From a bacterium TMED88 (lineage in GTDB: Bacteria; Myxococcota_A; UBA9160; UBA4427): a stretch of DNA of 50,778 nt. The position numbers and the translations under genes are program-made. Under the pieces are notes generated by a model. The model ran no database searches. It had not been told where the DNA came from and saw only the letters and a program-made list of their open reading frames with translations. Location of the stretch: contig NHEP01000110.1 of assembly GCA_002171515.1 (NCBI GenBank), positions 1 through 50,778 of the forward strand, read 5' to 3'. Positions 1-50,778 of this stretch are shown here, piece by piece (within the stretch, counting starts at the first letter, position 1; each line of letters opens with the position of its first letter).

Positions 1-697
1 CGAGGTACATCACGGCGACCCGGTCCGCGAGATAGCGAACGACCCCAAGATCGTGCGTAATGAACAAATAGGCGAGTCCCAACTCAGCTTGCAGATCCGC
101 CAGTAGGTTCAAAATTTGGGCTTGGATCGAAACATCAAGCGCCGACACGGCCTCGTCACAGACAATCAATTTCGGCTCGACGGCGAGCGCTCGGGCAATA
201 CAAATTCGCTGCCGTTGACCGCCGGAGAATTCATGCGGATATCGCCAGATTTGATCCGGGTCGAGTTGCACTCGCTTAAAGAGTCCTCGGACTCGCTCCG
301 TTCGTTCCGACTCATTACGCCCCAAGCCAAAACTGCGCATCCCCTCAGCCACGGAATCACGCACACGCATCCGGGGGTCGAGCGAGGCCATAGGGTCTTG
401 AAAAATGATCTGAAGATCACTCCGATAGGGACGCCAAGCGGCGGGGGACAGCCTCTGCAGATCGACCCCCTCAAACTCGATCCGGCCTTCTTGGGAAGGC
501 GTCAAACCCAAAATCGAGCGCCCCACCGTCGTCTTGCCACAGCCCGACTCTCCCACCAACGCGAGGGTGGTCCCGGCCTCGATTTCCAAATTCACATCCG
601 TCACAGCTTGAACGTGGCCCACGGTTCGACGGAAGAGGCCCGCCTTGATGGGAAACCAAGTTCTGAGACCCTCAACACGAAGCAGCGGCGACGTCAT
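1..697 (-). CDS. Dipeptide/oligopeptide ABC transporter ATPase, OppF/DppF type (3' end outside window)
   Basis: This is the second ATPase of a peptide-type importer; it would power uptake at the inner-membrane face together with the OppD-like protein encoded just upstream. Translation gives Walker A GESGCGKT, the Q-loop region IIFQDPMASLDPRMRV, signature SGGQRQR, Walker B LIVCDEA followed by the D-loop SALDVS, and the H-loop FITHDLG. The product begins [15 protein letters not shown]. Its ATG shares one base with the TGA stop of the upstream gene (TGATG), so the two are translationally coupled. About 232 codons are visible; the C-terminal part, including the usual OppF C-terminal extension, lies beyond base 1. 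The substrate cannot be read from an ATPase. Confidence 0.93.
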   Translation of the reverse strand, partial: MTSPLLRVEGLRTWFPIKAGLFRRTVGHVQAVTDVNLEIEAGTTLALVGESGCGKTTVGRSILGLTPSQEGRIEFEGVDLQRLSPAAWRPYRSDLQIIFQDPMASLDPRMRVRDSVAEGMRSFGLGRNESERTERVRGLFKRVQLDPDQIWRYPHEFSGGQRQRICIARALAVEPKLIVCDEAVSALDVSIQAQILNLLADLQAELGLAYLFITHDLGVVRYLADRVAVMYL

Positions 698-1713
698 CAC
701 AAGCCCTCCGGTGTTCCACCAGCCCAGCCGTGGCCGCTCTGGGAATCTGCCTGTGAAACGGCGTAACAAGCGACTGTGTGCCGCGGCCCCTGGTCGGTGA
801 ATTCAGGGAGACTCTGGGAACACTGGTCCATCGCCCGCGCGCAGCGGGATGCAAAACGACAGCCCAAGGGCCAGTCCGAGGGCGACGGCACCATGCCCGG
901 AATTTCCGGCAAGCGCTCTCCGGATGGTGCCAGAGCGGGCATCGAGCGAAGCAAGCCCTGGGTGTAGGGATGCTTCGGGGTTTTAAAAAGCGCCGTGCGC
1001 GGCGCAGTTTCGACAATTCGGCCCGCGTAGAGGACCGCGACGCGGTCGGCCAGTTCATTCACAATTCCGAGATCATGGGTAATCAGAAGAATCGACATTC
1101 CGGTCTCTTCCTGAAGCTCTTGAAGCAACCGTAGAATCTGAGCTTGGACTGTCACATCGAGGGCGGTCGTGGGCTCGTCGGCGATCAAAAGGCGTGGACG
1201 AGCACTCAATGCCATCGCGATCATCACTCTTTGCTTTAATCCACCAGACAGTTGATGCGGATAAGCGTTCACCCGCTCAGCCGCATCCGGAATACCCACC
1301 TGCTCGAACAGCTCACGACATCGATCTAAGGCTGCCCCTCGACTCACACGCTCGTGGAGCCGGATCGCCTCAACCACTTGTTCCCCAACGCGAATGACGG
1401 GATTGAGGCTTGTCATCGGCTCTTGAAAAATCATCGCAACGCCGGACCCCCGAACACTGCGCATCGATCGAACTGAAAGATCAAGAAGCTCCTGGCCATC
1501 TAGTCGGACAGAACCGGCCGTGATCCGGCCCGGTTTAGGGACAAGTCGCATCAAACTGAGTGCAGTCATCGACTTCCCCGATCCGGACTCCCCCACCAAA
1601 GCCAGGACCTCGCCGCGGCCCACCTCAAAATCCAAGGCGTCCACGATGGGAACGTTCTTCTGCGACATCGGAAAACAGGTCGTGAGCCCCGCCACCTGTA
1701 GTAACGCTGTCAT
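697..1713 (-). CDS. Dipeptide/oligopeptide ABC transporter ATPase, OppD/DppD type
   Basis: The ATP-hydrolysing partner of the importer. At 338 residues it is normal for OppD/DppD. Visible motifs are Walker A GESGSGKS near residue 41, Q-loop [12 protein letters not shown], signature LSGGLKQR (the K in place of the more common Q is seen in many DppD proteins), Walker B LLIADEP, D-loop TTALDVT and H-loop LLITHDLG. The C-terminal segment has the family's oligopeptide-binding extension with KHPYTQGLL and a cysteine set in CRFASRC, then further cysteines, which in DppD-type proteins can bind an Fe-S cluster. Its start overlaps the preceding permease stop as ATGA, and its stop overlaps the next ATPase start. 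Confidence 0.95.
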
Positions 1714-2732
1714 CGCTCATCCTCGATCGTTCGAGGGTCCAGGACATCGCGCAACGCGTCCCCTACAAAATTGACAGCCAGAATCAGGCCGAAAAGCGCC
1801 GTCCCGGACGCCGCAATATTCCACCAAACGATCGGATCCCTCGACAACTCATTTCGAGCCTGATCAATCATTTGACCCCAGCTGCCATCCACCCCAATTC
1901 CAAGCCATGACAAAATCGCTTCAGACAGAACGAGGCCAGAGAACATCAAGACAAAAGTGATGATCACGAGGTGCATCAGGTTCGGCAGGATATGTCGCAT
2001 CACAATCTGAAATTCCGAAACACCTAAAGAGCGAGCCGCTGAAACGAATTCGAGTTCACGCAGCTTCAGCGTCTCTCCTCTCGACACCCGACAAAATCCT
2101 ACCCAGCCGGTCACCGCGAGGGCAACGCACACGGCCAGAGTGCTCTTCCCCATCACCATAATCAGGGCAATCAGCAGGAGAAGACCCGGCATGGAGGCCA
2201 ATGTCGTCATCAAAAAGAACACAACGTCATCAATGCGGCCTCCAAAATAGCCCGCTGAAATCCCAAACAGCAAGGCCAGTGGAATCGCAATAAGACTCGT
2301 CAGACCACCGATCAAAAGTGCGACACGCGCGCCTTTGAGCGTTAAGTAGAAAATATCACGACCGATCATGTCAGTCCCCAGCCAATGCCGGCCTGGGTAA
2401 CGCAGATCCCCTCCACCATAGAACTCGGCCTCGGCGAATGGAGCGGAGTAGCTCTTCTCCTGGTTCCCCCCGAAGACTCGGTCGATCACGCTTCGGGCCT
2501 CGTGTCGGGCGACCGTGTCGACGGCGAGCGAATCGCCTCCCACCCAAGCCACGCTATCAAGAAGCGCGACAGCCACGTAAACCCCCGTCACAAGAAGAGC
2601 GAATCGGCGCCGGCGCCAAAGCGAAACAAAGGCCGAAGACCAAAGCCGCGAGCGACGGACCATCCAGACAGTCACTCCTGCAGCAAGGAAGAGCGCTGCG
2701 ACAATTCCATTTGAGGCCAGGTGAGACTCCAC
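1710..2732 (-). CDS. Dipeptide/oligopeptide ABC transporter permease, OppC/DppC type
   Basis: Inner-membrane permease subunit of the importer (340 residues). The transport domain holds several hydrophobic helices and the cytoplasmic EAA loop that docks the ATPase, seen as EFVSAARSLGVSEFQIVMRH. The HWLGTDMIGRD segment before the core is typical of the DppC family. The start is a GTG with AAGGAGA placed a few bases upstream. Unusual is an additional hydrophobic stretch at residues about 9-24 (IVAALFLAAGVTVWMV), upstream of the helix normally first in this family, which would change the topology or add an anchor. It follows the OppB-like gene by 9 bases and overlaps the OppD-like gene by 4. Confidence 0.93.
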   Translation of the reverse strand: MESHLASNGIVAALFLAAGVTVWMVRRSRLWSSAFVSLWRRRRFALLVTGVYVAVALLDSVAWVGGDSLAVDTVARHEARSVIDRVFGGNQEKSYSAPFAEAEFYGGGDLRYPGRHWLGTDMIGRDIFYLTLKGARVALLIGGLTSLIAIPLALLFGISAGYFGGRIDDVVFFLMTTLASMPGLLLLIALIMVMGKSTLAVCVALAVTGWVGFCRVSRGETLKLRELEFVSAARSLGVSEFQIVMRHILPNLMHLVIITFVLMFSGLVLSEAILSWLGIGVDGSWGQMIDQARNELSRDPIVWWNIAASGTALFGLILAVNFVGDALRDVLDPRTIEDER

Positions 2733-2741
2733 TGCCTCTCC

Positions 2742-3707
2742 TTACTCAAGCCGAACGCGCGGATCGACCAACGCGTAAGAAAGATCGGTCAAGATTTGGC
2801 CCACCACAAAAAGCAGAGACCCGATGTAAACCATCGTGCGCAAAACCGAGAAGTCGTTCCCCTGGATCGCGTCAACCGTAATCGCACCCAAGCCCGGAAT
2901 ACCAAAAAAAGACTCCAACAAGAGGGAGCCTGTAAAGAGAAAGGGGATCGCCACAACAATTCTTGTCAGGAGGGGGATCAGTGAATTACGAAAGACGTGC
3001 CGGGACATAATGCGAATTTCTCCGCAGCCCTTTGCTCGCGCTGTCCGAACATAATCGGTGTTACTTTCCTCCAGAAAGACCGTTCGGTAGAAACGAATAT
3101 CGCCTCCGAGACCATTGGCCACGCCAATCATGATCGGCAGCGCCAAAAACCGCACGATGACTCGAGGGTCTGAGTCGAATCCCGAAATCGGAAACCAGTG
3201 AAGCACTTTTCCCACCAAATATTGGGCACCGATGATATAGAGCAGAACAGAGACACTCATGGCCAAGACGGCCAAGATCACTCCAGCCCGATCGATATAC
3301 GTCTCCCTAAAGAAAGCAACTAGAAGAGACAACGGAATCGCCACAAGGACCGAAAGGACGAAGAGCGGGATCGTGAGGGCCAAGCTCGGGCCCATGCCTT
3401 TGCGAATTCGTTCGAGGATAGGCGTATCATCGGCATCGCTTCGCCCGAAATCAAAGGTCAGCATGCGGCGGTAATGCTCGACCAGCATATTGTCAGCCCA
3501 GTGACCAGGCGCGGGAAAAAGCGGCTTATCGTAGCCGTGGTTGACCTTCCACTGCTCAACCACAGCTGGCGGTACCCGTTCTCCCAAAGCCTTCCTGGCA
3601 ATGTCATCAGGACTCGTCACAGCAAAAAAGAGAATAAAGAGGAGAAAAAGCACTCCGAAGACGACGACCGCTCCGTAGCTCAATCGACGAATCACGTAAG
3701 CCCCCAC
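2742..3707 (-). CDS. Dipeptide/oligopeptide ABC transporter permease, OppB/DppB type
   Basis: The second channel-forming permease. A GTG start is chosen because it overlaps the stop of the binding-protein gene (TAGTG) and has GGGAG about 8 bases upstream. The frame stays open 27 codons further, but that would overlap the binding-protein gene by 82 bases and add a non-family N-terminus. From this start the protein has 321 residues beginning with YVIRRLSYGAVVVFGVLF, the usual DppB first helix. The EAA loop is seen around DYVRTARAKGCGEIRIMSRH, followed by LESFFGIPGLG and the closing DLSYALVDPRVRLE. The substrate is not evident from the sequence. Confidence 0.92.
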   Translation of the reverse strand: MGAYVIRRLSYGAVVVFGVLFLLFILFFAVTSPDDIARKALGERVPPAVVEQWKVNHGYDKPLFPAPGHWADNMLVEHYRRMLTFDFGRSDADDTPILERIRKGMGPSLALTIPLFVLSVLVAIPLSLLVAFFRETYIDRAGVILAVLAMSVSVLLYIIGAQYLVGKVLHWFPISGFDSDPRVIVRFLALPIMIGVANGLGGDIRFYRTVFLEESNTDYVRTARAKGCGEIRIMSRHVFRNSLIPLLTRIVVAIPFLFTGSLLLESFFGIPGLGAITVDAIQGNDFSVLRTMVYIGSLLFVVGQILTDLSYALVDPRVRLE

Positions 3708-5743
3708 TACTGACGCTCCCGCATAAAAGTCATCACGCCTGGAACAATCAGCGCAATCAGCAAGACAAGTCCCACCCAAATTGGCCACACAACCGGGCGA
3801 TTCCAGTCTTTGCGCAGTGATGTACGTTCAGCCGGATCCAAGTCGCGATACTTCGTCATCGGAAAAGACATGCCGAAAGGCTTAACGTTCTCGAGCCAGC
3901 CCTGAAAGAGGGCATAGTCCTCGCGATGAAAGAGCTCAATCCAAGGGCGCTCAACCTCTAGGATCTCCCGCATCTCTTTAATTTCTGCTTCACGCTCCGC
4001 CCCGTTCGGCCGCGACTTCATCGAGAGATACAGATCGTCGAAGCGGTCGTTCATAAAATTTGCCGTGTTGGGGCCACCGCTTTTTGAGCGGGCGAGGTCA
4101 GACCAAAGCAGAAAAAGAAAATTCTCAGGGTCTGGATAGTCCGCGACCCAGCCCCACATAAAAATCTGATAGGCCCCGTTGCGCACTTTTTCTTGGAACT
4201 GATTGTAGTTGGTCGCCTCAACCTTCACGTCAATCCCCAGTTGCCGCCACGCATCAGTAAAAAAGCGGTACTGGAGCAGACCCTGGGCGCTGGTGTCGTA
4301 GGTGTCAAAGCTCAGGGTGAGCGGTTTTCCTGTATTTGGATCAATGCCTTGGGGATAGTCTGCTTCAACCATCAGTTCACGAGCACGTTCAAGATCGACG
4401 CTCCGGTAGGGGTTCGCATAGGCCTCGTCATATCCAAACAGGCCCGGTGGCAGCGGTGACTGAGCAGGGATCCCGCGTCCATTGGTAAAGATTCGCGTAT
4501 ACTCTTCACTGTCGATCACCAAGCTCATCGCCTGACGAAGCCTTCGAGCACGTTCCCCGCCCGGACGCCCGACGGTATCGTCATCCAAATTGAACCCTAT
4601 GTAGAAAATCGTAGGCTCGACTCCTTTTTCGAGACGAATCCCCATCTCCTCCATATCGGCCGAAAGCCCACCTTCGTCGATGACCTGATCAAAGCTTTCC
4701 TTGATCACCCCGGCAGCATCATAGTAGCCCTGCAGGAACTTATTGAAGTAGGGGATGGCTTCCTTCTCTCGCCGAAACTCAACTCGATCAATAAACGGCA
4801 GCGGCTTCCCAGCCCATTCGGGTGCCAAGAGTCCGGCCTCGAGATCTCCCGGCGCGCCTTGCGACGGATAAACCGCACCCGGCGCGGCCCATTCGGGGTG
4901 CACAGCTCCATACCAATTAGGATTCGCCTCGAGAACCATTCTGGATTGTCGGTCATAGTGCTGAAGGCGGTATGGACCACTCGCAATGGGGTGATCCGCA
5001 AAACGCGGACGCCCCTCTTCTCCATCATAAAAAGCAATGGCCTCCCAGGGCACCGGAGAAGTGAAGGGCATCGCGAACCAATATTGAATCTGGGGATAGT
5101 CCGAACGCACAGACACCTCAAGCCCATGGTCACCCACTGACTTCACGCCCTCGATTCCACCCAGCGCAGCGTACTGCTCATGAACGGGCAAATTTGAGAA
5201 AGCGAGGTCCTCTTCGCGACGCTGCGTCAGAGCCTGCCCGAATTCCTGAAAGCCCTGAATATTCGAAAAAGGCTCAACCACCGGGCTATTGACCGCCGGA
5301 TCCGCCAGGCGACACAACTCAAAGGCGACGTCGGCCGACACGATTTCACGCGTCATGCGGCCGGGCATGCCGAGAGAAAAGGCCGGATCATTTTCGTATA
5401 CCATTCCCGGTCGAAGGCTGAATCCATACACGGTGTAGCCCGCTTGCCCGGGACGCTGAGTCGGCAAGTCCGTCGCAAGCCCGGGAATCAGTTCGTAGGG
5501 ACGCTTCAGGTAGTGGTATTCGAGCAAGGTGTCATAGACCGACCCTGTGATCGCATGCGCCCCAGTGTCGTAGGCCACAGCTGGATCCAAGGAGCGCGGT
5601 GCCTCGCGAAAAGATGAGTAAAGCACTTTCTCACCCGCCTCAGTGGGTGGATAGGGGTTGTTGTTGCAAGCGACCCAGGCCAGCGCCCAGATGCTCGTCA
5701 AACCCAACAGGCGAGCAGCCGAACAGGTCGACATTAGAGTCAT
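3707..5743 (-). CDS. Extracellular solute-binding protein, family 5 (peptide type), with C-terminal membrane anchor
   Basis: Periplasmic binding component that should deliver substrate to the permeases encoded downstream. The body matches family 5 binding proteins (SBP_bac_5): an early FREAPRSLDPAVAYDTG, then GRGIPAQSPLPPGLFGYDE and QLGIDVKVEATNYNQF, and the late WGWVADYPDPENFLFLLW characteristic of peptide-type binders. The N-terminus has a hydrophobic stretch ending in ALAWVAC-NNN, a possible but imperfect lipobox. At 678 residues it is longer than the usual 500-600, and it ends with a clear hydrophobic segment (WVGLVLLIALIVPGVMTFM) and a short charged tail, an unusual second anchor for a binding protein. 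Start overlaps the upstream stop as TAATG; a second ATG three codons later is possible. Confidence 0.92.
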   Translation of the reverse strand: MTLMSTCSAARLLGLTSIWALAWVACNNNPYPPTEAGEKVLYSSFREAPRSLDPAVAYDTGAHAITGSVYDTLLEYHYLKRPYELIPGLATDLPTQRPGQAGYTVYGFSLRPGMVYENDPAFSLGMPGRMTREIVSADVAFELCRLADPAVNSPVVEPFSNIQGFQEFGQALTQRREEDLAFSNLPVHEQYAALGGIEGVKSVGDHGLEVSVRSDYPQIQYWFAMPFTSPVPWEAIAFYDGEEGRPRFADHPIASGPYRLQHYDRQSRMVLEANPNWYGAVHPEWAAPGAVYPSQGAPGDLEAGLLAPEWAGKPLPFIDRVEFRREKEAIPYFNKFLQGYYDAAGVIKESFDQVIDEGGLSADMEEMGIRLEKGVEPTIFYIGFNLDDDTVGRPGGERARRLRQAMSLVIDSEEYTRIFTNGRGIPAQSPLPPGLFGYDEAYANPYRSVDLERARELMVEADYPQGIDPNTGKPLTLSFDTYDTSAQGLLQYRFFTDAWRQLGIDVKVEATNYNQFQEKVRNGAYQIFMWGWVADYPDPENFLFLLWSDLARSKSGGPNTANFMNDRFDDLYLSMKSRPNGAEREAEIKEMREILEVERPWIELFHREDYALFQGWLENVKPFGMSFPMTKYRDLDPAERTSLRKDWNRPVVWPIWVGLVLLIALIVPGVMTFMRERQ

Positions 5744-6585
5744 TACCGCTTCGCCCCAAGGTCACTCCGCGACCAGTCTTCCGGAATACGCTCTGTCTGA
5801 AAACTCGACGTTTTCTTCGGCAGATCCAGTTTAAACAGAGCATCCGGCAGCTGATCTTCTACTTGCACGGCGCTGTATCGGAGTCGGGCTCGTGCGCTGA
5901 CGCGCGGAAAATTCAATTCGATTTCATACGGAAAGTCGATCTTCATTCCATTTGGACGATCCAAAACGCGATAGTCCTCGAAAACCGCTCGCCATAACGC
6001 TGCGCCGTCGGGTCCAAAATGACTCGCTTCGATGAGTCGGCCCTTTGGGTCAAAACGGTAGTCTTCACGCACGACGCCCTTTGCATCGAACCGTTCGACG
6101 CTCACCTCCCCATTCTTGAACCCCCAGGACGTTCCCGTCGTCAGTTCCGGCGAAAGGCGAACGCTTCCGAGGAGGAGTTCGACCGCCCGCGGAGGATCGA
6201 GGTCGATGCGAGCAAAGCGCCAGAGAAGGCTTGAATCAACCGGCCCCTCCTGGAGATCCCCGTCCCGTGCGTCATAGACCTGGTAGCGATGGCCATCGGT
6301 GACCACAACAGCTGCGAGTTGAGCGAACAGCCCTAAAATTTCGACCCGAAGGCGAGCCGGACGTTCTACGGCCATACGCTGAGGCCGGTCGAAGCTCAGA
6401 TCTGGGGCGTCGAGATCGAGGCGGGCCCGTGCGCGGATCGCCTGGGGCTCTAATCCCCGAGATGCCAGTGCTGAGAGCCATGCCTTGGGACGCGGGTCCG
6501 CGGGCTCCAGCGGCGCTCCAAGGTCGAGGGTACGACACCCGAGGAACAGCAAAACCGGCCACAGCCGCACCCAGCCCCGAATCAC
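5743..6585 (-). CDS. Outer-membrane-lipoprotein-like protein (LolB/DUF4292-like)
   Basis: A 280-residue exported protein with a short signal ending in LLFLGC, suggesting lipid attachment at Cys17. The body contains alternating short beta-strand-like segments (RARARLDLDAPDLSF, RMAVERPARLRVEILG, VVVTDGHRYQVYDARDG, SLLWRFARIDLDPPRAVELLLG), a pattern I associate with DUF4292 and LolA/LolB-like folds that bind acyl chains or lipoproteins. That assignment is from sequence pattern only. It overlaps the TPR gene upstream by 4 bases and the binding-protein gene downstream by 1, so it is expressed with the transporter. A role in trafficking or envelope support for the transport system is inference. Confidence 0.75.
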   Translation of the reverse strand: MIRGWVRLWPVLLFLGCRTLDLGAPLEPADPRPKAWLSALASRGLEPQAIRARARLDLDAPDLSFDRPQRMAVERPARLRVEILGLFAQLAAVVVTDGHRYQVYDARDGDLQEGPVDSSLLWRFARIDLDPPRAVELLLGSVRLSPELTTGTSWGFKNGEVSVERFDAKGVVREDYRFDPKGRLIEASHFGPDGAALWRAVFEDYRVLDRPNGMKIDFPYEIELNFPRVSARARLRYSAVQVEDQLPDALFKLDLPKKTSSFQTERIPEDWSRSDLGAKR

Positions 6586-8411
6586 TGGCGTCCCGTATCC
6601 GGCGGCGGCGTGGCACCGGCTCCATCACCCAGGACTCGGCGTAGACGTTGAAGCTTCCTAAACAAATCCGGCTGTTCATCCACCCTGGGGCCCTGACGAG
6701 CGGCTTGGCCATAGAAGTGAAGGGCCTTCGCTTGTTCATCGAGCATCAAATACACATCCCCCAGATGCTCCGAAACAACCGGATCACCCCCGGTCAATTC
6801 ATCCGCGAGGGTGAGTTGTTCCAACGCCCGATCGAGCAACTCAAGCCCTTCCTTCCGACGCTTTCCCTGCAGTAATGGCCTCGCCTTTTGAGCATAGAGC
6901 CAGCCAAGACTGTCGAGAATGTATCCATCGCGAGGCGCGAGGCTCACTGCCTGCTCGATCAGCTGCTCGGCTTCGTCGAGATTTTGACCTTGCTCCGCCC
7001 AAGTGTAACCAATGTAGTTCAGAGCCTGGGCGTTCTCCGGGTTCTGATCCAGCACGGCCTGCATATAGACGAGTGCCTGCTCCGTGTTTTTCTCGATGCC
7101 ATACAAAACACCCAGCTGATACAGAACTTCTTCGTCATCAGGAGATGCCTCGAGCATCTCCTGCAGGAGCGCAACCCCGCCTTCAAAATCGTCGGTCCGA
7201 GCCCTGAGCGAAGCCGCGTGAAAGTCTAGGCTTCGATGCGGCCTGAGTGCTCGCAATCTTTCAATTTCAATCAGCGATTCTTCCAGTTGGCCGGATTCTT
7301 CCAAAAGGAGCGCCAGCTGAAGCCGAGACTCAACGAAAAGAGGGTGACTCTCGGGAACCATTAACAGGTATTCTGAAGCGTCTTCGCGCCGCCCCATGGC
7401 CCGCAAGACTTGCCCGAGCGAATACGCGAATTCGTAGTGATCGGGGTGCTGGGCCAGAGCAAGCCGAAGCCGAGCCTCGGCCTCTTCATAGTAACCCGCA
7501 CTGAACTCAAGAGAGGAAAGTCGCCGCAAGACCTGCAGGTCGCCCGGGTAAAGCTCTGCGATTTCACGATAGGTCTGAATGGCGCCTTCCATATCCGAGA
7601 GAGCAATCTGCGCCTCCCCCAGACTCACCAGAGTGCCGTAGTGCCCGGGATAGTCAGCAAGGACTTCCTGATAGATTTCTGATTCGCCCGCGCGATCACC
7701 GTTGGCCCGACGAATTCTCGCCAACCGAGCGTAAATCACGAACCGATTGGGATGGGCCTCCAGCGCCTGCCGAAGCGTGGCCTCCGCGTCGGCCACTCGC
7801 CCCGCTCGTTCGTAGGCTGTTGCAGCGGCCATATAGGCGCTCAGATTATCCGGCTCCTCGATCAACAACTGCTCAGCGAGGGCCAGCGACTCGTCGAGCC
7901 GCCCTTGCTCTAAGTAGACCTGAAAGAGAAGAAGCGTCGCCGCTCCATTGATCGGCTCCCCGGCTTCATCCCGGAGAACAGCCTCCAAGCCAACCGCGTT
8001 TCGCGTAACACGATACAGCCGGCCCAGAAAAAGGCGTCCATCGAGATCATTCGGATCCAACGCAAGCCCGACCTCGGCCTCGCTCACGGCGGCATCAAAA
8101 TCTTCCGTTTCAGCAGCGAGACGAGCCGACTTAAACCTCAGTGTGGCCGAAGTCGGATCCTTGACGACGGCCCGCGTGTAAGCTTCTCGAGAAGCCTGCA
8201 GGTCGCCGCCCCGAGAGGCCAACTCCGCCACCAGCACATCGTACTCCGGCCCCACTTCGGTACGGGCAACGCGTCCGGAATCAAAAGCGGGCGTCAGAGG
8301 CGTTTCATGGGGCGGGCGCGTCGCACAGCCAAAACCCCAAAGCAGCACAACGGCGGCCACCCAGGCGCAACGGCCCAAACGGAAACCCCTGTCGGCTGCC
8401 CGCTTGATCAT
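6582..8411 (-). CDS. TPR-repeat protein, probable lipoprotein
   Basis: A 609-residue protein built from tandem tetratricopeptide repeats through most of its length, for example DLQASREAYTRAVVKDPTSA, then many helices with the TPR consensus (LDLSLALAEQLL-, DAEATLRQALEAHPNRF-, QALVYMQAVLDQNPENAQAL-type units). The N-terminus is basic and hydrophobic and reaches WGFGCATRPP, a plausible lipid-attachment cysteine at residue 29, so it is probably periplasmic or membrane-tethered. TPR proteins of this sort are scaffolds for protein-protein contacts; no enzyme domain is visible. It is first in the operon that runs through the peptide transporter, and its stop overlaps the next start by 4 bases. A GGGAG lies 4 bases before the ATG. 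Confidence 0.88.
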   Translation of the reverse strand: MIKRAADRGFRLGRCAWVAAVVLLWGFGCATRPPHETPLTPAFDSGRVARTEVGPEYDVLVAELASRGGDLQASREAYTRAVVKDPTSATLRFKSARLAAETEDFDAAVSEAEVGLALDPNDLDGRLFLGRLYRVTRNAVGLEAVLRDEAGEPINGAATLLLFQVYLEQGRLDESLALAEQLLIEEPDNLSAYMAAATAYERAGRVADAEATLRQALEAHPNRFVIYARLARIRRANGDRAGESEIYQEVLADYPGHYGTLVSLGEAQIALSDMEGAIQTYREIAELYPGDLQVLRRLSSLEFSAGYYEEAEARLRLALAQHPDHYEFAYSLGQVLRAMGRREDASEYLLMVPESHPLFVESRLQLALLLEESGQLEESLIEIERLRALRPHRSLDFHAASLRARTDDFEGGVALLQEMLEASPDDEEVLYQLGVLYGIEKNTEQALVYMQAVLDQNPENAQALNYIGYTWAEQGQNLDEAEQLIEQAVSLAPRDGYILDSLGWLYAQKARPLLQGKRRKEGLELLDRALEQLTLADELTGGDPVVSEHLGDVYLMLDEQAKALHFYGQAARQGPRVDEQPDLFRKLQRLRRVLGDGAGATPPPDTGRQ

Positions 8412-8496
8412 GCCACTCCCATTGACCCCAGATCGATCACAACAGGCCCCGGAGAGATCCGCACAGGACGTGCTCCGTCGATTTGGCTTGAACGCC

Positions 8497-9108
8497 TCAA
8501 CTGGAGAGATAGCCGCTCTTCTCCAGATACTCGATCAGGGTGGCCACACTCTCCTCCAGGGTCTGCGAACCGGTATCAACGACCAATTCCGCAGCGGCCG
8601 GCTCTTCGTAAGGGGCCGAAATCCCCGTGAACTCAGGAATCTCGCCTGCCCGGGCTTTCTGATAGAGCCCTTTCACGTCACGGCCTTCGCAGACTTCGAG
8701 GCTCGCCGAAACATAAACCTCAACGAAGTCGCCGTCACTCATGATTTCCCGAACTTGATCCCGGTCCGCGCGGTATGGCGAAATAAAGGAACTAAAAACA
8801 ATCGCGCCTCCGTCGGTAAACAGCTTGGCGACTTCACCAATGCGGCGAATATTTTCTGTCCGGTCTTCGGGAGAAAATCCCAGATTACTATTGAGACCTT
8901 GGCGGATGTTGTCTCCGTCCAAGATGTAGGTCAGACGACCCCGATCGTGCAGCGCCTTTTCTGCGGCGACGGCAAGGGTTGATTTTCCGGAACCGGAAAG
9001 TCCGGTCAGCCAGACCGTACAGCCACGCTGGCCGAGCAGTTTTTCGCGATCACTACGGGCGACCTGACCTTCATGCCAGGTGAGATTCTTCGACTTGGGC
9101 TGAGACAA
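8497..9108 (-). CDS. cysC: Adenylylsulfate (APS) kinase
   Basis: Phosphorylates adenosine 5'-phosphosulfate on the 3' hydroxyl to make PAPS, the sulfate donor for assimilation or sulfotransferases. Signature parts are TWHEGQVARSDREKLLGQRG near the start, P-loop GLSGSGKST (about residues 36-44), the substrate-binding LDGDNIRQGLN, FISPYRADRDQVRE and the family's GRDVKGLYQKARAGEI. No ATG precedes the domain in frame. I chose a TTG start because GAGGA lies 9 bases before it and the product then begins MSQPKSKNLTWHEG like other CysC proteins; another TTG at 9180 would add 24 residues. No cysD, cysN or sulfotransferase is next to it, so its PAPS customer is elsewhere. Confidence 0.94.
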   Translation of the reverse strand: MSQPKSKNLTWHEGQVARSDREKLLGQRGCTVWLTGLSGSGKSTLAVAAEKALHDRGRLTYILDGDNIRQGLNSNLGFSPEDRTENIRRIGEVAKLFTDGGAIVFSSFISPYRADRDQVREIMSDGDFVEVYVSASLEVCEGRDVKGLYQKARAGEIPEFTGISAPYEEPAAAELVVDTGSQTLEESVATLIEYLEKSGYLSS

Positions 9109-9426
9109 CTGACTGAATCCTCGAATGAAATAGATCGGAAGGCCACTGGGGCCGTGAGGCCGGGAGAGTAGCCGCCACAAAGCAAAACCGCCCTACCCCA
9201 TCGCCCCCGCCGGGGAATCGAAAACCGGAGCCTTCCGACCAGCCGACTCAGCCGAGCGCCCTCTGCGTCGGGTCGTCAAAGCTTGATGAGAATCCCATAA
9301 GACGGGTTGCCGGGCCGCTCGGCCTCCGTCACCCTGATCGGCTCGTCGCGTCCCCCGGCCCCGGCGCGCGTTGCGCACGCGACCACACCATTCACCGACC
9401 ACCGTTCCGTTCGAAGGAGATCAATC
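9109..9426. other. Divergent intergenic region between cysC and the acyl-CoA dehydrogenase gene
   Basis: About 318 bases between divergently transcribed genes. It is GC-rich and I find no credible gene in any frame; open frames here lack ribosome-binding sites and continue into neighbouring genes as shadows. Both genes need promoters in this region, but I could not identify a confident -35/-10 pair on either strand. At its right edge a strong ribosome-binding site (AAGGAGATCAATC) precedes the dehydrogenase ATG. Confidence 0.5.
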
Positions 9427-10752
9427 ATGGCTGGCCTCGAAAGCACTGACTCAATGTTCGACTTGCGAATGTCCGAAGGCGCCAAATCGCTCTTCGAGCA
9501 AGTCAAAGCCTTCATCGAAAAAGAGGTCGAGCCGGTCACTCATGAATTCCACGCGCTCGGCGAAGGGCGGGAAAATCGGTGGTCCTGGGCCCCGGGTCAA
9601 CTCGAGCTTCTGGACAGTGTAAAAGAAAAGGCAAAAGAACAGGGTCTGTGGAACTTCTTCCTGCCCGACGCCGATACAGGTGAAGGGCTTTCTAATCTCG
9701 ATTACGCGTATATCGCGGCGGAATTGGGCAAGAATCCGATCGCATCCGAGTGCCTCAACTGCTCGGCTCCGGACACTGGAAACATGGAAGTCCTCGAACG
9801 CGTGGGAACGGAAGAGCAAAAGAAGCGATGGCTCGAGCCCCTGCTTCGCGGCGAAATCCGGTCGGCCTACGCGATGACGGAGCCGGATCTCGCCTCCTCC
9901 GATGCCAAAAACATCTCCTGTGAAGCCGTACTCGTGGGCGACGAGTGGGTCATCAACGGAGAGAAGTACTACATCTCTGGAGCCGGAGATCCGCGCTGCA
10001 AAATCATGATCGTGATGGTTCGCACTAACCCGGACGGCCCGCTCCACCTTCGGCAATCCCAAATCCTCGTACCCACCGACGCACCCGGTTTTGAAATCTT
10101 GGGCCCGATGCATGTCTTCGGTCAAGACGATGCACCCCACGGCCACATGCACATCCGGTTCAAAGACTGCCGAGTGCCCAAGGAAAACATTCTCCTCGGC
10201 GAAGGACGCGGCTTTGAGATTTCCCAGGTCCGGCTCGGCCCCGGACGCATTCACCACTGCATGCGATCAATCGGAGCTGCGGAACGGGCCATAGGCTTGA
10301 TGGCCATGCGTGGCCTGTCGCGCCAAGGCTTCGGGAAACGACTGGCCGACCTCGGGGGCAATACGGAAACGATTGCGCGTGCACGCGTCGAAATTGAATC
10401 GCTTCGCATGATGGTCTTGAAAGCTGCGAAAGCAATGGACGAACTGGGCAACGCGCAGGCCAGGGTTTGGGTCAGCGCAGTCAAAGCATTGGTCCCGGAA
10501 CGCGTCTGCAAAATTATCGACGACGCCATCCAAATTCACGGTGCCACCGGCGTATCGCAATGGACCCCGCTGGCGCAAATGTATGCCGGGCAACGGACGC
10601 TTCGCCTGGCCGATGGCCCGGATGAAGTCCACTGGTTTGTGGTCGGAAGAGCCGAACTCGCACGTTGGAGCGAGGAAGGGGCAAACGAGTACGACCCCAA
10701 GAAAGCCTACATGGACCAGCCCGACGGACAAAAAGGCTTTACTGGGCCCTAA
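9427..10752 (+). CDS. Acyl-CoA dehydrogenase family protein, ACAD11/LvaC-like
   Basis: A 441-residue flavoenzyme of the acyl-CoA dehydrogenase fold. The start ATG has AAGGAG 7 bases upstream. Fold landmarks are the FAD/substrate-binding YAMTEPDLASSDAKN, WVINGEKYYISGA, the middle-domain FKDCRVPKENILLGEGRG, IHHCMRSIGAAERAI, the late IHGATGVSQWTPLAQMYAGQ and RLADGPDEVH close to the end. The last motif and the overall length resemble the dehydrogenase half of ACAD10/ACAD11 and bacterial LvaC rather than FadE or short-chain dehydrogenases. In those relatives the enzyme removes phosphate from 4-phospho-acyl-CoA instead of doing simple alpha,beta-oxidation. A kinase gene of the matching fold lies tail-to-tail 9 bases away. 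Specificity is inferred from family and neighbourhood. Confidence 0.92.
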   Translation: MAGLESTDSMFDLRMSEGAKSLFEQVKAFIEKEVEPVTHEFHALGEGRENRWSWAPGQLELLDSVKEKAKEQGLWNFFLPDADTGEGLSNLDYAYIAAELGKNPIASECLNCSAPDTGNMEVLERVGTEEQKKRWLEPLLRGEIRSAYAMTEPDLASSDAKNISCEAVLVGDEWVINGEKYYISGAGDPRCKIMIVMVRTNPDGPLHLRQSQILVPTDAPGFEILGPMHVFGQDDAPHGHMHIRFKDCRVPKENILLGEGRGFEISQVRLGPGRIHHCMRSIGAAERAIGLMAMRGLSRQGFGKRLADLGGNTETIARARVEIESLRMMVLKAAKAMDELGNAQARVWVSAVKALVPERVCKIIDDAIQIHGATGVSQWTPLAQMYAGQRTLRLADGPDEVHWFVVGRAELARWSEEGANEYDPKKAYMDQPDGQKGFTGP

Positions 10753-10761
10753 AAGGCCGTC

Positions 10762-11943
10762 TCAATCGCTCAATTCGTCAAGCAGCCGACCGGCGGATTC
10801 CGCCAGGAGAGGAATGCGCGATGCAATGAGCTTCATACGTTCGTCCTGACTGTCGCCCACCTTCCAGCGGTGATGAAGCTGGGCCACGACCGTAGCGGTC
10901 TTCCACAAGGCGAAGGCCTCGTACCAAACCGCGGTCGACAGATCGAGGCCTGTGCGCTCGGCATAAAGGGCTTTCACCTCTGCACGACTGGGCAGGCCCA
11001 TTTTCTCCATCCCTGGGTGCTGTTGCCGCGGAAGCTTGCCGTCGGAGGGATCGGGCCAGTAGTTGAGAAGCGTGCCTAGATCGATCAATGGGTCACCCAG
11101 AGTCGTCATGTCCCAATCAAAAAAGGCAATCACCCGATCGGGGTCGCGTGGGTCGAACATACAGTTGTCGAGCTTTAGATCGTTATGTACGAATGAAATT
11201 CTCTGAGACTGCGGCTGATGCGTCGCCAAGCGCTGATGGACTACACCCATTGCCTCGTCGAACTCCGGCTCAGCGACGAGGTCCCAGCGCTTTTTCCACC
11301 CTTTCACCTGACGCTCCACGAATCCTGCAGGACGCCCAAGGTCAGAAAGCCCGCAACTTTCCGGATCTAACCGGTGAAAATCCGCGATCGCTTCCACCAG
11401 AGCGTATCCAACCCGCCGGCCGACATCCGGATAACCCCGCATGCTTTCGGGGATCACGCCCCGAATGACCTCGCCCCGTTTGCGCTCCATGATAAAAAAG
11501 TCTGCGCCGGCAATTTCGTGATCATCGCAAAACAGGATTGCGCGTGGGGCGCGATCAAACTGCTCCCAAAGACGAGAAAGCACCTTGTATTCTCGCTTCA
11601 TATCGTGGGCACCCGGCGCCAAAGTGCCAAAGGGAGGGCGTCGCAGGACGAATTCTTCTTCTCCCAAGCGAATCAAGTAGGTTAGGTTGGCTGCCCCATT
11701 CGGAAACTGGAGCACTTCAAAATCGCTGTCGGTCATGCGATCGCCCGGCAAAGCCTGTCGCAAGTATTCTTCGATTCTGGACCAGTCAAGATTTTCCCCG
11801 GACCGAACCTCTCCCACCTCTAGTGGGGCCTCCGAGCAAAACGGATCCACCCCCTCCGAAGCCGAGCGTCCAGTGCCCGACCTGCTGCCTGCCGCTCCTG
11901 TACCGGACTGAGCGCTTCGCTCCGGTCGTTCTCGATTTGCCAT
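10762..11943 (-). CDS. Aminoglycoside-phosphotransferase-fold kinase (ACAD10/ACAD11 N-terminal-like)
   Basis: A 393-residue kinase-like protein. After about 50 low-complexity residues come the nucleotide-binding lobe (FPNGAANLTYLIRLGEEEFVLRRPP split over two strands, with PPFGTLAPGAHDMKREY typical of the ACAD10/11 kinase half), the catalytic loop FVHNDLKLDN and the metal-binding AFFDWDMTTLGDPLIDLG. HNDLKLDN and DWD are the APH-family catalytic and magnesium ligands, so it should be active. This is not evidence for antibiotic resistance: this subfamily phosphorylates hydroxy-acyl substrates in the characterised LvaA and ACAD10/11 cases. The start ATG has no obvious ribosome-binding site, so the true start may be somewhat downstream in the low-complexity leader. 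Confidence 0.9.
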   Translation of the reverse strand: MANRERPERSAQSGTGAAGSRSGTGRSASEGVDPFCSEAPLEVGEVRSGENLDWSRIEEYLRQALPGDRMTDSDFEVLQFPNGAANLTYLIRLGEEEFVLRRPPFGTLAPGAHDMKREYKVLSRLWEQFDRAPRAILFCDDHEIAGADFFIMERKRGEVIRGVIPESMRGYPDVGRRVGYALVEAIADFHRLDPESCGLSDLGRPAGFVERQVKGWKKRWDLVAEPEFDEAMGVVHQRLATHQPQSQRISFVHNDLKLDNCMFDPRDPDRVIAFFDWDMTTLGDPLIDLGTLLNYWPDPSDGKLPRQQHPGMEKMGLPSRAEVKALYAERTGLDLSTAVWYEAFALWKTATVVAQLHHRWKVGDSQDERMKLIASRIPLLAESAGRLLDELSD

Positions 11944-12095
11944 AGACAGGACTATAACGGCTCCCCCCCGACCCCCGAAACATCCGACCGGGTCATCAGG
12001 CTCAGCTTGCCCTCAAGGCGCCGAAACGAGTACCGTTGTCCAAAAGGTCCCTACGTGAATCCCCCTCACCCCGTTTCAAAAGATGGAGCAAGGTC

Positions 12096-13259
12096 ATGAG
12101 CTACGCCGAGACTCGTCGCATCATTGACGTGGACAGCCATGTCATTGAGCTCGATGACTTTCTTCTCAATGCCGCTCACCCCGACGAGCGAGCCTGTATT
12201 CCCACCATGTCGGAACAGCGCGAGCTTGCGGTTTCCGAGGAAGCCCTCGCGCGTGCCCGGCAACACCTAAAAAGGCGTCGCGAGGATCCCCAGGTCATGG
12301 CCCGATTTGAAGCCGCTCTCCTCGACAATCGCCGAAGCGGTTGGAGTCGACTTGGGGCTTTTGACCGAGAAGAGCGATCGCACACTTTGGATCTACTCGG
12401 CTTCGAAAAACAACTCATTCTTCCCACCTTTGCATTCCATCAGGTCGATCAAGTTCGGCAACCCGAAGCCAAGGAAGTCTGCACAAGAGTCCTCAATCGG
12501 GCGATGGGGGCTTTCTGCTCAGAGGACCCTCGCTTGTACGCAATCGGCTACGTCCCGCTGGCCCTGGGCCCGGAGAAATCCGCAGCACTCATCGAAGAGG
12601 CTTTTGAGGACGGGTGCTACAGCGTAATGGTTGACACAAATCAGCCCGACCCCACCGCGCGCTCGTTTAGCCACGCCGACTATGACGACGCTTGGAATCG
12701 ATTCACCGAGCACGACAGGCCCTTTATCATTCATGTTGCAGTCAACGGCCAGTATCAAGCTGTTTCGCCCAGCTTTCAAAATAATGGCCAGCCGATGATG
12801 GAACTCGGCGGCGACGCCGCAACCACACCGCTCGGCTTGATCGCGATCAAAAACAGCGCCGAGCTGTTTCTTTCGGCGATGATTTTCGACGGCGTCTTCC
12901 AGCGCCATCCTCGGCTTCGATGCATCTCGATGGAACACGGCGCTTTCTGGCTCCCCGCATGGCTGAAAGGGCTCGACTTCGCCGCTCAATCCTTGCGACA
13001 CATCAATCCAATGGATCAAGCCCCCTCGGAAATCGCCCGCCAACACATTCGGGTTTCGCCATTTGCCGGCGAACCCGTCGGCTGGATCATTGAGAATGTC
13101 GGGCCCGAGATGCTCGTCTTTGCGTCGGATTACCCGCACCCGGAAGGCACCTCCGACCCGATTCGAAAGTTCGAAGCCACGATGACCGAGTGCGATGACG
13201 TCACCCGAAAAGCATTCTATTACGACAATATGGCGCAATGGATGGGACTTTCGCAGTGA
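12096..13259 (+). CDS. Amidohydrolase 2 family protein
   Basis: A 387-residue TIM-barrel metal-dependent hydrolase of the amidohydrolase-related (PF04909) group, which includes decarboxylases and lactonases. The N-terminal metal motif reads IIDVDSHVIELDDF, a barrel strand carries CISMEHGAFWLPAWLKGL, and the C-terminal FASDYPHPEGTSDP holds the conserved aspartate. The chosen ATG has GGAG 7 bases upstream; the frame is open for 20 more codons without a better signal. The sequence style, particularly the YPHPEGTSDP end, is that of a subgroup common in mycobacteria and delta-type bacteria, often near acyl-CoA or aromatic degradation genes. The exact reaction is unknown. It overlaps the luciferase-like gene that follows. 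Confidence 0.9.
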   Translation: MSYAETRRIIDVDSHVIELDDFLLNAAHPDERACIPTMSEQRELAVSEEALARARQHLKRRREDPQVMARFEAALLDNRRSGWSRLGAFDREERSHTLDLLGFEKQLILPTFAFHQVDQVRQPEAKEVCTRVLNRAMGAFCSEDPRLYAIGYVPLALGPEKSAALIEEAFEDGCYSVMVDTNQPDPTARSFSHADYDDAWNRFTEHDRPFIIHVAVNGQYQAVSPSFQNNGQPMMELGGDAATTPLGLIAIKNSAELFLSAMIFDGVFQRHPRLRCISMEHGAFWLPAWLKGLDFAAQSLRHINPMDQAPSEIARQHIRVSPFAGEPVGWIIENVGPEMLVFASDYPHPEGTSDPIRKFEATMTECDDVTRKAFYYDNMAQWMGLSQ

Positions 13260-14137
13260 ATGCACAAACGCGAAAGTCCCTCGACATCATCGCCTTTGCC
13301 GACGGACTCCCTTCAGCTGAACTGCTTCGATTTGTTCAGCGGCTCGAAACCCTCGGCTACGAAACTGTCTGGATTCCCGAATTTTTCGGTCGAGAACCCT
13401 ATTCCACTGTCGCGTACCTATTGGGCCGTACCCGCCACATCAAGATCGCTACGGGCATTGCCAACGTGTACGCCCGAGACGCAATCGTCACCGCACAACA
13501 TCGACATGGCCTGGCCGAGCTCTCGGAAGGGCGGTTCGTCTTGGGGCTTGGCGTATCGCACCCCCCCATGGCGGAAGCCCATGGGGCGGTATGGCAACCT
13601 CCGCTCAAGAAAATGCGTGAGTACCTGGACGTGCTTGAGTCTTTCAATGTTCAAGCTCCAAAACCTCAAACTCTCGCCCCCCTCTGGATCTCCGCCCATG
13701 GACCGAAGCTCCTGGGTTTGGCGGCGGACCGTGCAGACGGAGCCAACACTTATCTTGCCCCACCCGCTCATACCCGGAACGCCCGTCAGATTCTCGGACC
13801 AGACAAACGGCTGAATGTCGTCTTGCACTGCTGCCTCTGTGAGGATCCCGTTTCGGCGCGAGCCGCCGCACGAAGGGCCCTCTCCATTTATATGCCTCTT
13901 CCTGCTTACCATCGCCTCTGGCAAGCCTGGGGCTTTGGACCCGCGGATTACGAGAACGGCCCGAGTGACCGGCTCATCGACGCACTCGTCGCATGGGGCA
14001 GCCAGGAAGCGATCGCGGCGAGGATGAACGCACACCTCGAGGCGGGCGCGACTCAAATTGTGATGAGCCCAGTTCAAGCTGAAGGCCGTGAAACGCCGTG
14101 GGCTTTGATCGAAGCCATGGCACCCCAGCCCGTTTAG
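13256..14137 (+). CDS. Luciferase-like (LLM class) flavin or F420-dependent oxidoreductase
   Basis: A 293-residue protein with the bacterial-luciferase-like barrel. Diagnostic parts are GYETVWIPEFFGREPYSTVA, RTRHIKIATGIANVYARDA, the FVLGLGVSHPPM loop and WISAHGPKLLGLAADRADG. Members use FMN or F420 to oxidise or mono-oxygenate diverse substrates; cofactor cannot be decided by eye. I prefer a GTG start overlapping the amidohydrolase stop by 4 bases (GTGA), which implies translational coupling; an ATG 18 bases upstream (13238) is the alternative and would add six residues. Together with the amidohydrolase and the following FMN enzyme it forms a three-gene catabolic unit. Confidence 0.88.
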   Translation: MNAQTRKSLDIIAFADGLPSAELLRFVQRLETLGYETVWIPEFFGREPYSTVAYLLGRTRHIKIATGIANVYARDAIVTAQHRHGLAELSEGRFVLGLGVSHPPMAEAHGAVWQPPLKKMREYLDVLESFNVQAPKPQTLAPLWISAHGPKLLGLAADRADGANTYLAPPAHTRNARQILGPDKRLNVVLHCCLCEDPVSARAAARRALSIYMPLPAYHRLWQAWGFGPADYENGPSDRLIDALVAWGSQEAIAARMNAHLEAGATQIVMSPVQAEGRETPWALIEAMAPQPV

Positions 14138-14181
14138 ATGATGCCCAAAAGAGATCACTTCACCCACGCAAGAGGATTTCA

Positions 14182-15351
14182 ATGAGCCGCCCGACTCTTC
14201 GCACCGAACTCTGTGACCGGATCGGAATCGAGTACCCAATCATCTCAGCTGGCATGGGGCCTGTCGCGGGAACGGGCGAGCCGGTTGCCACGGCAGAACT
14301 TGCCGCCGCCGTCTCCAATGCGGGCGGACTTGGGATGATCGGCGGCGTCTCCTACTCGCCCGATCAGCTGCGCGCCGAAATACACAAAGTGCGATCACTG
14401 ACCGATCGGCCATTTGGCGTGGACCTTCTCTTGGCTCCCTCTTTCTTGATCCCGATTGGGAAAAAGGAACGGGCCGCCGCCGCAAAGATGAAACCCCCGT
14501 CGCTTCCGTCCGGGCACATTGAGACGATGCAGAAAATCGCAGAGGAACTCGACATCGAATGGCACTCTGCCCCGCCGGATACAACAGAAATGGGAAGCTG
14601 GGTCCCTGAAGGAAAGAGTTGGGCGGGGTCCCAAATCGAAGTACTCCTTGAGGAGGAGGTGCCCGTCTTCGCCTCCGGTCTGGGATCCCCCGAGCCCTTC
14701 GCCAAGACCCTAAAGGCTCACGGCGTCACCATCCTCGCTTTGGTCGGCAACGTGCGGGCCGCTGAACAAGTCCGCTCCGGCGGCGCTGACTACGTGGTCG
14801 CCCAGGGAACAGAAGCCGGGGGCCATACAGGCCGCATCGGCACCCTAGCCTTACTTCCGCAGGTCATGGAGGCCGTGGACCCCACCCCGGTGATCGCCGC
14901 GGGGGGCGTGTCCAGCGGCCGCGCTCTCGCGGGCATCCTGGCCACCGGGGCCGTCGCAGGATGGTGCGGTTCGGTTTTCCTCGTTGCGGACGAAGCCAAT
15001 CAGCCTGAACTCCAAAAGGAGCGAATCCTGAGCGCAGCCGCCGAAGACACCGTCGTGACCCGACTCTATAGCGGAAAGACCATGCGAAATATCCGCAATC
15101 CGCTCATTGAAGCGTGGGAGCGACACGGTCTTGATGCACTGCCGATGGGTCAGCAGGCCGAATTGATTAAAGATATCAGTCACTCGATCCGCGTGGCGGG
15201 CCGAGAAGAGTTACTGATGAATGCAGCAGGACAGACCGCGGGCATGCTGAAACAGCGAAGGCCCGCGGGTCAAATTGTCGCAGAGATGGCCCAGGAGGCC
15301 GCCGAAATTCTTGCCCATGACCTAGGCACCCGGATCCAGGCCTCGACTTAG
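14182..15351 (+). CDS. Nitronate monooxygenase / 2-nitropropane dioxygenase family FMN protein
   Basis: A 389-residue FMN-dependent TIM-barrel enzyme. Supporting segments are IEYPIISAGMGPVAGTGEP, NAGGLGMIGGVSY, RPFGVDLLLAPS, the family fingerprint YVVAQGTEAGGHTGRIGT, and VIAAGGVSSGRALAGILATGA, all typical of the NPD/NMO family. Real members range from nitronate oxidation to enoyl reduction. The start ATG has AGAGGA 6 bases upstream. It follows the luciferase-like gene by 44 bases on the same strand and its stop faces the stop of an acyl-CoA synthetase gene 32 bases away. The substrate is not identifiable. Confidence 0.9.
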   Translation: MSRPTLRTELCDRIGIEYPIISAGMGPVAGTGEPVATAELAAAVSNAGGLGMIGGVSYSPDQLRAEIHKVRSLTDRPFGVDLLLAPSFLIPIGKKERAAAAKMKPPSLPSGHIETMQKIAEELDIEWHSAPPDTTEMGSWVPEGKSWAGSQIEVLLEEEVPVFASGLGSPEPFAKTLKAHGVTILALVGNVRAAEQVRSGGADYVVAQGTEAGGHTGRIGTLALLPQVMEAVDPTPVIAAGGVSSGRALAGILATGAVAGWCGSVFLVADEANQPELQKERILSAAAEDTVVTRLYSGKTMRNIRNPLIEAWERHGLDALPMGQQAELIKDISHSIRVAGREELLMNAAGQTAGMLKQRRPAGQIVAEMAQEAAEILAHDLGTRIQAST

Positions 15352-15383
15352 GGCGAGCCTGAGCGTGCAGCCCACAAGCCGGC

Positions 15384-17087
15384 CTAATGCGTATTCACGA
15401 CACGAGCCGCTTCTTCTCGAAGTGCGCGCTTCAGGATCTTTCCCGACCCAGTCCTCGGAAGAGGCTCATGCCGCAGATCGAAATAACGAGGGATGGCAAA
15501 ATTAGACAAACGCGTTTTAAGAAATTCTCGCAGCTCGGCCTCGGTGCAATCACCCGAAACAAAAACCGTCGCTCCGACTTCCTCGCCTAATCGCTCGTCG
15601 GGAACACCGTAAACACTGGCTTCAACAACAGCTGGGCACTCGAGAATTGCGGCCTCGACACCCCCGCAACCAATGTTTTCCCCGCCCCGAATCACCATGT
15701 CCTTGATGCGGTCGACAATATAAAGAAAACCCTCTTCGTCCAAGTAAGCGACATCCCCGGTTCTCATCCAGCGACCGTCGAGAAAGGTTTCAGCATCCGC
15801 TTCGGGCCGATTCCAATAGCAACGAAAAATAGAGGCACCCCGAATCTGCAGCTCGCCGCGCTCCCCAAGCAGGCACTCTCGACCTTCCTCATCCACGACA
15901 CGGAGGTCCACCACAGCCGACGACCGCCCAGAACTCTCGGGATGATCGAGGTACTCCGTTCCGACAATCCCACTCCCAATGGCATTGGTTTCCGTCATCC
16001 CCCAGCCGGTGTTGGGTTGGGCCCGTCGAAAGGTCCGATCAATGCTCTTCACCTGGGCCGGGGCGCGAGGCGCTCCTCCGCCCCCCACCACTAAGAGGGA
16101 GCCTAAGTCACGCCCTGTGCGCTCTGCTGCAGAAACCAAGTCACCCGTCATCGCGGCGGGCGCCACAAAATTCGAGACCTGCTCGCGTTCGATTAAATCA
16201 GCGGCCTCTTCGGGATCCCATTTATACATACAAACAACTCGCCGCTGAGCCCGGTAGCTCGCCAAAAAGACCGCATGAGACCCCGTCGCATGAAACAAGG
16301 GCACGCCAAGCAAAGTCGCCGGTTGGGTTTTCGGCGCCGCAGGCTCTCGTCCCTCCATGACCGCTCCAGCCACAACATCGAGTTCCCACGAGAGCAAAGC
16401 GGTCAAGATGCTGCGGTGAGACGAAACAACACCTTTCGGATGTCCGGTGGACCCTGAAGTGTAGAAAATCGTGGCATCATCTTCAGGCAAAAGGGCCACT
16501 TCGGGCATAGGAACACGCGAAGTAACTTCATGAAGTGCCTCGCTGAGCGGGCTCACCTCCAGCCCGTAAGCCTCGGACGCTCTCACCCCCAAAACAGAAA
16601 GGTCGGGAAAAGCGGTCTCCGACTGGGCCAACCTTCGAAGGCGTTCCTCATCGGCCAGCAAAACTCGAGCACCGCTATCGCTCAGACCGTAGGCGAGTTC
16701 ATCCGGTTGCCAGAGCGAGTTCATCGCGACGGCAATGGCTCCGACTGACGTCGCCGCCATGAAGGAAAGGATCCACTCGGGGTAATTTCGCATAGAAATC
16801 GCCACACGGTCGCCCTTTCGAACGCCATAATGCTCAATCAGCAAATGAGCGATCCGACTCGACACCTGCCAAGCCTCTTCAAAACTGAGACGTTCATCGC
16901 CGAATACGATGAAGGGCTTGTCACTCCGGTTCTCTTCATAGAGATCACGAAGAGTCGACGGTCCATTCCTGAAAGATAGATACGCCTGCCCGTACTGCTG
17001 AATCGTTTGAAGCTCGTACCGCTGGCCGGGCCCAGTCAAGAGCGCCAAGGCCTCTGACCGAGTCATCTTTCTCGAACCATTCCTCAT
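15384..17087 (-). CDS. Acyl-CoA synthetase (AMP-forming, ANL superfamily)
   Basis: Activates a carboxylic acid, probably a fatty or related acid, to its CoA thioester via an acyl-adenylate. The 567 residues carry the ATP/AMP loop YTSGSTGHPKGV (about 209-220), the GWGMTETNAIGSG motif, TGDVAYLDEEGFLYIVDR, the hinge RIKDMVIRGGENI and the C-terminal catalytic lysine in PRTGSGKILKRAL. The start ATG has GGAG 8 bases upstream. It lies 65 bases downstream of iscS on the same strand, so may read through from the long minus-strand operon, or may have its own promoter in that gap. Functionally it fits the surrounding acyl-CoA dehydrogenase and hydratase genes. Confidence 0.92.
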   Translation of the reverse strand: MRNGSRKMTRSEALALLTGPGQRYELQTIQQYGQAYLSFRNGPSTLRDLYEENRSDKPFIVFGDERLSFEEAWQVSSRIAHLLIEHYGVRKGDRVAISMRNYPEWILSFMAATSVGAIAVAMNSLWQPDELAYGLSDSGARVLLADEERLRRLAQSETAFPDLSVLGVRASEAYGLEVSPLSEALHEVTSRVPMPEVALLPEDDATIFYTSGSTGHPKGVVSSHRSILTALLSWELDVVAGAVMEGREPAAPKTQPATLLGVPLFHATGSHAVFLASYRAQRRVVCMYKWDPEEAADLIEREQVSNFVAPAAMTGDLVSAAERTGRDLGSLLVVGGGGAPRAPAQVKSIDRTFRRAQPNTGWGMTETNAIGSGIVGTEYLDHPESSGRSSAVVDLRVVDEEGRECLLGERGELQIRGASIFRCYWNRPEADAETFLDGRWMRTGDVAYLDEEGFLYIVDRIKDMVIRGGENIGCGGVEAAILECPAVVEASVYGVPDERLGEEVGATVFVSGDCTEAELREFLKTRLSNFAIPRYFDLRHEPLPRTGSGKILKRALREEAARVVNTH

Positions 17088-17152
17088 CGTCTATTCTCCC
17101 CAGAGCGACGCAATTCAGAATCGGACCCAAATCATTCAGAATTTAGCCAAGA

Positions 17153-18316
17153 TCACCGAACCTCATTGACGGCTGCAATCACAATCTCCGCAGCCTGCTC
17201 GATCTCGTCCCTGGTGGTCCATCGTCCCAGGCCAAAGCGTAGAGACGACCGGGCTTGCTTTTCGGATAGCCCAATTGCGCGCAGAACGTGACTGGGCTCG
17301 GGCTTAGCGGATGCACACGCGGAACCGGACGAAACCGCGAGACCCTTGAGAGCCAACAACAAACGGGCGCCATCGATGCCTTCGAAAGTGAGATTCAGGT
17401 TGCCCGCTAATCGCTGATCCGCGTGGCCATTCAGCCTGATGGCTGGGATGGCTTCCCGAAGCCTTTCATACAGGCGCTGTTTCAAGGCGAGCAGCCTTGC
17501 ATTTTCCTGAGCTCGTTCCTCAGCGCAGATCTCAAGCGCCCGAGCCAAGCCAACGATCAGCGGTACCGGAAGCGTTCCGGGGCGAAGTCCGCCCTCGTGG
17601 CCCCCGCCAAACTGGCGAGGCGCCAGTCTGACACGAGGACGCCGACGACGGACAAAGAGAGCCCCGACTCCTTTCGGGCCGTAAATCTTGTGTCCGGAGA
17701 TCGAGAGCAAATCGATCAGGTGGCCCCCCAGATCGATCGCGACGCGCCCGGCCGCCTGGGCCGCATCGGTATGGAACGGCACCTGGTGCTCCCGGCAAAT
17801 GGATGCCAGGGTCTCAATGGGCTGCACAACACCGATCTCGTTGTTGGCGAACATCACCGAGACCAAGGCCGTTTCCTCCCGTAAGCTGGCCCTCAAGCGG
17901 TCTGGGTCAAGGCGGCCATCTTTGCCGACCGGCAAGCGCGTGACGGTCCAACCTTGGCCTTCTAAATGCTGGCAAGGGTCGAGGACCGCGGGATGTTCAG
18001 TTTCCGCCGTCACGATATGGCGACCGACAGAACCCTGCGCCTCAGCCACCCCCAGAATGGCAAGGTTGTTGCTCTCTGTTGCACCGCTGGTGAAGAACAC
18101 TTCCCGGCTCTCCGCGCCAAACACCCCAGCAATTCGCTCGCGGGCTTCCTCCACCGCGGCCTCGGCTCGCCAACCGTAAACATGGTTACCCGACGCGGGA
18201 TTGCCAAAATCGTCGGACCACCAGGGTTCCATCGCCTCGAGCACCCGCGGGTCGAGCGGTGTCGTGGCATGATGGTCGAGATAGATGGGGGGTTTCGGGT
18301 CAGGCTCTGCACTCAC
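17153..18316 (-). CDS. iscS: Cysteine desulfurase (NifS/IscS family)
   Basis: PLP enzyme that takes sulfur from cysteine for Fe-S cluster assembly and tRNA thiolation. Clear markers are YLDHHATTPLD at the start, FTSGATESNNLA, the histidine-containing AETEHPAV, the PLP lysine in SISGHKIYGPKG (Lys210) and the persulfide cysteine in SSGSACASAKPE (Cys334). The length of 387 is normal. The GTG start overlaps the tlyA stop by 4 bases. No iscU, iscA, thiI or mnmA is adjacent, so whether it serves Fe-S assembly or tRNA modification is open; the short SGSACAS loop is of the class I (NifS/IscS) type. Confidence 0.94.
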   Translation of the reverse strand: MSAEPDPKPPIYLDHHATTPLDPRVLEAMEPWWSDDFGNPASGNHVYGWRAEAAVEEARERIAGVFGAESREVFFTSGATESNNLAILGVAEAQGSVGRHIVTAETEHPAVLDPCQHLEGQGWTVTRLPVGKDGRLDPDRLRASLREETALVSVMFANNEIGVVQPIETLASICREHQVPFHTDAAQAAGRVAIDLGGHLIDLLSISGHKIYGPKGVGALFVRRRRPRVRLAPRQFGGGHEGGLRPGTLPVPLIVGLARALEICAEERAQENARLLALKQRLYERLREAIPAIRLNGHADQRLAGNLNLTFEGIDGARLLLALKGLAVSSGSACASAKPEPSHVLRAIGLSEKQARSSLRFGLGRWTTRDEIEQAAEIVIAAVNEVR

Positions 18317-19107
18317 GCCGGAAAGGTAACGCAGTCCGCGTTCGAGCCACTGGGTGCGGGTGCGAGGTGAACGAAAATCTCTCGGTTGCCCTTGGGGCCA
18401 GCCAAACGGCTGTCCACTTGAGCGACCCGGGCGTAACCCACGCTCGCACTGGCCTCGACGACATCTTCAACAGCGGACTGCCTGAGCGAATCGTCTCGCA
18501 CGACTCCGCCACGGCCGACTCGATCCCGACCGACCTCGAACTGAGGTTTCACGAGAAGAATCCATTTAGAGTTAGGGGCGACCTGCACGAAGGCGTCCAG
18601 AAGCAGGCGAAGCGAGATAAAAGAAACGTCCGCAACGATCAGATCAACGGTCCCATCGATGTGCTCTGGACCCAGCTCTCGCGCATTGACTCTCTCGTGG
18701 ACCCGGACTCGCGAATCGGCACGAAGGCGGGCGTGGAGCTGTCCCCATCCCACATCGAGAGCAACCACTTCAGACGCACCATGCTGGAGCAGACAGTCTG
18801 TAAAACCGCCCGTGCTCGCCCCCACATCGAGACAGCGCAGATCAGTCGGATCAAATTGAAGGTCCTGGAGCGCCCCCGCTAATTTTTCGCCCCCTCGCGA
18901 GACGTATCGAGGAGGCGGGCCGCCCTTGATTCGGATCAGGGCATCTTCTGCCACCCGCCGACCCGCCTTGTCGACGGGCACGTCGTTGACCAAGATTCGT
19001 CCGGTCAAAATCAAGGCCTGGGCCCGGGTCTTGGAGGTCGCCAAACCCGCTTCGACGACCCGATCGTCGAGGCGCCGCCCTCCCCCTCGCTTGGAATGGT
19101 CAGACAG
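18313..19107 (-). CDS. tlyA: TlyA-family rRNA 2'-O-methyltransferase (S4 plus FtsJ-like domains)
   Basis: S-adenosylmethionine-dependent rRNA methylase; characterised TlyA enzymes methylate ribose of cytidines in 16S and 23S rRNA. An N-terminal S4 RNA-binding domain (RRLDDRVVEAGLATS, ALILTGRILVNDVPVDKAG) precedes the methyltransferase domain with LDVGASTGGFTDCLLQHGA, ALDVGWGQL, VADVSFISLRLLL and LVKPQFEVG, including the family's K-D-K-E type residues. No ATG, GTG or TTG precedes the S4 domain; the first conventional codon is a TTG inside it (19044), which would remove the RRLDDRVVEAG strand. A CTG preceded by GGGAGG at 5 bases keeps the domain whole and gives 264 residues, so I use it. It lies 14 bases after dxs. 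Confidence 0.88.
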   Translation of the reverse strand: MSDHSKRGGGRRLDDRVVEAGLATSKTRAQALILTGRILVNDVPVDKAGRRVAEDALIRIKGGPPPRYVSRGGEKLAGALQDLQFDPTDLRCLDVGASTGGFTDCLLQHGASEVVALDVGWGQLHARLRADSRVRVHERVNARELGPEHIDGTVDLIVADVSFISLRLLLDAFVQVAPNSKWILLVKPQFEVGRDRVGRGGVVRDDSLRQSAVEDVVEASASVGYARVAQVDSRLAGPKGNREIFVHLAPAPSGSNADCVTFPA

Positions 19108-19121
19108 GGGCGCCTCCCGAA

Positions 19122-21020
19122 TCAGTCGTCGGCCGCTTTCCGCTGGGCGACGAGTGCTCGCGCGGCCTTCATGATGTCTTCAATCCCCAGGCCGACGGTT
19201 TCTTTAGTTTCTCCGTGCTCGACCAGGTCTCCCTTCACGGACAGAACGCGGGTTGGAACTCCCACGGACGCATCACTCAGTAATTCGAGCACCGCGCTTC
19301 CAAAACCACCGGCCCCCACGTGTTCCTCGATGGTCAGCACGGCACCGCACTGTTCGGCCAAGCCAAGAATTCGCTCGCGGTCAAGCGGGCGCGCGAAGCG
19401 TCCATTCAAGACGGCCACCGAAAGGCCATCCTCTGCCCTCAGTCGCTCAGCGGCCTCGAGGGCTGAGTGCGCCAAAGTCCCGATGGCCACGAGCGCAACA
19501 TCTTGCCCGTCTCGAAGAAGCTCCCCTTCACCGATCGGAAGAGGTTTAATCTCGGGATCGAGCGGCACCCCCAAGCCATTGCCTCGCGGATAACGCACTG
19601 CGGCGGGCCCGGGGTAATTGATGGCCGTCGCCAGCATATGCTGCAATTCGTTTTCGTCTTTCGGCGCCATCACCACCGCGTTGGGCAAATTCCGCAAATA
19701 AGCGATATCCCAAAGGCCCTGATGCGTCGCACCATCTGCACCCACGAGGCCAGCACGGTCTAAAGCAAAGGTCACGTCGAGATTCTGAAGGCAAACGTCA
19801 TGGACGACTTGATCGTAGGCTCGTTGAAGAAACGTCGAATAGATCGCCGCAACGGGCTTCATTCCCTCGGCCGCTAGCCCAGCCGCGAAGGTGACGCCAT
19901 GCTGCTCCGCGATCCCCACATCGTAGAAACGCTTGGGGAAATGACGCTGGAACTTATCCAGGCCCGTCCCCGGGGCCATAGCTGCCGTGATCGCAACAAT
20001 CCGATCGTCTTGCTCGGCCAAGCGAATGAGAGCGTCCGCGAACACACCGGTATACGAAGGAGGCGCTGATTTCTTGGGGGCGAATTCGCCCGAGGCAACG
20101 TCAAAGCGCGTGACGCCGTGGTACTTCAGCGGATCGGCCTCAGCGGGTGCGTATCCATGACCCTTCTCCGTCAAGGCATGCACCAAGATCGGACCACTTC
20201 CGGACTCGACCATTTTCTTGACGTTCTCAAACGTCTCCAGGAGAACGTCCATCCTGTGTCCCTGAATCGGGCCCACATAACGAAAATTCAGCGCTTCAAA
20301 AAGTAACCCCGGCGAGAAAAAAACTTTGAGGGATTCTTCCGCTTTTCTCGCCCAATGCAGCATATCCCCCGGCAATCCCGACAGAAACTCTTTTGCCCAG
20401 CCCTTCATACGCCGCACCATCGGCGCCGACAGTTTGCGCGACAGATAGGATGACATCGCGCCGACATTCTGAGAGATTGACATTTCGTTGTCATTCAACA
20501 CGACAACCAAATTTTGCTCTTGAAGATGACCTGCATGATTAAGGGCTTCGAAGGCCATACCCGCCGTCATCGCGCCGTCACCGATCAAGGCGATCACGGT
20601 TCCATCCTCTCCCCGATGGAGCTTACCCCTTGCCATCCCCAAAGCCGCCGAGATCGACGTGCCCGCATGCCCAGCCCCAAAATGATCGAACTCGGATTCG
20701 CTTCGCCTGAGGAATTTCGACATCCCGTCCCGCTGACCGATCTCATCAAAAGCCTCGCGACGACCCGTCAGCATTTTGTGGGGATAGCCCTGATGGCCGA
20801 CATCTAGAATCAGGCGATCGTTCGGCGTATTGAATACATAATGGATGGCCGTGATCAGCTCCACGGCGCCGAGGCTTGAGGCCAAGTGGCCGCCGGTTTG
20901 TGAAACCCGCTCGAGAATCTCTTGGCGAATCTCATCCGCAACCTGCTCCACCTTGTCCCGGGACAGGCCCCGTAAATCTTCTGGGCAATCGATGCCATGA
21001 AGGAGCCGTTCTTCAGTCAT
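19122..21020 (-). CDS. dxs: 1-deoxy-D-xylulose-5-phosphate synthase
   Basis: First enzyme of the non-mevalonate (MEP) isoprenoid pathway: condenses pyruvate and glyceraldehyde-3-phosphate using thiamine diphosphate. The 632-residue length is typical. Visible are VGHQGYPHKMLTGR with the catalytic histidine, the TPP motif IGDGAMTAGMAFEALNHAG (about 147-165), HGVTRFDVASGEF, MAPGTGLDKFQRHFP, FDVGIAEQH-type YDVGIAEQHGVTFAAGLA and DRAGLVGADGATHQG. The start ATG (MTEERLL) has AAGGAG 7 bases upstream; a start 9 codons earlier would overlap ispA further and lacks a signal. Its ATG overlaps the ispA stop by 4 bases, linking precursor synthesis with prenyl chain elongation in one operon. Confidence 0.97.
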   Translation of the reverse strand: MTEERLLHGIDCPEDLRGLSRDKVEQVADEIRQEILERVSQTGGHLASSLGAVELITAIHYVFNTPNDRLILDVGHQGYPHKMLTGRREAFDEIGQRDGMSKFLRRSESEFDHFGAGHAGTSISAALGMARGKLHRGEDGTVIALIGDGAMTAGMAFEALNHAGHLQEQNLVVVLNDNEMSISQNVGAMSSYLSRKLSAPMVRRMKGWAKEFLSGLPGDMLHWARKAEESLKVFFSPGLLFEALNFRYVGPIQGHRMDVLLETFENVKKMVESGSGPILVHALTEKGHGYAPAEADPLKYHGVTRFDVASGEFAPKKSAPPSYTGVFADALIRLAEQDDRIVAITAAMAPGTGLDKFQRHFPKRFYDVGIAEQHGVTFAAGLAAEGMKPVAAIYSTFLQRAYDQVVHDVCLQNLDVTFALDRAGLVGADGATHQGLWDIAYLRNLPNAVVMAPKDENELQHMLATAINYPGPAAVRYPRGNGLGVPLDPEIKPLPIGEGELLRDGQDVALVAIGTLAHSALEAAERLRAEDGLSVAVLNGRFARPLDRERILGLAEQCGAVLTIEEHVGAGGFGSAVLELLSDASVGVPTRVLSVKGDLVEHGETKETVGLGIEDIMKAARALVAQRKAADD

Positions 21021-21850
21021 AGGGATCTCCTTACAGCCCACTGGCACAGTTCTCTGAGGGCCACTGCTGGCTCCCCAAGGCCCTCAAGCTGCGCCAAAGC
21101 GCCGTCTAGCAAAGCCTCGGCACGTTCTCGACAGCCCTGAACCCCTAAGATGGGGATGAGACTACACCCGTCTTCATCCTCCGCGTCGAGGATATCATCA
21201 GTCATTTGAAAGGCGATGCCGACATCGCGGCCCAGCAGCCGCATTTGTTCAACCTGGGATTCGGATCCTCCTCCCAACCGCGCACCCCCGGCGATCGAAA
21301 CTGCAATCAGGGCGGCACTTTTCCGCGCGTGAATCGAAAGAATGCTCTCCAGATCCGGCCGGACCCATTCGGCGGCCAGATCATCCACCTGCCCCCCCAC
21401 CAAACCACGGGCCCCACAGGCCTCCGCCAGCTCCGCGCCGATGGTTGCCGCCGACGAGGCCGGCGCGTCCGATAGAAGCACGGAAAAGGCAAGGCTCTGC
21501 AGTGCGTCGCCAGCCAGAACCGCCGTGGCTTCATCGAAAGCCACATGGACCGTCGGACGGCCTCGTCTCTCGACGTCGTCGTCCATGCAGGGCAGGTCGT
21601 CATGGATCAGCGAGTAAACGTGAATCAACTCCACCGCTGCGGCGACCGGGAGCGCCTGCTTGGGATCTCCTCCCACCGCCCGCGCGGCGGCCAGCGCGAA
21701 AGCCGGACGGAGTCGCTTGCCTCCGGGGAAGAGAAGATGCCGCATCGCGCGAGAGAGCGCTTCCGGTTTCTCGTCCAGTTGGGGCAGCACTCGTTGGAGG
21801 ACCTGTTCGACCGCCGGAATTTGCTCGGCCACCCAGGCTTGAACGTCCAC
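21017..21850 (-). CDS. ispA: Polyprenyl synthetase (farnesyl/geranylgeranyl diphosphate synthase)
   Basis: Joins isopentenyl diphosphate to allylic diphosphates, making farnesyl or geranylgeranyl diphosphate for quinones and peptidoglycan lipid carrier. The first aspartate-rich motif is LIHDDLPCMDDDVERRG and the second is FQMTDDILDAEDEDG; GGKRLRPAFALAAA provides the diphosphate-binding arginine region. The 277-residue length suits IspA. GTG at 21850 has GGAGG 8 bases upstream; the adjacent TTG (21853), directly after the xseB stop, is an equally close alternative. Product length cannot be fixed with certainty from the residues before the first motif. Confidence 0.94.
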   Translation of the reverse strand: MDVQAWVAEQIPAVEQVLQRVLPQLDEKPEALSRAMRHLLFPGGKRLRPAFALAAARAVGGDPKQALPVAAAVELIHVYSLIHDDLPCMDDDVERRGRPTVHVAFDEATAVLAGDALQSLAFSVLLSDAPASSAATIGAELAEACGARGLVGGQVDDLAAEWVRPDLESILSIHARKSAALIAVSIAGGARLGGGSESQVEQMRLLGRDVGIAFQMTDDILDAEDEDGCSLIPILGVQGCRERAEALLDGALAQLEGLGEPAVALRELCQWAVRRSL

Positions 21851-21853
21851 CAA

Positions 21854-22141
21854 TCAGGCCTCCGTATCCGAAGCGGTCGCGGGGTCGTCCAGTGTTCGCT
21901 CGGCCCACCCGTCACCCTCTCGGGTCAATACTTCGATCCGACGCTCTGCGGCCTCCAGCTTTTCTGCGCAATTGCGGGTCAGCCGCACCCCCTCCTCAAA
22001 ACAAGAGAGGGATTCTTCAAGAGTGAGTTCGCCAGCTTCCAGCCGACCGACGATCGCTTCGAGCCGATCGAGCGCCGCTTCGACGTTGGTCTGCTCGGGA
22101 ACCTCGGACTCGCCCGTTCTCTCGTCGGTTTTTCGCTTCAT
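21854..22141 (-). CDS. xseB: Exodeoxyribonuclease VII small subunit
   Basis: A 95-residue subunit of exonuclease VII, the nuclease that degrades single-stranded DNA from both ends. The core is the family helix-turn-helix hairpin with AALDRLEAIVGRLEAGELTL then EESLSCFEEGVRLTRNCAEK, which matches the XseB consensus (short coiled coil). It lies between xseA and ispA, the common arrangement, and its TGA abuts the ispA start. Confidence 0.95.
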   Translation of the reverse strand: MKRKTDERTGESEVPEQTNVEAALDRLEAIVGRLEAGELTLEESLSCFEEGVRLTRNCAEKLEAAERRIEVLTREGDGWAERTLDDPATASDTEA

Positions 22142-22200
22142 GTCTCACGAGGCTACCCCACCGCCCTCGGGAGCGTCAACGAAACGTAATCCGAAAAGCT

Positions 22201-22239
22201 ATCTGGATCAGGTATTTGCAGGATCTCCAACATCCAGAT
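22201..22239. repeat. 8-bp perfect inverted repeat between xseA and xseB
   Basis: ATCTGGAT (22201-22208) and ATCCAGAT (22232-22239) are perfect inverted copies separated by 23 bases, in the 113-base gap between xseA and xseB. It is the only sizeable gap inside the xse-isp-dxs run. It could be an RNA stem in the polycistronic message or a protein-binding site. No run of T follows, so it is not a classical terminator. Confidence 0.4.
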
Positions 22240-22254
22240 GGGCCGCTCGTGGGG

Positions 22255-23517
22255 TCAGCCTGCCTCTGGATCGTGATCCTCGACCGTGACCTGGATACGA
22301 CCCTCGGCCAACCGAATCATGAGCGCCTCACCCCGGGGCGCATCAACCGGTGCTCGAACGATTCGGTCATCCCTGACGCGTCGCGCAAGGGCGTAGCCCC
22401 GACCCAATACCGACAAGGGCGACAGGCTATCCAGTTGGGCCGATAAACCGGACCATCGATTTCGTCGACGCTCAGCATCTCGGTCCACCGCCAGCCGCAA
22501 TCGACTGTAAGCCGCTTGGCACCGCATTCTCTGAGTGGCCATTCGGGCCCGCGGAGAGGCTTGAACCAATGCATCTCGTTCGTGAGCCAATCGCTGAACT
22601 AAATCGACGTGACGAGATTCGACGGCTTTCACCAAACGTTGCCAGCCATGCTCGAGTGCCGCGGACCACGCCTGCCGGTCGGGCAATGCTTGCATGGCCG
22701 CGGCCGAGGGAGTCGGCGCTCGAGCATCAGCCACCCAATCGGCAATGGTCACATCGGTCTCGTGGCCCACCCCCGCAATGACCGGGACAGGGCATTCCGC
22801 GATCGCCCGGGCGACTTGCTCAGTATTGAAGCACCAAAGATCCTCGAAGGAGCCCCCACCCCGCACCAGCAGCACAAGATCCACATCCGCAACCTCACCG
22901 GCCATCCTCAAGGCGATGGCGATTTCATCTTCGGCGCCTTCGCCCTGAACGCGAGTGGGCACGAGCAAGAGAGGTGTCGCCGGCGATCGTTGCCCCGAAA
23001 CCTCAATCACATCCCTCAATGCCGCACCGGCCGAAGACGTCACAATGGCAATTCGATTCGGAAAACGCGGAATCTCTTGCTTCCGGGCGGGATCAAAAAG
23101 ACCTTCTCCGGCGAGCCGGCTCTTCAATTGCTCAAATGCCAGCTGTAAAGCGCCCCGACCCTGTGGCTCAACTTTTTTAACGATCAGTTGCAGTCGGCCT
23201 CGGCCCGTATAGATCTGCACGTCGGCATAGACAAGCACCTCTAGTCCATCCTCAAGGCGAAACGGAATCCGTGAAGCGGCTTGCCGAAAAAACGCCGCAT
23301 CGAGCTGCGAACGGCCATCTTTAAGGGTGAAGTAGACGTGACCGGAACGGGGCTGACTCAGGCCGCTTACTTCCCCTGCCACCCAGACCCGACCGACGCG
23401 ATCTTCGAGTAGAGCGTTCAGTCCACCCGCTAACTCAGACACGCTAAAAACCCGTCTTCCGGGGGCGGTCGACCGCTCGGGTGAATTGACAGCCGACGAA
23501 TCCCCGGGACCGGACAT
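22255..23517 (-). CDS. xseA: Exodeoxyribonuclease VII large subunit
   Basis: Catalytic subunit of exonuclease VII. The N-terminal OB-fold is seen in VFSVSELAGGLNALLEDRVG and VWVAGEVSGLSQPRSGHVYF, followed by the XseA catalytic core with GLFDPARKQEIPRFPNRIA, VTSSAGAALRDVI, VRGGGSFEDLWCFNTE and AGVGHETDVTIADWVADARA (family active-site region), then a long charged helical region that binds XseB and a short C-terminal cap ending VLGRGYALARR. The 420 residues are normal. It lies 5 bases after ctpA on the same strand. Confidence 0.97.
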   Translation of the reverse strand: MSGPGDSSAVNSPERSTAPGRRVFSVSELAGGLNALLEDRVGRVWVAGEVSGLSQPRSGHVYFTLKDGRSQLDAAFFRQAASRIPFRLEDGLEVLVYADVQIYTGRGRLQLIVKKVEPQGRGALQLAFEQLKSRLAGEGLFDPARKQEIPRFPNRIAIVTSSAGAALRDVIEVSGQRSPATPLLLVPTRVQGEGAEDEIAIALRMAGEVADVDLVLLVRGGGSFEDLWCFNTEQVARAIAECPVPVIAGVGHETDVTIADWVADARAPTPSAAAMQALPDRQAWSAALEHGWQRLVKAVESRHVDLVQRLAHERDALVQASPRARMATQRMRCQAAYSRLRLAVDRDAERRRNRWSGLSAQLDSLSPLSVLGRGYALARRVRDDRIVRAPVDAPRGEALMIRLAEGRIQVTVEDHDPEAG

Positions 23518-23522
23518 TGAGC

Positions 23523-24983
23523 CTACTCGGACGGCGCGGTCATTGAGGACTCAACAATGACCGCCTCCCCCGCCTCCATGGACGAGAGTCGATTGGCCCG
23601 GCGTTCGCTCAATTGTTCAAAATAGGTCCAGCTCTTCAGGACCTCAAGCGCTCGGTCCACGACGACATCACCGAGTTCATCCGAGGGCTGGGGCGTCGAC
23701 TCAACCTCTGTCCCCTTCTCCTCAGCAGTAGCGGGGGCCTCGCCCACGGTTTCACCCGGTAGATCAGGGTCTGCCTCTTCCTGGGTAAAGTGGCCCCGAA
23801 GGTCTTTCTCCCGCACCCTGCGCCGACCCGACTCACTCAGGACCGGCTCGGGCTTGACCTCGATATCAGGCTCGATTCCCACCTCCTGAATAGACCGTCC
23901 CGACGGGGTGTAGTAAAGGGCTGTCGTCAACCGCAGGCCAGCGCCCTCTTCCAAGGGATAGACAGTCTGGACAGAGCCTTTCCCGAAGGTGGGTGCTCCG
24001 AGAACGAGTGCGCGCTCATGATCCTGCAAAGCACCCGCCACAATTTCGGAGGCGCTGGCACTGCCCGCATTCACGAGTACGACCATCGGATAGTCAGGCT
24101 CAACTGCTGTCGCCCGCGCTTGGTATTGCTGTTTTTGAGAAGCAGCTCGACCCTGCGTATAAACAATCAAGCCGCTTGAGATCCATAAATCCGTCACGGC
24201 GACGGCTTGGTTGAGTAGGCCTCCGGGGTTATCACGCAAGTCCAGCACAAGCCCCTTCAATCCCTCCGGAGCCTCCTGATGGAGCGCCTCAAGGGACTCC
24301 TCAAGCTCCTCCGCCGTCCGTTCTTGGAACGCACTGATCCGCAGGACTCCATAGCCCGGCTCGAGCATCTTGCCGTCAACGGAGGTGACCTGGACCACAT
24401 CGCGACTAATTTCAAACGGTTGAGGTTTCGAAAAGCCCTCTCGGAAAATATCGATCGTGATTTCGGTTCCCTTCTTTCCTCGCATCAAGGAAACCGCTTC
24501 GATGAGGCTCATATCGTCGGTACTTCGACACTCCTCGCCCTCGTCCCACTCATCGGGCACCACGGTCGGACAGATCGCCGTGATCTGATCTCGAGGCTTA
24601 ATGCCTGCTCGAAATGCGGGCGTACCGTCAATAGGCGACACGACTTCAATAAAGCCTCCTTCCGTCTTCGTAATCTCGATGCCGAGACCGTGAAACTGGC
24701 CTCGCGTATCCACTTGCATCTCCTCATACGCTTCACTGCTCATAAAGGCGGAATGCGGATCCAACTCACGCAAAAGGCCGCGCAGAGCGCTCTCCATCAA
24801 TGCGTGCTCGTCGACAGGCTCGACGTAATTCCGACGGACCAAATCCAGAACGCTGGCAAAAAGAGCCAGATCGTCGTAGCGAATCGCAGCGCGGGTCACT
24901 GCCCCCGACAAGAGGGAGAGGCCGACCAAAGCGGAGACCAAACCGGCGCCAAAGGCCGCAGCGGGATGAATTCGACGACGCAT
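23523..24983 (-). CDS. ctpA: Carboxy-terminal processing serine protease (S41 family)
   Basis: Periplasmic or membrane-anchored protease that trims proteins from the C-terminus, often controlling cell-wall hydrolases. An N-terminal hydrophobic segment (FGAGLVSALVGLSLLSGAV) serves as signal or anchor. The PDZ domain covers GLGIEITKTEGGFIEVVSP and GTPAFRAGIKPRDQITAI; the catalytic serine sits in VNAGSASASEIVAGALQD and the lysine in GAPTFGKGSVQTV, the Ser-Lys dyad of CtpA. A C-terminal tail of about 110 residues is acidic and proline-rich, then helical. An acidic insertion (DEWDEGEECRS) interrupts the PDZ region. The ATG start used lacks a close ribosome-binding site (GGAGG is 13 bases away); a TTG at 25028 would add 15 residues. 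It is next to envC-like, which suggests shared work on the cell wall. Confidence 0.94.
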   Translation of the reverse strand: MRRRIHPAAAFGAGLVSALVGLSLLSGAVTRAAIRYDDLALFASVLDLVRRNYVEPVDEHALMESALRGLLRELDPHSAFMSSEAYEEMQVDTRGQFHGLGIEITKTEGGFIEVVSPIDGTPAFRAGIKPRDQITAICPTVVPDEWDEGEECRSTDDMSLIEAVSLMRGKKGTEITIDIFREGFSKPQPFEISRDVVQVTSVDGKMLEPGYGVLRISAFQERTAEELEESLEALHQEAPEGLKGLVLDLRDNPGGLLNQAVAVTDLWISSGLIVYTQGRAASQKQQYQARATAVEPDYPMVVLVNAGSASASEIVAGALQDHERALVLGAPTFGKGSVQTVYPLEEGAGLRLTTALYYTPSGRSIQEVGIEPDIEVKPEPVLSESGRRRVREKDLRGHFTQEEADPDLPGETVGEAPATAEEKGTEVESTPQPSDELGDVVVDRALEVLKSWTYFEQLSERRANRLSSMEAGEAVIVESSMTAPSE

Positions 24984-25077
24984 ACTCTGTGACTGGCCTC
25001 CGCAACCCTCAGTTCCGATAACCGCCAATCGATTGTGGTGCAGACGTGTATCGAAGACTTTCCGTTAACAGCCTATC

Positions 25078-26292
25078 CTAACCCGTCGAAAGCCAGAGCG
25101 CCGGATCCTGCGGATTCCGACCTTTTCTCAACTCAAAGTAAAGACCCGGGCCGCGCAATGAGCCCGTCTCCCCGACACGCCCGAGGACCTCTCCCGCCTC
25201 CAGGACCTCACCGACTTCGACCGACCACTCCTCGAGATGTCCTGACACCGTGAAATAACCCTGTGCGTGCTCAAGGATGACAATTTTCCCGTAGCCCCGG
25301 AACCAACCGGCGTAGCGGACTTGACCGCGGGCCACTGCGATCACGGTTTCCCCCTCCGGCGCCGAGATTTCGATTCCATTGTGAAATGTCTCGGTCTGGT
25401 ATTGCTTGTCCACAATACGACCAAAGGGAATCCGGACCCGCCCCGACACGGGTCGCCTCATCCGACCTTTGAGCGAGACAAACGCTTCGCTCTGCCACAG
25501 AATGGAGGCTCGGTCGGAGTCGCCCAGTCGCGAAACCGTTTCTTCCAAAGCACGCCCGGCCCTCTCAAGCTCGACCAATAGAGTGCGCTCTTGGCTGCGA
25601 TCGCCTCGAACCCGATCTAAGAGCTTTCTGCGCATTTTACGCTCAGCATTGAGCGCCAAGCGCCTCTCGGACAGGCTGCGCCGAGCGGTATCCCGCTTCT
25701 CCAAAGCCCGCGCTGCCTCCGCCTCGACACGCATTAGGGCATTGCGCTCTTCCTGGAAGCGGATCGCAAGGCTTCCATCATATTTCAGCAAACGCTCAAG
25801 AGTCCATATTTTCGAGAGCATTTCCTGAAGGTCTGAAGATGCGAAGATCACTCGCAAACTCCCGACATCGCCGGTTTTATAGAGAGCCACTGCTCGCTTC
25901 GCCATGGCACGGCGTGTGGAGGCGAGACGTCGATCGACCGCTTTCCGGCGCCCCTCAACCCGCACCAGAGATTCCTGAGCAAGTCGCGCACGACGCTCAC
26001 TTGCCCGAACATCATCCCTGAGCGTGGCCAAGCCCTGATCGATTTGCTCAAGCAACCGGAGCAACTCTCTTTCTTGGCGCTCATGAGCCACGACTCGCTG
26101 CCGGCTCTTGGCGATCTGCCTGCGCACTTTTTCAATTTCTGCAGTGCTTTTTGGCTGGGTCTCCTCTGCGCCGACCGGCAGGCCCGAATTCAGCAGAACA
26201 CAAAAAAAACCGACTCCAAGGATGATCATGCGGAACACACGGGCGGCATGATAACGGCGACTCTTTATCCAATTGGACCATGCCAACATCAT
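25078..26292 (-). CDS. EnvC-like murein hydrolase activator (coiled coil plus degenerate M23 domain)
   Basis: Secreted protein of about 404 residues: a signal-like stretch (MIILGVGFFCVLLNSGLPVGA), about 230 residues of highly charged coiled coil, and a C-terminal LytM/M23 domain. Zinc ligands of active M23 peptidases are missing: the usual HxxxD reads FHNGIEISAPEG, and the final HxH reads GLYFELRKG with tyrosine for histidine. This matches EnvC, which has no peptidase activity but activates amidases at the division site in response to FtsEX. It lies 7 bases after ftsX and in the same operon, which supports the assignment. The start is uncertain: ATG ATG at 26292 has only a weak signal, and an ATG at 26229 directly before the hydrophobic stretch is possible. 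Confidence 0.9.
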   Translation of the reverse strand: MMLAWSNWIKSRRYHAARVFRMIILGVGFFCVLLNSGLPVGAEETQPKSTAEIEKVRRQIAKSRQRVVAHERQERELLRLLEQIDQGLATLRDDVRASERRARLAQESLVRVEGRRKAVDRRLASTRRAMAKRAVALYKTGDVGSLRVIFASSDLQEMLSKIWTLERLLKYDGSLAIRFQEERNALMRVEAEAARALEKRDTARRSLSERRLALNAERKMRRKLLDRVRGDRSQERTLLVELERAGRALEETVSRLGDSDRASILWQSEAFVSLKGRMRRPVSGRVRIPFGRIVDKQYQTETFHNGIEISAPEGETVIAVARGQVRYAGWFRGYGKIVILEHAQGYFTVSGHLEEWSVEVGEVLEAGEVLGRVGETGSLRGPGLYFELRKGRNPQDPALWLSTG

Positions 26293-26299
26293 GAAACGC

Positions 26300-27199
26300 T
26301 CATCGCCGCCACCCGAGAAGTGAAGCAAGCGAACCCAGCAAACCGAGTACTGCCCCAGAGGCAATCAATACGAGAAGCTCTCCTCCGTGAAAGAATCGGG
26401 GCTGGGCATTGCCCAGCAGGAACGTCAAGCCGTACTCCAATTGGGGCATTAGAAGCAGGTAGGCCAGCCACAGGATGACAGCTGACCAGACCCCACCCAA
26501 AATCCCCTGCAGCGTGCCTTCTATCAAGAAGGGTGTCCGAACAAAGGTTCGGCTGGCTCCGACCAGGGCCAAAATTTCAAGCTCATCCTCTCGCGCGTAG
26601 ATCCCCAGACGAATCGTGTTCGCCACGATGAGGAGCGTCGCAAGCGAGAGAATCGTCCCGATGGCAAGGCCGGACACGCGAACCAAGGAAGTGACGCGTG
26701 CGTAGCCATCGATCCATTCCCGACCGTCCGCAACTTGACCAATCCCCGGCAAACCATCTAAGGCGCCCGCTAGAATCCCCAACCCTTCGGGCGTTCGACT
26801 CAGATCCACCAACGTGATTTCAAGCGAGGCGGGAAGCGGATTCTCCTCAAGGCCTTCCAGCAGGGACGCGCCACCGGCCATCCGTCGGAAACGCTCCAAC
26901 GCCTCATCCCGACCCACCACCGCCACTTGCTCAACGCCCTCTACGGTCGCCACTCGTTCCGCGATCTGCAGGGCTGATTCGTCGTCAACGTCATTTTCCA
27001 GATAAGCGGTCACTGATAACTTCTGACTGAATCGCTCTTGAACACCCTCCATATTAACAATGGCCAGCGCAAAGGCGCCGACGAGAAAAAGTGCGATCCC
27101 GATTGTCGCAGCAGAAATTAGGGCCGTGCCCGATGCGCTTCGCAACCCAATTATGCCCGAGCGAAACAACGTCAGGATAATCACAACCACCCGATTCAT
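26300..27199 (-). CDS. ftsX: Cell division protein FtsX (ABC transporter-like permease)
   Basis: Inner-membrane partner of FtsE. The 299 residues show one N-terminal helix (ALISAATIGIALFLVGAFALAIV), an extracytoplasmic domain of about 120 residues (SVTAYLENDVDDESALQIAE, with a VEGVEQVAVVGRDEALERF unit), and three C-terminal helices, as in all FtsX. The extracytoplasmic loop is the site that recruits EnvC or other hydrolase activators. Its start overlaps the ftsE stop (ATGA), and the envC-like gene follows directly. Confidence 0.95.
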   Translation of the reverse strand: MNRVVVIILTLFRSGIIGLRSASGTALISAATIGIALFLVGAFALAIVNMEGVQERFSQKLSVTAYLENDVDDESALQIAERVATVEGVEQVAVVGRDEALERFRRMAGGASLLEGLEENPLPASLEITLVDLSRTPEGLGILAGALDGLPGIGQVADGREWIDGYARVTSLVRVSGLAIGTILSLATLLIVANTIRLGIYAREDELEILALVGASRTFVRTPFLIEGTLQGILGGVWSAVILWLAYLLLMPQLEYGLTFLLGNAQPRFFHGGELLVLIASGAVLGLLGSLASLLGWRR

Positions 27200-27873
27200 C
27201 CGATTCCTCCTGCGGCGGGCACATCCTCTACCAGTCGTCCGCCATCCAAACGAATCGTCCGACGTCGGTATCTTTCGACGAGGGAAATGTCGTGGGTCGC
27301 GACCAAAACAGTGGTTCCCCGAGTGGCCGCCGATAACATCAGCTCCATGATCTCAAGGCTGAGATCTGGATCGAGGTTTCCCGTCGGCTCGTCTGCCAAT
27401 AGAATTTCGGGCTCAGTCACCAATGCCCTGGCAATCGCGACCCTTTGCTGCTCCCCGCCCGAAAGGGCCACCGGCTCATGCTGGCGTCGGTGCTGAAGGC
27501 CCACCTGACGGAGCACATTGAACACTCGCGATCGCGCTTCCCGACGAGGCGTTCCCACAACATCTAAAGCAATTCGCACGTTATCCTCCACAGACCGTCG
27601 CGGAAGCAGCTTGAAGTCCTGAAACACGACCCCCACGCGTCGGCGAAGCGACGGAACCCCGGTGCCTCGGAGGCGAGCAATGTTACGACCGAGAACCAGG
27701 ATCTGACCGTCATCGGGCCTCTCGGCAGCAAAGAGCAACTCAAGCAAGGTGGTTTTCCCTGCACCGCTCTGACCCGTCAGAAAGACGAACTCGCCCTTGG
27801 ACAGCTCGAGGGAGACGTCTTCGATCGCCCGCTGCCCTGGGATATAGGACTTTGAGACGTGGTACATCCGCAC
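27196..27873 (-). CDS. ftsE: Cell division ATP-binding protein FtsE
   Basis: ABC ATPase that drives FtsX and so controls septal wall hydrolysis. Motifs are MYHVSKSYIPGQRAI, Walker A LTGQSGAGKTTLLELL, VVFQDFKLLPRRSVEDNV (typical FtsE Q-loop), signature LSGGEQQRVAIARAL, Walker B ILLADEPTGNLDPD and H-loop VLVATHDISLV. The frame stays open about 50 codons further upstream without family similarity. A GTG start just before MYHVSKSY gives 225 residues, the family's usual size; an ATG at 27921 is an alternative. No strong ribosome-binding site marks either. Confidence 0.94.
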   Translation of the reverse strand: MRMYHVSKSYIPGQRAIEDVSLELSKGEFVFLTGQSGAGKTTLLELLFAAERPDDGQILVLGRNIARLRGTGVPSLRRRVGVVFQDFKLLPRRSVEDNVRIALDVVGTPRREARSRVFNVLRQVGLQHRRQHEPVALSGGEQQRVAIARALVTEPEILLADEPTGNLDPDLSLEIMELMLSAATRGTTVLVATHDISLVERYRRRTIRLDGGRLVEDVPAAGGIG

Positions 27874-28180
27874 AGGACTTTCGTCCCGACGTTCAAAGAA
27901 ACCGGTCTTCCCCGCTGCCATCAATGCCCCAAACGCAGCGCCGCACCCGGCCAGCGCATTCAAGCGCCCAGTTCGGATGCAGACTCGACCGCGTGTCAAA
28001 GGGGGGGACGCCCGGTAAGGTAGCAATGCACACTCACCAATTCAGTGTCTCCTCCGGAAATCCCGGAGAAGCACAACCGGACAGAGCAAACGCCCCCTGA
28101 GCGTAGGCGACCCCAGTCCAGCGCCGCCCGGCCCACCCGGGGCCCATCCACCCCGTCCCACGAGCCGTAGAGGATGGCCC
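27874..28180. other. Region upstream of ftsE, no convincing gene
   Basis: About 307 bases between the small conserved gene and ftsE. On the minus strand it contains a possible -35 box TTGACA (27999-27994) without a good -10 partner, and a GC-rich 6-bp hairpin CTCCGG/CCGGAG (28052-28057 with 28063-28068). A 62-codon minus-strand frame starts with TTG at the end of the upstream gene (28184) and runs to 27996, but it is Gly/Arg/Val-rich and unrecognised, so I do not call it. The region probably holds the promoter of the ftsE operon. Confidence 0.4.
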
Positions 28181-28597
28181 TCAATCCTTCTTCGACTGAT
28201 TCTCCCAGTAGTCCAAGACCAATCCATCCAGCGATCTCTCGTCATGCTCGTCAGCTCGGTCTCGAGACGGACTGGAGAAAGGACCCGGTTCGCTGGCCGG
28301 ATCCACATCATCTAGATCCCCCATCTCGATTCCTTGAGCCTCGATCGCAACGTCATGCTCTCCGCGAATCAATTGCCTGAGCATGGCTTTGTGCTGAGCC
28401 TGCATCTGCCGGCGCGTTTGTTCGACCCAATCCTGCTTGCCCAGCTGATCCGAATAGTTGCTCCGACAAGAGGCGATGACATTTCCCTGATGGAACAGAT
28501 GCGTCACGATGACTGGGTTTTTGATACCACTGTCCTCCGTCTGCGCATGAAAAACCACACCGCGGTAACGACAGTTGGTATTAAATCCACCTTGCAT
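28181..28597 (-). CDS. Small conserved hypothetical protein
   Basis: A 138-residue soluble protein. It opens FNTNCRYRGVVFHAQTEDSG followed by IKNPVIVTHLFHQGNVIASC, then a helical AQHKAMLRQLIRGEHD, and ends in an acidic tail. I recall close patterns (VQTEDSG plus ITHxF plus QHKAM) in unannotated proteins of delta-lineage genomes, but no function is known to me. There is no signal peptide or membrane segment; the conserved opening looks like a small beta domain. GAAGGA lies 10 bases before the ATG. It is the most upstream member of the same-strand run leading into ftsE, 307 bases away, so a link to division is only positional. Confidence 0.8.
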   Translation of the reverse strand: MQGGFNTNCRYRGVVFHAQTEDSGIKNPVIVTHLFHQGNVIASCRSNYSDQLGKQDWVEQTRRQMQAQHKAMLRQLIRGEHDVAIEAQGIEMGDLDDVDPASEPGPFSSPSRDRADEHDERSLDGLVLDYWENQSKKD

Positions 28598-28896
28598 TGG
28601 ATTGACGTCCTTCCCCGATCAATCGTCACACGCTCTGGAGGGCACCCAACCGACGTCACTCGTCGTTGCGGCGATCGAACCAGCCTTTCTCACCGCCCAG
28701 GACCGGTATCGGTGGATCGCTTCTCGAGCTGAAGTAGCGCCCACTACGCGCGCAGCCTCGCCAAGCGCTGAACCGGGAACCCTATCGCGAAGCACAACGC
28801 ACCGATGGTGGGCCACTCTTTTGGGTTTGTTTCCGGCTACCCGAATCGACTTCAATCACCCCACAGGGGGATCGACTCACGATCCTCTGTGTGAAA
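28598..28896. other. Intergenic region downstream of the short-chain dehydrogenase
   Basis: About 299 bases lie between the stop of the minus-strand dehydrogenase and the start of the small conserved gene on the same strand. A 78-codon minus-strand frame (28619-28855, MKSIRVAGNKPKRVAHHRC...) is open but lacks a ribosome-binding site or a familiar pattern. The notable feature is a hairpin at the right end, listed separately. The promoter of the small conserved gene probably lies here. Confidence 0.35.
28862..28891 (-). terminator. Hairpin after the short-chain dehydrogenase gene
   Basis: CACAG-GG-GGATCG pairs with CGATCC-T-CTGTG around a 5-base loop, giving 11 base pairs with one small internal loop, starting 5 bases after the dehydrogenase stop. 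There is no run of U on the minus-strand transcript, so it is either a weak intrinsic terminator or a 3'-end stabilising stem. Confidence 0.45.
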
Positions 28897-29673
28897 TCAA
28901 TGAGGGGTCATGCCTCCGTCGACGGTGTGAATTGAACCCGTCACAAAGCGGGCCTCTTCGCCGACCAGGAAAGCCACCATCGAGGCCACCTCTTCCGGGC
29001 TTCCGTAACGACCCAACGGGATACTGCCGGCGATGCTGGTCCGGATCGCATCCGGCGCTTCTTCGGACATTCCCTTCTCGAGGGCACGCATCATCCGAGT
29101 CTCAATCGGCGAGGGGCAGACGGCATTCACGGTGACGCCATCCGCCGCAGCCGACAAAGCGGCTGATCGGGTCAGCCCCAAAACGGCGTGCTTGCTGGCG
29201 ATGTAGGGAGCAATGTTCGGATCGCCCACCAACCCCGCGACCGATGCCACGTTGACCACCGAGCCGCCTCCCCGTTCTCTCAGGATGGGCAAACACGTTT
29301 GGATGCCGAGAAAAACGCCCTTGACGTTTACCGCCATAACCCGATCAAACGCGTCCTCGGGTGAATTTTCGAAGGGCGCCACCACACCCTCAATCCCAGC
29401 GTTATTGACCAAAGCGTCCAGCCTTCCCCATCGATCTCGGATCGCCTCCACAACATCTTTCCAACCCGAAGTGCTCGTGACATCTTGCGCCAGCGTCATG
29501 CCGTCGCCCCCGGCCTCCCGTACTGCGCGCAGCGTTTCCTCGCAGGAGGCCTCGGGCAAGTCAGTCGCCAACACCGACCAGCCCGCGTGGGCCAGTCGCA
29601 CACTGACCGCCCGACCGATGCCACCCGCTGCCCCCGTCACGAGGGCCACTCTTTCGAAGCTGTCCGCCGTCAC
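28897..29673 (-). CDS. Short-chain dehydrogenase/reductase (SDR), 3-oxoacyl-reductase-like
   Basis: NAD(P)-dependent oxidoreductase of the classical SDR family (258 residues). Cofactor motif VTGAAGGIGRAVSVRLA, ATDLPEA (an aspartate after the second strand, favouring NAD), NNAGIEGVV, the catalytic serine region VVNVASVAGLVG, and YxxxK seen as YIASKHAVLGLTRSAA; the C-terminal FVTGSIHTVDGGMTPH is typical. The GTG start is chosen because GAGGAGGAGG lies a few bases upstream; the frame is open 52 codons further but that part does not resemble an SDR N-terminus. The gene is divergent from the sigma factor gene. The substrate is unknown. Confidence 0.92.
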   Translation of the reverse strand: MTADSFERVALVTGAAGGIGRAVSVRLAHAGWSVLATDLPEASCEETLRAVREAGGDGMTLAQDVTSTSGWKDVVEAIRDRWGRLDALVNNAGIEGVVAPFENSPEDAFDRVMAVNVKGVFLGIQTCLPILRERGGGSVVNVASVAGLVGDPNIAPYIASKHAVLGLTRSAALSAAADGVTVNAVCPSPIETRMMRALEKGMSEEAPDAIRTSIAGSIPLGRYGSPEEVASMVAFLVGEEARFVTGSIHTVDGGMTPH

Positions 29674-29829
29674 CCCATCCTCCTCCTCTTTGTCCCCGGG
29701 CTTTTCGTTGGCCCGGAAACCTACCAACTCCACCCAAGCGATCACGAATCCCCGCGGGTAATCACGAGCTGGGATGAAGCCCCGGAGGCGGAAATCCCTG
29801 CCTAGAACTTCCCGATAAAATATGGACAC

Positions 29830-29941
29830 GAACGTTTATTTAAGATTTTTTTTAATTTTTGTTCAGATTATTCGATTGATATATTGCAATTACTAGATTT
29901 TATCTGTACAAAACCTGTATCAAATCTAAAGGAGATCTGAC
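29830..29941 (+). promoter_or_regulatory. AT-rich promoter region of the sigma factor gene
   Basis: This stretch is dominated by A and T, in contrast to the GC-rich surroundings. Two overlapping sigma-70-like pairs fit with 17-base spacers: TTGATA (29876-29881) with TTTATC (29899-29904), and TTGCAA (29884-29889) with TACAAA (29907-29912). Upstream T/A runs could act as an UP element. An inverted repeat TAGATTT (29894-29900)/AAATCTA (29922-29928) straddles the downstream part, and CTGTAC/CTGTAT repeat 11 bases apart (29904, 29915), which could be operator half-sites. AAAGGAG then ends 7 bases before the ATG. Confidence 0.55.
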
Positions 29942-31390
29942 ATGCTTGATGCCGCAACGCCGATTCATGACAGTGACAACACCCTGATCCTTGAAGCGTC
30001 CCCCAGCCACCAAGAGGATTGGTCTGACCCGGCGCCCCAAGAGGGGCCGGCGGCGGTCAAAGACGACGCGAATTCAGCTGAAGCGCCTGACCCGACCGCG
30101 CAGAGGGACACCCTCCAGCTCTATCTCTCTTGGATCCGCGACATCCCGCTCCTCGACCGAGAAGAGGCGGCTGCCCTCTCCGCGAAAATTGATGAGACCG
30201 AGGTGGACTTCAGGGAGGCCCTGTACGCGACGCCCGCGGTCAGTCTCAAGGTCTTAGAAAATTGGCGCGCGAGACAAGCGGGCGGACGCACAACCGCTCT
30301 TTTGGCACATGGCTATCGGGGCAATGTCGGGCATGACTGGAGTGCTCACATCGATCGACACCTGGGCGCTCTCGAGAGTGTTTTCCGTAAGAGCAATACC
30401 TTGCCGGATGCCGACTCGGGCAAAACGCGCGCTCTCCGGCTGGATGCAAAGGCTCGAGAAGCCATTGCGAGGCACCTCCGTGAGGCTCACATTCTGTATG
30501 AGGAGCTTCTGCCGATTCACGCAGAATTGACAGATCTGGCGGACGACTACGAGAATCATCGTCGACGCAGAGAAGCTCAGACACTGGGCTTGGGTCGGGC
30601 GAGTGACCGGGCCTCACTGGCTCGCGCTGGCGAAGCGCTCGCAGCGAGGAACGACACGTGTGCCCGGTTTGCCCAACACAACCTTCGACTCGTGGTGAAC
30701 GTGGCGAAGCGCTTCAGGAACCTTGGACTGTCGTACATGGATCTGATTCAGGAAGGGAACAAGGGTCTGATGAGAGCAGTGGAGAAGTTCGACCACTCAA
30801 AGGGCTTCACATTCTCAACCTATGCGGTTTGGTGGATTGATCAAGCCATCATTCGCGGGGTCCAGAACCAGAGTCGGACCGTTCGGGTCCCTTCTCACAT
30901 CCATCAGGAGCAGAGACGCGTTCGGCAACTCGAAGAAACCCTCCGCCGACAGCTCGAAAGAGACCCCTCCCTGGAAGAGTTAGCCGCCGAGGCAGAAATC
31001 GACACCGAGGAAGTCGAAAGGGTTCTTTCAAGCCGAAGTCCGATTCAATCTCTCGATGAGCCAATCGGCGAGCGAGGTCAAAACTCCGTAAGCGATACGC
31101 TTATAGCCCCGTCTGGTCCAACGCCCTGTGCGGACGATGACCAGCGCCGCATCCGCCAGATCCTCTCTCAAGGCCTGCGAAGCTTGGAAGAGCGAGAACG
31201 AACGATCGTGCGATGGCGCTATGGCCTCGATGGAGAGCAGCCCCAGACCCTTCGGAGCATCGGAAAGGAATTGGGAATTTCGCGGGAGCGCGTCAGGCAA
31301 ATTGAGGTTCAGGCGTTGAGCAAACTGCGGAACCGGCAGGATGTTGAGGCTCTGTCCGAGGATGTTTACGATATGGCGGATGTGGCCTGA
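29942..31390 (+). CDS. RNA polymerase sigma factor, sigma-70 (RpoD/RpoS-like)
   Basis: Directs RNA polymerase to promoters. In order: an acidic leader of about 55 residues, region 1.2 ([20 protein letters not shown]), a long non-conserved region of about 150 residues (roughly 90-235), region 2 ([71 protein letters not shown]), region 3 (about 325-390) and region 4 with the helix-turn-helix [20 protein letters not shown]. Regions 2.4 and 4.2 are very close to RpoD, so -10/-35 recognition should be conventional. Region 1.1 is absent and dnaG is not adjacent, so it is more likely a group 2 alternative factor than the primary one. At 482 residues it is intermediate between RpoS and RpoD. Confidence 0.94.
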
Positions 31391-31420
31391 TTCGAACTGC
31401 ACCGCACCACCGCACAACCC

Positions 31421-31452
31421 GCGCCGATTCGACTGTATGGTCGAATCGGCGC
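31421..31452 (+). terminator. Perfect 13-bp hairpin after the sigma factor gene
   Basis: GCGCCGATTCGAC and GTCGAATCGGCGC are exact inverted copies separated by the 6-base loop TGTATG. The stem begins 30 bases after the sigma gene stop, the expected place for transcription termination or mRNA 3'-end protection. No T-tract follows (next bases TCTGCGTCGCGG), so it is not a textbook intrinsic terminator. Confidence 0.6.
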
Positions 31453-31618
31453 TCTGCGTCGCGGGAGGCGAATCTCGCGCCGAAAGCGAGTCCAAACCCC
31501 AAAGCCTTTGAGAAAAATGTAGGCTCTTCTTCTGTTCTTTCCGACCGGCGCAGCCTCTCGAAAGCGAGGATACGATTCAAACAGCTTGCCGGCGGAGGAA
31601 ATTTCAGGAGACCCCACA

Positions 31619-32428
31619 ATGACAACCGACTACGCGGCGCTCTATCCAAGCTTTCAATTCAGCCGACCCCAAGAACACATCCTGACAATCGAATTCGACG
31701 CGCCCGGTCTCAATAGCGTATCTCCCGAAGCACACCGTGAGATCGCTGAGGTGTGGCAAACGGTCGATCAAGACCCCAAGACCCGCGTCGTCGTGCTCCA
31801 GGGCAGAGGCAAAGCGTTTTCTTCGGGCGGTAGCTTTGATCTTCTTCAGGGGATTGTCGACAGCTACGCAACCCGAATGAGAGTATTGAGAGAAGCTCGA
31901 GATCTCGTCTGGAACGTGATCAACTGCTCAAAACCAATTGTTTCCGCGCTCCATGGCCCAGCCGTGGGCGCCGGCTTAGTCGCGGGTCTCCTCGCCGATG
32001 TCTCCGTTGTCGGCCGAACAGCCAAAATCATCGACGGACACACACGACTGGGCGTCGCCGCTGGAGACCATGCCGCGATCTGCTGGCCGCTGCTGTGCGG
32101 CATGGCCAAAGCCAAGTATTACCTGCTGACATGCGAAACGCTGACTGGAGAGGAGGCGGAGCGAATCGGGCTCGTTTCACTTTGCGTCGACGACGACGCA
32201 GTCCAAGCCCGAGCCCTTGAAGTCGCTGCCCAACTTGCCTCGATGGCTCAGCCGGCCCTTCGTCTAACAAAGCACACGCTCAACCATTGGTACCGCTCAG
32301 CGGGTCCTGCGTTCGATTCTTCCCTCGCCTATGAATTCCTGGGATTCGGAGGCCCTGACGCTGCAGAGGGGCTGGCCTCGCACCGAGAGAAGAGGCCCCC
32401 TGTGTGGCGCGACTCGGAAAACGACTAG
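31619..32428 (+). CDS. Enoyl-CoA hydratase/isomerase family protein
   Basis: Crotonase-fold acyl-CoA enzyme of 269 residues. The oxyanion-hole parts are visible: [15 protein letters not shown] and [19 protein letters not shown], followed by [20 protein letters not shown]. The canonical hydratase glutamate positions are not clearly present (GVAAGD in place of the usual PEVxLG run), so it may catalyse a different crotonase reaction such as isomerisation or hydrolysis. ATG has AGGAG 8 bases upstream. It is followed on the same strand by three further genes with small gaps, but those are hydrolase- and glyoxalase-like, so a common substrate is only a suggestion. Confidence 0.9.
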
Positions 32429-32477
32429 CAGCATCGGAATCCGCACGATCTCTCTCAACAGACCAGGAGGGTGTTCG

Positions 32478-33554
32478 ATGTCCAGAGGCTCCAAGTCGCT
32501 CCTCATTGGAGCAGGCGTGATGCTCCCCACCCTTCTCGTCGCTCTCATTTTTTTCTTGCTGAAAACTCATCTCGACCTCACCCAGGAGCGCACTCCCCTT
32601 CCACGACCTGAATGGGTCGCCGAACGACTGGACGACAGTCAAGGTCAAGGCCCCGTCGCAGCCTATTGGGTCAATACCGCCTGGCAATCGACATCACTGC
32701 AGACTGTGATGGCCTCTGACTCAAGCAGACCTGACGACGAACCTTTCGTGATGGGTTTTCCCGCATTCATTCTAGAGTGGGCCGACGGCAGACTGCTCTT
32801 GATCGACGTCGGTATGGATGCAGTCGCCGCTCGCGCCTTTGGCGCTCCGCTTGAGGCATTGGGGCTAGCGGGGCCCATGAAGCCGGAGTTGTCCGTTGCA
32901 GAGTCGATGGGCTCCGAGCTTCAACGTATTGAAGGCGTGGTCTTTACACACTTGCACATCGACCACGTCGCAGGCTTGACATCGCTCTGCGAGCAGTTTA
33001 AAGGCACGGCGCCCGTCTTCATGTCAGATGCCCAGGCCCTGAGACCCAATTTTTTGACAAAAGAAGGAGCTGACATCGTGGCCAAAGCCTCGTGCCTTGA
33101 GGTCGACCGCTCAGTCACCGCGCCAATGACACCACTGCCCAACTTTCCGGGCGTCTGGATCGTCCCCGCGGCAGGACACACACCGGGAAGCCAGATCATC
33201 GTTGCGCGCATCGAATCGGGGGGAGGAACTCGCGATTTCCTTTTCGTCGGAGATATCGTAAATGCGGCTCAGGCCCTTGAACTCAACCAAGGGAAACCCA
33301 TTCTCTACCGAACCATTTTGGTCCCCGAAGATGAAGAACGCCAGAACTCACTGCGCCAATTTATCTCGACCTTACAGCATCAGCATGGCTTCCAAAGTAT
33401 TGCGTCTCATGATCAACTCGCGCTTGAAGCTTCCACGCTTCCCGAGTGGCCTGGTCGATCACCCCTCAAAGATCCTGCGATCGACGGCCGAATCAAAATC
33501 AAGAATACTCTGCACAATCCCGAAGCAATCCCAACGAAAGGCCTATGGCAATGA
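32478..33554 (+). CDS. Metallo-beta-lactamase-fold hydrolase, membrane-anchored
   Basis: A 358-residue metallohydrolase. One N-terminal hydrophobic helix (LLIGAGVMLPTLLVALIFFLL) anchors it or exports it. The metal site reads THLHIDHVAG (HxHxDH, about residues 157-163), with further ligands in AAGHTPGSQI and the aspartate of FLFVGD, so the fold is likely active as a di-metal hydrolase (lactonase, esterase or sulfatase-like). ATG has GGAGG 7 bases upstream. Its stop overlaps the next start by ATGA. This family is broad and MBL-fold does not imply beta-lactam resistance. Confidence 0.88.
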   Translation: MSRGSKSLLIGAGVMLPTLLVALIFFLLKTHLDLTQERTPLPRPEWVAERLDDSQGQGPVAAYWVNTAWQSTSLQTVMASDSSRPDDEPFVMGFPAFILEWADGRLLLIDVGMDAVAARAFGAPLEALGLAGPMKPELSVAESMGSELQRIEGVVFTHLHIDHVAGLTSLCEQFKGTAPVFMSDAQALRPNFLTKEGADIVAKASCLEVDRSVTAPMTPLPNFPGVWIVPAAGHTPGSQIIVARIESGGGTRDFLFVGDIVNAAQALELNQGKPILYRTILVPEDEERQNSLRQFISTLQHQHGFQSIASHDQLALEASTLPEWPGRSPLKDPAIDGRIKIKNTLHNPEAIPTKGLWQ

Positions 33555-33922
33555 TCGGATACGTCACAATTGGAACGACAGATATGGAAAGAGCAAAACA
33601 ATTTTGGTCGTCACTCCTTGAACCCCTTGGTGGCCGCATCATCATGGATATTGGACGAATTGCCTTCATCGGCCAAGGCATGGACCAGCCCCCGATGCTG
33701 GCCGTCTGCATTCCCTATGACGAAAAAGAGCCCCATTCTGGAAATGGCAACATGCTGGCCTTTCCCGCCGGCTCCAAGGAGAACGTCGACTCCATGCACG
33801 CTCGAGCACTCGAACTCGGCGCCCAAGATGAAGGGGCTCCAGGCGAGCGGATGCCCGGTTTTTATGGCGGATATTTCCGAGATCACGACGGAAACAAGGC
33901 GGTCTTCTACCAAATGGGTTGA
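33551..33922 (+). CDS. VOC (glyoxalase/dioxygenase superfamily) protein
   Basis: A 123-residue single-module vicinal-oxygen-chelate protein: IGYVTIGTTDMERAKQFWSS and LLEPLGG at the start, MLAFPAGSKENVDSMHARAL in the middle and FYGGYFRDHDGNKAVFYQ at the end, as in glyoxalase-like hydrolases. Metal ligands cannot be fixed by eye. The ATG overlapping the upstream stop (ATGA) has AAAGG 9 bases upstream; an ATG two codons earlier is also possible. Confidence 0.88.
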   Translation: MIGYVTIGTTDMERAKQFWSSLLEPLGGRIIMDIGRIAFIGQGMDQPPMLAVCIPYDEKEPHSGNGNMLAFPAGSKENVDSMHARALELGAQDEGAPGERMPGFYGGYFRDHDGNKAVFYQMG

Positions 33923-34024
33923 AGGGAACAAGAGCTCAATCCATTCGCCTTCAATTTGCATGGCCTCTCAAAAACTCTTTCGGCACAGTCATAGGCGTCG
34001 ATGCAATTAGAACAACAAGAGTGG

Positions 34025-35698
34025 ATGCACCGACTTCGTCTCGCCTTGGCGTTTTGGGTCATCGCAGCCAGTGCCTGTTCAGAACAGAGGCCACAGGCCC
34101 CAATTCAATCCATGCATGACGGGCGGCCTAACATCGTATTGCTCATGGCCGAAGACCTCGGACCTCGGATCGGAGTCCTCGGCGATCCGATCGCACAGAC
34201 GCCTCGACTCGATCAGTTTGCAGAGGAAGGAACCCGATTCACAGAAGCCTTCGCTACGTCAGGCGTCTGTGGACCAAGCCGAGCAGCCATCGTCACCGGC
34301 ATCCATCAAAATCGCTGGGGCGCCGGTCATATGCGAGCCGCAGCGGGGGGCTATGTTCCCGCCCCGGCGCCCTACGTCAAGGCGTTCCCCGAGATCCTCA
34401 GGGCGTCCGGCTATCAAACCTTCAACGACGGCAAAACCGACTACCAGCTCGGCCTTCGCCTCGGCGGAGCCTTCGGCGGCCCCAAAAGTCTATGGGATGA
34501 CGATCGCGCTCGAGGTTGGGCCAATCGGGATACAACACGCCCTTTTTTCGCATTTATCAATCTCGGACAAACCCACGAGAGCCAAATCTGGCCCACTTGG
34601 CAGTTCCCCAATTCGGTCTTGACATGGGCCCTCTGGCCTCTCCGCATCATAAATCATTGGTCTTGGCCCATTGTCACCCCGGCGGACGAGGTCAAAGTCC
34701 CGCCCTACTACCCGGATACGCGCACTGTCCGCGAGGATATCGCTCGCCATTACAACAATATTGCCTCTCTCGATGTTGCGGTTGGAAAAATTCTCGACCA
34801 GCTCGAACAAGAGGGGCTCGCCAAGAACACGATCGTCATCTTTACAGCCGACCACGGCGATGGATTTCCTCGAGCCAAACGCTGGCTCTACGACTCGGGG
34901 CTCCACGTCCCCCTGCTGATCCATTGGCCAGGGGTCACACGACCCGGAACCATCAGCGATCAGTTGATCAGCCTGATTGACTTGGCTCCCACCATCCTCT
35001 CCATGGCCAAGGTTCCACCGCCTCCTTGGATGGAAGGGAAGATCTTCGTTGGCCCTCACGAAAACCTCGACGAACGACCCTACATTTTCGCCGCGCGGGA
35101 CCGAATTGACCAACAACCCGACACCGTGAGAGCCGTCCGAGGCGAACGTTTCAAATATATTCGTCATTACTACCCCGATCGACCCTACGTATTGCCCAGC
35201 GAATTCAGGGATCAGATGCCATTGATGCGAGAGCTGATCGACCTGAGCGCATCGAACCAGGTCGAAGGGGTTCAGGCCCTGTGGTTCAGAAAACAACGCG
35301 ATCAAGAAGAGTTATTCGACACCCTCTCCGATCCACACGAGATTTTGAATCTCGCCGAAGATCCCATGCAGGCCTCGCAAGTCCGAGAAATGCGCCAGGC
35401 TCTCGATCAATGGCTCGAGGAAGAGGAGGATCTGGGGCTTCTTCCGGAACAAAGACTACGAGATCGATTCTTCCCCAACGGAGAGCAACCCATCACACCC
35501 ACACCCACAATCGACCTTTTAAATCATCGCGTATCAATCGGCTCGAAAACCGAGGGCGCTTCGATTGAATTTCGCGTAAACCGAGGGCCTTGGCGCCTCT
35601 ACACCGCGCCCTTCGAAGTCCAGTCCGGAGGCCACATCGAAGCACGAGCCCAGAGGTACGGCTGGGCCGGAAGCGAAATCGCAGAGACTCAGAACTGA
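34025..35698 (+). CDS. Sulfatase, probable lipoprotein
   Basis: Arylsulfatase-family hydrolase that would remove sulfate esters from outside substrates. The N-terminus (MHRLRLALAFWVIAASACSE) has a lipobox ending in ASAC at Cys18, indicating an outer-membrane or periplasmic lipoprotein. The formylglycine site reads GVCGPSRAAIVTG with Cys82; cysteine-type sulfatases need a formylglycine-generating enzyme, which is not in this window. Other parts are NIVLLMAEDLGPRIG (calcium-binding acidic pair, with glutamate where aspartate is common), FFAFINLGQTHE, FTADHGDGFPRAKRWLYDSG and YIRHYYPDRP. A C-terminal extension (about 120 residues, RVSIGSKTEGASIEFRVNRG) looks like an all-beta domain. A start 8 codons earlier is possible. 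Confidence 0.93.
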   Translation: MHRLRLALAFWVIAASACSEQRPQAPIQSMHDGRPNIVLLMAEDLGPRIGVLGDPIAQTPRLDQFAEEGTRFTEAFATSGVCGPSRAAIVTGIHQNRWGAGHMRAAAGGYVPAPAPYVKAFPEILRASGYQTFNDGKTDYQLGLRLGGAFGGPKSLWDDDRARGWANRDTTRPFFAFINLGQTHESQIWPTWQFPNSVLTWALWPLRIINHWSWPIVTPADEVKVPPYYPDTRTVREDIARHYNNIASLDVAVGKILDQLEQEGLAKNTIVIFTADHGDGFPRAKRWLYDSGLHVPLLIHWPGVTRPGTISDQLISLIDLAPTILSMAKVPPPPWMEGKIFVGPHENLDERPYIFAARDRIDQQPDTVRAVRGERFKYIRHYYPDRPYVLPSEFRDQMPLMRELIDLSASNQVEGVQALWFRKQRDQEELFDTLSDPHEILNLAEDPMQASQVREMRQALDQWLEEEEDLGLLPEQRLRDRFFPNGEQPITPTPTIDLLNHRVSIGSKTEGASIEFRVNRGPWRLYTAPFEVQSGGHIEARAQRYGWAGSEIAETQN

Positions 35699-35734
35699 GG
35701 AAGGACTCGAGCGGCTCAAATATCGGCCCGGGGC

Positions 35735-36550
35735 TCAGCGCGCCTTTCGAAGTGAATATCCAGGGGGGCGCTTCCCCTCCTCGTCGAAGAGGTCGAATTC
35801 ATCGGCCAGATCTTCGACCCATTCGATGCGCCCCGAACGCTCCAGTAAATCGTCGGCCCCCAAGAGCGCCGCGGCCGCTCGCCCCACAAAGAGGGGACTT
35901 TGGGCCTGACTCAGGTCCATACCCGTTTGCCCTGCACTGTCTGCGATAAATTCAGTGGCGACAAGGCCGGGGTACAAAACACTCGCCGACACCCCACGCG
36001 GCCGTAATTCTTGTGCCATATCGGCCGTCAGACGATCCAATCCCGCCTTGCCCGCTCCGTAAGAGGAGGAGAAGTGATAGGACTGACCGCCCGGGGACGA
36101 AACATTCAAAATCGCGGAGCCAGGACTTGACTTAAAGAGGAGGGGCGTGGCGTGCCAACTCGCCACGTAGTGGGCCCGTAAGCCGATACCGACCTGATCG
36201 TCCCAGATCGAGATTGGATGATCCCAAAAACCTCCACCCCAAGCCGGTGGATTCGGAATTTTGTAAACGTTATTCACCAGCAGATCAAGCCCATCACATT
36301 CCCTCGCCACCCGACCAAAGAGCGCTTGGATCTGCTCATCTTCACCGTGGTCACACTGGACGGCCCTTCCTTCCCCCCCGGCCTTCCGAACCTCTTCGGC
36401 CGTTGCTTCAATGCTTCGCTCACCTCCACCACTCGTGCGACCGGTTACGTATACAATCGCGCCCTGCTCACCGAGTGCAATGGCGATCCCCTTGCCTACA
36501 CCTCGACTCGCGCCGGTGACAACAGCCACACGGCCTTTGAGTGAACCCAT
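35735..36550 (-). CDS. Short-chain dehydrogenase/reductase (SDR)
   Basis: A 271-residue SDR. VAVVTGASRGVGKGIAIAL is the cofactor loop, VTGRTSGGG with an arginine favours NADP, LLVNNVYKIPNPPAWGGGFW replaces the usual NNAG and resembles the DHRS1-like subgroup, NVSSPGGQSYHFSSSYGAGK gives the catalytic S/Y/K set and LYPGLVATEFI follows. AAGGAG lies 10 bases before the ATG at 36550. The gene faces the sulfatase gene tail-to-tail 36 bases away. Confidence 0.9.
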   Translation of the reverse strand: MGSLKGRVAVVTGASRGVGKGIAIALGEQGAIVYVTGRTSGGGERSIEATAEEVRKAGGEGRAVQCDHGEDEQIQALFGRVARECDGLDLLVNNVYKIPNPPAWGGGFWDHPISIWDDQVGIGLRAHYVASWHATPLLFKSSPGSAILNVSSPGGQSYHFSSSYGAGKAGLDRLTADMAQELRPRGVSASVLYPGLVATEFIADSAGQTGMDLSQAQSPLFVGRAAAALLGADDLLERSGRIEWVEDLADEFDLFDEEGKRPPGYSLRKAR

Positions 36551-37210
36551 CGCTTTCAATCTCCTTTTTCTTCTCCGAAGGCGACCCTCAAACGCTCAGC
36601 CGACCCCTCGAACTGCAGGTTCCAATGTATCGCGGCCCTTCACTGAATTCTCCTCTCCCAACGAGCCGACACTCATCAGGATTGAGACCCTCTGGCTCAA
36701 ATCGACCCGATGGTTCCTCAGGATCGGCCACGGGCGGAAGCTGAAAAACTCGCGCGTATCGCCTCTGCCCCGGGCCTCGATTTGGCACGCCCAGTCCAAG
36801 CCCTAGAAACAGATGAGGCATCCGCCCGCTCCGCCTGTCCCAGCCCCTTGCCCGCGGATGAGCCCTTCTACCTTGGGGAGGATCAGTAAAGGATGGTAGA
36901 GAAACGGATCATTTACCCCAACCGAGCCCAAAAAGAGTCCTCAGACCGATCTCCAATTGTCCCAACCAGAACGTACTTTGCGATTTCACCATTCAATCCT
37001 GAATTTCGCAAAGTCAGCGAGACAGCTGCTCTTGTGAGCAAATTCGCTGAAACAGCAGCCTGGGAAAACACCGTTTTGACGGAGCGCTTGGCTTCACTGA
37101 AGCGCGCCGTGGCGCTCTTGAAGGCCTCGATCACTTTATACATTTTCACCGCAGAATGTCCCTTGTGATCAAAACTTTCGACCCCATTTAACCCACAGGC
37201 TAAAACGAAA
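36551..37210. other. 660-bp gap before the globin-coupled kinase, with palindromes
   Basis: The longest gene-poor stretch in the window. The left half is GC-rich with short open frames; one of 59 codons (36710-36889, ATG to TAA, ending ADEPFYLGEDQ) has codon-like composition but no ribosome-binding site and could be a gene relic. The right half is more AT-rich, with a 91-codon plus frame (36893-37168) and a 112-codon minus frame (36913-37251) both open. I recognise neither, and dual open frames often mark an unusual DNA element rather than protein. The kinase promoter must lie at the right end, but no consensus pair is evident. Confidence 0.4.
36975..37014. repeat. Nested inverted repeat
   Basis: ACTTTGCGA (36975-36983) pairs exactly with TCGCAAAGT (37006-37014), and inside the 22-base interval ATTCA (36991-36995) pairs with TGAAT (37000-37004) around a 4-base loop. 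The two stems can form together as a hairpin with an internal loop. It lies about 200 bases upstream of the globin-coupled kinase and could be a regulator site, an RNA structure or part of a dispersed repeat. Confidence 0.5.
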
Positions 37211-40200
37211 ATGCAATACACACCGACCTTTGAGTGGACAGAAGAAGACAATCGCGACCTCGCGACGCTAAAAGAACTCCTCGTTCCGCGAGTCGAAACG
37301 TGCCTCGATCAGTTCTATGAGTGGGTCATGACCGAAGGGCCCGGACCTCGCTTCCTGACCCCGAGCACGATCGACCGAGTCCGAACTCTCCAGCAGCGCT
37401 TCTGGATGGAATTTCTCAGCTCGCCCCCGAGCCCGGCCTACGCGGAGTCACGCGCCGTCATCGGCATTCGGCATGCCGAAATCGGCCTCGACTCCCAGCT
37501 TTTCCTCGCGTCAACGAGAAAATTTCAGAAACTTCTCGAGCACGAGCTCAACGTCAGCAGCCCGTCTGAGACAATTCGCAACAAACTACTTCATGTGTTG
37601 GCGAAAAAAATAGAGATCGACATCACGATCATCATAGACGCCTACACAACGCATTACACGGCGATCGAAAAAAGCAGATCCTCTTTTACAGATGAGCTCA
37701 TCACACTGCTTGACCAACTCACCCGTGGAAACTTCAATGTCCAAATTCCGGAGGCCAGAACCCCCAAAGACCGCAACTTTGTTGAAGCTTTGAGACAACT
37801 CACGAACACTCTCCAGACGGTCGCCCAGCAGACCCGAGAAATCAGCAGAGGTCGCTACACCTTTGGCCCTGTCTCTTCAGAAAACTTCCTAGGCCTCGCC
37901 CTCCACGATATGGCACAAGCCCTTAAGGAGACAGCCGAGACGAACGAAGAATACACCTGGAAACTCACGGGTATTAATCGCCTCTCCGTCATCCTCCGTG
38001 GCGACTCCGCCACGGAAGTCATCGCCAACAATGCGGCCCAGTTCGTGGGACGTTACGTCGGGGCTCCGCTTGCATCGATCTATGTTTACAATTCTGAATC
38101 CGATGCGTATGTCCTGACGGGTCAGCACGGATCCTCATCGGCCAACAAAACCCATATACCAATCGGCGAAGGCTACATCGGGCAGTGTGGCACATCGATG
38201 GAATTCATCGAAATCGCCGACATCCCTTCAGACAGCCTGCCCATACAAACAGGGCTCGGCGAAATTAGCCCGCGAAACCTTTTATTCGCCCCCCTCCATT
38301 CTTCAACCAGAAGCATCGGCGTTTTGCAACTCGCGACATTCAAACCCGTCACGCTAGTCGTACGCGACTTCCTCGAAATCGCCGGACTCGCACTCGCCAG
38401 CGCCCTCGAATCGTCCGTTTCTCGCACAACCGCCGCGACACTCCTTCAGAATTCGCTCTCACTCACTACAGAGCTTGAGGCCCAACACGACGCTCTGGTC
38501 ACTGCAAACCAAGAACTAGAGGCGCGGACAGAGCAGCTTGAAATCTCAGAGACTCAACTTCGAACGCAGCAAAATGCCCTTCGCGAAACGAACAAGTTGA
38601 TGCAGGAAACCAACAAGAGCCTTCGAACCACTGAAGCGCTCGCCCAAAAGAGAAACTTGGACCTTGAAGCTGCACGTTTACAAATCGAAGAAAAGGCGGA
38701 GGCTTTAGAACGCGCAAGTCAATATAAATCCGACTTTCTCGCCAACATGTCACACGAGCTCCGGACGCCCCTCAACAGCGTGCTTCTCCTCTCGGGACAT
38801 CTCGCAGAAAACACCCAAGGGCGCCTCGACGAGTCAGAAGTCGAATCCGCAGAAGTCATCCATAAAAGCGGTACGGATCTCCTCTCCCTCATCAACGAGG
38901 TGCTCGATCTTGCCAAAATCGAAGCAGGCTACCTCGAAATTGAGCGCCAAACGATGGACCTGAAAAATCTCACAGCCGCTCTTGAGCAAGAGTTTGGCCA
39001 TCAGGCTGCGGCCAAAGACCTCGAATTCCGAACTCAGCTTTCCGACAATTCACCCAGAGAACTACTGACCGATAGCCGACGCGTTGAGCAGATTCTCAAA
39101 AACCTCATCTCGAATGCCCTGAAGTTCACAGAGACCGGAAACATTCTCATCGATTTCAATCTCACTCGGAAAGGGAAGGAAGTTTCGAGCCGGATGACTC
39201 ACGAGACGGACTTGCTCCAAATCGACGTGATCGACACAGGCATCGGAATCGCGCCGGATCAAACCGAAAACATCTTCGAGGCATTTCAGCAAGCCGACAG
39301 TGGCACCTCTCGACGCTACAGCGGCACCGGCCTTGGGCTGTCCATATCGAGGCAGCTCGCTCATCTTTTGGGTGGCGAGCTTATATTGACGCAATCTTCC
39401 GAAAAGGGCTCCACCTTTACGCTGATGATTCCTCTCGTCCTCCCGGATTCTCAGATCAGGCCCCCACTGGGTCCGGATACAACACCTCATCAAATCAGCC
39501 AGCACCGGAAAACAGCCCGCAAACAAACGCCCGAAACGCTTTCCACCGAAACTCTTGACGACGATCGCCAGGATTTATCGGAGACGGATGACGCGGTCCT
39601 GCTCATCGAAGATGATAGAAATTTTGCAAAGTTTACTCGCGACCAAATTCGTCAGAGAGGATTCAAATGCCTACTGGCAGCGACTGGCGAGGAGGGAATC
39701 CGACTCGCTCAAGAGCATCAACCCTCCGGCATCCTCCTCGACATCAATCTTCCAGGGATCGACGGCTGGGCCGTTCTCTCGAGCCTGAAAGACGACATCG
39801 ACACTCGCCACATTCCAGTTCACTTCGTTTCAATCGACGAACAGCAACCCGCAGCGTTCCAGCGCGGAGCAATCGGTTACGTCAGCAAGCCGACTTCCGT
39901 GATCGACCTCAATTCATGCCTGGATACGATCTCTGAATGCCCGAGAACCATGCATCGCACTCTTCTGATCGCGCACAGCAATCCCAAAGTGAGAGCAAAA
40001 GTTCGCGGAACTTTAGACATGAACGGAATTCAGTTTCTCGAGTCCGAGAAGACCGCCGAAACGGTCCAGCTGGCCGCGACGCATGCACCTGACTGCATCG
40101 TTATGGGAACTCAGCTCGGCGATGGATCAAGCTACAAAGTGATTTCCCAAATCCTCGCTAAAACCTCGGCCCTTCCTCCCATCTTGCTATTTGATGATGC

Positions 40201-40753
40201 ACCCATCGACCAATCCGAACTCAATCACTTTTCCGAATACGCCAAAGCCAACACAATTGTCAGAGTCCATTCAAGCGAGCGCCTATTTGACGAAGTCTCT
40301 CTACTCTTCCACTGGGCCATTAGCGACCTCCCCGCTCAGCAAAGGGAAATCATCACTCATGTCCGCAGCAGCGACGACTGCCTAAGGGGCCGAAAAATCC
40401 TACTCGTCGAAGACGATATGAGAAGCGCTTTCGCTCTCTCCGGGATTTTGATCAACAAAGGAATGGAGGTTCAGATTGCGGAAGACGGCGAGCTTGGACT
40501 GAAAAAGTTAGAGAGCAACGATTTTGACCTCATTCTCACTGACGTCACCATGCCGATCATGAATGGCAATGAAATGATATCAAGAATCCGACAGCAGGAT
40601 CAATATCGCAATCTTCCGATTCTTGCGCTGACCGCAAATGCAATGAAAGAGGAACGCAGCAAGTCCATCCGAGCGGGAGCGAATGATTACCTCACCAAAC
40701 CCATCGACATTCAGAAACTTATTTCAGCAATGAGAGTTTGGCTCTTTCGCTAG
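37211..40753 (+). CDS. Globin-coupled hybrid histidine kinase with three receiver modules
   Basis: A soluble 1180-residue sensor kinase. Residues about 8-150 form a globin-coupled sensor domain: FEWTEEDNRDLATLKELLVP opens it, RHAEIGL carries the proximal heme histidine (His88) as in HemAT, and IDITIIIDAYTTHY closes it. A HAMP-like helix stretch follows, then a GAF-like domain (about 260-400), a coiled coil (about 415-505), HisKA with SHELRTP (His515), the ATPase domain (NLISNALKF, DTGIGI, GTGLGLSISRQLA) and three receiver modules. The first has Asp844/Lys893 and the third Asp1111/Lys1163; the middle (about 915-1040) has Gly966 where Asp is expected and is probably inactive. There is no membrane segment, so it likely reads oxygen, NO or CO in the cytoplasm. 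cheR follows by 2 bases. Confidence 0.92.
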   Translation: MQYTPTFEWTEEDNRDLATLKELLVPRVETCLDQFYEWVMTEGPGPRFLTPSTIDRVRTLQQRFWMEFLSSPPSPAYAESRAVIGIRHAEIGLDSQLFLASTRKFQKLLEHELNVSSPSETIRNKLLHVLAKKIEIDITIIIDAYTTHYTAIEKSRSSFTDELITLLDQLTRGNFNVQIPEARTPKDRNFVEALRQLTNTLQTVAQQTREISRGRYTFGPVSSENFLGLALHDMAQALKETAETNEEYTWKLTGINRLSVILRGDSATEVIANNAAQFVGRYVGAPLASIYVYNSESDAYVLTGQHGSSSANKTHIPIGEGYIGQCGTSMEFIEIADIPSDSLPIQTGLGEISPRNLLFAPLHSSTRSIGVLQLATFKPVTLVVRDFLEIAGLALASALESSVSRTTAATLLQNSLSLTTELEAQHDALVTANQELEARTEQLEISETQLRTQQNALRETNKLMQETNKSLRTTEALAQKRNLDLEAARLQIEEKAEALERASQYKSDFLANMSHELRTPLNSVLLLSGHLAENTQGRLDESEVESAEVIHKSGTDLLSLINEVLDLAKIEAGYLEIERQTMDLKNLTAALEQEFGHQAAAKDLEFRTQLSDNSPRELLTDSRRVEQILKNLISNALKFTETGNILIDFNLTRKGKEVSSRMTHETDLLQIDVIDTGIGIAPDQTENIFEAFQQADSGTSRRYSGTGLGLSISRQLAHLLGGELILTQSSEKGSTFTLMIPLVLPDSQIRPPLGPDTTPHQISQHRKTARKQTPETLSTETLDDDRQDLSETDDAVLLIEDDRNFAKFTRDQIRQRGFKCLLAATGEEGIRLAQEHQPSGILLDINLPGIDGWAVLSSLKDDIDTRHIPVHFVSIDEQQPAAFQRGAIGYVSKPTSVIDLNSCLDTISECPRTMHRTLLIAHSNPKVRAKVRGTLDMNGIQFLESEKTAETVQLAATHAPDCIVMGTQLGDGSSYKVISQILAKTSALPPILLFDDAPIDQSELNHFSEYAKANTIVRVHSSERLFDEVSLLFHWAISDLPAQQREIITHVRSSDDCLRGRKILLVEDDMRSAFALSGILINKGMEVQIAEDGELGLKKLESNDFDLILTDVTMPIMNGNEMISRIRQQDQYRNLPILALTANAMKEERSKSIRAGANDYLTKPIDIQKLISAMRVWLFR

Positions 40754-40755
40754 CC

Positions 40756-41694
40756 ATGAATGGCCAAAAGACCGTTTACAACAAAAGAGAGTCGTCAAAA
40801 CGCGACACCATTAGATTGGATGACGCAACGAATTTGATCTTGAAGGCATCAGGATACGATCTTCGTCCATTCGCTGCCGAGTACACCCGCGCACGCCTCA
40901 ATCGGCATTTGCTCCCGCCCCACCATGCACCCAGTCCATCGACTTCTCCCCACAGCCAAATCACCCAACTCAGTCGCCAAGATGTGATTTCCGCGCTCTC
41001 GCTCAACGTCACAACCATGTTTCGCGATCCGCTCTTCTACTGCACTCTGAGGCGGGAAGTCCTCCCCGCGCTGAACGCTCGCAAGCATCTACGCATTTGG
41101 GAAGTCGGTTGCGCCACAGGCGAAGAGTCCTACTCGCTAGCCATTACCCTCAACGAACTGGGATTCGCAAATCGCTACACGATTGTCGCCACTGATTTCA
41201 ACGCGTCGGCGATCGAGAGCGCTCGGCGTGGGAAATACAACATAAAAAAAGCCAGAGCATTCACGCACAATTATCATAGAGCGGACGGGCAATACTCTTT
41301 CTCAGACTATTACTCCGCCACCAGCGAATTCTTAATAGTTTCCCCGGAATTGCGGCGAAACATTTTTTTTAGGGAAGCGGATGTGACAAAGGAAGGGATC
41401 GATTTTCGACCCGACCTGATCGTCTGCCGAAATGTGATCTTCTACTTTTCGCGAAGGCAACAAATAGAAACGCTCGAATTACTTTCAGGATCCCTCAACG
41501 ACGGTGGTTTTCTCTGCATCGGCTCAAAAGAGCCGTTGCCCGCCCACGCCCTGAAATTCGAAATGAGGGAGATCTCGGAAGGTGGGAGGATCTTCGCCGT
41601 CCAGGCGCAAGACAGAGCGAAACCAGGACTCTGTCACCGCGGCAACCTCCGCAGCCTTACTTTGACCGACCAACCACGAAGGAATCAGGAATAG
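40756..41694 (+). CDS. cheR: CheR-type protein-glutamate methyltransferase
   Basis: A 312-residue SAM-dependent methylase of the CheR family. The N-terminal helical domain (LILKASGYDLRPFAAEYTRA) is followed by NVTTMFRDPLFY, the SAM motif WEVGCATGEESYSLAITL, VATDFNASAIESARRGKYN, and the late CRNVIFYFSRRQQIETLELL with GGFLCIGSKEPL. Chemotaxis CheR enzymes methylate glutamates on receptors, but no receptor or CheB gene is adjacent. CheR-like proteins alongside hybrid kinases are known to act on non-chemotaxis sensors. The ATG used lies 2 bases after the kinase stop. Whether the kinase itself is the substrate is inference. Confidence 0.92.
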   Translation: MNGQKTVYNKRESSKRDTIRLDDATNLILKASGYDLRPFAAEYTRARLNRHLLPPHHAPSPSTSPHSQITQLSRQDVISALSLNVTTMFRDPLFYCTLRREVLPALNARKHLRIWEVGCATGEESYSLAITLNELGFANRYTIVATDFNASAIESARRGKYNIKKARAFTHNYHRADGQYSFSDYYSATSEFLIVSPELRRNIFFREADVTKEGIDFRPDLIVCRNVIFYFSRRQQIETLELLSGSLNDGGFLCIGSKEPLPAHALKFEMREISEGGRIFAVQAQDRAKPGLCHRGNLRSLTLTDQPRRNQE

Positions 41695-41698
41695 AGCA

Positions 41699-43660
41699 AT
41701 GGACGAGAAACAAACGATTCTCATTGTTGATGACCAAGACGCGAACCTTATTGCTCTCGAGAGGCTCCTCGATCGCTGTGGGGCCAAGGTTGTACGCGCA
41801 TCAAGTGGCAATGAAGCACTCGCCATCTCTCTCCATCATCGGTTCGCATTAGCAATCCTGGACGTCCAGATGCCTAACATGGATGGCTTCGAGCTGGCAA
41901 ATTTGCTGACATCCCGCCCAGAGAACGAAACGTTACCCATTGTTTTCGTGTCTGCGGTCTACACGGACCCTTCGCATCAATATCGCGGATACGGAGCAGG
42001 AGCAGTCGACTTTTTGATCAAACCCTATGCCCCCGAAGTCTTACTTGCGAAGGTCGATTTCTTTCTTCTCCTCGATCGTCAACGCCAGCTGTTGTTGGAT
42101 CGAATTGCAATAGAGGAATCAAAAACTTATCTCGAGGGAATCCTCACAGCGATGACCGATGCCGTCATCGTTTGCGCCGGTGATCTCAGCATTCGGACCG
42201 TCAACCAAGCTGCACAAACTCTCCTAGGCAGAGATCAATCCGAACTCTTGGGAGAGCCTGTCGATATGATTTTTCCTGAGAAAATTTTACCTTTCGACCC
42301 AGAAGATCAGACGACGCGGGGCAATCTTTCCAAGATCAGATTCGATGAATTGGAGCTGGTACGATCAGACGGAAGCGGCGTGCCCGTAATCCTCAATCTC
42401 TCTTTTATGGGAACGGGAGGTTCTGCCAACGATGGCTTCGTGCTCACAGCCTTAGACATCACAGAGCAAAAAAAATCTGAGAGGGAGCGAGCCCAGCTTG
42501 AGGACCAACTTCGGCACGCTCAGCGTCTAGAATCCGTCGGACGCCTAGCCGGCGGGGTCGCCCACGACTTTAACAATCTTCTGACGGTCATCTTTGCATG
42601 CTGTGAATTCATGTCTGAAAATCTTGGCGCATCTGACCCTCTGACCACAGAGGTCGACGACATCCTCGAAGCCTCCTCACGTGGCGCCGACTTGGTCCGT
42701 CAGCTACTGGCTTTTGGCCACAAGCAAATCCTTCGACCCGAAATCGTTGAGCCCAATAGCATCGTTGACAGAACGGCGAAAATGCTGAGGCGGACGATTG
42801 GGGAACACATTCAAATCTCCACCGAACTAGTCGAGAAGGAAGTTTTGATATCCGTTGATCCCGTACAGCTCACTCAAGTTCTAATGAATCTCGGAGTCAA
42901 TGCTCGAGACGCCATGCGCCAGGGCGGAGAACTGAGATTCTCAACTTCAACAGAGCGGCAAAGGCTTCCCACTGGCAATCCCTCAGCTTCTGAATGTGAG
43001 TATTTTCGAATAGAGGTCAGTGATACCGGCTGCGGAATGACGCCTCAAGTACTCGAACGAATATTTGAACCCTTCTTCTCGACAAAGAAGCCCGGAGAAG
43101 GGACAGGATTAGGCCTATCCGTCGCACATGGAATCATCGCGCAGAGCGGTGGCTATATCTCGGCCGAAAGTACAAGCGACGAGGGGTCGCGGTTCACCAT
43201 AGACTTCCCACTCAGACTGGACGGCGAGATATTTGAACAGGCCGAGACGAATAAACGGGACCGGGGCTGCCAGAACGGGACTGTCCTTGTAGTCGATGAT
43301 GATGAAACGCTTCAAAAAGTTGTCGCACGGAGCCTTAGACCCCGCGGTTACCAAGTTGTGCAAGCCAATAACCTAGAGGATGCTCTCGAACTCGCTCGAC
43401 GATCGAAGATTGAAGTACTCCTGACCGACGTCGTCATGCCAGAGCAAAGTGGACCCGAGGTGGCCCGCGCTCTTCTCGAAGAAACACCGGACATGGCCGT
43501 AGTTTTCATGTCTGGACATGCACACGACTTACTTGGGCACCATGGGGTTGAAGCAGGCCAAGTCTCGTTCATCCAGAAGCCATTTTTGCCCGATACGCTC
43601 CTGAGGCTACTGGCCGATGTGATGAATGGCGAAACTAAGGCGGTCGGCCTTCCAGCCTGA
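41699..43660 (+). CDS. Hybrid sensor histidine kinase (REC-PAS-HisKA-HATPase-REC)
   Basis: A 653-residue soluble kinase. The N-terminal receiver has DDQD, Asp55 in LAILDVQMPNMDGFEL and Lys108 in FLIKPYAPEV; a PAS domain (about 145-255, TDAVIVCAGDLSIRTVNQAA, SELLGEPVDMIFPE) follows. The kinase core reads GRLAGGVAHDFNNLLT with His289, MNLGVNARDAM, SDTGCGM and GTGLGLSVAHGI, the AHDFNNLL subtype. A second receiver (about 528-635) has Asp577 in LLTDVVMPEQSGPE and Lys627 in FIQKPFL. An internal receiver before the sensor suggests that it gets phosphate from another kinase, possibly the globin-coupled one upstream. It starts 4 bases after cheR. Confidence 0.92.
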   Translation: MDEKQTILIVDDQDANLIALERLLDRCGAKVVRASSGNEALAISLHHRFALAILDVQMPNMDGFELANLLTSRPENETLPIVFVSAVYTDPSHQYRGYGAGAVDFLIKPYAPEVLLAKVDFFLLLDRQRQLLLDRIAIEESKTYLEGILTAMTDAVIVCAGDLSIRTVNQAAQTLLGRDQSELLGEPVDMIFPEKILPFDPEDQTTRGNLSKIRFDELELVRSDGSGVPVILNLSFMGTGGSANDGFVLTALDITEQKKSERERAQLEDQLRHAQRLESVGRLAGGVAHDFNNLLTVIFACCEFMSENLGASDPLTTEVDDILEASSRGADLVRQLLAFGHKQILRPEIVEPNSIVDRTAKMLRRTIGEHIQISTELVEKEVLISVDPVQLTQVLMNLGVNARDAMRQGGELRFSTSTERQRLPTGNPSASECEYFRIEVSDTGCGMTPQVLERIFEPFFSTKKPGEGTGLGLSVAHGIIAQSGGYISAESTSDEGSRFTIDFPLRLDGEIFEQAETNKRDRGCQNGTVLVVDDDETLQKVVARSLRPRGYQVVQANNLEDALELARRSKIEVLLTDVVMPEQSGPEVARALLEETPDMAVVFMSGHAHDLLGHHGVEAGQVSFIQKPFLPDTLLRLLADVMNGETKAVGLPA

Positions 43661-44131
43661 GGCTCGGGGCTTAGACCCGTCACAGGGATCGCTCAAACCT
43701 CATTCAGGGTACGACTTTCACAATTGCGACCCGCGAGAGGGCCCTCAGCCGAGCCTCTCTCTTACACGCCCCCGAAGAATGAGCAAAGAATGGCGGCCAT
43801 CGGCTGAGTCCGGAGATCGCGATATGTCCCGCTACCCCTTGCCCTGCCTGCCTGGGTAGATCGACTCAATCCAACCGCCTGTCGGTCTGGAAATCTGTGA
43901 TAGGCTCTGGCGGCCTTCGGATCCCATGAAGCCATCAGGCAAGTCGGGAGCCCGACGCCGAGGTCGACGGGACCGAACGAGAGTGCTGTTGCACTGCTCG
44001 GCTTCCGGACCGGCACCCGCTCTGTCGGACAGGAATAAATCCGGGAGCGGTCCGAGTGCGCGCACATACGTTGTCGGATCTCGGCTCTAAATAAGTGGTT
44101 GCTTAATGCCGATCGTTGAAGTGAGTAAATC
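43661..44131. other. Region between the signalling cassette and the RNA helicase
   Basis: About 470 bases with no gene I can support. A 54-codon plus-strand frame (43926-44090) is arginine- and serine-rich with a weak upstream signal, and minus-strand frames are of low coding quality. The right part becomes AT-richer (around 44085-44110), consistent with a promoter for the helicase, but I cannot name a -35/-10 pair. RNA helicase genes often have long 5' leaders that form cold-responsive structures; that is only a possibility here. Confidence 0.35.
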
Positions 44132-45880
44132 GTGATTTCAGAGCAGTCGCTCAAAATGATTCCCGCGCCTTTAGCTCAAGCCTTCCAAAAAAAAGGCTAC
44201 GCCGAGCTAACGCCGATCCAAGAGGCCGTCCTTCGGTGCACGACCGAAGGGGATGATGCGGGTGGACTGAGAGATCTTCGCATTTCATCTCAAACCGGAT
44301 CAGGCAAAACCGTAGCCTTCGGCTTTGCCCTCGCGCCTCTTCTCTTAAGTTCCTGCGTGAGTAATTCGACACAAAAAGCGACCCGTGCGCTCGTGATTGT
44401 TCCGACTCGGGAGCTAGTCACCCAGGTGTGTACCGAACTCGAGTGGCTTTATGCGGAAACCAAATCGGTCCGAATCACTGGATTGATGGGTGGCGCATCC
44501 ATGCTGCGCGAGCGGGGAAACCTCTCACGGAAGCCCACGCTTGTCGTCGCAACTCCAGGACGACTTCTGGACCATATTCGGAATGGCGCGCTCACATGTG
44601 GTGACATGAGCCACGTCGTCTTAGATGAGGCCGACCGACTGTTAGACATGGGCTTCAGAGAAGAGCTCGACGAGATCCTTGCGGCTCTTCCCGCCGAGAG
44701 AACGAGTCACATGGCTTCGGCCACCTTCCCCGATAATGTCCGAAAGCTGGCCAATCGCTTTCAAAAAAAACCTCTTCAGATCGATGGGCCAGGCTCCCAG
44801 GATGCACACCCGGACATCGCTCATATCGCCCACGTCGTGCGTCCCAAAGAGATCTACGGCGCGCTCGTCAATTTGCTCCTGATGAATCCCGGAAGCCGCA
44901 CTCTTGTTTTCGTCCGTCGCAGAATTGATGCCTCCGAAATGGCAGAAAAGTTGGCTGGCGACGGATTTGCGGCAATGCCGCTCAGCGGTGAGTTGCCCCA
45001 GGCCCAGCGAAATCGCACGCTCAGCGCGTTCCGAAACGGAAGTCTGGAAATTTTGGTCGCAACAGATGTCGCCGCTCGGGGAATCGATGTCCCTGATATC
45101 GCCAACGTGATCCACCTCGACACACCATTCGATCCAGAGACTTATGTCCATCGCAGCGGTCGGACGGGGCGAGCCGGTAGTCAAGGACGCAGCCTAATGC
45201 TGGTCCCTTCATCTCAAGAGAGACGGATGCGAAGTCTACTCACGACAGTCGGGATTACGGCTGCCTGGCTCCCACCCCCGGGACCCAAACAAGTGCGGAA
45301 GACAGCTCGAAAAAGACAACGGGGCCTACTCTGGGCTCGGTTGGAAAGACTCGGAGATCTCTCGACCTCCCAACTTGAATACGCTGATACTCTCCTCAAT
45401 CAGCACCAGCCCCAAAAGGTCGTGGCTGCGCTTCTTGAGATGGCAACTCCCCCCCTCCCCTGCGAGCCCCGAGAGATCGGTGCGCCTGCGAAAGACCGAG
45501 GTCCGAAAACGAGAAAAGACGCCTCGGACTACGTCACCTTTTCGATCAGCTATGGGACACGCCGAGGCGCGACGAAAGCTCGCGTCTTGTCGCAAATTTG
45601 CCGCCGCGGCGAGATCTCCGCAGGAGTGATTGGTGCCATCCAGTTACAAGCGGGAAGAAGCTTGTTTCAGATCTCGCGCGGCGCGGCATCCGCGTTCGAA
45701 CAAAAAGCCAGCAGGCCGGACAAACGAGATCCTGGCATTCAAATCGAGCCGGTCGCCGCCGGAATCAGCGAAAGGCGACAATCTCCTTTTCGCGGAAAAC
45801 CATCTCGCCCGACGCGCGGAAAATCCAATGCGGCCACCCCGCGGCGTAAGAGCAGAAAGAAGCCGAGCTCTCCGTCATAG
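44132..45880 (+). CDS. DEAD-box RNA helicase, DbpA/DeaD type
   Basis: ATP-dependent RNA helicase of 582 residues. In order: Q-motif (GYAELTPIQEAVL), motif I SSQTGSGKTVAFG, Ia PTRELV, Ib ATPGRLLD, II LDEADRLLD, III MASATFPD, IV TLVFVRRR, V VATDVAARGIDVPDI and VI HRSGRTGRAGSQG. After residue 480 a DYVTFSISYGTRRGATKARV fold matches a DbpA-type RNA-binding domain, which in DbpA binds hairpin 92 of 23S rRNA, so a role in ribosome assembly is plausible. The C-terminus ends in a basic Arg/Lys/Ser/Pro tail. It begins with GTG (VISEQSLKMIPAPLA), with a weak ribosome-binding site; an internal ATG eight codons later is possible. Confidence 0.93.
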   Translation: MISEQSLKMIPAPLAQAFQKKGYAELTPIQEAVLRCTTEGDDAGGLRDLRISSQTGSGKTVAFGFALAPLLLSSCVSNSTQKATRALVIVPTRELVTQVCTELEWLYAETKSVRITGLMGGASMLRERGNLSRKPTLVVATPGRLLDHIRNGALTCGDMSHVVLDEADRLLDMGFREELDEILAALPAERTSHMASATFPDNVRKLANRFQKKPLQIDGPGSQDAHPDIAHIAHVVRPKEIYGALVNLLLMNPGSRTLVFVRRRIDASEMAEKLAGDGFAAMPLSGELPQAQRNRTLSAFRNGSLEILVATDVAARGIDVPDIANVIHLDTPFDPETYVHRSGRTGRAGSQGRSLMLVPSSQERRMRSLLTTVGITAAWLPPPGPKQVRKTARKRQRGLLWARLERLGDLSTSQLEYADTLLNQHQPQKVVAALLEMATPPLPCEPREIGAPAKDRGPKTRKDASDYVTFSISYGTRRGATKARVLSQICRRGEISAGVIGAIQLQAGRSLFQISRGAASAFEQKASRPDKRDPGIQIEPVAAGISERRQSPFRGKPSRPTRGKSNAATPRRKSRKKPSSPS

Positions 45881-45936
45881 AGGAAACAGACCTTACCCCG
45901 CTTACGCGACACAACGGAGGTGCGGCTCATCCTCGC

Positions 45937-47007
45937 TCATTTTCGACGCGGTCGGCGGCAGAGAAGGCGCGCCTGAACCCAGTCCGCAAAGAGACTCTCT
46001 GTGCGAAGAATTGGGTCTAGCTTTGTCAAACGCGAAGCCACGCGTGAAAGCGCCGACCCCTCGCTTCCTTTTCGCTTCGCCAACATATCGAGCCCAACGA
46101 AACGCACTTCTTCAAAGTATTTCAAAAATACTTTACGCACCTCGTATGCGGAGCGGTAGCGACACTCCTCTCGTAGAAACCGATCACACTCGACTCCATT
46201 CATCGGCGCTTTCTCACGCCGACGATAAACAAAGTCGCAATATCGCACCCGAAGAGGTCCCGAAGGCAACCAGTGGGCAAAGGGTACAAATGCGTGCTCC
46301 TCGACGATCCCAAAGCGAGGCGGGTACCAAGCCAAAAATGTGCCATCCGACGTGAGTTTCTCGGAAAGAATCCGAGCGACATCTTCTAAGTCGATGACAT
46401 GCTCAAGAACAGTCGTCGAAACGGCTGCTTCGTAAGCGTCATTCGGCAACTCGGAAGCCTCAAGAAAAAAGATTTTGTCCTGAATCCCTCGCTCATCAAG
46501 TCGCGTTTCGGCGCGATCAATGGCAGCAACTGAAATGTCATAGCCATGCAGGTTGATATACCCGTCATCGCGGAGCCCTAGAACGCAGTCTCCATGATTC
46601 GACCCGAAGTCAAGCATCTGGGTCTCAAGTTCAATCGGGCAGCTATGGTACTGTTGCAACGACCGAACGACGTACTCGTACTTGGAAAGAACCGAACTCA
46701 CCTGCGAAGCGCCTCCCTGGATAGAGTGGATGACCAAACGGGCGAAGAGACGACGGGTCGAAGCTAGCACCACGCAATTTTCGCGACAAATCCACAGGCG
46801 AGTCCCCCGCTCGGTCCCCTCCCCACAGCCTTCGCAGCGAAGAGGCCGCGGACTCCGCCAAACATGCACCGAACTCAAGGCGGCCTCCTCCCCAGCATCC
46901 TGTGAGAGTTGATGACGGGAAGGCACGAGAAAGGTGCATTCCCGGAAGAGCACTGAACTGGCGAGAGAGGAACCCAAATCAGAAGGTCCAATCGGGTTTG
47001 TGCTCAT
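45937..47007 (-). CDS. SAM-dependent methyltransferase (class I) of unknown substrate
   Basis: About 356 residues. The Rossmann motif MLDFGSNHGDCVLGL, LHGYDISVAAIDRAETRL, AVSTTVLEHVIDLEDVARIL and GTFLAWYPPRFGIVEEH are characteristic of small-molecule or lipid methyltransferases. The first 110 residues are unlike a known domain; they include CEGCGEGTERGTRLWICREN, a possible zinc-binding cluster. The start is uncertain: the frame is open to 47286, which would overlap the divergent acyl-CoA dehydrogenase gene, so I use an ATG at 47007 that has no strong ribosome-binding site. It faces the helicase stop 56 bases away. The C-terminus is basic. Confidence 0.78.
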   Translation of the reverse strand: MSTNPIGPSDLGSSLASSVLFRECTFLVPSRHQLSQDAGEEAALSSVHVWRSPRPLRCEGCGEGTERGTRLWICRENCVVLASTRRLFARLVIHSIQGGASQVSSVLSKYEYVVRSLQQYHSCPIELETQMLDFGSNHGDCVLGLRDDGYINLHGYDISVAAIDRAETRLDERGIQDKIFFLEASELPNDAYEAAVSTTVLEHVIDLEDVARILSEKLTSDGTFLAWYPPRFGIVEEHAFVPFAHWLPSGPLRVRYCDFVYRRREKAPMNGVECDRFLREECRYRSAYEVRKVFLKYFEEVRFVGLDMLAKRKGSEGSALSRVASRLTKLDPILRTESLFADWVQARLLCRRPRRK

Positions 47008-47177
47008 CTGAAATCTGCGAAACTTCCGCGCCCACTCGTCCCGTGGGGGCGGAAAATCCGACTCGCCGTCGCTCACATCGGTTAAAAGGCGAAAGGCGCT
47101 GCAGCCCTCGAATCGCGCCTCTACTCTCTCGCCAGAGACCGCCCCGCCGATTAAGCCGAGTCGATGAGCGGGTGGAA

Positions 47178-48395
47178 ATGGACGAGGAGACAATCTTGGA
47201 AAATTTTCGCAACGAGCTTCGAAACTGGCTGGAAGCCAACTGCCCGAAGGCCCTCCGAGACTCTGCAGCAAACACGAAGAATTCACCCCGGCAAGAAGAC
47301 CATGCCGCGTGGCTGAAGGCCTGCGCGAGCCGAGGCTACACCACCCCGACTTGGCCGAAGGAATACGGCGGCGGGGGACTGTCCAAAGAGGAGCACAGCA
47401 TCCTGCTTGAAGAAATCGACCGAATCGGAACCCACATTGCGCCCGTCAGTTTCTTCGGAACCTCGATGTTGGGCCCCGTCTTATTGGAGTTCGGCAGCGA
47501 AGCTCAGAAGAAAGAGCATATGCCGAAGATCACGAGTGGCGAAATTCAGTGGTGTCAAGGCTACAGCGAACCTGGCGCGGGCTCCGACCTTGCGAGCCTG
47601 CAAACTCGCGCCGTACGACAGGGAAACGACTTCATCATCAACGGCTCAAAGATCTGGACGACAGGTGCGCACCATGCAGACTGGATGTTCTGCTTGGTCA
47701 GAACCGATCCGAATGCTCCCAAACACGACGGCATCAGCTTCATCCTCTTTGACCTTCACCAGCCCGGTGTCACCATCTCACCTCTGATGTTAATCAGTGG
47801 TCAATCTGACTTCTGCCAAGTTTTCTTCGAGGATGTCAAAGCCAAAGCGGAAAATTTGGTCGGCGAGCTCAATGCCGGATGGACGATTGCGAAACGACTC
47901 TTGCAACACGAACGCTCAATGCTGTCCGGGGGCATGCCCGGAGGCGCCCGGCCATCAAAGAAAGAATCGGGATCGCAAAAAGCGACCGCCCCTCGCAGCT
48001 ACCTGGCAGAGTCGGCCCGTCCCTATCTTGGAGAGGAAGGTGGGCAACTCAACGATCCGATTCTTCGCGACCAAATCGCTCAATACGAGCTTGACAGCCT
48101 TTGTTTCGGCCTCTCGCTGCAGCGCAGCGGCCAGGAGGCGAAAGCAGGTCAAGGGCCGGGCGCCGCCAGTTCGATGTTCAAACTCTACGCCAGTGAAATG
48201 AACAAGCGCCGGTCAGAGTTAGTCATGTCAATCCAAGGCGCGAGTGGCCTCGGATGGGAGGGCGAAGGTTTCACGCCCGGCGAACTCTTCGAAACACGAG
48301 GGTGGTTGCGTTCGAAGGGCAACTCGATCGAAGGCGGTACATCCGAAGTCCAACTCAACGTCATTGCAAAACGTGTCCTCGGCCTGCCCGACTAA
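47178..48395 (+). CDS. Acyl-CoA dehydrogenase, catalytic-type subunit
   Basis: A 405-residue FAD-dependent dehydrogenase. Markers are YTTPTWPKEYGGGGLSKEEH, WCQGYSEPGAGSDLASLQTR, DFIINGSKIWTTGAHHADWM and the late RSKGNSIEGGTSEVQLNVIA, whose EGGTSE glutamate is the catalytic base position of the medium/short-chain and steroid-degrading enzymes. The ATG used (MDEETILEN) lies after a long open stretch; GAGCGGGTGGAA precedes it. A sequence insertion with lysines and prolines (about residues 258-280) interrupts the middle. The next gene encodes a second dehydrogenase and the two are separated by 9 bases, so they probably form a heteromer. Related pairs in actinobacteria act on steroid side chains, but substrate here is unknown. 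Confidence 0.92.
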   Translation: MDEETILENFRNELRNWLEANCPKALRDSAANTKNSPRQEDHAAWLKACASRGYTTPTWPKEYGGGGLSKEEHSILLEEIDRIGTHIAPVSFFGTSMLGPVLLEFGSEAQKKEHMPKITSGEIQWCQGYSEPGAGSDLASLQTRAVRQGNDFIINGSKIWTTGAHHADWMFCLVRTDPNAPKHDGISFILFDLHQPGVTISPLMLISGQSDFCQVFFEDVKAKAENLVGELNAGWTIAKRLLQHERSMLSGGMPGGARPSKKESGSQKATAPRSYLAESARPYLGEEGGQLNDPILRDQIAQYELDSLCFGLSLQRSGQEAKAGQGPGAASSMFKLYASEMNKRRSELVMSIQGASGLGWEGEGFTPGELFETRGWLRSKGNSIEGGTSEVQLNVIAKRVLGLPD

Positions 48396-48404
48396 GGAGC
48401 CACC

Positions 48405-49544
48405 ATGTCTCTCGTTCTTTCAGAGGAGCAACACCTCCTCAAGCAAACCGCGGCTGAGTTCATCTCAGAGCATTCGCCGATCACCCACCTGAGAGCAATG
48501 CGTGACACCGCAGATCCGATTGGTTTTTCCAAGGATCTCTGGAAAGAGATGGCAGAGCTTGGTTGGACAGGCATCCTCTTGCCGGAACAATACGGGGGAT
48601 CCGAGTTAGGTATGGCCGAACTCGGTGTCTTGCTTGAGGAGTGCGGTCGTACCCTCGCGCCCTACCCCTTCCTCTCCACCGCCGTCATGGGCGCTACAGC
48701 GATCGCCCTGGGCGGTAATGAAAAGCAGAAGTCCAATATCCTGCCCGGCATTTCGAGTGGCGAACAGATCGTGGCGGTCGCCTTCCAAGAAAATCCTCGC
48801 TTCGCCCCCTACGCAATCTCGACTTCCGCACGACCCTCCGACGATGGTTTTATTCTGTCGGGGCAAAAAGCCTGGGTCTGGGATGCCTGCGGCGCAGATC
48901 AACTGATCGTCGCAGCGAGAACCAGCGGAGAACCCGGAGACCGAAGAGGGATTTCCCTTTTTCTAGTTGAACCTTCCTGTCAGGGCATCGCGATTACGAA
49001 AACCCAGATGGTCGACAGCCGGAACTCGGCACGAATTGAATTCGACGACGTCATCATCAATTCAGAAGCTTTAGTCGGTGAACTCAATGAAGGAGCCGAG
49101 ATTCTAGACGCGGTCTATGAGCGATGTACCACCGCACTCGCCGCGGAGCTTTTCGGGATCAGTCAAGAAATTTTCGAAAGAACCCTCGAGTACCTTAAAA
49201 CTCGGGAGCAGTTCGGTACCCTGATTGGCACTTTTCAAGCTCTCAAGCACCGAGCAGCCGACCTATTCTGCGAAGTTGAACTCACTCATTCAATCGTCCT
49301 TGAAGCACTCAGAGCAATCGACGAAGACCGACCATACCGAGAGCGTCTGGTGAGCGCCGCCAAGGCTAGAGCTTCGGACACCGCCAGCCGGGTCTGCCGA
49401 GAAGCTCTCCAAATGCACGGCGGGATCGGGATGACGGACGAGGTCGACATTGGCCTCTTCATGAAACGTGCAAAGGCCGCTGAAATTGCTTTGGGGGATT
49501 CCAGTTTTCACCGGAATCGCTTTGCCGAAGTCACCGGCTTCTAG
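48405..49544 (+). CDS. Acyl-CoA dehydrogenase, likely non-catalytic partner subunit
   Basis: A 379-residue acyl-CoA dehydrogenase fold protein. It has the N-terminal SEEQHLLKQTAAEFISEHSP, LGWTGILLPEQYGGSELGMA, DGFILSGQKAWVWDACGADQ, the FAD-contact REQFGTLIGTFQALKHRAAD and QMHGGIGMTDEVDIGLFMKRA. The catalytic glutamate region is not the EGGTSE type of the preceding gene: the end reads EIALGDSSFHRNRFAE, which lacks the catalytic residue where the first subunit has it. In mycobacterial FadE28-FadE29-type enzymes, one subunit of the alpha2-beta2 tetramer has lost this residue; the same may hold here. TAAGGAG lies 6 bases before the ATG. Confidence 0.9.
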   Translation: MSLVLSEEQHLLKQTAAEFISEHSPITHLRAMRDTADPIGFSKDLWKEMAELGWTGILLPEQYGGSELGMAELGVLLEECGRTLAPYPFLSTAVMGATAIALGGNEKQKSNILPGISSGEQIVAVAFQENPRFAPYAISTSARPSDDGFILSGQKAWVWDACGADQLIVAARTSGEPGDRRGISLFLVEPSCQGIAITKTQMVDSRNSARIEFDDVIINSEALVGELNEGAEILDAVYERCTTALAAELFGISQEIFERTLEYLKTREQFGTLIGTFQALKHRAADLFCEVELTHSIVLEALRAIDEDRPYRERLVSAAKARASDTASRVCREALQMHGGIGMTDEVDIGLFMKRAKAAEIALGDSSFHRNRFAEVTGF

Positions 49545-49552
49545 CGACTCGA

Positions 49553-49717
49553 CTACTCACCGCGAGGAAGGGCCCGCTGCCGCCGCGAAGCAGCCCGACA
49601 TTTGGCGGAGCAATAGCGAACCGCGTCCCAATCCCGGGCCCACTTCCTCCTCCACGCAAAGGGACGTCTGCAGACCTCGCAAATTTTCGTTGGCAGGTTC
49701 GTTTTGGAGTAGGCCAA
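49553..49717 (-). CDS. Small DUF2256 zinc-finger protein
   Basis: A 54-residue protein, too short for ordinary gene calls, found by translating the gap. It reads [19 protein letters not shown] then a basic aromatic block ([12 protein letters not shown]) and [11 protein letters not shown]. Four cysteines (13, 16, 36, 40) in a CxxC...CxxxC layout and the KWxRDWDxVxYCS core match the DUF2256 family, which is widespread but has no assigned function; it is often near cryptochrome/photolyase-type genes elsewhere. The start is TTG, with GAGG 8 bases upstream, and starting there reproduces the family's usual MAxxKxxLPTKxC opening. It faces the acyl-CoA dehydrogenase stop 8 bases away. Confidence 0.9.
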
Positions 49718-49763
49718 TGTGTACACCTCAAGTCGACTGATAAGCCACGGAGAACAATGGGCT

Positions 49764-49889
49764 TCAAAAAGGGCTCATCCGACAGGACCGTACCGGCCCC
49801 TCGGAGGTTGTCCAGCTCCTTGGCTTGACTTGCGAATCGATGGAACGCCCTTCAGCCCATCTCACAACAACATCCCCTTGGTCACTCAT
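49764..49889 (-). CDS. Possible 41-residue small protein
   Basis: A short frame in the gap upstream of the DUF2256 gene. Its ATG has a strong AAAGGAG 9 bases upstream, the main evidence. The product ([20 protein letters not shown]...) has no recognisable domain. It could equally be a leader peptide or chance. It ends 46 bases before the DUF2256 start on the same strand. Confidence 0.25.
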
Positions 49890-49962
49890 CTACGGCAGCT
49901 CCTTTCAGATCTATCATTCGAGGCCAAACGATCCCCCTTCCCACACATGAAGTGAAGCCACA

Positions 49963-50463
49963 ATGCGACTGGACACGAAATCAATTCTACGACTGCGAAA
50001 CGCTCTTCTCGAACGCTCAGGTATCAAGTTGGCCCACCAAAGCCACCCTGGGCTGGACGCGTCATCGCCGGAGATGCAGGCTCTTCTGGCCAGGGTCGAA
50101 CCGATGGGTGAGGCGCTCTACCTCATGATGGTGATCGACGGCCAAACCGAGCCCCAGGAAAGACAATCTCTTGAGAGAGCGATACAAATACTCACCGCCG
50201 ATAGCCTCCCTGATCAATCAATCAATCAACTCTTCGAAGGATACGAAGCAAGGGTCCGGACCCAGGGCACTGAAAGTCGCATGACTCAGGTCGGCGCGCA
50301 GCTCTGTGCCGACAAAGAGGACGCAGAAGCAACGCTGATGCTGGCCGCGGCGATTGCTCTCGCCGATGGGAATGTCGCCCTCTCAGAGTCAAAGATGCTT
50401 GAGAGCCTTTCGGAGTGGCTGGGCTTTTCGACGCGACAAGCCCAGTCTATCTTGGATCGCTAG
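49963..50463 (+). CDS. TerB-fold protein
   Basis: A 166-residue all-helical cytoplasmic protein. YLMMVIDGQTEPQERQSLER followed by DAEATLMLAAAIALADGNV and LSESKMLESLSEWLGF is the TerB/tellurite-resistance-protein-B-like pattern, a two-bundle helical fold often found with membrane or stress proteins. It is not evidence of tellurite resistance on its own; no terC, terD or terE is near. The upstream signal is weak (GAAGTGAAG). It ends tail-to-tail with the metallophosphoesterase, and the two stop codons overlap in the palindrome CTAG. Confidence 0.82.
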   Translation: MRLDTKSILRLRNALLERSGIKLAHQSHPGLDASSPEMQALLARVEPMGEALYLMMVIDGQTEPQERQSLERAIQILTADSLPDQSINQLFEGYEARVRTQGTESRMTQVGAQLCADKEDAEATLMLAAAIALADGNVALSESKMLESLSEWLGFSTRQAQSILDR

Positions 50464-50778
50464 CGGTCAGAGACAACGCTCACTTCGCTGCACTGCACCC
50501 CCCCGTCCACCCACTCAAGACAGAGGTGACTCCGCACTGGACCCTCAGGACTTGAGAAGATCCGCGGCACGAGCGCTGGGTTTACGAAAAGCGTCTCATT
50601 CCTGCGAACTTGACTGATCCGCAATTCACCGCCGCGGGTCCGCCAATGCATGTGACCTGCGACAACGGCAAGCACACGCTTGCCGATCTTTTCTGCATAT
50701 TCCAAGGCAGCGCTCAGATCAGGGTCGCCCCAATCGCCTCCGGCTTCATCAAAGTCGCAGCCCCATAGGTCCGTCGGC
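50460..50778 (-). CDS. Calcineurin-like metallophosphoesterase (5' part outside window)
   Basis: About 105 C-terminal residues of a metallophosphoesterase. The visible parts PTDLWGCDFDEAGGDWGDPD, AVVAGHMHWRTRGGELR (GHxH metal-binding motif) and LFVNPALVPRIFSS resemble a family of phosphoesterases shared with cyanobacteria and plant chloroplasts (I recall TIGR04168), including the WGCDFDEAGGDWGDPDL segment. That identity is from memory of the pattern. The N-terminal metal motifs (GDxHG, GNHE) lie past the right edge, so activity cannot be judged. Confidence 0.82.
   Translation of the reverse strand, partial: PTDLWGCDFDEAGGDWGDPDLSAALEYAEKIGKRVLAVVAGHMHWRTRGGELRISQVRRNETLFVNPALVPRIFSSPEGPVRSHLCLEWVDGGVQCSEVSVVSDR

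Follow-up and report, generated by a model that had tools for sequence, protein, structure and literature searches.

The window analysed here is a 50,778-nucleotide contig of the bacterium TMED88, in which two convergent genes lie at positions 9427 to 11943. The first runs on the forward strand from an ATG at 9427 to a stop codon at 10750-10752, and the second on the reverse strand from an ATG at 11943 to a stop codon at 10762-10764. The features of the locus are listed below.

9414..9419, + strand: Shine-Dalgarno-like AAGGAG, read from the sequence, 7 bases before the ATG at 9427
9427..10752, + strand: ACAD11/LvaC-type acyl-CoA dehydrogenase-fold enzyme, 441 aa (Pfam, phmmer, active-site signature and tree); predicted 4-phosphoacyl-CoA phosphate-eliminating enzyme
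10231..10266, + strand: codons of RLGPGRIHHCMR, residues 269-280 (alignment with mouse and human ACAD11)
10612..10614, + strand: codon of D396, the catalytic aspartate (mouse ACAD11 D753) by alignment
10753..10761, no strand: gap of 9 bases between the two convergent stop codons
10762..11943, - strand: APH-fold (PF01636) kinase of the HND branch, 393 aa (Pfam, phmmer, motif alignment and tree); predicted 4-hydroxyacyl-CoA kinase

The initial annotation had described tail-to-tail genes with 9 bases between their stops, and a count on the sequence agreed with this. No terminator-like site or bidirectional terminator was found in the gap at 10753-10761. In the closest relative genome, which belongs to the same genus, both the layout and the surrounding genes are unchanged. 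The kinase and the dehydrogenase are separate open reading frames in the window, and the suggested search for fused homologues in relatives revealed no single open frame containing both among the loci examined. One relative (genome G014, locus L194) has an open frame of 1421 aa with the kinase at its end; this was rejected as a fusion, since no Pfam family matches the first 1020 aa, and was taken as a chance open frame.

The dehydrogenase contains all three Acyl-CoA_dh domains by Pfam, with E-values down to 1e-29. When it was compared by phmmer with all PDB sequences, the first four matches were mouse ACAD11 (1e-118), a mutant of mouse ACAD11, human ACAD11 (2wbi; 7e-116) and 4hr3 (4e-112), a Mycobacterium protein, whereas the best ordinary ACAD reached 4e-35. 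The comparison with ACAD11 drawn in the initial annotation was upheld. Identity with the ACAD domain of ACAD11 is ~50%, and on these matches the likeness to ACAD11 is judged to be far beyond chance.

In mouse ACAD11, D753 is the base, the phosphate is held by R626, H634 and R637, together with the HCMR motif, and R631 is a residue common to ACADs (PMC12440821). Non-conservative changes of R626, H634 and R637 were the most disruptive to elimination and led to accumulation of the phospho-intermediate (PMC12440821). Alignment indicates that all of the ACAD11 residues whose importance for elimination is known from mutagenesis or structure are kept in the window dehydrogenase, as R269, R274, H277-C278-M279-R280 and D396. 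RLGPGRIHHCMR holds the equivalents of mouse R626, R631, H634, C635, M636 and R637, with R269 as the phosphate-binding arginine and residues 277 to 280 as the HCMR motif. D396 sits in RLADGPDEVH where usual ACADs have glutamate, as is characteristic of the ACAD10/ACAD11/LvaC clade. The phosphate-site residues are present in all close relatives and absent from the ordinary ACADs of the same genome. In a quick tree with long outgroup rows, in which both relevant splits are starred, the dehydrogenase and ACAD11 fell into one 55-row clade (SH-aLRT 99), with conventional ACADs and the ordinary dehydrogenases of its own genome outside, and the subclade of the window dehydrogenase (35 rows) was distinct with a support of 100. 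Clustering with ordinary beta-oxidation enzymes, which the initial annotation had named as evidence against its proposal, was looked for and not seen; the R/HCMR site and the aspartate are intact within the ACAD11 clade.

Other ACAD11-like proteins are also encoded in this genome (G000). A second one (43%; contig C164, 7888-9087; locus L136, 7894-9123, + strand, and also L010) has FQYAMG in place of HHCMR at the phosphate site, and locus L096 shows a similar loss. The L136 protein may have reverted to ordinary dehydrogenation, or it may act on another leaving group. A third, more distant protein (38%; contig C110, 6729-7820; locus L137) carries RLGGGRIHHAMR, a motif that also occurs in operon L216 on a Rhodococcus opacus plasmid.

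The reverse-strand product has an APH domain by Pfam (1.9e-47), and its catalytic motifs, reported earlier as intact, were located at residues 253-260 (HNDLKLDN) and 276-278 (DWD). Residues D220, N225, R86 and R176 of ACAD11 align with D255, N260, R117 and R211 of the window kinase respectively. The HxD loop, the DxD metal site and the CoA-contact arginines of the APH/PKL fold are all present, with D255 and N260 as catalytic residues, D276 in the metal site and R117 and R211 as the CoA-contact equivalents. Full-length alignments scored 270 bits with 9o56, 158 bits with the ACAD11 kinase domain and 133 bits with 3dxp, and identity with the ACAD11 kinase domain is only 30%. In the tree, the ACAD11 kinase domain groups with 3dxp and two plasmid kinases (support 100), and the window kinase is not on that branch; it belongs to a separate 89-row branch of mostly HND-type kinases (support 100), which occurs in Pseudomonadales, Acidimicrobiales and Saprospiraceae. 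On these alignments and this tree, the kinase is an ACAD11-kinase homologue that has the right residues and lies on another branch.

The pair most likely encodes a split version of the ACAD10/ACAD11 reaction on 4-hydroxyacyl-CoA. The kinase would use ATP to phosphorylate the hydroxyl group of 4-hydroxyacyl-CoA. The ACAD-fold flavoenzyme would take the resulting 4-phosphoacyl-CoA, with D396 abstracting the alpha proton, FAD being used transiently, and R269, H277 and R280 stabilizing the leaving phosphate. Phosphate and 2-enoyl-CoA would then be released, the latter entering beta-oxidation. We infer this activity, the order of its steps and the 4-position of the hydroxyl from what is observed, namely the sequence, the clade, the active-site residues and the pairing elsewhere. 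Both the kinase step and the elimination step have been established with ACAD10/11, with LvaA/LvaC and with a pair from Burkholderia (PMC12440821, PMC11342911), and the Burkholderia pair replaces ACAD10 domains in vitro (PMC11342911).

Alternatively, the ACAD might eliminate in the manner of ACAD11 while its neighbouring kinase acts on some other hydroxylated CoA ester, with the hydroxyl elsewhere on the chain or on a branched or cyclic substrate; the pair would then remove a different hydroxyl. The separate HND branch would agree with this, as would the Rhodococcus relatives, whose gene sets include lipid-transfer proteins, thiolase and CoA transferases and resemble those for the catabolism of rings or side chains; but the kinase keeps the residues to which catalysis and CoA contact were assigned in ACAD11, and the phosphate site of the ACAD is motif-identical to that of ACAD11, which makes a different hydroxyl rather unlikely.

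Pairing was surveyed in 65 loci on genome contigs with the kinase alone as bait, the HxMR motif defining an ACAD11-type gene. Such a gene was found within 4 kb of the kinase in 19 of the 65 loci (12 co-directional, 5 convergent and 2 divergent), which span Myxococcota-like bacteria, Bacteroidota, Bacillota, Actinomycetota and Proteobacteria. When the two genes are not neighbours, the close dehydrogenase type is present in seven of eight relatives whose kinase is at least 65% identical, compared with 16 of 52 relatives without such a kinase (Fisher p = 0.0037, in a test that ignores shared ancestry). Similarly, a dehydrogenase of at least 70% occurs in 8/8 gammaproteobacteria with the kinase versus 10/194 others of the order, relatedness again being ignored. 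Many genomes contain the dehydrogenase without this kinase type, so that its partners may be interchangeable or it may serve other purposes as well. In Haematobacter, the dehydrogenase shares a cluster with a kinase from the ACAD11/3dxp branch, and in Sulfitobacter the plasmid that carries the dehydrogenase also has, ~14 kb from it, a phosphotransferase gene within a neighbouring beta-oxidation cluster; these two cases suggest that kinase partners can be exchanged. Clustering of the neighbours gave no conserved third gene outside the genus or family, and neighbours in the gammaproteobacterial and lone-kinase loci are unrelated (UPF0014, methylcrotonyl-CoA carboxylase-like, TetR, sulfatase, MatE and others).

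Both the neighbourhood of the genes and their co-occurrence speak for a functional pair. Adjacency across several phyla in all orientations, co-occurrence that persists when the genes are separated and an active site unlike that of an ordinary dehydrogenase make it very improbable that an ACAD merely stands by chance beside a small-molecule kinase with an unrelated substrate, even with the two genes not adjacent in many genomes and the surrounding genes not conserved beyond the genus. That the enzyme is an ordinary long-chain acyl-CoA dehydrogenase merely resembling ACAD11 is scarcely credible given the tree placement, the HCMR motif and the lack of activity of ACAD11 itself on plain acyl-CoAs (PMC12440821), although NCBIfam gave generic dehydrogenase matches only, all under cut-offs, and Pfam only general dehydrogenase domains.

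The convergent form was found in six related genomes including the window, with 3 to 75 bases between stops, and co-directional and separated arrangements are commoner elsewhere. The convergent layout is a lineage trait. The initial annotation had seen in this order a puzzle of how expression is balanced, which proved of little regulatory interest. Since no terminator-like site lies in the gap and the layout is a trait of the lineage, no balance or antisense mechanism is claimed, and special regulation of the pair is not indicated.

No genes for DUF6285 (which we take to be the LvaB family), LvaD or LvaE adjoin the pair, and the exact substrate is therefore not fixed by context. Nor does the window contain a ligase operon, an LvaB-like protein or a reductase linked to the pair. 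An acyl-CoA ligase at 15384-17087 (- strand), with a strong but sub-threshold match to the steroid-24-oyl-CoA synthetase CasG, lies 4 kb away and is the sole window gene that could belong to the pair; nothing ties it to the pair. In this genome, DUF6285 is found only on another contig, where an APH kinase adjoins it (C102, 13000-13827), possibly as an LvaA/LvaB-like pair apart from that of the window. Elsewhere in the window, three overlapping co-directional genes at 12036-15351 (+ strand) encode an Amidohydro_2 protein, a TIGR03620 F420-dependent LLM oxidoreductase (above cut-off) and a nitronate monooxygenase/FabK-like protein, which suggests use of coenzyme F420 in the lineage. A run at 37211-43660 (+ strand) encodes a large hybrid histidine kinase, whose N-terminus resembles a globin-type sensor by eye, a CheR-like methyltransferase and a second hybrid kinase.

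Close relatives of the dehydrogenase (67-71%) are found in operons on Rhodobacteral plasmids. In Sulfitobacter and Haematobacter, these contain an acyl-CoA ligase, 3-hydroxyacyl-CoA dehydrogenase, enoyl-CoA hydratase and two SDRs, a content that fits the conversion of 4-hydroxyacyl-CoA for beta-oxidation. The catabolic operons with an ACAD11-type ACAD on Sulfitobacter plasmids (L213, L214 and L222) and a Haematobacter plasmid (L215) are conserved across Rhodobacterales and possibly represent a complete plasmid-borne 4-hydroxy acid pathway.

The 4-hydroxy-acid catabolic module proposed in the initial annotation was largely borne out: the ACAD11 clade, the phosphate site and the pairing and co-occurrence favour it, and the placement of the kinase in another branch and the lack of linked LvaB, LvaD or LvaE count against it. 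Nothing narrows the substrate to 4-hydroxyvalerate. Tentatively, the HND kinases could be a second hydroxyacyl-CoA kinase family whose partners are ACAD11-type eliminases. Such a family would have another substrate range, perhaps 4-hydroxyacyl-CoAs that are longer, branched or derived from rings, and would not require an LvaB-like partner.

The chemistry and the bacterial two-gene form are already known, and the window pair is a new example rather than a new system. Mammals fuse the kinase and the phosphate-eliminating enzyme as ACAD11, by which 4-hydroxy fatty acids enter fat breakdown. With the window pair, the known range of the split kinase/eliminase route for 4-hydroxy acids would come to include an uncultured Myxococcota-like lineage as well as a distinct branch of kinases. 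Genes labelled just 'phosphotransferase' or 'acyl-CoA dehydrogenase' in these lineages can thereby be assigned a joint role that is open to testing, and the label 'aminoglycoside phosphotransferase' on such kinases should not be taken as antibiotic resistance.

Among known systems, mouse and human ACAD11 and ACAD10 (PDB 8v3u, 8v3v and 2wbi) have the same folds for both activities as the window pair, with an ACAD that is ~50% identical and has the full R/HCMR/D site, and the catalytic and CoA-contact residues of the kinase are kept. In contrast to these proteins, the window has two separate convergent genes, no HAD domain and a kinase that is 30% identical and of another branch. The levulinate operon of Pseudomonas putida, in which LvaA and LvaC are encoded with LvaB, LvaD and LvaE, resembles the window in its separate kinase and ACAD genes, and LvaC is reported to have the catalytic aspartate and residues otherwise specific to ACAD10/11 (PMC12440821). 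Unlike that operon, the window has no linked LvaB-like, ketoreductase or CoA-ligase genes; LvaA and LvaC were compared by description only. The closest solved structure to the window kinase is PDB 9o56 (41% identity, E 1.7e-79), annotated as an aminoglycoside phosphotransferase, on which a literature search found no report. Its catalytic loop is HYDYKLNN as opposed to HNDLKLDN, and ACAD11-type genes are found close to its relatives in Cytobacillus and Halobacillus, as one is to the window kinase. Similarly, FXW36_RS00915 and RS00910 on a Rhodococcus opacus plasmid are ACAD and phosphotransferase neighbours, the kinase being ~49-51% identical to that of the window. Unlike the window pair, they form a co-directional operon within a larger catabolic cluster, and their ACAD belongs to another subclade (36%) with RLGGGRIHHAMR.
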